Source: Aphanocapsa sp. GSE-SYN-MK-11-07L
GTDB lineage: Bacteria; Cyanobacteriota; Cyanobacteriia; Thermosynechococcales; Thermosynechococcaceae
Assembly (NCBI GenBank): GCA_019359715.1
Contig: JAHHGS010000126.1
Span: 1 to 32,071 of the forward strand
Reading direction: 5' to 3'
DNA length: 32,071 nt
The translations under genes were made by a program, and so were the position numbers. Shown here piece by piece: positions 1-32,071 of the stretch (the stretch's first letter is position 1; each line of letters opens with the position of its first letter). The notes beneath the pieces are model-generated. The model saw only the letters and a program-made list of their open reading frames with translations. It did no database searches and was not told the origin of the DNA.

Positions 1-66
1 TTAGTTCATCCGAGAGCGCCTGGATTTAACCCCCCATTTCCTGTCGATTTTCTCCCCTGCCAGGGG

Positions 67-513
67 TTGCTTTTAAGAGGGTGCCGAAGTTCTGACTCAA
101 GGTGCCGAAGTTCTGTCTTTCAGCAAGTAACTGAGAATACCACCACTCAATCTTCTACATCTAATCCATCCCCTAAACCGGGGAATACTAATGCTGCTGA
201 GCTAACTAATCCAACTAAAGCCCCCAGCGCATCAGTTCCAAAGCCTCAGCCTCTAGTCGCCTCTCCCGCTGCTGGTAATCCAGCCAGCGCTAGTCTGAGC
301 AGAACAGATAGCCAGATCAAAGCTGAAATCTTGAAACAGTTTAAAACCAGTCTGCCTAACCATCAATTGGTCGTTGAAGTAGACAATGGCAATGTGACTG
401 TATCAGGCATGGCCGCAACACCAGAGCAATTGCAAAGGATTCAACCTGTGCTGGGGACAATCAAAGGGGTCGGCATGGTCGACATCACTGCAACTGCACC
501 TGCCAAAATGTAG
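67..513 (+). CDS. BON-domain protein, probably missing its native N-terminus
   Basis: The last 60-70 residues, from about SQIKAEIL to DITATAPA, read as a BON domain: an alpha/beta module in which a helix is followed by the strand motif NGNVTVSG and a later conserved glycine. BON domains occur in periplasmic or membrane-associated proteins and are thought to bind membranes or ligands. Before it lies a low-complexity Ser/Thr/Pro/Ala-rich linker. Such proteins normally begin with a lipoprotein or Sec signal. Here the open frame begins at a TTG and its first residues are encoded by a 21-nt tandem duplication (80-115), with no hydrophobic signal segment. The stated start is only the longest open frame. 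The gene may be 5'-truncated by a rearrangement. It converges on ahcY across a terminator. The BON call is fairly sure; the start is not. Confidence 0.6.
   Translation: MLLRGCRSSDSRCRSSVFQQVTENTTTQSSTSNPSPKPGNTNAAELTNPTKAPSASVPKPQPLVASPAAGNPASASLSRTDSQIKAEILKQFKTSLPNHQLVVEVDNGNVTVSGMAATPEQLQRIQPVLGTIKGVGMVDITATAPAKM
80..115. repeat. Short direct repeat, 15 bp, period 21
   Basis: GGTGCCGAAGTTCTG occurs at 80-94 and again at 101-115. It sits at the apparent broken 5' edge of the BON gene. It could be a local duplication or part of the end of a mobile element extending left of the window. Confidence 0.7.
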
Positions 514-566
514 TCCTACAGGTTAGCCAACTCCTGCAATCAAGTCCAAAAAATATTTAGTCAACA

Positions 567-611
567 AAAAAGGCGATCGCCCCTCTAATTTAGAGGGGCG
601 ATCGCCTTTTT
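567..611. terminator. Bidirectional hairpin terminator built on HIP1
   Basis: A perfect 21-bp inverted repeat (567-587 and 591-611) with a 3-nt loop is flanked by A-rich sequence on one side and a T-run on the other, so it can terminate on both strands. It lies between the convergent BON gene and ahcY. Each arm contains the HIP1 core GGCGATCGCC. Confidence 0.85.
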
Positions 612-635
612 ACTCATTCACAATCCAATTCCAGC

Positions 636-1937
<1,302 letters not shown>

Positions 1938-1942
1938 TCACA

Positions 1943-1948
1943 ATTATA
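1943..1948 (-). promoter_or_regulatory. Candidate -10 box for ahcY
   Basis: The minus strand reads TATAAT here, about 30 nt upstream of the ahcY ATG, which gives a short leader. No convincing -35 hexamer lies at 16-18 nt; TTGGTA is 22 nt away. The call rests on the perfect -10 and its position. Confidence 0.45.
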
Positions 1949-2071
1949 GACGCGATCGCCTAGATTACCCTACCAACAGGAAGGCAGTTGCCAAGAAAGT
2001 TTGTTGCCTACGAGTCGTAAGAGTATAGATTGAAGCAAAGCAAGACAGTCCAATTAAGTTAACGCAGCAGA

Positions 2072-5000
2072 TCAGAGATTTTCAATATCCTCAAACCGAG
2101 ATGCGTCAAAAATCTGCTCAGCGAAGCCTGGATCTTCTTGCAGTCTGCGAAATAAAGCAGGAATTTTGTCGTAATTTCGCTTGATAAATTCTTCTTCACT
2201 CTGGGGAATACGACCTGCTAAGTAAATGAGCTCCTCCTCATTTAGATTCAAAATCCGAGCGATCGCCCGGATCGCTTCTTCTTTAGGTGGGTATTCTGCT
2301 TTGTCGTTTTCTAGCTTTGAGAGATAGGTGAAGTTGAGATCAACAGCATCAGCTAATTCTCGTTGATTTAGCCCCTTCTCTTTTCTAGCTCTAAAGATGG
2401 CTTGCCCAAATGTTAGATCTGTGGAGTAATTCGATGAGTTTTCATTGAGTCGTTGTACTTGTTTTCCCTGCACCTCAACCCAGCCAATCAGTTGAGTGGA
2501 AAAGGCTCCTTGTGTTTCTGTCAATCCATGATGCTGTAGCTCTCGATTCAACATTGGTTCAAGATAATCTCGGAGCAAACGCTGACGCTCAGAGAGTTTG
2601 AGGAAAGGTAATGTAGGAGCTTGGAGCAGAATATCAGCTCCTTTGCGCTCTATAGCGGGCAAACGCTTGCCATTTGGGTTGATTGCCAAGGATTTCAGTA
2701 GGAGTCGTTGTTCACCATTTTGTCCCAACAGTTCAACCAGCCACCAGGTTAGGATAGCTGCTACCTCGTCATCCCCGTTTACAGAAGCTCCTAGTTCTTC
2801 AGGAACAACGTTCTGCCACTTCTCGATCGCTTTTTGCATAATGGGATGATCTAGCCCCATCAGGTCTAGACCGTCTTGTTCGCGAGCAAGTTCACGATTG
2901 GTTGTGAAGCGCAAAACTTTCTCTCCTAGCTCATTGTGTAGCTCGTAGATGCCATTGCTAACTCGCACAATAGTTTGTTTCTTCTCCTCCAGTGCAGCAG
3001 ACAAAAAACGAATTAGGCGATCCATGCTGGCACTTACGTCAGCGAAGGGTTTGTAGTCCTCTAAGTTAAAGTCTTCTAAAGCTTGAAACAGATCGAAAAC
3101 AACCTTGCGAGCTTCCGCCGCATTTGACAAAGCATCTGCCAGTTCGTGAGTGGTTCGTTGCAAATCTGGATCAGAAAGTGCATCCTGGTAGAGCCGTTCA
3201 TAGTTGAGGCGTTCAGAGAGTTGTCCCAGAATTTGGGAGCGAAAGTTTTCTATAACATTGCCGCTATTATCGACTTTGCCAACAGCTTTAGCAATTTCTT
3301 CTAGCTTTTTATCTAAAAGAAGAAATATTTGTCCTTCAATCGTGTCAGATAGGACAAGGTTATAAACCTGTGCCGTGTGCTTCTGACCATACCGATGAAT
3401 TCGCCCAATCCGCTGTTCAATATCCATCGGATTCCACGGCAGATCAAAGTTGAAGAGAATTCGAGCAAACTGCAAGTTAATTCCCTCACGACCGGCTGCG
3501 GTACAAACTAAGACCTTGGGGCCGCTTTTTAGCCGAAACTTGCGTTCTGCTGCTAGTTTTGAACCGTGATCACCGCCCCTTAGAACAACCACACCTTGCC
3601 CAGGATATTTAGCTTCGATTTCTCGTGATAGCAAATCAACAGTGCCAAGATAGGTGGCAAAAATGACGATTTTTTCGTTGGGGTCATTCTTCCACAGTGC
3701 TCCTAAAGCGTTGAGAAGCTTTTCAACTTTGGTTTCACGCTGTTCTGGAAAGAATTTCAGTAAGGAACGGATGCGATCGCGTTCCTCTGGCAACGCCAAC
3801 TTAACAAAGGCTGTGGCGGCTGATTCAGCGTTCGCAGCATCAAGCTCGCTGGCATAGGAGTCTGAACCAAGCTCTAATTCTCCATCGTCAATTTTTTTGA
3901 CGATCGCTAGCTTCAGGTCAGCGAGTGTCCGGTCAACCTCACCCCAACCAACGGGGCCATCTTTGAATCCATATTCCTGCTGAATGATTTGGCGCGCTTC
4001 ATCATAGAGGGTTTCCCGTGTATCGATGTCTTTTTCCTGATCGCGCAGAACTGCCTCATAGACTGTCAGCATCAATAGGCGACGTTGCAGGGTACTCCGA
4101 ACAGCCGCAAAGCTGGAAGCCGCAATCTTTTGAAAAATTGCCATGATGAATCCCAGCGCCCGTCCCTGATTCCCTGTTTTCTTGGCTAGGGCAAAGCCGT
4201 CTTCTAGATATTCCCGGAGTTCACGGTAAAAGTCTCGTTCAGGATCGGACATGGTGAAGGATTCGGTCTTTACCTGTCGTCGAGCAAATAAGGGCGAACC
4301 ATCAGGCTTACAGGCTTCTGCTTTGGTACGGCGAAACATCACCTCATTCAGGCGATGCCGATTTTCAATCATGTCGTCTGGATTTCTAAACAGCGTGGAA
4401 TTGAGGATCTGAATCAGCATCCAAAACCGAAAATGGTCGCCCTGGTGGGGGGTGGCAGAGAGCAGCACTAAATCGCGGGTATGTCCTTTGAGGGCCTCTG
4501 CCAGTTTGTAGTTCTCAGTTTTGCGAACTTTGTTGCCGCTCTTGAAAGCATTGACATGGTGGGCTTCGTCAAACACGATCAAATCCCAGGCTTTAGCATC
4601 CAGCAGTTTTTTGATCCGGGCTGGGCGCTTGAGGGTGTCAATGCTGGCAATCAGGCGATCGTGCTTGGCAAAAGCATTAGATTTGCGATCGGTGACATCC
4701 CCTTCGCTACCAAACACTTCAAAATTAAGGTTGAAAACCTCGTTTAGTTCACGATGCCAGTTGTTGACGAGTCCAGCGGGTACCACCATCAGGGCGCGGT
4801 CTAACTCACCTCGGCTGGCGAGTTCTCGGAGAAGTAGGGCTGTTTCAATCGTTTTACCCAGGCCTACTTCGTCTGCCACCAGGTATCGGCGAGGACTGGC
4901 GGTTGCAATCCGGTGGGTGAGGACAACCTGATGGGGCAAAAGGTCAATTTTGGCAGCCGTAAGCGCCGCCGCACTTTCCATCAGGGGAATGGCGTGGGCT

Positions 5001-5239
5001 TCGTGGACTAGCCAGAGTTGCTTGAGCCGATCCCATGTGCCAGCAACCCCTTGAATGATCCGGTCGTTGCGGGAGAGTTGGGGGCGGACTGAGGCGATCG
5101 CTACCTGGCGTTCTCCACTGCCAAAAAATACTCGGACGTATCCATCGCGGGGCACCTCAACCACAACCCCATCCCCAAATTCGCTGTGGGTGACTCGTTT
5201 GCCAGGTTGTAGGATAGTTTCCAAAAGTTCGATATCCAT
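2072..5239 (-). CDS. SNF2-family helicase with Tudor-like N-terminus and C-terminal XRE helix-turn-helix
   Basis: This is a 1055-aa superfamily 2 DNA translocase. Visible motifs: Walker A DEVGLGKT (residues 123-130), DEAH (224-227), motif III SAT (261-263), and helicase-C with GREGINLQ and the arginine-finger motif QRIGRIHRYGQ (609-619). Residues 12-52 (GKRVTHSEFGDGVVVEV) resemble the small Tudor/CarD-like fold found at the C-terminus of PcrA/UvrD. Residues about 944-1010 form a typical XRE/HTH_3 domain (RKEKGLNQRELADAVDL, then YLSKLEN). That fusion is unusual and suggests DNA targeting or autoregulation. It is the last gene of the defence operon, 49 bp after the 173-aa gene, with an AGGA ribosome-binding site. 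SNF2 helicases of this type occur in BREX (brxHII-like) and DISARM (drmD-like) systems; the neighbours favour the former. The substrate is unknown. Confidence 0.88.
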   Translation of the reverse strand: MDIELLETILQPGKRVTHSEFGDGVVVEVPRDGYVRVFFGSGERQVAIASVRPQLSRNDRIIQGVAGTWDRLKQLWLVHEAHAIPLMESAAALTAAKIDLLPHQVVLTHRIATASPRRYLVADEVGLGKTIETALLLRELASRGELDRALMVVPAGLVNNWHRELNEVFNLNFEVFGSEGDVTDRKSNAFAKHDRLIASIDTLKRPARIKKLLDAKAWDLIVFDEAHHVNAFKSGNKVRKTENYKLAEALKGHTRDLVLLSATPHQGDHFRFWMLIQILNSTLFRNPDDMIENRHRLNEVMFRRTKAEACKPDGSPLFARRQVKTESFTMSDPERDFYRELREYLEDGFALAKKTGNQGRALGFIMAIFQKIAASSFAAVRSTLQRRLLMLTVYEAVLRDQEKDIDTRETLYDEARQIIQQEYGFKDGPVGWGEVDRTLADLKLAIVKKIDDGELELGSDSYASELDAANAESAATAFVKLALPEERDRIRSLLKFFPEQRETKVEKLLNALGALWKNDPNEKIVIFATYLGTVDLLSREIEAKYPGQGVVVLRGGDHGSKLAAERKFRLKSGPKVLVCTAAGREGINLQFARILFNFDLPWNPMDIEQRIGRIHRYGQKHTAQVYNLVLSDTIEGQIFLLLDKKLEEIAKAVGKVDNSGNVIENFRSQILGQLSERLNYERLYQDALSDPDLQRTTHELADALSNAAEARKVVFDLFQALEDFNLEDYKPFADVSASMDRLIRFLSAALEEKKQTIVRVSNGIYELHNELGEKVLRFTTNRELAREQDGLDLMGLDHPIMQKAIEKWQNVVPEELGASVNGDDEVAAILTWWLVELLGQNGEQRLLLKSLAINPNGKRLPAIERKGADILLQAPTLPFLKLSERQRLLRDYLEPMLNRELQHHGLTETQGAFSTQLIGWVEVQGKQVQRLNENSSNYSTDLTFGQAIFRARKEKGLNQRELADAVDLNFTYLSKLENDKAEYPPKEEAIRAIARILNLNEEELIYLAGRIPQSEEEFIKRNYDKIPALFRRLQEDPGFAEQIFDASRFEDIENL

Positions 5240-5288
5240 GAAGCCATCCTGTTAGGGGCGGAAAGGTTGCGGAAGGGGTTAAGAAAGG

Positions 5289-5810
5289 TTAGGAGATTCT
5301 GGGCAGATGCAGCCCGATCCAGTCTTTGCCTTCTAAGTCTGTCTGGGGGTCGTTAACTGCCATGATGTGTCTAGCATCCGCTTCAGCTCCTGCCCACAGG
5401 GCTTGACCCAAGGGCAACCGTTGCCTGCCACTCGTTGATCCACAGAGCCACAGGTAAGTATTTGTCGCCCGTTGAACTTCAATCCGAGATCTTCCGCCTG
5501 GTAGCCAAAAGATAAGTGCTGCATCGCCCTGGTAATAATCTTGAAAGCTAAGCAGGGCAGACCGAAGTTTCTCTTCAAGCCACTGGGAGGCATCATCAGC
5601 AGTCAGGGCATCAAGGCTGGCATCTAACCCAGCTACGACAAGAGCATCACCATTGGCTGCGGGCAAGTCATCTTGCCATTGCCCAACTAGGTTGAAGAAT
5701 CGACGCATGGAAATAATCTGATCAGATTCTACAAGCTTGGATAAGGCGGTGACATCCCAGAGGAGGGAAAAGCCTTTGCGCGTCCAACCTGTCCCGAATA
5801 CTGGCTGCAT
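5289..5810 (-). CDS. Unrecognised 173-aa protein of the defence operon
   Basis: I do not recognise this family. The open frame starts at a TTG at 5828, but an in-frame ATG at 5810 has a strong GAGGAG ribosome-binding site that lies over the stop of the preceding methylase gene, so 173 aa is preferred. The protein is soluble-looking. It has a central helical region (TADDASQWLEEKLRSALL) followed by a hydrophobic strand ALIFWLPGG and an alternating strand/turn C-terminus. No Walker motif, nuclease motif, cysteine cluster or membrane segment is visible. Its place between the methylase and the helicase, with coupling to the methylase, argues that it is a dedicated subunit of the system. BrxF and DUF3780 are small proteins of related systems; I see no motif (such as the BrxF P-loop) that would support either. 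Confidence 0.6.
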   Translation of the reverse strand: MQPVFGTGWTRKGFSLLWDVTALSKLVESDQIISMRRFFNLVGQWQDDLPAANGDALVVAGLDASLDALTADDASQWLEEKLRSALLSFQDYYQGDAALIFWLPGGRSRIEVQRATNTYLWLCGSTSGRQRLPLGQALWAGAEADARHIMAVNDPQTDLEGKDWIGLHLPRIS

Positions 5811-5817
5811 GATGGCG

Positions 5818-7233
5818 TTACTCCTCAAACTCTAGTTGAATTGCATACGCAGCAGCTTGAGCCGATTTGTGGGAGGCTTGTATAGATTTAAGTACATCAT
5901 GCTCCTGACCACAAGTTGGGGATTTACAGACAAATGCCCCTTTGACAGGCTTAAGTTTTCCTTCTTCGCCAAGTCTGTAAGGAATTGTTCCTCCTCTTTG
6001 ATCTGTTTTGAATACATCACCTGTTTCTGGACAAGTAATTTCCTCATGAAGTTGACCACGCAACTCAATTAATTTCATCGTGGTAGCTCGCTCCCGATTC
6101 CATGCAATAGTTGCCTCAGGCGAATCAGTAACACTTCCCCCATACTCAGTTCCATCAGGTGCAGTTTTTGGTGAGCCTGCCAACCATTCAGGATGAACTA
6201 ACAAGTGAAGGGAAACCTTTTTGTTTTTCCATTTCTGGTTCACCATTCCCTTTGAGTTTTGTCGATGTTCACAGTGAGGGCAAATCACCATCTTGTCTTC
6301 ATCCAAGATCGCATAGGGCTTTTCATCCTCAGCTACTACTAACGGCACCCCCGGAGCCATGCGTGCTTCATCTCTCTCTTTATCAAACACACCACCACAC
6401 TGATCACATTCCCGGTCTTCCCACGCTTTCACCGTCAGGATCTTTACTGCCATCACCGGACTAGACATAATCGGAGTGCGATGGCCACACTCTCGAATTG
6501 AGCAAGGCCCATGCTTTGCCCAGAAAACGTAAATAATTTCGGGTCCCTGATAGCGGTAGTTTTTGCGCTGCTCTGGCGTCAGTGCCAGCGGATCAAACTC
6601 CTCGCTCACCACCTGATCCGTTGAAATCTGTGACCATTTGCCCTTGTGTCCTCTGGGGCAATCACAAGCGTAGAACGGCATGATTTGAGGCTTCACCTCT
6701 GTTTCAATATCTGCCAAGAGGGCTTTGACTTCTTCTATATCAACCTGGGCCAGCTCATTCTTCACCACAAACCAAGCCACCGGATTCAGGTCACAGCCAA
6801 ACATCTGCATCCCCAACCGGGAGCCTTCCACAACGGTTGTGCCGCCGCCCATGAAGATGTCAGCAACTTTGAGATGGCTGAGTGCGCCCTTCTTCTGATG
6901 GTTGGCATAGTAGACATCCCAAACCGCCTTCGCTGCCTCTGCTGGATCATCCGGAGCTTTCATACTGGCAGCCAATAGCATTGCCCGGAATACGCTGGAT
7001 CTACGCCTTGCCCACCACTTGGACATTTGATAGATTGGTTTACCTGCATTCCCTTCAATCGTGGCAATCTGATTAATCGGCAGAATTGGGAAGTCAACTT
7101 CTAGGCAGGTTTTTGGACGATTGGGATCAGAAAAGTCTACGGTTTCAACAGCAACTGCTCTGCCAGCTCCAACCGCTTTCGCAACTTCCTCTGCTAACCT
7201 CTCTTTCTTCGTCTTGTCGCCTTTACGAGCCAT
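5818..7233 (-). CDS. DUF1156 / Zn-ribbon adenine-specific DNA methylase, C-terminally truncated
   Basis: The N-terminal half matches the DUF1156 (COG1743-type) methylases: LEVDFPILPINQI and KWWARRRSSVFRAMLLA (about residues 45-88). A SAM-binding motif DIFMGGGTT and a downstream acidic CDLNP (125-152) follow, then several Cys pairs forming Zn-ribbons (ECDQC, ICPHC, FVCKSPTC). Family members are usually about twice this length (about 900-1000 aa from memory), with the catalytic (D/N)PPY motif in the second half. No PPY or PPF is present here, and the protein stops just after AAYAIQ, a point that is internal in homologues as I recall them. The intact enzyme would methylate adenine to mark self DNA. 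This copy may be inactive, a split subunit or a DNA-binding remnant. It is followed at once by the 173-aa gene. Confidence 0.8.
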   Translation of the reverse strand: MARKGDKTKKERLAEEVAKAVGAGRAVAVETVDFSDPNRPKTCLEVDFPILPINQIATIEGNAGKPIYQMSKWWARRRSSVFRAMLLAASMKAPDDPAEAAKAVWDVYYANHQKKGALSHLKVADIFMGGGTTVVEGSRLGMQMFGCDLNPVAWFVVKNELAQVDIEEVKALLADIETEVKPQIMPFYACDCPRGHKGKWSQISTDQVVSEEFDPLALTPEQRKNYRYQGPEIIYVFWAKHGPCSIRECGHRTPIMSSPVMAVKILTVKAWEDRECDQCGGVFDKERDEARMAPGVPLVVAEDEKPYAILDEDKMVICPHCEHRQNSKGMVNQKWKNKKVSLHLLVHPEWLAGSPKTAPDGTEYGGSVTDSPEATIAWNRERATTMKLIELRGQLHEEITCPETGDVFKTDQRGGTIPYRLGEEGKLKPVKGAFVCKSPTCGQEHDVLKSIQASHKSAQAAAYAIQLEFEE

Positions 7234-7256
7234 ATTTGCTACCAGCTACTTGCAAA

Positions 7257-7288
7257 TTCACATTAAGAAACAAGTTCACATCAAGAAA
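7257..7288. repeat. Imperfect 14-bp direct repeat upstream of the methylase gene
   Basis: TTCACATTAAGAAA (7257-7270) recurs as TTCACATCAAGAAA (7275-7288), period 18 bp, one mismatch. It lies 24-55 bp upstream of the methylase start, in the longest gap inside the operon. It could be a regulatory site; nothing further supports this. Confidence 0.4.
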
Positions 7289-7337
7289 TTAGAATTTTCT
7301 GTCTATCATTTCCTGCATTTAACCGTCCCATAGAAAT

Positions 7338-7988
7338 TTATCTAGTTCCATTCCGACCATCTTGCTGTACCAACGCCACCAAGTGCTTCAGAATTCCCAA
7401 AACTGTGTAGAGTTCATTGCCGGGATTGACCAAACTGAATAACCGGGAAAGCGCATATCGTGGGACAGGTTGTCGAATGAGCTTGATAAATAAAAAATTC
7501 CTGCCATTGGTGATCATGCCAAATGTGGGTTTTTCAACTACGGGGTTTGCCAGCATATAGGACAGCAGTTGTGCCCTTCCTTCATCCACATCCACCGCTG
7601 CTCGCTTTGCCTCAATCACCATCACCCACAGTTTTTCCCATAAGACCAACACATCCACATCGCCACGAATCACCGTGCCCTCGTCTTCAGTCATAATTTC
7701 AAAGGACGGCTCTGACTTGATGTGAAAGGGTTTTTGGTAGACATTCACTAGATCCAGTAACGGAGACAATACCACCAGCTTGACTGTGTTCTCTAACAGG
7801 GGAGGATATTCCAGTAAATCTAAAAAGTTTGATTTGACCCGATCAAGGCGTTCTCTCTCGGTGTGCGCCACGTCTGGCAAGTTATCCTGCCATTCCCAGA
7901 AAAACTGCTCATTGTCCGTGAGTTCCAATCCAAAGCGATCGCTTAACTCACCTAGGGTCACATTTCTTGCTTGCAGAATCTGCACCAT
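7338..7988 (-). CDS. PD-(D/E)xK nuclease-like protein (HsdR N-terminal type), copy A
   Basis: This 216-aa protein resembles the small stand-alone proteins related to the N-terminal nuclease domain of type I restriction subunit HsdR that are common in cyanobacteria. The putative catalytic set is D112 (GDVDVL) and E126-x-K128 (VIEAKRA), followed by the helix GRAQLLSYMLANP and the strand FGMITNGRNFLFIK, as in that fold. It is about 60% identical by eye to the gene immediately upstream, so the two are tandem duplicates. It starts at an ATG with a GGAG ribosome-binding site, 56 bp after copy B and 104 bp before the methylase. Such proteins have no established function. Within this operon it is a candidate nuclease effector. 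Confidence 0.72.
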   Translation of the reverse strand: MVQILQARNVTLGELSDRFGLELTDNEQFFWEWQDNLPDVAHTERERLDRVKSNFLDLLEYPPLLENTVKLVVLSPLLDLVNVYQKPFHIKSEPSFEIMTEDEGTVIRGDVDVLVLWEKLWVMVIEAKRAAVDVDEGRAQLLSYMLANPVVEKPTFGMITNGRNFLFIKLIRQPVPRYALSRLFSLVNPGNELYTVLGILKHLVALVQQDGRNGTR

Positions 7989-8044
7989 ATTAACGACTCC
8001 ACGGTAGACTACTTAATGAACTGCTTGTCTCCAATTTTCCGCCC

Positions 8045-8680
8045 TTATTTGCCCTGATCAGTCATCTGTCCCAGGTACTTCAGAATTTTGAGAACTTCAT
8101 ATAAGTCATGCCCTGGATTAAATAAGTCAAAAACCCGCGAGAGACCATATCGCGGAGCTGGTTGAGACACTAATTTTACAAAGCGAAAACTACTACCATT
8201 CGTGAGCAATCCAAATGTAGATAGTGCCGACTTGGGATTTGCCAACATGTAAGACAGTAGCTGCGCTCGACCCGCCTCTAGGGAAAACTCAGCATTTTTC
8301 GATTCGATGCTGACGACCCAAACCTGCTTGCATAGCGCCAACACATCAAGCTGCCCTCGGATGATCATCCCCCCATCTTCCGTGGTGATTTCGATCGAGG
8401 GTTCAGACTTGATATGAAAGGGCGGCAAATAGAAATCTGCCATGTCCAGTAAGGGGGAGAGGACGACCATCTTCACGGTGTCCTCCAGTAGAGGAGGATA
8501 TTCCAGCAGATTAGAAAAGCTCGACTTGACGCGATCGAGCCGTTGCTTTTCTGCTGCCGTTATCTCTGTCAGGTCAACTTGCCACTCCGGGAAAAACTGC
8601 TCGTCTTCGGTCAGTTCCAAGTTGAAGCGATCGCTCAACTCACCCAGAGTCACATTTTTTGCTTGCAGGGTCTGCACCAT
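8045..8680 (-). CDS. PD-(D/E)xK nuclease-like protein (HsdR N-terminal type), copy B
   Basis: This is a 211-aa paralogue of the following gene, alignable without gaps through the core. D112 (GQLDVL) and E126-x-K128 (SIESKNA) are kept, so the acidic/lysine triad survives in both copies. The residue two before D112 changes from Asp in copy A to Gln here, and the post-lysine residue from Arg to Asn, so the copies may have diverged in activity. The ATG start has a GCGGAGC ribosome-binding site and lies 23 bp after pglZ. The shared N-terminus (NVTLGELSDRF) looks like a small oligomerisation or recognition helix. A pair of different subunits forming a heterodimer is possible; I infer this only from the retained duplication. 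Confidence 0.72.
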   Translation of the reverse strand: MVQTLQAKNVTLGELSDRFNLELTEDEQFFPEWQVDLTEITAAEKQRLDRVKSSFSNLLEYPPLLEDTVKMVVLSPLLDMADFYLPPFHIKSEPSIEITTEDGGMIIRGQLDVLALCKQVWVVSIESKNAEFSLEAGRAQLLSYMLANPKSALSTFGLLTNGSSFRFVKLVSQPAPRYGLSRVFDLFNPGHDLYEVLKILKYLGQMTDQGK

Positions 8681-8703
8681 GTCGCTTGCTCCGCTTTAGT
8701 TGG

Positions 8704-9693
8704 TCACGCTGGTTTAACCAGCTCAATGAATGGGGAAGCCATTTCCAGCACCGATAGCCCACCATGAGCTAGGGTTGGATAACCGCCTGCACTTCTCCAC
8801 TTCCGCCGTCCCAGCACAAATCGTTTCTGCCCATGCCGAGAAGTCAATACTAAGTCAACCGGGGGAAACCAGGCACTGCCACTGGTCACATCGTCAGATG
8901 AGCGCCCACTCCTAAACACATTTTTGAGATGTTTCGCTTGTTCCTCAGTTGCATCAGAGAATAGACCGCTGGCAGCATAGCCATGATCAGATGTGATAAC
9001 GAGCTGTCGCCCCAGCGTGAGGCGATCAATGAGATGCCAAAACTCAGGGCTGGTTAACTTACTCGCGGCTTCGGTTGCCAGTGCCCCCAGCCCTTTACCT
9101 GGGTCAGCAAAATCATGAATTCGGGAATCAGGCCACTGATGCCACAACACCCAGTTCGGCTCCAACCCAATTAAATCAAGGCAGTCTACCCAGGGAAGAT
9201 CAACACAATCCGTTTGCGCTCCCTGTAAGCGATGAGTTCGGCTGGCTCGGTTGTTTTCTAAATCGGAGCGTTGCCCAAAACCCAGTGCCTTTGCAAAAGG
9301 TGTTGTATCTCCTGGCAGTTCTGCCCCCGTCACCCTGGCAGAAACCTCAAACCCTCGTTCTTTGGCACCATACAGAATCCAGGGTGCTTCTCGGAGCGAA
9401 AGCCCATCTAGAATCAGCACCGCTTTTCCGGTCGGTTGCTCCCACCAATCTGTGAGAGCCTGCGATGTCTGCTCTACACTCTGCTCAAAGTCACGCCAGA
9501 GTTCCCATCCACTAGAGGAGAGTACCAAATCTAAATCTGCCAATGCGGCATCTCTTGCAATCACCTCTTTATCTACTGATTTAGTTGTCAGAGGCGGATT
9601 ACAAATATCCCAAGCATATTCAAAGATCGCTTTCCAGGCGCTAGCGGGAAGAGCTGTTTGAATTTTTTCGAGTAAGTAGCGGGGAGTAGCCAT
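8704..9693 (-). CDS. pglZ: Compact PglZ-domain protein (alkaline phosphatase superfamily)
   Basis: The 329-aa protein carries the PglZ signatures of the alkaline-phosphatase fold: VLILDGLSLREAPWIL, with the metal-binding D96; VITSDHGYA (D236, H237); and AHGGLSVLEMASPFIEL (H310), the typical PglZ C-terminal block. PglZ is the hallmark component of Pgl and BREX phage-defence systems, where it is required for protection although its substrate is not settled. Most BREX PglZ proteins are much longer (600-900 aa); this one is nearly the bare domain. Its ATG overlaps the stop of the upstream ATPase gene (TGATG), indicating translational coupling and probably a fixed ratio or complex with that ATPase. 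Confidence 0.85.
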   Translation of the reverse strand: MATPRYLLEKIQTALPASAWKAIFEYAWDICNPPLTTKSVDKEVIARDAALADLDLVLSSSGWELWRDFEQSVEQTSQALTDWWEQPTGKAVLILDGLSLREAPWILYGAKERGFEVSARVTGAELPGDTTPFAKALGFGQRSDLENNRASRTHRLQGAQTDCVDLPWVDCLDLIGLEPNWVLWHQWPDSRIHDFADPGKGLGALATEAASKLTSPEFWHLIDRLTLGRQLVITSDHGYAASGLFSDATEEQAKHLKNVFRSGRSSDDVTSGSAWFPPVDLVLTSRHGQKRFVLGRRKWRSAGGYPTLAHGGLSVLEMASPFIELVKPA

Positions 9694-12431
9694 CAGTTCT
9701 CCTCTTCTAGGTCGAGTTCATAGGTTAATCCATCCGGCAAGCTCTTCAGCAGCTTCTGAAGTTGTGCCCCAGTCAGTGCGCCCACTTTTAGGGAAAGATT
9801 TTGTATAGGTGTTGCAGGGCCGATTCTCCATTCATCAGATACCTTGGCATAGAGATTCAAAGCAGATGTAGCAGGAGCCGTCCGTCGTTCCACCCTCGTA
9901 GGTTGAGGATCGTCAAAAATTGAGCCACTGGATGGTTCATGTGCTCCAGGAACGGGCGACCATTGATCTGGATAACCACCTCCATTGGCATCTCCAGTAC
10001 CCTCTTGAGTGGGTGGTGGAGGAGTAACTTCGTCTGGTTTGCGATCGCTAGGTTTAGGCTGGAGAACTGCTGGTGGTTCAGATTGCCTCCCTGTTCCATC
10101 TGAACTGGGAACAGGCTGGGGCAATAAAATTTTCGTTTCATCCAAATGTTTGCCAGTGCCCAGTTTTCCCTTCATCCGATGCCAGGCAGTATCCTCATCC
10201 TCTCCAGGCTTTGCCTGTAAATACGCCATGCCGCGTAGGTCGATCGCAATTTCGCCACGGGCGCACACTCGCAGCAGCCTTTCTTTAACCTGGATTTCAC
10301 CTAGCCAAGGGATACAGTCTTTCCCTGATGGTCGCGGCTCCTGCAACTCGCGCAGCAGTTTACCGACTGAGTCGCTATTTGCTGCGGCATCCCGCACATA
10401 CTCCTCAAAATCTTCCGGGATGAAGACATCTTTGCGAATGCGCTCTTCAATCGCATCCGGAATCTTGTCTCCCTGAGTATTTACACCCTCAACGATAAAT
10501 TCACAGCGTTTGGAGTCAGCGTAATTCCAAATATTCAGTAGGGCAAAGCGATCAAACTGGGTTTTAAGTTTATCCTTCAGTTCTTTTTCATAGCGAGTCT
10601 TAATGCCTCGATATTCTGAGCTGTGGGCTTTCCACTGGTCTGCCACCATAATTGCTCGCGCCAAGACCAGCAGTTCCCGATCCTGATAAATATTTGTAGT
10701 TCCTGACTTGGGTAATAGAAACCGAATAGTATTCCGCAGTTTTTGTACATGCTCTTTTAACCAAGTGCCCAAGCGTTCGTTCAACTTTTCAGGTGCCTCT
10801 GGCAGGACAAGAATAGGTAGGCGATCGTCCCAGCGGTCTGGATGTTCAGACGGATCTAAAGTGCTCCAAGGATCTTTTAGCCAATTTTGTGGCAGAACGA
10901 TTACCCGAAACGCTCTGGCTATGGCTTCAGAACCGCCTAGAATGTAGCGAACTTGCTTTGCTAGTTGAGCATGATCAGACCCGTTTGTGAATAGTCGATC
11001 GTTGCGGGCATGGGCCATCAGCTTTGTGGTAGCGTTCTCACCCTCACGGAAAATGTATCGGTTGCCGCAGGCATGAATATTAAAACTGTTCTCTACGATC
11101 GTGGCTAACTCGACTTGAAAGGCATTATCGTCAATCGGCTGCGATCGAGTGATATCAATTTGAAGCGTCGCTGGTTCTGCACCAGCTAAATTTTCAACGG
11201 TGAGAGAGCGAAGCCATAATGCTCCCAATATTTCAGAAAGATGAGGAACGATAGCATCGGGATTGTTTACTGCATGTCTTACCGCAGTTAGATTGCGTTG
11301 AGCTTTTTCGCGCAAGTTAGCATGCTGTTGGTTTGTTACTGCATCTAATAAGCCAACCGCCTCGATAGTATTATCATCCAGTCTAAAATCAGCCGCTGTG
11401 ATAATTGGAAGTCCTTCGGAAGATTTGAACAGGTAAGCCAAAATTTTAATCAGCTCACGTGTTTCTTGAGCAGTTGTATTCACCATTACTTGGTCTTCAA
11501 GCAACTGTATCAACTCAGGTGAAAAGGGCCAAGACTCAAGAAATTCAGTTTTTCTCCGTTCTTGTTCGGCTGAAGACACTAATGCAAGACGGAAATACTC
11601 TGAAACATGGGGCTCAAGCAGCTTCTCAATTTGCTGTGACTTAATATCTAATCGATTCTCAAACAAGCGATGAAGTAAAAGGCGGCGGCGGTCATGAGAG
11701 GCGTGAGAACCCTTAAAATCTACTAATACTGGATGAACTCGATTTATTTGTTGAAAAGCATCTGTAGTGCCATCACGAACCGATATTACTAGAGCAAGTA
11801 GGTCTGGATACTCCTTTGAAATTTCAGATAAATTTTGGATGAAGCTAAATGCCCAGTTACGAGTAGGGCGTTGTTTGGTATCACTTAAACCATCAAACCA
11901 GGTTTGAAATTCATCCAGAATCAGTACAACTGGTCGATGCTGCAATAGCTCCAAAATAAGGTCGTATGGAGGTGAATCAGTTTTCTTATCCCCCATGCCC
12001 ACCCATTTTTCCTGGATATATTGACCATGTGGATGGAATTCAAAAAGTAGATTCCACAAATACTTGTGCTTCTGACGATTGAGATTAGAACTAATGACTA
12101 TTGCATTAGCACGAGGAGTCAAAGTAGCAAGCTTCGGTTCTTGTAACTGATTTGCCCAATGTTGTAACCAGTTTGCCGCAGCCGTTGGATTATTCAAGAT
12201 GTGATCCAAGGCTGCCATTAAATGAGACTTTCCCTGCCCCCGCGCACCCACAAGAACCACAGGGTAACCTTGTCCAGGAGTAATAGCCCCTATTGCATTA
12301 ATCAAGTCTGTAGAGGGATAAGTGATGTCTAAAAAAGCTCCGGCAGATAGCTTCTTTGCCTCTGCGATCTCAATTTGCGTACCCTTCAGGCGCTTGCCTT
12401 GGAACTCCTGACGTAGCTTTAATTCAAGCAT
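9693..12431 (-). CDS. Large P-loop ATPase of PglY/BrxC or DUF499 type
   Basis: The frame opens at a TTG at 12485, but the in-frame ATG at 12431 follows AAGAGGA and gives MLELKLRQEFQGKRLKGTQ, so a 912-aa protein is preferred. Walker A is GARGQGKSH (62-70) and Walker B is VVLILDEFQTWF (168-179). The aromatic DEFQTW block followed by a long helical region and no second ATPase domain is like the giant ATPases PglY/BrxC and the DUF499 proteins that accompany PglZ and adenine methylases in defence loci. I cannot separate these families without a profile search. The region from about residue 740 to 860 is Pro/Gly/Ser-rich and probably a disordered linker to a small C-terminal domain. It is the first gene of the operon and is coupled to pglZ by a 1-nt overlap. 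Confidence 0.8.
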   Translation of the reverse strand: MLELKLRQEFQGKRLKGTQIEIAEAKKLSAGAFLDITYPSTDLINAIGAITPGQGYPVVLVGARGQGKSHLMAALDHILNNPTAAANWLQHWANQLQEPKLATLTPRANAIVISSNLNRQKHKYLWNLLFEFHPHGQYIQEKWVGMGDKKTDSPPYDLILELLQHRPVVLILDEFQTWFDGLSDTKQRPTRNWAFSFIQNLSEISKEYPDLLALVISVRDGTTDAFQQINRVHPVLVDFKGSHASHDRRRLLLHRLFENRLDIKSQQIEKLLEPHVSEYFRLALVSSAEQERRKTEFLESWPFSPELIQLLEDQVMVNTTAQETRELIKILAYLFKSSEGLPIITAADFRLDDNTIEAVGLLDAVTNQQHANLREKAQRNLTAVRHAVNNPDAIVPHLSEILGALWLRSLTVENLAGAEPATLQIDITRSQPIDDNAFQVELATIVENSFNIHACGNRYIFREGENATTKLMAHARNDRLFTNGSDHAQLAKQVRYILGGSEAIARAFRVIVLPQNWLKDPWSTLDPSEHPDRWDDRLPILVLPEAPEKLNERLGTWLKEHVQKLRNTIRFLLPKSGTTNIYQDRELLVLARAIMVADQWKAHSSEYRGIKTRYEKELKDKLKTQFDRFALLNIWNYADSKRCEFIVEGVNTQGDKIPDAIEERIRKDVFIPEDFEEYVRDAAANSDSVGKLLRELQEPRPSGKDCIPWLGEIQVKERLLRVCARGEIAIDLRGMAYLQAKPGEDEDTAWHRMKGKLGTGKHLDETKILLPQPVPSSDGTGRQSEPPAVLQPKPSDRKPDEVTPPPPTQEGTGDANGGGYPDQWSPVPGAHEPSSGSIFDDPQPTRVERRTAPATSALNLYAKVSDEWRIGPATPIQNLSLKVGALTGAQLQKLLKSLPDGLTYELDLEEEN

Positions 12432-12544
12432 TCGAGCAGATCCTCTTAAATCCAATCTATACACATAACATTCCCAAAATCCCAAATCTGTTTTGATTCA
12501 GATCTGTGACTGCTGGCAGTCAGTACTAGTAGTGCCCTAAATCC

Positions 12545-12574
12545 ATAGTAATTGAAACTTGAATAAAACGTCAA
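12545..12574 (-). promoter_or_regulatory. Sigma-70-like promoter of the defence operon
   Basis: On the minus strand TTGACG (12574-12569) is followed after 18 nt by TACTAT (12550-12545). Transcription would start near 12538, about 107 nt before the ATPase ATG. The -35 box is one half-site of the inverted repeats at 12569-12635, so a bound repressor would block it. Confidence 0.6.
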
Positions 12575-12635
12575 TGAAATACTTGACGAAAAAATCAATA
12601 TGAGGCTAGTCTGTATTTATTGACGAAAAAGTCAA
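12569..12635. promoter_or_regulatory. Operator-like array of TTGAC/GTCAA half-sites
   Basis: Two inverted repeats are present: CGTCAA-8 nt-TTGACG (12569-12588) and TTGAC-6 nt-GTCAA (12620-12635). The 16-nt element TTGACGAAAAAATCAA at 12583-12598 repeats with one mismatch at 12620-12635, start to start 37 bp. They lie between the divergent ATPase and exonuclease genes and cover the -35 box of the former. Dyads of this size suit an XRE-type dimer; the helicase at the operon's end carries such a domain. Confidence 0.55.
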
Positions 12636-12746
12636 CTACCAGGGTTTGATTATCAGATTTATTGATTTAGCGGCTTTGAGAAGTAGCCGTTGCGACTGCT
12701 TGCATCCGAGTATCGTTTGAACAGTTTATTGAATAGGGAGATTTAC

Positions 12747-13469
12747 ATGATTGAGCAGGTTTTGATTGTTGATACTGAGACAACAGGGTTGGAGCTTGAC
12801 AATGGTCAGGTCATTGAGATTGGAGCCATTCTGTACTCACTGCGCCATCAAACGACAATTCAGCAGGCATCTGTTCTATTACCAGCGAAAGACAACCCAG
12901 CAGAAAACATCAACCGCATAAAATCGGCTGCCTTAGCAACTCTATCCCCATCTATCGCAGAGTTGGGAATAGCAACCATCTTAGATATGGCTCGGATGGC
13001 TGATGTAGTTGCAGCGCATAACGCTGTGTTTGATCGTAAATGGTTTGGCTCTACGGGAATTAATGGTGCCTTATTGCCTAATCTCGTTGCTACTAACGGT
13101 GATCCTCTCTGCTGGGTTTGTACATGCAACGATTTTGAATGGCCAAATCAAACGCGACCAGGACAATCTCTAATCGAACTTGCTCTAGCTCATGACATTG
13201 GAGTATATGCTAATCACCGCGCTCTGACTGACTGCCAACTGTTGGCTGCTCTATTTGACAGAATGGAAAATGTACAAGCAATGTTTGAGAGAGCACTGAG
13301 ACCCAAGGCCCGGTTTACAGCTCTTGTTTCATACGACAATAGAGATCTAGCTAAACAGGCTGGATTCAAATGGTTCTCTGATCGCAAGGTATGGGAACGA
13401 GTTATGGCTGTAGAAGATGCACAGCAGCTTCCGTTCCGGGTCAGATGCCTTGAGTTTTTAGCTCATTAG
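12747..13469 (+). CDS. DnaQ/ExoIII-type 3'-5' exonuclease with small C-terminal domain
   Basis: This 240-aa DEDDh exonuclease has Exo I DTETTGL (D9, E11), Exo II AHNAVFDRKWF (D96), and Exo III HRALTDC (H157, D162). The catalytic set is complete, so it should be active on DNA or RNA 3' ends. After about residue 180 comes a short domain, FTALVSYDNRDLAKQAGFKWFSDRKVWERVM, resembling DUF5710-like modules, which have a conserved GFKW...KVW pattern. The ATG at 12747 has an AGGGAG ribosome-binding site; the frame is open 19 codons further up but without one. It is transcribed divergently from the defence operon and shares its control region, so it may be an accessory of the locus or only a neighbour. 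Confidence 0.85.
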   Translation: MIEQVLIVDTETTGLELDNGQVIEIGAILYSLRHQTTIQQASVLLPAKDNPAENINRIKSAALATLSPSIAELGIATILDMARMADVVAAHNAVFDRKWFGSTGINGALLPNLVATNGDPLCWVCTCNDFEWPNQTRPGQSLIELALAHDIGVYANHRALTDCQLLAALFDRMENVQAMFERALRPKARFTALVSYDNRDLAKQAGFKWFSDRKVWERVMAVEDAQQLPFRVRCLEFLAH

Positions 13470-13494
13470 ATTCTTGCGCTATTTCGAGACTCCG

Positions 13495-14502
13495 TTAGCT
13501 GACCAGATCTGCCTTGATCCAGGCAAAGATTTGTCTGGCGGTGGCAATATACCTTTGGATTGTGGGGGCGGCAGCGGTTGAATTGGCGGCTTGCCAATTG
13601 TTAACCAGACTAAAGTAAACCCAGCGGTTATTTACCCACACTCCGCCAGCCACGGACATTACATAGTCGGGTGCGGCATCAATACTGCCGCCTTTTAGAA
13701 AGGCGCTGGTACCGAGGGGCATGGTGGGGGCGATCGCATCGGCCAGGGACAAAATGGCTCGGAAATTGGCCAGGGTGGCAGGCTGCTGAAAAAATTCGCC
13801 CTGGAGGGCGCGGGCGTAAAACGAGACAAAATCGTTGGGTGAGCCGACCATTGTTTCGGTGTCATTAATAATTGGTCGGGCCGGGTAGGGGCTTTTGGGC
13901 GCATTCATGAGCTGATTCATCCTGTCCCAACTAATCGTTTGCCAGTTGGGGTCGCCAGAAATGTAGCCAAAAAACTGGCGGGTGCTGGTGGGAATGCGGG
14001 TATTCTTGAGGCCAATTTCGCTGATAAACTGGCGGACTTGCGCTGCTCCAACTCGCTTCAGGGCCATGTCCGTCGCCGTGTTGTCGCTGTGGGAAATCAT
14101 TGCCTCCAGCACGGTTTGAGCAGTGACTTTACCCGTTAAGTTTGGCGGGTTAAAGACAGAACTGCTGAGGGAAAAGACTGAATCATCAAGGGTAAGTTGC
14201 TCTTGCAGCGAAAGCTTGCCTGCTTCGACCTGGCGCAGAAATTCTGTCAGCACGTAAGCTTTAAATGAGCTGCCGCAAAATAGCGGTGTGTCGGGATTGA
14301 GGCTGACTGACCATTCTGGGCTAGTTGGGCTGGCAGGGGCTAAAAACTTGAGCGCCTTTTGTCCAGGCAATTCGTCAACAGCAGCCAAAATTCGATCACC
14401 TAAATTGCCCTGGAGCGATCGCCCAACGGCTGGATAAATGCCTGCCCCCAGAGCGGCCGTTGTCGCAGCCCCCAACAAGAAAATCCGGCGGGATTGATTC
14501 AT
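13495..14502 (-). CDS. Class A beta-lactamase-like serine hydrolase with Tat signal
   Basis: The protein has the three motifs of penicillin-binding-type serine hydrolases: S78-x-x-K81 (GSSFK), S139-D140-N141 (SHSDN) and K270-G-G (LKGG). Order and spacing fit class A beta-lactamases. The N-terminus SRRIFLLGAA followed by an Ala/Gly-rich hydrophobic stretch is a twin-arginine signal, so the protein is probably exported folded to the periplasm. I do not see a clear omega-loop ExxLN (Glu166), the deacylating base of true class A enzymes; the corresponding segment reads INDTETMVGSPND. It may therefore be a peptidase or esterase or a slow lactamase, and a resistance function should not be assumed. 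It is monocistronic and divergent from cysT. Confidence 0.82.
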   Translation of the reverse strand: MNQSRRIFLLGAATTAALGAGIYPAVGRSLQGNLGDRILAAVDELPGQKALKFLAPASPTSPEWSVSLNPDTPLFCGSSFKAYVLTEFLRQVEAGKLSLQEQLTLDDSVFSLSSSVFNPPNLTGKVTAQTVLEAMISHSDNTATDMALKRVGAAQVRQFISEIGLKNTRIPTSTRQFFGYISGDPNWQTISWDRMNQLMNAPKSPYPARPIINDTETMVGSPNDFVSFYARALQGEFFQQPATLANFRAILSLADAIAPTMPLGTSAFLKGGSIDAAPDYVMSVAGGVWVNNRWVYFSLVNNWQAANSTAAAPTIQRYIATARQIFAWIKADLVS

Positions 14503-14715
14503 GACGTTGATTTGAAAAGCAAAATGATGCGCTCAATTATCGCAGACAACGGCTCTGCTGAAAGCAACCAGCATTGAGGCAGAAACAAGCAACTTCTCAT
14601 ATTGGTTAGCGGTTATCAATGCATTCCGATCAGACAGGGGGGCGATCGCTGTTTAATTAAAAGAGGCAACTCCCTAGATCGGTCAGCTTCGCCTGTATTT
14701 TCACAGAAAGTTTCT

Positions 14716-15567
14716 ATGTCATCTGCTGCTTCGAACCCTAAACGAACCTTTGCCCCTTGGACGCGGCTGGCTCACCTGTCTTGGCCATGGCGAATCACCC
14801 TCGGCTACTTGACGCTGATGTTATTTTTGCCCGTGGCCGCCCTGTTCTTAAAAGCCGCTCAGGAACCCCCGGCTAAGTTTTGGGCGATCGCCACTAGCCC
14901 GGTTGCCCTTTCTGCCTACAACGTCACCTTTGTGACGGCGCTGATCGCGGCAGCCATTAACGGCGTATTTGGGATTTTGATTACCTGGGTGCTGGTGCGC
15001 TACGACTTTCCAGGCAAGAAAATTATGGATGCGGCGATCGACTTGCCCTTTGCTTTGCCGACCTCGGTGGCGGGTTTAACCTTGGCCACGGTCTACAGCA
15101 ACAATGGCTGGATCGGTTCGCTGCTGGCTCCGCTGGGGATTAAGGTTGCCTTCACGCGGTTGGGAGTGGGCGTGGCAATGGTGTTTATTTCCTTGCCCTT
15201 TGTCGTGCGGACGCTGCAACCCGTGCTGCAAGAGTTGGAAGTCGAAATTGAAGAAGCAGCTTGGAGCTTAGGTGCCTCGCGCTGGCAAACCTTTTGGCGA
15301 GTGATTTTACCGCCGCTAGTGCCAGCCGCCCTGACTGGAGTAGCGCTGGGGTTTTCGCGGGCAGTCGGTGAGTATGGCTCAGTTGTGATTGTGGCGGCCA
15401 ATGTCCCTTTTCAAGATTTGATTGCCCCGGTGCTGATTTTTCAGCGGCTAGAACAGTACGACTACACGGGCGCTACGGTGATTGGCACTGTCTTACTAAT
15501 TGTCTCGCTGCTGGTCTTGCTGGCGATTAACTTACTGCAAGCCTGGAGGAGGCGCTATGAGTCCTAG
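14716..15567 (+). CDS. cysT: Sulfate/thiosulfate ABC transporter permease CysT
   Basis: This is the inner-membrane permease of the CysTWA sulfate importer. It is about 283 aa, with six hydrophobic segments and the cytoplasmic EAA loop EEAAWSLGASRWQTFWRVILPPL that contacts the ATPase; FSRAVGEYGSVVIVA is typical of CysT/CysU. The ATG giving MSSAASNPKRTF is preferred over an upstream start in the same frame because the added residues look random. It overlaps cysW by 11 nt, so the two permeases are co-translated and would form the membrane heterodimer. The sulfate-binding protein and the CysA ATPase are not in the window, so partners must be encoded elsewhere. Confidence 0.93.
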   Translation: MSSAASNPKRTFAPWTRLAHLSWPWRITLGYLTLMLFLPVAALFLKAAQEPPAKFWAIATSPVALSAYNVTFVTALIAAAINGVFGILITWVLVRYDFPGKKIMDAAIDLPFALPTSVAGLTLATVYSNNGWIGSLLAPLGIKVAFTRLGVGVAMVFISLPFVVRTLQPVLQELEVEIEEAAWSLGASRWQTFWRVILPPLVPAALTGVALGFSRAVGEYGSVVIVAANVPFQDLIAPVLIFQRLEQYDYTGATVIGTVLLIVSLLVLLAINLLQAWRRRYES

Positions 15568-16414
15568 TCCTCAGATCAATGCTGCTCCGACCGAGCAGCG
15601 CTGGCCCGTTGGTAAGTTTGCTCTGATTACGATCGCCGTTCTTTACTTGGGTCTGGTGATCTTTGTGCCGGCGGTGAATGTGTTTGCCCAAGCCTTCAAA
15701 AATGGGATGGGGCCATTTTTAAGTAATTTAGTCGAGCGGGATTTTTTACATGCGGTGCAGTTGACGCTGATGATTTCGCTGATTGTTGTCCCGATCAACA
15801 CCGTGTTTGGCTTGTGTGCGGCCTGGGCGATCGCCCGCCACAAGTTTCCTGGTCGATCCCTGGTGATCAGCATTTTGGATGTGCCATTTTCAATTTCCCC
15901 CGTTGTCTCCGGCTTGATGATTGTCTTGCTCTACGGTCGCAACGGTTGGTTTGGCCCCTGGCTGCAACAGGCTGACCTGAAAATTATTTTTGCCCTGCCT
16001 GGGATGGTATTAGCCACTGCCTTTGTCACCCTGCCCTTTGTTGCCCGTGAAGTGATTCCAGTCCTGGAAGAGGTGGGCAGCGATCAAGAAGAAGCAGCCT
16101 GCACTCTGGGCGCGAACGATTGGCAAATATTTTGGCGGGTCACACTACCGAATATTCGCTGGGGCTTGCTCTACGGTGTAATTTTGACCAATGCCAGAGC
16201 AATGGGAGAATTTGGAGCAGTCTCAGTTGTCTCTGGTAATATTGCTGGTCAAACCCAAACCTTGCCTCTATTCGTCGAAGAAGCTTACAAGCAATATCAA
16301 ACTGAATCTGCCTTTTCTGCTGCTGTTTTGCTGGCTTTTCTGGCGGTGATCACCTTAATTCTAAAGGAAATTCTGGAGCGAAAAACCCGGATTAAAGACG
16401 TTGCAGAGGAATAA
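15557..16414 (+). CDS. cysW: Sulfate/thiosulfate ABC transporter permease CysW
   Basis: This is the second permease of the sulfate importer: about 285 aa, several membrane helices, EAA loop EEAACTLGANDWQIFWRVTLP and the CysW block ARAMGEFGAVSVVSGNIAGQTQTLPL. The chosen ATG follows a near-perfect AGGAGG ribosome-binding site located inside the end of cysT, which shows tight translational coupling. The C-terminus is charged and cytoplasmic. No cysA follows; the next gene, tatA, is unrelated and 134 bp away. Confidence 0.93.
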   Translation: MSPSPQINAAPTEQRWPVGKFALITIAVLYLGLVIFVPAVNVFAQAFKNGMGPFLSNLVERDFLHAVQLTLMISLIVVPINTVFGLCAAWAIARHKFPGRSLVISILDVPFSISPVVSGLMIVLLYGRNGWFGPWLQQADLKIIFALPGMVLATAFVTLPFVAREVIPVLEEVGSDQEEAACTLGANDWQIFWRVTLPNIRWGLLYGVILTNARAMGEFGAVSVVSGNIAGQTQTLPLFVEEAYKQYQTESAFSAAVLLAFLAVITLILKEILERKTRIKDVAEE

Positions 16415-16548
16415 GACGAGGAACCACAACGCCTCTGATGTTCACAAATCCCATAGGATGGCTGTATCTGCGCGAGCTAGGTCTTTGAGTTTAGCTAAAC
16501 TCAGCGGCAGAAGTTAATGCTTAATCACAAGTTGTACGGGAGTTCGAT

Positions 16549-16731
16549 ATGTTTAATCTGGGTTGGTTAGAAGTCAGTTTGATTCTGCTGGCGCTGATTT
16601 TAGTATTCGGCCCAAAGAAATTACCTGAACTGGGCGGCTCAATTGGCAAAACCCTGCGTGGGTTCAAAGATGAACTCCAGCAAACTAACCAACTTGAAGA
16701 AGAAGATGAAGAGGGCGATCGCAAAAACTAA
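16549..16731 (+). CDS. tatA: Sec-independent translocase component TatA/TatE
   Basis: The 60-aa protein has the TatA/E architecture: an N-terminal transmembrane helix (LEVSLILLALILVFG), the hinge FGPKKLPELGGSIGK, an amphipathic helix (TLRGFKDEL) and an acidic, charged tail. TatA oligomerises to form the passage for folded proteins carrying twin-arginine signals. No tatB or tatC is adjacent, which is usual in cyanobacteria. A Tat-signal protein is encoded 2 kb away. Confidence 0.93.
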   Translation: MFNLGWLEVSLILLALILVFGPKKLPELGGSIGKTLRGFKDELQQTNQLEEEDEEGDRKN

Positions 16732-16842
16732 AGGGCAGCTTCGTCCAATTTGCCAGTGATACGCTATAGCCACACTCTGAGGTAATGCCATGACTGCCCT
16801 CGTTCTGAACCTGAAACCGATTTGATTTTTTGAGCGCATTTT

Positions 16843-17184
16843 CTAGTGAGAGTTAATCACTTCATCAGCCGCATGTGCCAAAACTTGATCCATCCAGGCG
16901 TTGATGCTTTTGCCTGCCTTGGTTGCAGCAATGTACACCTTGCGATGATGTTCTGGTGTGGTTCTAAAGGGCAACTTGCCAGAAAAAGGCTTATCTGGTG
17001 ATTGCTCTAGTTCTTGGCAAAAAGCCAGATAGTCGTCTACAGAATCTTGAAAAGCCTGCTTAGCTTCGGCAACGGTTTCACCTTTGAAGGTAACAACATC
17101 CTGAATTCCCAAGATGCGACCAAAGATGATGCCAGCAGTTTCGTCAATTTCTAAGCATCCGATGTATCCCTTATAGGTCAACAT
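16843..17184 (-). CDS. hicB: HicB-family antitoxin
   Basis: The 113-aa protein has the HicB layout: an N-terminal domain MLTYKGYIGCLEIDETAGIIFGRI, then FKGETVAEAKQAFQDSVDDYL, and a C-terminal ribbon-helix-helix-like segment with PEHHRKVYIAATKAGKSINAWM. HicB neutralises the mRNA-cleaving HicA toxin and represses the operon. A strong AGGAGG ribosome-binding site precedes the ATG. Upstream, in the usual hicA position, only the 3' end of hicA survives, so this is an orphan antitoxin. It may still protect against incoming HicA toxins. Confidence 0.85.
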   Translation of the reverse strand: MLTYKGYIGCLEIDETAGIIFGRILGIQDVVTFKGETVAEAKQAFQDSVDDYLAFCQELEQSPDKPFSGKLPFRTTPEHHRKVYIAATKAGKSINAWMDQVLAHAADEVINSH

Positions 17185-17200
17185 TTTTAACCTCCTACCC

Positions 17201-17311
17201 TTACTCTGGCTTGATTCCTGAATTATTGAGAAAGTCTCTGACTGCTCCCTTATCCGTCACTCGTTTAGGATCAATACTCCGGACAGTTTTTAGAAGGGAC
17301 TCACAAGGCTT
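17201..17311 (-). pseudogene. hicA: hicA toxin remnant (3' end only)
   Basis: The minus strand upstream of hicB encodes, in one open stretch that begins after a TGA at 17312-17314, residues ending PKRVTDKGAVRDFLNNSGIKPE and then TAA, 16 nt before the hicB ATG. This matches the typical HicA C-terminus (roughly PKxETDKGAVxSVRxFLxxAGIKP, from memory) with about three residues missing after GAV. No toxin N-terminus with its catalytic His could be found in any frame up to 17,490. The rest of the 306-bp gap (17,312-17,490) holds no gene; it contains the upstream region of the plus-strand antitoxin gene. Confidence 0.65.
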
Positions 17312-17490
17312 TCAGGGCTTACGATTCAAGAATTGACCTATTTGTTCAATGTTAGCTTTCCCCCTGATTTCAGAAAAAAGATCCTGCCTACACTTAGATC
17401 AGGGTTTAAGCCCCAAAACCTACTCAAGTTCTGACCAGCGAGTACGCTAAACTAACAGCTACTCAATCGCTGAATTGTGCTAACGCTGCG

Positions 17491-17769
17491 ATGGCCATGC
17501 CGCTCCCGCCAAATTTACAGCAGTTCGCCAACCGCCAAATTGCCAGCGGCAAATACGCCTCATTAGAGGAACTTCTTCTAGCTGGACTGCAAGTTCTAGC
17601 AGAGCAGGAACAGATTTATCAAGGGCGTTTTGAAGAATTGCGCCGTGAGGTATTGTTGGGAGCCGCAGAAGCTGAGCAGGGACAACTCCTTGATGCTACA
17701 CCTGAAAACGACTACGTTAGCGCCGCTCTAAAACATGAGTCGGGTCTATCGAATTACGCCCCGCGCTAG
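17491..17769 (+). CDS. ParD-like ribbon-helix-helix antitoxin
   Basis: The 92-aa protein resembles the ParD/CopG-type antitoxins: LPPNLQQFANRQIASGKYASLEELLLAGLQVLAEQE is the dimerising ribbon-helix-helix DNA-binding part, with a charged C-terminal helix (GRFEELRREVLLGAAEAEQG) that would wrap the toxin. Two in-frame ATGs (17491 and 17497) are possible starts. It overlaps the next frame by 35 nt, the usual parDE arrangement. The partner toxin is degraded, so this antitoxin is probably an orphan or part of a dead module. Confidence 0.78.
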   Translation: MAMPLPPNLQQFANRQIASGKYASLEELLLAGLQVLAEQEQIYQGRFEELRREVLLGAAEAEQGQLLDATPENDYVSAALKHESGLSNYAPR

Positions 17770-17977
17770 CCAGGATATTGAAGCAATCGCAGATTGCCTT
17801 GCTGCTCGAAGCAGCTTAAACAGCAAAGATTATGGCTGGAGTACTGGTCGATTTCTCGATAGAATTAATGCCAACAGAGCTTTGTCAAGGGCGATCGCTG
17901 GCAACTTTACCGCGAAACACCACGTAATTGTAGACGTTGTAAAACAGCCTGAGGCACAAGCTAGTGCTGCAACTTAG
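17735..17977 (+). pseudogene. Degraded ParE/RelE-type toxin
   Basis: The N-terminus YRITPRASQDIEAIADCLAA is a clear ParE/RelE beginning, and RFLDRINAN corresponds to the second helix. An apparent insertion (NSKDYGWSTG) separates them, and after about residue 50 the sequence no longer resembles the family. The C-terminal strands with the conserved FYR and VxGYRDL blocks are absent in all frames before the stop. The 80-aa product is shorter than the usual 95-100 aa. The toxin is probably inactive; a divergent functional protein is less likely. Confidence 0.65.
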
Positions 17978-18089
17978 ACTATAAAGAGGCACACTGTAAA
18001 GAGAGCCTTGATCGGCAGATTTGATCCACCCGTCTTGATACACTTGCTGCCGACTTAGCACGCTCGGCTGCCTTTAAACTTTTAAGCCT

Positions 18090-19307
18090 ATGGTCACTAC
18101 TCTTTCCAATCCAGTTTCACAATCTTTTCCCCAGGTGCGCTCAGCGATCCAAAGCTTACAGCCCCAGTTGGTTGAGTGGCGGCGGCGTTTGCATCAGTGC
18201 CCTGAGTTGGGGTTTAAAGAACATCTAACCGCTGAGTTTGTGATGGCCAAGCTGGCAGAATGGCAGATTGACTACCAGGCAAAAATTGCCGAGACGGGGA
18301 TTGTGGCGACGATTAGCGGCACGATGCCTGGCCCAGTGCTGGCAATTCGGGCGGATATGGACGCTTTACCGATTCAGGAAGAAAATCAGGTTGAGTATCG
18401 ATCGCAGCACGATGGCGTCATGCACGCCTGCGGGCACGACGGGCATACGGCGATCGCCCTGGGGATTGCCAACTATCTCTCGCAGCACCGCCATACCTTT
18501 GCGGGGACAGTAAGAATTATTTTTCAGCCCGCCGAAGAAGGCCCTGGTGGGGCCAAGCCCATGATTGAAGCTGGCGTGTTGCAAAATCCGCAAGTCGATG
18601 CGATGATTGGGCTGCACCTGTGGAACCTGCTGCCGCTGGGCACGGTTGGGGTGCGGAGCGGCCCGTTTATGGCCGCCGCAGAGCTGTTTACCTGCAAAAT
18701 CTTCGGTAAGGGTGGGCACGGCGCCATTCCACAGCAGACGATTGACTCAATTGTGGTGGCGGCTCAGGTGGTGAACGCCCTCCAAACGATTGTCGCTCGC
18801 AATGTTGACCCCTTGGATACGGCCGTGGTTTCCGTCGGTAAGTTTCATGCCGGTAGCGCCAGAAACGCGATCGCTGATTCAGCCGAACTGGGCGGCACTG
18901 TTCGCTACTTTAAGCCTGCTTTAGGCGAATTTCTGCCCCAGCGCATTGAGCAAATTCTGGCCGGAGTCTGCCAGGCTCACGGAGCCAGCTACGAGTTTGA
19001 CTACCAAAAACTCTATCCGCCAGTGGTTAATGATGCCGAAATGGCTCAACTGGTGCGCTCTGCGGCCGAAGCGGTGATTGAAACACCAGCCGGAGTGATG
19101 CCAGAGTGCCAAACCATGGCCGCTGAAGATATGTCTTTCTTTCTGCAAGCCGTGCCAGGCTGCTACTTCTTTCTGGGGTCAGCCAACCCGGCGAAGGATT
19201 TAGCCTACCCTCACCATCACCCCCGATTTGACTTTGATGAAACAGCTTTGGGAATTGGGGTCGAAATTTTTGCCCGCTGTGTTGAAAAGTTTTGCGATCG
19301 CCAGTAG
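18090..19307 (+). CDS. M20-family metal-dependent amidohydrolase
   Basis: The 405-aa cytosolic peptidase-like hydrolase belongs to the M20D group (N-acyl-amino-acid amidohydrolase, hippurate hydrolase, IAA-amino-acid hydrolase). Signatures are RRRLHQCPELGFKE near the N-terminus, IRADMDALPIQEEN, the metal-binding HACGHDGHTA, the QPAEEGPGGAKPMIEAG block with catalytic Glu and metal ligand, and a dimerisation-domain segment GKGGHGAIPQQTIDSIV. All metal ligands appear to be present. The natural substrate cannot be assigned from sequence. It precedes a response regulator by 29 bp, so the two may be cotranscribed, though a functional link is not evident. Confidence 0.92.
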   Translation: MVTTLSNPVSQSFPQVRSAIQSLQPQLVEWRRRLHQCPELGFKEHLTAEFVMAKLAEWQIDYQAKIAETGIVATISGTMPGPVLAIRADMDALPIQEENQVEYRSQHDGVMHACGHDGHTAIALGIANYLSQHRHTFAGTVRIIFQPAEEGPGGAKPMIEAGVLQNPQVDAMIGLHLWNLLPLGTVGVRSGPFMAAAELFTCKIFGKGGHGAIPQQTIDSIVVAAQVVNALQTIVARNVDPLDTAVVSVGKFHAGSARNAIADSAELGGTVRYFKPALGEFLPQRIEQILAGVCQAHGASYEFDYQKLYPPVVNDAEMAQLVRSAAEAVIETPAGVMPECQTMAAEDMSFFLQAVPGCYFFLGSANPAKDLAYPHHHPRFDFDETALGIGVEIFARCVEKFCDRQ

Positions 19308-19336
19308 TCTGTAGTTGATCTGCTGCTGATAAGCCC

Positions 19337-19984
19337 ATGCCCTTGACCATTCTTGTGGCTGATGATGAGCCTGGCATTCGTCTCTCAGTCAGTGACTATC
19401 TGCAATTGGCAGGCTACTCTGTGCTGACCGCAGAAACGGGCAAAGCGGCCCTAGAGATCATTAATGCCTATCAGCCCCACCTGCTGGTGACCGACATTAC
19501 AATGCCAGAAATGGATGGCTATGACTTGGTGCGCCAAGTCCGTCGACAGCCTGCCTTTCGGCTCTTGCCCGTCGTGTTTTTGACCGCCCGCACCCAAACC
19601 CAAGAGCGGATTCGCGGCTATCAGGCCGGCTGTGATGTTTATCTCCCCAAACCCTTTGAGCTAGATGAACTAGTGGCGGTGATTCGCAACTTGCTGGATC
19701 GGGTGCAAATTCTCCAAACCGAGCAATTTCGCAACCACCTGCAACCGGACGAACAGCGAGGACAGCGCGCCGCCATTGTTTCGCAACAGCTAGGGCTAAC
19801 AGCGCGCGAGCAGTCTGTGCTGGCTCTGTTGCTGGATGGGTTGTCCAACGCTCAAATTGGCGATCGCCTGCACCTGAGCGCCCGCACAATTGAAAAGTAT
19901 GTGAGCAGCCTGCTCCAAAAAACGGCGGTTCACAATCGGGCAGAGTTGGTCAGATTTGCGATCGAGCACCATCTTTTAACGTAA
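19337..19984 (+). CDS. LuxR/NarL-type response regulator
   Basis: The 215-aa protein has an N-terminal receiver domain (acidic pocket DDE at 9-11, phosphoacceptor D53 in DITMPEMDGYD, and the KP pair in YLPKPFEL), a short linker, and a C-terminal LuxR helix-turn-helix (LTAREQSVLALLLDGLSNAQIGDRLHLSARTIEKYVSSLLQKTAVHNRAE region). It resembles the Ycf29-like regulators of cyanobacteria and red-algal plastids; that subgroup assignment is from memory. No partner kinase adjoins it directly; the phytochrome kinase begins 550 bp further on, beyond an insertion-like region. Confidence 0.9.
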   Translation: MPLTILVADDEPGIRLSVSDYLQLAGYSVLTAETGKAALEIINAYQPHLLVTDITMPEMDGYDLVRQVRRQPAFRLLPVVFLTARTQTQERIRGYQAGCDVYLPKPFELDELVAVIRNLLDRVQILQTEQFRNHLQPDEQRGQRAAIVSQQLGLTAREQSVLALLLDGLSNAQIGDRLHLSARTIEKYVSSLLQKTAVHNRAELVRFAIEHHLLT

Positions 19985-19994
19985 CTTTTGCCTA

Positions 19995-20395
19995 GTGAAC
20001 TACCACACACCGACCGCTAGGCGGTACGTTGTGGGCTTCCCAATTCATCGGGAACTGCCTCTAGAACTCCGTAATTCCGTTGGTCTTACATTCCCTCCAA
20101 GGGCAGGAGTCCTGGTTCCCAAGACCCAAACTTTCAAACAATCATGACTAGCCACTTTGATCGCTTGGTTTTCACGATCCTGATTGCTTGGTTTTTGCAA
20201 TCGTCGCGACGTTTATGGTGTTCTGTCGAAAGTATATCAGAACTATCGCTTCGGTTCTAGGAATTTGGTTATGGCTTGCCTGTCTTGCTTGTTCTCCAGC
20301 TTCGGTGAAGACCACAAACAAGACGGCAAGCCATAACCCTGGCTTTCATCCCACACCAACGAAGCGTATAATGTGGGGATTCTCGCCGAACTAGC
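19995..20395. mobile_element. Probable IS200/IS605-family remnant without transposase
   Basis: This non-coding stretch carries terminal hairpins of the kind found at ends of cyanobacterial IS200/IS605 (tnpB-type) elements. The left hairpin pairs CCACA with TGTGG and ACCG with CGGT around 20003-20034, followed by GGGCTTCCC. The right hairpin pairs TCCCACA with TGTGGGGA around 20349-20380, followed by TTCTCGCC. Between them is a long palindrome (20267-20338). No tnpA or tnpB coding remains. It would be a non-autonomous (PATE-like) derivative or deletion remnant. An open frame at 20188-20394 runs through the palindrome and right hairpin and is not a gene. A structured regulatory RNA is the alternative. 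Family attribution is by recalled pattern. Confidence 0.5.
20267..20338. repeat. Long imperfect palindrome in the IS-like region
   Basis: GGTTATGGCTTGCC (20267-20280) is the exact reverse complement of 20325-20338. Pairing continues inward, after a one-base bulge, through GTCTTG/CAAGAC to give a stem of about 20 bp. The loop itself contains CTTC-GGT-GAAG. Such palindromes are typical of IS200/IS605-type non-autonomous elements. Confidence 0.75.
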
Positions 20396-20536
20396 TAATT
20401 TTTAATACAATTCATTTACCGCTGATCTTGTTCCTGTCAGTATTGATCAAGAGGTATGTTGCTCTGTTCTTCTAGGCTTGTGGTCGGGAGTTAAGCCAGT
20501 CTGAGTTTTGAAAATTCTCAAATGTCAAGGAGAAGC

Positions 20537-22843
20537 ATGATTCAGAACCGATTAGAAGTCCAATCCAACCTGCCGGAAGCTTGTTATGAGGAAGAACCGA
20601 TTCATATTCCTGGCTTTATTAAGCCCTATGGCGTTTTATTGGCGCTAGAACCATCACAGCTCCGGATCTTGCAAGTTAGCAATAATACGCAAGTCTTTTT
20701 GGAGATTCCGACTGAGGAGTTGCTAAACCAAGACTTAGAAATCCTGTTGGGTTCTAAACAAGTCAACGCATTAAAAGATTGCTTGGCAAACGATGCCAGA
20801 ACTATCAATCCCTTAAAAATTTCAATTCAGCGATCGCCCAAGACGCTGCTGTTTGATGGCATAATCCACTGTTACAATGATGTTGTGATCCTAGAGCTGG
20901 AACCGACACCATCCAAACACCCAGCCACGTTTTTTAACTTTTATCACTTAGTTAAAGCTGCGATCAGCACCTTGCAGCAAGCCTCGACCACGGCCGAGTT
21001 GTGTAGTCTGATGGCCCAGGAAATCTATAAATTGACTGGCTTCGATCGGGTGATGATCTACCAGTTTGATACTGATGGAGCCGGTGTTGTGGTTGCAGAA
21101 GAGAAGCAAGCAACAGTGAAAGAGGCCTATCTGGGGTTACATTTTCCTGCCACCGATATTCCTGATCAGGCGAGGCGGTTATTTGGACTGAACAAGGTGC
21201 GGGTAATTCCAGATATTCACTATCAGCCTGTGGCGATTGTGCCCCCCAATCATCCAATTACGAACCAACCGCTGGATTTAAGCTTGTCGGTTTTACGCAG
21301 CGTTTCGCCTGTTCATCTTGAGTATCTGCATAACATGGGAGTGGCGGCCACAATGGTGGTGGCGCTTCAAAAACGTCAGCAGTTATGGGGGTTAATTGCC
21401 TGTCATCATCTTTCTCCTAAATCTGTCAGTTACGAAGTGCAGACTGCCTGTGAATTCTTGGGCCAAATCATGTCTTTAGAGTTATTGGCCAAAGCCGAAA
21501 ATGACGATTTGGACTACAAAATTCAGTTAAAAGCAGCTCAGTCTAATTTAATTGATTCAATTGCGATCGCTCAGACGTTGCCAGCAGGATTAATCAACGC
21601 GGCTGAGGGTTTATTGGCCTTAGTGGGGGCCCAAGGTTGTGCCGTCTGCTTGAATGGCGAAGTGATGATGACTGGCTTAACGCCTGGGTTAGCAGAAATT
21701 ACCGGCTTAGTGGACTGGTTGACGACCCACGTTCAAGACAACCTGTTTGCCACAGATTCCTTAATTACCTGTTATCCGCCTGCCGAGGCATTTTTAGAGA
21801 CTGCCAGTGGACTGCTCGTGCTGACCCTTTCTAAAACGCAACGCAACTATTTGCTCTGGTTTCGGCCAGAGGTACTGCAAACCGTGTCTTGGGCTGGCAA
21901 TCCGCTCGACAGTTATCAGGTCGATCAGCAGGGCGAGATCCGATTGGGTCCGCGTCAGTCCTTTCAACTGTGGAAAGAAACGGTGCAGTCGAAGTCGTTG
22001 CCCTGGAAAACGGCTGAAATTGAGGCGGCGCAGGAATTTAGAAGCGCCCTGGTTGGCCTAGTGCTGCGGCAAGCCGACGAACTGGCAAAAATTAATCTGG
22101 AACTAGAGCGCAGCAACACTGAATTAGATGCATTTGCCTATATTGCTTCCCATGACCTGAAAGAACCGCTGCGGGGAATTCACAACTATGCAAATTTCCT
22201 GATCGAAGACTATGGCAGCATTTTGAATCAGGATGGCATGGCCAAACTCCAAACCCTGGTTCGCCTCTCCCAGCGGATGGAGAATTTGATTAATTCACTT
22301 TTAGATTATTCCCGCCTCGGTCGGACTGAACTTTTGCGACAGCCAACGGATTTAAATACCGTTGTTCAAGCCGCGATCGCAACTCTGAACATGAGCCAAC
22401 CCAATCAGTCCGTCGATTTTCGGCTGCCCCGCCCCTTGCCAATCGTGATGTGCGATCGCAGTTTAATTAATGACTTATTCACCAACCTGATTAGCAATGC
22501 TGTCAAATACAACGACAATCCAGACAAATGGGTTGAGCTAGGATTTCTGGAACCTGGTGTGATTGACCCCGGACATCCAGTTGGCAAAGAAACCGGCGCG
22601 ACTGAGCACGTTACCTTTTATGTTCGGGATAACGGGATTGGAATTCCTGAGCAGCACCTCGACAAAATTTTTGGCATCTTCCGCCGCTTACACGCTCAGG
22701 ATGACTATGGAGGGGGAACAGGCGTCGGCTTAACGATTATCAAGAAGATTACTGAGCGCCATGGAGGGACAATTTGGGTAACATCAAGATTAGGCGAGGG
22801 CAGCACGTTTTACTTCACCTTGCCATCGGAGGCTAAGCCATGA
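20537..22843 (+). CDS. Bacteriophytochrome-type histidine kinase (PAS-GAF-PHY-HisKA-HATPase)
   Basis: This is a red/far-red light sensor kinase of 768 aa. In order: PAS with EPIHIPGFIKPYG near residue 20; GAF with the bilin-site motif FPATDIP (D207) and LRSVSPVHLEYLHNMGV; PHY with the tongue motif PRQSF (472-476); then HisKA (H539 in SHDLKEPLRG) and HATPase (NLISNAVKYN, DNGIGI, GTGVGL). The GAF has Val, not Cys, before the conserved His, so it should use the N-terminal Cys (C16) and biliverdin. That Cys lies three residues, not the usual two, before EPI. The ATG at 20537 follows AAGGAG; an ATG five codons earlier is possible. Its stop overlaps the next gene (ATGA), an Rcp-type regulator, its likely phosphotransfer partner. 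Confidence 0.92.
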   Translation: MIQNRLEVQSNLPEACYEEEPIHIPGFIKPYGVLLALEPSQLRILQVSNNTQVFLEIPTEELLNQDLEILLGSKQVNALKDCLANDARTINPLKISIQRSPKTLLFDGIIHCYNDVVILELEPTPSKHPATFFNFYHLVKAAISTLQQASTTAELCSLMAQEIYKLTGFDRVMIYQFDTDGAGVVVAEEKQATVKEAYLGLHFPATDIPDQARRLFGLNKVRVIPDIHYQPVAIVPPNHPITNQPLDLSLSVLRSVSPVHLEYLHNMGVAATMVVALQKRQQLWGLIACHHLSPKSVSYEVQTACEFLGQIMSLELLAKAENDDLDYKIQLKAAQSNLIDSIAIAQTLPAGLINAAEGLLALVGAQGCAVCLNGEVMMTGLTPGLAEITGLVDWLTTHVQDNLFATDSLITCYPPAEAFLETASGLLVLTLSKTQRNYLLWFRPEVLQTVSWAGNPLDSYQVDQQGEIRLGPRQSFQLWKETVQSKSLPWKTAEIEAAQEFRSALVGLVLRQADELAKINLELERSNTELDAFAYIASHDLKEPLRGIHNYANFLIEDYGSILNQDGMAKLQTLVRLSQRMENLINSLLDYSRLGRTELLRQPTDLNTVVQAAIATLNMSQPNQSVDFRLPRPLPIVMCDRSLINDLFTNLISNAVKYNDNPDKWVELGFLEPGVIDPGHPVGKETGATEHVTFYVRDNGIGIPEQHLDKIFGIFRRLHAQDDYGGGTGVGLTIIKKITERHGGTIWVTSRLGEGSTFYFTLPSEAKP

Positions 22844-23316
22844 TTTCTACGTCAGCATCGATCACAGATTCAGCCCCGCCCTTACTGGTGGTTGAAGACA
22901 GCAATGAGGACTTTGAAGCTTTAAATCGGTTCCTTAGCCGCTCACCCCATGCCATTTCAGTGCATCGCTGCATCAATGGCGATCAGGCATTGGCATACCT
23001 CTACCAACAGGGCAGGTATGAGGAGCCGAGTAGCGCTCCTCGTCCGGGTATGATTCTGCTCGACCTGAATTTACCGGGGACGGATGGGCGAGACCTGTTG
23101 TGCCAGATTAAACGAGATGACCGCCTCAAGACGATTCCTGTTGTCGTCTTTACGACCTCCAATAACCCGAAAGATATCGAAGCCTGTTACCGCAAAGGGG
23201 CAAACAGCTACATTATTAAGCCCGTCAACTTTAATCTCTTGAGGCAAAGTGTGCAGACGGTAATGGATTACTGGTTTGCGATTAGCACCCTCCCTCAGCC
23301 TTGTCCGGAGGCTTGA
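22840..23316 (+). CDS. Rcp1-type single-domain response regulator
   Basis: The 158-aa receiver-only protein has acidic residues VVEDSNEDFEAL, phosphoacceptor D75 in LLDLNLPGTDGRDLL, the FTTSNNPKD switch and the conserved Lys in SYIIKPVNF. The NLPGxDG and VVxFTTSxxxxDI patterns are those of Rcp1, which is phosphorylated by cyanobacterial phytochromes. It overlaps the upstream phytochrome gene by 4 nt, strong support for a cognate pair. It has no DNA-binding output, so the signal probably passes on by protein contact or phosphorelay, perhaps to the following hybrid kinase. Confidence 0.92.
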   Translation: MISTSASITDSAPPLLVVEDSNEDFEALNRFLSRSPHAISVHRCINGDQALAYLYQQGRYEEPSSAPRPGMILLDLNLPGTDGRDLLCQIKRDDRLKTIPVVVFTTSNNPKDIEACYRKGANSYIIKPVNFNLLRQSVQTVMDYWFAISTLPQPCPEA

Positions 23317-23321
23317 TCGTT

Positions 23322-25361
23322 TTGACCCAGAATCAGCGCACTGTTTTAATCATTGATGATAACCCCGAAGATCGGGAACTCTACCGGCGATATCTGCTGC
23401 GGGATCGAGAGCACACATACCAGATTCTGGAAGCAACCTTGGGGCGGGATGGGGTCGCCCAATGGCAGTCTGGTCGGCCGGACGCTGTACTGCTAGATTT
23501 TCAACTCCCTGATTTGGATGGACTAGAAGTCCTGGCTGCGCTGCAAGACCCGACCCACCCCACCTTTTTGCCGGTGATTATGGTAACGGGGCGGGGGGAT
23601 GAGGCGATCGCAGTCCAAGCGATGAAAGCCGGGGCGCAAGACTATTTAATCAAAGGCCAGCTTAGCCCAACCGGCTTGCATTTAGCGGTGAATGCCGCGA
23701 TCGCAGCGGTGCAGCTTCGGACTCAACTCCAACAAAGCCGAGAACGAGAGCGGCAAGCGCGTGCAGAGCTAGAGCTGCGGGTGGAGGAGCGTACCGTCGA
23801 ACTACAGCAAACGAATGAAGAGCTGCAACAAGAAATCGAGCAGCGCAAGTTGGCCAACCAGAAGATCTACGAACAGGCAGCGCTGATCGATATTTCGCCC
23901 GATGCTGTTTTTGTTCGTGATCTAGAGTGTCGGATCTTATTTTGGAGTAAGGGGGCTGAACACCTGTATGGCTGGAGTGCAGCAGAAATTTTAAGCCAGA
24001 ATTCTTGCCAGTTTTTAGTGGTTCTCCCTTCGCCCCAATTGGAAACTGCCCTGAAGACAGTTGTGGAAACGGGCGAATGGCAGGGAGAGTTGAACAAAGT
24101 TACGAAATCTGGTCAGGCGATCATTGTCTATAGCCGCTGGACGCTAATGCGCGATCAGGCAGGGCAACCCAAATCCATCCTCTCCGTCGAAACCAACATC
24201 ACCGAGCAGAAGCAATTGGCAGCTCAATTTCTGCGCGCTCAACGCCTGGAAAGCCTGGGTGTTCTGGCCAGTGGCATTACCCACGACATGAACAACATCC
24301 TGGCTCCAATTCTGGTGATTGCTCAATTGTTACCCCATAAACTTCCCGATCTCGACCAGGAAACTCAGCGCCTATTAAAGATCGTTGAAGATAATGCCAG
24401 ACGTGGAGCGAGCCTGATTCAGCAAATGCTCACCTTTGCGCGGGGTCTAGAAGGCAAGCAGATTGCTATGCAGGTGACACCCTTGTTGACAGAACAAGAG
24501 CAGATCATTAAAAGCACCTTTCCGAAGTCTATTCACGTTAACTGCAAGATTTTAACTCCCAACTTGTGGATGGTTTCCGCTGATGTTACCCAACTGCATC
24601 AAGTCCTGATGAACCTCTGTGTGAATGCCCGTGATGCGATGCCAAACGGCGGCATCCTGACGATAACAGCCGAAAATAAGGTGATTGACCAACGGTTTGC
24701 CCAACGCCATTTAGAAGCTCAACCTGGGCCTTACGTCATAATTACTGTATCTGATACGGGTACAGGCATGTCGCCCGATGTTAAAGAGCGGATTTTTGAC
24801 CCTTTCTTTACGACGAAAGCCTTTGGTCAAGGAACAGGCTTAGGACTTTCAACCCTGCTTGGTATTATCAAAGGTCATGCTGGGTTTGTCGATGTTGTGA
24901 CTAGCGTCGGGCAGGGCAGCGAATTTAAGGTCTACTTACCGGCGATCGCGGCTCCAGAAATGCCGACTACACCCAAACCAACCTTTCAACTGGGTCAACA
25001 CGAGTTAATTTTAGTTGTCGATGATGAAGCTCCGATTCGCGAAACCACCCAAACGATTCTAGAAGCATTCAACTATCGCGTCCTGACCGCCAACAATGGC
25101 CGAGATGCGATCGCAGTCTATGCCCAGCATCAGTCAAAAATTCGGGCTGTCTTAATGGATATGATGATGCCAGAGATGGATGGCACAACTGCCATTCATA
25201 ACTTGCAGCAGCTAAATCCGTCGGTGAAAATCATTGCCACCAGCGGATTAGGAGTCAATCATCAACAGGTGGTCCAAGCACTGGGTACTCATACCATGCT
25301 GCCAAAGCCTTATACAGCCGAGGAATTATTAAATACGCTGCATCTCATACTTGCCGACTAA
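23322..25361 (+). CDS. Hybrid sensor kinase REC-PAS-HisKA-HATPase-REC
   Basis: The approximately 679-aa cytosolic phosphorelay protein contains an N-terminal receiver ([11 protein letters not shown]; phosphoacceptor D59 in [11 protein letters not shown]), a coiled-coil linker (about 133-180), PAS (about 185-300), a kinase core with H321 in [16 protein letters not shown] site motifs ([27 protein letters not shown]), and a C-terminal receiver (phosphoacceptor about D613 in [10 protein letters not shown]). No ATG is available; TTG at 23322, ten nt after GGAGG, is the likeliest start, and TTG at 23301 opens the longest frame. Either way it starts at the end of the Rcp gene, giving a three-gene light-signalling operon. 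With receivers at both ends it could accept phosphate from the phytochrome/Rcp pair. Its stop overlaps the convergent argH stop. Confidence 0.9.
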
Positions 25362-26761
25362 ATTTTAAGCAAATCGCGGGCCGCAGCCAAGGCATTTCTG
25401 ACTTGGGCGAAGCCAGTGCCGCCGTAACTATTGCGGGCAGCGACAACCTGTTGGGGGGTAATGGCTTGGTAAATATCAGCTTCAAATTGAGGATGGATGG
25501 CTTGCCACTCGCTTAAACTCAGGTCTTTGAGCAATTTGCTCTGGGCTAAACAGGTTTTGACCACCTGACCGACAATGTTGTAAGCTTCCCGAAACGGCAC
25601 TCCTCTGGCGGCTAGGTAGTCAGCCACATCCGTTGCATTTGAAAAGTCTGTGGACACCGCCTCTGCCAACCGTTCAGGTCGAAACACCAAGCCTTCAGCC
25701 ATCAAAATTGTCATTGCTTCCAGGCAAGCTTGCACCGTGTTGACGGCATCAAACAGGGCCTCTTTGTCTTCTTGGAGGTCTTTGTTGTAGGCTAGTGGCA
25801 GCCCCTTCATCAGCACCAGCAGCGCCTGCAAGTGACCAAACACTCGCCCCGACTTGCCCCGCACTAATTCGGGCACATCTGGATTTTTCTTTTGCGGCAT
25901 GATGCTAGAGCCAGTCGAGCAGCTATCTTTGAGGCTGACGAAGGCAAATTCTTCTGAAGCCCAGAGAATCACCTCTTCTGAGAGGCGACTCAGATGCACC
26001 ATAATCAGACTAGCCGCACAGAGAAACTCGATCGCAAAGTCGCGATCGCTGACGCCATCTAAGCTATTGGCGTAAACGCCGCCGAAATTGAGCAACTCTG
26101 CCGTGTAGTGGCGGTCAATTGGGAACGTGGTGCCGGCCAGCGCCCCACTGCCCAAGGGCGAAACATTCACCCGCTGATAAATTTCGGTTAGCCGCTGCCA
26201 GTCGCGCTGGGCCATTTCAAAGTAAGCCAGCAGATGATGGGCCAAGCTCAAGGGCTGGGCCCGCTGGAGGTGGGTGTAGCCAGGAATTAAGGTTTCAACA
26301 TTTTGCTCAGCCAGGTCAAGCAGGGTTTGCTGCCACTGCCGCAGTCGGGCTTGAATCTGCTGAATTTGGTCGCGCAGGTAGAGGCGGGTGTCGGTGCCGA
26401 CTTGGTCGTTGCGAGATCGAGCGGTGTGCAGCTTTTTGCCGACATCCCCAACTAGCTCCGTTAGGCGACGCTCGACCGCAAAATGCACGTCTTCGGCTTC
26501 TACACCAGGCTGAAACTGCCCCTGCCGATATTCCTGCCGAATTTGCTCTAGACCAGCCACAATTTGCTCTGCTTCGCTGGCTGGCACAATCCCGGTCTGA
26601 GCCAGCATCCGCACATGAGCCTGGGAACCCGTTAGATCATATTCAATCAGGGCAATGTCAAACCCAATGCTGGCGTTGAAGCGGGCGATCGCCGGGTGGA
26701 GAGCCGACTCGAAGCGCTGGCTCCAAGGCTGCTGACCCGGAGTTGAAGAGGTGTTTTCCAA
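25358..26761 (-). CDS. argH: Argininosuccinate lyase
   Basis: This enzyme catalyses the last step of arginine biosynthesis, argininosuccinate to arginine and fumarate, as a cytosolic tetramer. The 467-aa protein is full length and has the fumarase/aspartase superfamily signature [12 protein letters not shown], the [20 protein letters not shown] block, and [20 protein letters not shown]. It follows a 74-aa membrane protein gene by 13 bp, so the two are probably cotranscribed. Its TAG stop overlaps the TAA of the convergent hybrid kinase by shared bases; no separate terminator fits between them. Confidence 0.97.
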
Positions 26762-26774
26762 TCTGCTTAGCCCG

Positions 26775-26999
26775 TTAAAACGAAGTGAATGTCCGAATCA
26801 CGTAACCCGCCACAATCCCAATCAGTAACGCCCAAACCTGTCCGGTCTTAATAAAATTATTCCAGACAGAAGCAAAATCATTGCCCAGCGTATCTTTAAA
26901 CTGCTGCGCGATCACTAACGAATCGACTGACCAATGCCCCCCAGCGATCTGATCCAGAGGCAGTAGGTTCCAAGCATCCTGCACCAGGTTAATATCCAT
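26775..26999 (-). CDS. Small single-pass membrane protein, function unknown
   Basis: The 74-aa protein has a polar N-terminal part ([25 protein letters not shown]), an amphipathic middle and a C-terminal hydrophobic helix ([17 protein letters not shown]). It looks like one of the small conserved cyanobacterial proteins with a C-terminal anchor, but I do not recognise a named family. It precedes argH closely and may share its transcript. An 8-bp inverted repeat lies in its upstream region. Confidence 0.65.
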
Positions 27000-27017
27000 G
27001 CTTTAAGTGTTTTTAAC

Positions 27018-27063
27018 ATGCATCATCAGTAAAGGTACACCAATCTCAAACCAGTTGATGCAT
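27018..27063. repeat. Small inverted repeat upstream of the 74-aa gene
   Basis: ATGCATCA (27018-27025) and its complement TGATGCAT (27056-27063) are separated by 30 bp. They sit 19-64 bp upstream of the small membrane protein gene. They might be an operator; the dyad is short and could be chance. Confidence 0.35.
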
Positions 27064-27119
27064 CTTCAGTTTGGTTTATCTGGCAATGTTAACCGACGGT
27101 CAGCCAAAATGCAGCAAGA

Positions 27120-28613
27120 TTAACCGCCAATCCCTAATCGGCCAGCCAACCCTGGCGCAAGCGGAATTAAAGTGGTCGCCATCAAAAAGAGCGCCAGTAA
27201 ACCCCACGCGGCCCTGGCGTCATCCACCTCGGAAATTTCTTCCAGGCAGGGGCGTTCAAGGTCACGTTGGAGCAGCAGAATCACGATCGCCCAGTAAAGC
27301 GCCAGCGGATTGAAAGCGGCGGCGATCGCCAACACGATCAGGACGACGATGGTTGAGCGTCCTGCCACTGTCCGCCCATAAATCGCTTGAATAAGCCTAC
27401 CGCCGTCTAACTGCCCGGCCGGCAGCAGGTTCAAAGCAGTGATCACTAACCCCAGCCAGCCAATCACCACCAGGGGATGCACCGATACCAGAGTCTCTTG
27501 CAGGGCTGAGCCTAAAACCACCCTCGCCAAGCTGCCAACCAAAATTGAACTCTGAAAGAACGGCCCAGGCACCTGAAAGAGGCTGCCCGGCCCAGATAAG
27601 ACCAACCCGACAATCAGCAGCAGCAGCGATAGCAGCCCCCCGGCCGCCGGGCCAGCCAAGGCAATATCAAACAGAACTTGCCGCTTGGGTAGCAGCGACT
27701 CAAACCGGGTTAGCGCTCCAAACGAACCTATTTGCCAAGCCGGAATAAAAAAGGGCGGACTCAGCTTGACCTGGTAGCGCTTGGCCAGCCAGCGATGCCC
27801 AAGTTCATGGGTGACTAACACAGCCAGCAGACCAAAGGCGATCGGCAATACCTCTGGCCACCGCCCCGGTGCATTGTAGAAGTTAAACCCTTGCAGGAGG
27901 GCACTGGTTTCAAGGCAAGTGGCGATCGTTGCCAGCCCCAGCACCCCAGCCGTAATTTTTTGAGTTAAATTAGCTGGCTGCGGATCATTGCGGCTGGGCA
28001 AGATCACAACCACGGGCCGACCCTCTGGATTGGCAACCAAAAACAGACGATATTGGTCGGCTAAGCGCTCTTGCAAAGCCGCACTCAACCGCGCATGCAC
28101 GGCGGCAGGCTCGCCCCGCAGATTCCCTTTGCAAATCAACCCATCTTGGTAGGGAATTGTTTCGGTTAAAAAGTAAGTCTCAATCCCAAAAATGCCTTGA
28201 ATCGCCTTTAAGTCTTCGGCCGGGACAGGGATCGCTTTCGGGGCTTCAGATGCATCAGCGACTGAACCCGCTGCATCCGCTGTCGATTCTGCGGGTGAGG
28301 CTTCACCGGTGGACGGAGGCTGCTCTAAGCGCTCTGAGATTGAGCGCTCTGGGATTGGCATTTGAGCCGCGATCGCCCGGAGCCACTTGCCCAAACCAAT
28401 ATAGACAGCAACAGAAAGTAACAGCACAAATAAAATCAAGGCGAGGTTGGGAATGATCCCCACTGCCACTAGCCCAAACAGCAGCAGCCAGGGCAGCATC
28501 AGCACCACAGATTGCAGCCAGGCAACGAGACCCAATTTACCGAGCGGCAATCCTCGGTAGAATCCCCAGCCCAAGATAGCGAGGGCGGCAATAATTAGTA
28601 AACCTGTAATCAT
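27120..28613 (-). CDS. Site-2-protease-type M50 metalloprotease (EGY-like)
   Basis: This is an integral-membrane zinc protease of 497 aa. After two to three N-terminal helices and an acidic/Ala-Pro-rich linker (about 90-135), there is a soluble domain (PAEDLKAIQGIFGIETYFL... RPVVVILPS), then the protease core: HELGH (269-273) with catalytic Glu270, FDIALAGPAAGG, and NLLPAGQLDGGR with D403 as third zinc ligand. The architecture is that of the cyanobacterial/chloroplast EGY group of site-2 proteases, which act in regulated intramembrane proteolysis and plastid development. The substrate is unknown. It stands alone, with 204 bp upstream to the next gene on the same strand. Confidence 0.92.
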   Translation of the reverse strand: MITGLLIIAALAILGWGFYRGLPLGKLGLVAWLQSVVLMLPWLLLFGLVAVGIIPNLALILFVLLLSVAVYIGLGKWLRAIAAQMPIPERSISERLEQPPSTGEASPAESTADAAGSVADASEAPKAIPVPAEDLKAIQGIFGIETYFLTETIPYQDGLICKGNLRGEPAAVHARLSAALQERLADQYRLFLVANPEGRPVVVILPSRNDPQPANLTQKITAGVLGLATIATCLETSALLQGFNFYNAPGRWPEVLPIAFGLLAVLVTHELGHRWLAKRYQVKLSPPFFIPAWQIGSFGALTRFESLLPKRQVLFDIALAGPAAGGLLSLLLLIVGLVLSGPGSLFQVPGPFFQSSILVGSLARVVLGSALQETLVSVHPLVVIGWLGLVITALNLLPAGQLDGGRLIQAIYGRTVAGRSTIVVLIVLAIAAAFNPLALYWAIVILLLQRDLERPCLEEISEVDDARAAWGLLALFLMATTLIPLAPGLAGRLGIGG

Positions 28614-28817
28614 AGTGAGCGCGATTGCTGTGCCTTTATTTTTACTGTGACATAATCTTCGGCGATCGCCCCTCCCAGCACCACCGCAACCGCCGCTCAG
28701 GATTGCAAATGAATTAACCTGTAATATTTTTGTTCAATTGATAATTCTAAACATGACCAGGGCCTGCAAGTTATACCCCTGAGCAACCCGCTTAAAGTTA
28801 CGATTACCGGCGATCGC

Positions 28818-29669
28818 TCAACTATGAAAGGGGATTGACAGCAAGGGCAGCCACACAAGCAGCAACCAGCCCCACGACCAAAGATTAGTTTGCAGGTGTC
28901 TCTGCGGGGCTGCGTCTGTGAAGAGGGCTTCGATTCTTTGCATCAGACGGCTGGGCGGTGCAACACTGCTGAAAGCGGCACAGATATTTTGATCTAAGAT
29001 CGGTGGGGTGCTGACGACCAACAGCAAAGCCTCTGCTAGCAGTAGGGCATCGGTCTGCTCAGCAACCCAACGGTCAGCCCGCAGTTCTCTCAGCACCAGC
29101 AACTCCTGCCAAACGGAGTCGCTCTGGGGCAGCCAGGCAGTCAGCCGGCGGGCCCAGCCCAACCAGAAAAACCAGAAGGTATCGCGGTAATAATGGTGGG
29201 CCTGCTCATGGAGCAACACTGCCTCTAGATGGGGATAATCTAACTTATCTAGTAGGCCCTGGCTGACCACTAATTCCGGCTGCCAAAACCCAACCTGGGC
29301 ACTGTAAGGCATTGCCAAATCGAGTACCCGAACAGATCTGCCCAGAAGCTCAGTTTGGGGATAAGCGCGAATCTGTTGCAGGGTGCGTTGACCTTGCCAA
29401 ATCAGATGCAGCCAGCAAACCGCCGCCAAACTCAAAAACCCGATCGCTAGGACATAGCTCAACCAGCCTTCCCATAGCCAGACCATTTGTCCTTGCGGGC
29501 CCATCCAAATCACCGCGATCGCAGAGGTCAGCATCAGCAAAGGCGCAAATAGCAGCCCTTTTAGCCCCTGCTGCCAGCGCTCTGACCAATCAGCGCTGGT
29601 ATCGACTGTCCAAAAATAACGAAGCCCCCAGGACACTCCCAATCCGCTGAGTAGAATTAGCAGATGCAT
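28818..29669 (-). CDS. M56-family membrane metallopeptidase (BlaR1/MecR1-like protease part)
   Basis: The 283-aa protein has hydrophobic N- and C-terminal helices around a zinc-protease motif HEQAHH (H154, E155, H158) and the downstream E195 in LRELRADRW, the M56 pattern. In BlaR1/MecR1 this domain cleaves the BlaI/MecI repressor after the C-terminal penicillin-binding sensor is acylated. Here no sensor domain is present; the protein ends shortly after a last membrane helix. It starts within the stop of the blaI-like gene (TAATG), so the two form a coupled regulator/protease pair. The signal it responds to is unknown. Confidence 0.87.
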   Translation of the reverse strand: MHLLILLSGLGVSWGLRYFWTVDTSADWSERWQQGLKGLLFAPLLMLTSAIAVIWMGPQGQMVWLWEGWLSYVLAIGFLSLAAVCWLHLIWQGQRTLQQIRAYPQTELLGRSVRVLDLAMPYSAQVGFWQPELVVSQGLLDKLDYPHLEAVLLHEQAHHYYRDTFWFFWLGWARRLTAWLPQSDSVWQELLVLRELRADRWVAEQTDALLLAEALLLVVSTPPILDQNICAAFSSVAPPSRLMQRIEALFTDAAPQRHLQTNLWSWGWLLLVWLPLLSIPFHS

Positions 29670-30088
29670 TATTGCTCCTCCCTAGCTTGACGAAGGGCTT
29701 GCAGTTTCTCAGCGATCGCGTTGATTTGTTCCAAACTGGCTTGATCGAGGCTATCGGCAAAGGCTGCGACAATATCAGGATTTCCGACTGCTAAAAATCG
29801 CTGCAACTGCTCGTAAGCTTCTAGGGCGGCCGCTTCTTGCCGAGAGATCAACGGTTGCCAACTGAAGCTGCGATCGCTCTTATCGCAAGTCAACCAGCCT
29901 TTCTGCGTCAGCCGATTTAAAACAGTGGTGACGGAGGCGTAGGACAGCTCCCGATCAGGGTCAGTCAAAATTCGCTCGTGCACATCCTTGACGCTAACCG
30001 TCCCGAGTTCCCAGATGATCGTTAAAATCTCAGTCTCCAGCGGCCCCAGCGAAAGCTGTTGAGGGCGGTAGTCAGGCAGTGGAACCAT
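29669..30088 (-). CDS. BlaI/MecI/CopY-family transcriptional repressor
   Basis: The 139-aa winged-helix protein contains LGPLETEILTIIWELGTVSV, then RELSYASVTTVLNRLTQKGWL, the characteristic recognition helix and wing, and a C-terminal helical dimerisation part (LDQASLEQINAIAEKLQALRQ). Family members repress their own operon and are inactivated by proteolysis or metal. It is the first gene of a two-gene unit with the M56 protease, its likely regulator. Targets beyond this operon are not visible; the beta-lactamase-like gene is 15 kb away and not obviously linked. Confidence 0.9.
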   Translation of the reverse strand: MVPLPDYRPQQLSLGPLETEILTIIWELGTVSVKDVHERILTDPDRELSYASVTTVLNRLTQKGWLTCDKSDRSFSWQPLISRQEAAALEAYEQLQRFLAVGNPDIVAAFADSLDQASLEQINAIAEKLQALRQAREEQ

Positions 30089-30192
30089 AGATATAGATTG
30101 AGACGACTTTGCTCTCCAGAACGCTATTGTAAAGCCAATTTAGGAGCTTAGGGAGCAGTTAAGCGCCTCAGCAATCGTTCAAAAGCTTGCCA

Positions 30193-30924
30193 TCAGTTCG
30201 GCAACTGATCCAGATCAAAGCCCTGCGATCGCAAAAATGCCTCAAGCTGTTCTCGTCGCTGTCGTTCCAGTTCTGCCCGTTGTTGTTCTGCCTCTTTTTG
30301 CTGCCGTTCGGCTTCGGCTTCACTGAGGTGGCGTTTACCGCTGACATCAAACCAGGCGAGCTGCTCCTGGGGTATGTTGCCAAACAGGCTTTGCTCACGA
30401 CCAATCCCTAATCCAACTTCTGGCATCCAGTAGGGTTCGCCATTCTGCAACTGATAGGCTCCCTCAACCCGTTTGTAAACTTCAAACGGCTGATGTCTAT
30501 CTCGCTGCCAAAATTCTGGATTGTAAATGACATAGTACAGCACGCCTAACTTGGCATAGATATCCATCTTGTCGTCATACTCCCCTCCTGGTTTGTGGGA
30601 AACCATCTCCAGGGTCAGAATGGGGACAATCCCCTCCTCTTCCCACACCGCATAGCTGCGTCGAGACTTGCCCCCCTTTTTGCGCTCCACCCCTAAACTC
30701 AAAAACCCATCAGGTACCACAGGCACGCGCGGGTTCTCGCCTGTGGTGTGATACACCGCCATGTCTACTCCAAAATACCAATTCGTTCGCTCGGCCCAAA
30801 GGGTGGTGAGTAAGAATAACAACACATTGGGTAACAGATTTTGATCCTCGTTATCCACAGGGGTATCATCCGAGCAGGGCAGTTCTTCGGTGGAGGGTAG
30901 GTGGTTCAGGTCGATCTGAAGCAT
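30193..30924 (-). CDS. Uma2-family (DUF820) PD-(D/E)xK protein
   Basis: The 243-aa member of the Uma2/DUF820 family is greatly expanded in cyanobacteria and related to restriction-endonuclease folds. Visible features: VPDGFLSLG (acidic active-site strand), ILTLEMVSHKPGGEYDDKMDIYAKLGVLYYVIYNP (the E-x-VS and K-Y-x-G-V-x-Y-Y-V-I pattern, read from about residue 102 on), then a Gln/Glu/Arg-rich coiled-coil tail (about 200-230). Biochemical roles of these proteins are unsettled and their number makes association with defence uncertain. It is transcribed alone. Confidence 0.88.
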   Translation of the reverse strand: MLQIDLNHLPSTEELPCSDDTPVDNEDQNLLPNVLLFLLTTLWAERTNWYFGVDMAVYHTTGENPRVPVVPDGFLSLGVERKKGGKSRRSYAVWEEEGIVPILTLEMVSHKPGGEYDDKMDIYAKLGVLYYVIYNPEFWQRDRHQPFEVYKRVEGAYQLQNGEPYWMPEVGLGIGREQSLFGNIPQEQLAWFDVSGKRHLSEAEAERQQKEAEQQRAELERQRREQLEAFLRSQGFDLDQLPN

Positions 30925-31122
30925 GGGTTCACCTCAAGTGTCCTGGATAGGCTCTATTGTAGGCGATCGCGCAGTGTGGGTCAGGCACGATCGCTTGGCT
31001 TCAGGTGGCATCTCAACGAGTAGGCTAGTTAATAGAAATTTTCCTATTTAGTCCCCTAAGATGCTAAAGACTGGTTGTGTCATTTGGCGGCTTCAGTGCT
31101 TAGCGGTTGAGGAGGATCGACC

Positions 31123-31804
31123 ATGAATGCTAGAACGGTTCGCATTACTGCTTTTCATGTGCATCGCTGGCTGGGTTTAATTGGCGGCATTTTGCTGTGC
31201 ATTGCTGGCTTAACAGGGGCGGTGCTGGTGTTTTGGCATGAACTTGATCACTGGGTGCTGACCCAACGGTTGGGGCAGATCGTTCCCACTAGGGAACCGA
31301 TCGCGATCGCCGCGATTGCTGACACCGTCAAAGCGATCTACGCTCCTAAAGGATTAACTCTCAGCAGCATTAGCCCACCCGACGCTGCCAACTATCCTTA
31401 GGATGTGTGGCTTCATGCCCCTGGAGATCGCCATTGGCAAGCATTGGTCAACCCCTATACCGGAGCGGTGATGGGCGATCGCGAATGGGAAAGCAGTTGG
31501 GTAGGCATTATCTATGACTTGCACTATAAACTCTTAGCTGGTGATACAGGCACTCTGATCATGGGCATTGTGGCGCTGTTGACGCTCTTGCTCAGTATCA
31601 CCGGGATTGTGCTCTGGCCCGGTTGGCGCAAGCTGATGGCTGGCTTCAAAATCAAGTGGAACTGGGGCATTCCATCGCAGATTTTATATGTGTTTGTGGG
31701 CATCGCTCCCACGCTTCTGATGGTGACGGGGGTGGTGGTATCGCCGTCGAGTCAAAAAGGGCAGGCTAGACCCGGAAAAAGTAGTGGCTGGGGTCAAGCG
31801 GTAG
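31123..31804 (+). pseudogene. PepSY-associated transmembrane protein, disrupted
   Basis: The N-terminus HVHRWLGLIGGILLCIAGLTG and the later GTLIMGIVALLTLLLSITGIVLWPGW are the hallmark membrane helices of PepSY_TM proteins, inner-membrane proteins often tied to iron-siderophore use. Three lesions are visible: an in-frame TAG at 31399-31401 (after AANYP, with DVWLHAP continuing in the same frame); a join from FKIKWNW directly to GIPSQILYVFVG, which in intact relatives are separated by well over 100 residues including another PepSY segment; and an extra base, probably in the GGGGG run at 31728-31732, after which the expected WWYRRRVKKG tail continues one frame over and stops at 31802-31804. A family member is normally 350-400 aa. 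The gene is dead unless the lesions are sequence errors. Confidence 0.8.
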
Positions 31805-31806
31805 AC

Positions 31807-32031
31807 ATGACGATTACTCTGACCGCGCAGGAAGATGCAGAACTGTGGGATGAAGCTGCTCAGCAAATGTCACAGATTGACCCAGAGGTTGGCAGTGAAC
31901 TCAATCCCATGCCTCAACTGTTGGGCAATGGTTATGACTTCGATCTAAGTACAGGACAAAAAGCTAAGAGCCTTGGAGAAGGCATCAGCATTGAGTTTGA
32001 GGTCAAAGAAGGTATTGCGAAGGAAGTCTAG
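31807..32031 (+). CDS. Small acidic protein, 74 aa, unrecognised
   Basis: This ATG-started frame begins two bases after the true end of the PepSY pseudogene and encodes a soluble acidic polypeptide (MTITLTAQEDAELWDEAAQQ... ). The shifted PepSY frame happens to run into it, but the sequence is unlike PepSY proteins, so it is better read as a separate small gene or a chance frame. No ribosome-binding site of note and no motif are visible. Confidence 0.35.
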   Translation: MTITLTAQEDAELWDEAAQQMSQIDPEVGSELNPMPQLLGNGYDFDLSTGQKAKSLGEGISIEFEVKEGIAKEV

Positions 32032-32071
32032 ACCAAATCGAAAAATACTTTTAGCCATCCGACCATGTTTT

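Follow-up and report, generated by a model that had tools for sequence, protein, structure and literature searches.

An in-frame methylase deletion in a Type-3 BREX-related operon of Aphanocapsa and the probable silencing of the system

The stretch of cyanobacterial DNA analyzed here (32,071 nucleotides, hereafter the window) carries an operon of Type-3 BREX-related (BR) composition. Its methylase gene appears to have lost about 600 codons in one in-frame deletion, and the resulting system is probably off and not self-destructive. We assign this combined reading a probability of about 0.75. The locus would then be a naturally occurring knock-out of the methylase, precisely placed, in a BREX-related operon with its remaining core genes apparently intact.

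The truncated methylase and the deletion junction

The methylase gene (7233..5818, minus strand) encodes 471 aa and was identified as a truncated DUF1156 adenine methylase by Pfam, tblastn, and alignment to relatives. Residues 1–466 correspond to the N-terminal part of the family and include DUF1156 (Pfam match at residues 48–96, E = 2.8e-6), motif I (ADIFMGGGTTVVEGSRL), and most of the Zn-ribbon insert. An earlier, sequence-only reading of this DNA had proposed that the N-terminal domain, SAM motif, and Zn-ribbons were kept, and these matches bear it out. A model of DUF1156 antiphage methylases gave a partial match at residues 121–155, and profile NF042963 scored the fragment at 35 bits against a cut-off of 1000. 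There is no PP pair anywhere in the 471-aa protein and hence neither (D/N)PPY nor DPPF. The earlier statement that (D/N)PPY is missing is correct for the fragment, but motif IV of this family is DPPF and not (D/N)PPY.

A scan of the genome collection with the methylase returned 199 confirmed stretches, and the best 80 of the 199 were fetched (57–69% identity by best segment). Among these best 80, 76 encode proteins of 1,061–1,135 aa, counted from the start of the match. DPPF was present in 77 of the same 80, at 674–742 residues from the match start; its carriers are the 76 full-length relatives and locus L062, which switches frame near residue 826. The three loci without DPPF (L037, L055, and L081) are short and stop close to a contig end. 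One of them, L055, ends in ~360 bases without methylase similarity and may be a true interruption. All six viral-contig loci are full length (1,066–1,094 aa). The methylase also matched 37 plasmid records, and the one annotated copy inspected is 1071 aa from its coordinates. Another class, sampled with 369 genomes, yielded three matches at E = 1e-100, including the centre genome G633; the frames holding two of the three are 1088 and 1112 aa long, and the third, in G834, covers residues 8–280 only, in a 301-aa frame. A naturally short family of ~470-aa homologues, which the sequence-only reading had named as a possible objection to itself, was looked for and not met among the best 80 of 199 genome loci and the six viral-contig loci. 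Compared with full-length DUF1156 methylases, the window protein has neither the length nor a DPPF or DPPY motif, and the proposal that its catalytic half is missing holds.

Predicted structures indicate what was lost. In the model of a full-length relative, L023 (mean pLDDT 67.7, pTM 0.47), the part deleted from the window protein contains the DPPF strand (684–689), further strands at 763–775, 793–802, and 823–831, and a mainly helical C-terminus (841–1078). Section 29 of PMC12839542 describes HTH-like domains for this helical part. A Foldseek search with the full-length L023 model listed DNA methylases first, at E = 2.3e-3 or worse, with none at 1e-3. In the model of the truncated protein, the Zn-ribbon insert is mostly at pLDDT 70–93, and DUF1156 and motif I are poorly modeled. 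Because the full-length control is equally low in confidence at the motif-I region, the structure models say nothing on SAM binding.

We located the break against the syntenic, 86% identical copy in G036, a second genome from the class of the host; G036 served as a stand-in for the unknown ancestor, and the ancestral allele was inferred from it. The window protein follows G036 up to YAIQ, and its next and last residues (467–471, LEFEE, then stop) agree with the final codons of the G036 C-terminal half (QLEFGE, then stop), corresponding to the ancestral C-terminal tail. The junction maps to 5836..5840 on the minus strand, where GCAATTCAA is joined to CTAGAGTTT, and TTCA (5840–5837) is common to both breakpoint contexts in G036. 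Comparison with full-length relatives, a check that the sequence-only reading had suggested, placed the breakpoint at residue 466: 79 of the 80 tblastn matches (best 80 of 199) end at this query residue and one at 464. Since L023 has 627 residues past the same point, the in-frame loss amounts to about 600 codons. Collectively, these alignments indicate that one in-frame internal deletion of about 600 codons took motif IV and the helical C-terminus.

A frameshift origin was rejected, as what follows the junction is the ancestral C-terminus, read in its ancestral frame; the earlier reading had likewise argued against a fresh frameshift. Its description of a protein ending abruptly after AAYAIQ was right about the position of the break and wrong about what follows, as LEFEE is not random sequence but the ancestral last residues. 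Nor could a sequencing error conceal a longer protein, since no frame can restore ~600 missing codons. One interpretation did not survive. The ribosome-binding site placed over the methylase stop had been taken as a sign of a re-adapted, stable join. The next gene starts within 30 nt of the methylase stop in 71 of 76 relatives, 42 of which have a 4-nt overlap between the two. Because a start at the methylase stop is the rule, the arrangement is inherited, and it came with the retained last codons. Such a deletion would arise by illegitimate recombination at a few shared bases, and the retained frame, stop, and overlapping ribosome-binding region would leave the two downstream genes translatable.

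Composition and distribution of the operon

Read leftwards on the minus strand, the operon encodes a DUF499 protein, a PglZ-like protein, two HSDR_N-like proteins, the methylase, a 179-aa protein, and an SNF2 helicase. The order DUF499, PglZ, methylase, small gene, SNF2 recurs in 76 of the best 80 of 199 loci; three loci lack the two downstream genes, and one lacks the first and last genes. In the window, the four core genes other than the methylase equal their G036 counterparts in length.

The first gene (9693..12485) encodes a 930-aa AAA+ ATPase that matches DUF499 (PF04465, E = 1.6e-10) and AAA_16 (5.4e-7), the ATPase type of Type-3 BR. It is 74% identical to the G036 protein, a lower value than for the other core genes; of 292 family columns with at least 95% conservation, it deviates at 25 and the G036 protein at 14. 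A stand-alone PglZ-like protein of 329 aa follows (8704..9693). Its weak identification is based on invariant motif-like columns and distant profile matches. The window protein itself had no Pfam or PADLOC match; its orthologue at L023 weakly matched PADLOC PglZ (1.1e-3), and the family profile weakly matched response-regulator chains (E = 0.03), which we take to be PorX. The only match to the PglZ-like protein in a draw of 386 genomes of the phylum was the host; the G036 copy (88% identical) presumably lies outside that draw.

The 179-aa protein (5289..5828) is encoded downstream of the methylase and had no Pfam match and no family match in profile searches. By position and size, it fits the iSTAND (BrxB/BrxF-like) gene of Type-3 BR, the iSTAND label being positional. 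Orthologs lie downstream of the methylase in 77 of the best 80 of 199 loci, 76 of them in the full five-gene order. According to section 33 of PMC12839542, an iSTAND gene is present in the core Type-3 BR locus of 82% of taxa. The last gene (2072..5239) encodes a 1055-aa SNF2 helicase with an HTH near its C-terminus that resembles BrxH, Hma, and DrmD helicases. Its Pfam matches comprise SNF2, Helicase_C, ResIII, DEAD, and AAA_34 together with HTH families, and no nuclease family is among them, in keeping with the helicase without a fused nuclease of Type-3 BR. In PADLOC, BrxHI/BrxHII scored best (327 bits) and HmaA second (314 bits).

Two HSDR_N-like genes sit in tandem between the PglZ-like gene and the methylase. 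The first (7338..7988, minus strand, 216 aa) was identified by a profile match; the second (8045..8680, minus strand, 211 aa) is 63% identical to the first and scored 18.5 bits, below the cut-off of 25.1. G036 has one copy, and the 80 other loci (best 80 of 199) showed none at E = 1e-5. The space between PglZ and methylase exceeds 200 bases in 24 of 76 relatives, and on a Citrobacter IncN plasmid it holds SIR2 and ATP-binding genes; it is an accessory slot. The HSDR_N-like gene matches 28 plasmid records, with Leptolyngbya, Nostoc, and Planktothrix among the named genera, which we take to be cyanobacteria. Directly downstream of the operon, an S-adenosylhomocysteine hydrolase gene (636–1925, minus strand) is probably an ordinary neighbor. 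The window also encodes a phytochrome, which together with the plasmid matches points to a cyanobacterial host, and, at 28818–30088 (minus strand), a pair consisting of a BlaR1-like M56 peptidase (a weak match, below cut-off) and a penicillinase repressor.

By its composition, the locus fits a Type-3 BR operon. The N6-adenine methylase of this type comprises DUF1156, a core with motif IV, and a C-terminal HTH triad; in the window protein, DUF1156 is present, and motif IV and the C-terminal part are absent. On these sequence features, the methylase is a defective member, and the class of the operon rests on its other parts and on orthology with full-length relatives.

Few close relatives occur in the host's class. 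Some methylase match was found in 16 of 58 genomes near the host (host included), with high identity only in the host and G036 (86%); the next, G010, was 41% identical over residues 37–195. When 388 genomes of the class were drawn, host included, two had matches past E = 1e-30: the host and G036. G036 has the same operon, with the other four genes open at full length and the methylase split into frames of 632 and 425 aa separated by ~600 bases, 100 N included (L021, 10594–11186). The two pieces flanking the gap have 64 and 42 matches in the G036 genome (themselves included, mostly partial) and none in the host. They are repeated and, judging from these matches, probably mobile elements. The insert was also considered as an intron, and no Rfam match was obtained at the gathering threshold. 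Given the N gap, the split could partly be a matter of assembly. The methylase gene is broken in both of the carriers seen in the class, each time by a different event, and these two cases suggest that the methylase is the part lost in these hosts.

Consequences for the system and for the fragment

A fragment of this kind would be unable to methylate. In the Type-3 BR proposal, which comes from comparative genomics, the methylase marks self and PglZ is the main nuclease, working with the DUF499 ATPase and the helicase (PMC12839542). The sequence-only reading had argued that lost self-marking would make an active restriction arm toxic. The record from E. coli Type-1 BREX does not support this: deletion of brxX was without toxicity, and the motif-IV substitution Y511A in BrxX disrupted DNA binding and abolished defence and methylation, again without toxicity (PMC11842806). 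The methylase is the site sensor in that system (PMC11842806), and restriction by Acinetobacter Type-1 BREX requires all seven genes (PMC9122589). BREX-type systems would rely on the methylase itself for finding unmodified sites. Because the methylase would be the finder of such sites, its loss would turn the whole system off and not make it self-destructive, and the cell would tolerate it. In our analysis, the most likely state is a loss-of-function allele and a system that is silent without toxicity. The locus also argues against the view that loss of the self-mark must make the restriction arm toxic. The methylase of Streptomyces Pgl (Type 2) is reported to be toxic without PglZ, and its gene to be phase-variable (PMC4365076); therefore, the logic differs between BREX types. 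We found no Type-3 BR gene-deletion experiment in the open-licence literature, and the BREX precedents used here are Type-1.

We then compared the retained fragment with G036 for signs of decay. Of 176 columns with conservation of at least 95%, the fragment and G036 each deviate at one. Derived changes (window:G036) numbered 37:22 in the methylase versus 178:132 in the other four genes together (Fisher P = 0.47). Against the genes taken singly, P was 0.055 for the helicase (21:27), 0.27 for the small gene (14:4), 0.66 for the PglZ-like gene (19:14), and 0.65 for DUF499 (124:87). Other ways of counting gave 36:21 over 438 columns and, by family mode, 29:7 (14:4 in residues 391–466). Pairwise dN/dS between the window and G036 was 0.105 for the kept part of the methylase, with 0.058 for SNF2, 0.137 for PglZ-like, 0.163 for DUF499, and 0.20 for the small gene. 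Overall, relaxed selection on the fragment was not detected by conserved columns or by the derived-change ratio relative to the four other genes. By range, the derived changes were 17:14 in residues 1–390 and 20:8 in residues 391–466. The latter (5836–6063) form a fast-changing end with an 11-residue insertion and KSAQ in place of KTGP (as in G036), and the changes there may reflect an older relaxation or an older variant. From these alignments, the intact conserved positions fit a deletion that is young relative to the G036 split and fit continued use of the fragment equally well.

Continued use would mean that the fragment serves as a DNA-recognition or SAM-sensing subunit without catalysis and guides the DUF499/PglZ/helicase complex, while some other factor provides self-protection. 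The fragment retains the greater part of the target-recognition insert and its Zn ribbons, mostly predicted at pLDDT 70–93; conserved positions are retained, the in-frame deletion preserves downstream coupling, and the sensor role of the methylase in E. coli BREX (PMC11842806) would suit such a function. We nevertheless consider this unlikely. No relative of the truncated form was met among the best 80 of 199 genome loci and the six viral-contig loci, and the deletion took away motif IV together with the helical C-terminus, with the HTH-like domains of PMC12839542, section 29. In E. coli BrxX, Y511A alone was enough to disrupt DNA binding and abolish defence (PMC11842806), and an active system without a matching self-mark should attack its host. 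That a retained recognition subunit lets the BR system defend without its own self-mark, or by means of another methylase's marks, is distinctly unlikely.

An assembly artefact or minority variant, with a full-length gene really present in the genome, is very unlikely. The genome is a draft of 159 contigs and a single assembly, but the junction is internal to a 32-kb contig, 5.8 kb away from the contig end, and only a few bases are common to its two sides, presumably not enough to confuse an overlap assembler. A search of the host genome for the missing C-terminal half, also proposed by the sequence-only reading, was run with the G036 C-half and found no close copy, only distant methylases (best 28% identity). 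The middle third of the methylase had no match in the host genome, and the same search matched G036, G631, and G633. No contig holds a close copy of the missing parts in a genome rated 99.48% complete.

The chance that the system works with another host methylase in trans is slighter still: frames with DPPY occur on contig C54 (969 aa; L106, 2263–5172) and near the end of contig C37 (502 aa; L107, 5755–7263), but both are only 25–28% identical to the lost half and adjoin large helicase genes of their own, so they apparently fit other defence systems. A silent Type-3 BR operon is the reading that we prefer.

Comparison with known systems

The closest described system is Type-3 BR (Rakesh and Krishnan 2026, PMC12839542). 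Like it, the window has a DUF499 ATPase, a PglZ-like gene, a DUF1156 methylase with a large insert, a small extra gene, and an SNF2 helicase without a nuclease match. It differs in that the methylase is without motif IV and without the helical C-terminal part, that two HSDR_N-like genes stand between PglZ and methylase, and that the helicase ends with an HTH, which the helicase description in section 29 of that article does not name.

Hma (PADLOC HmaA/HmaB/HmaC) shares a helicase, a methylase, and an ATPase with the window. A full-length relative of the methylase matches HmaB best (119 bits), and the window helicase matches HmaA (314 bits, as above). However, Hma is defined by three genes (PMC12839542, section 28), whereas the operon here has five, including a PglZ-like gene and a small gene.

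Two precedents concern the methylase gene itself. In Streptomyces Pgl, defence is likewise switched off through a methylase gene, the phase-variable pglX (PMC4365076); the switch is reversible there through a G tract, whereas about 600 codons are gone from the window methylase. Interrupted BREX methylases have already been published, and the phenomenon is known in kind. A truncated or split pglX is described for a cyanobacterium, Ca. Regnicoccus frigidus, with interruption across diverse organisms, haloarchaea among them (PMC9716671). As in the window, a BREX-type methylase is broken there while other parts remain. Those cases are Type-1 genes truncated or split in MAGs, whereas in the window a BR-type operon has lost one internal piece of its methylase gene, cleanly and in frame.
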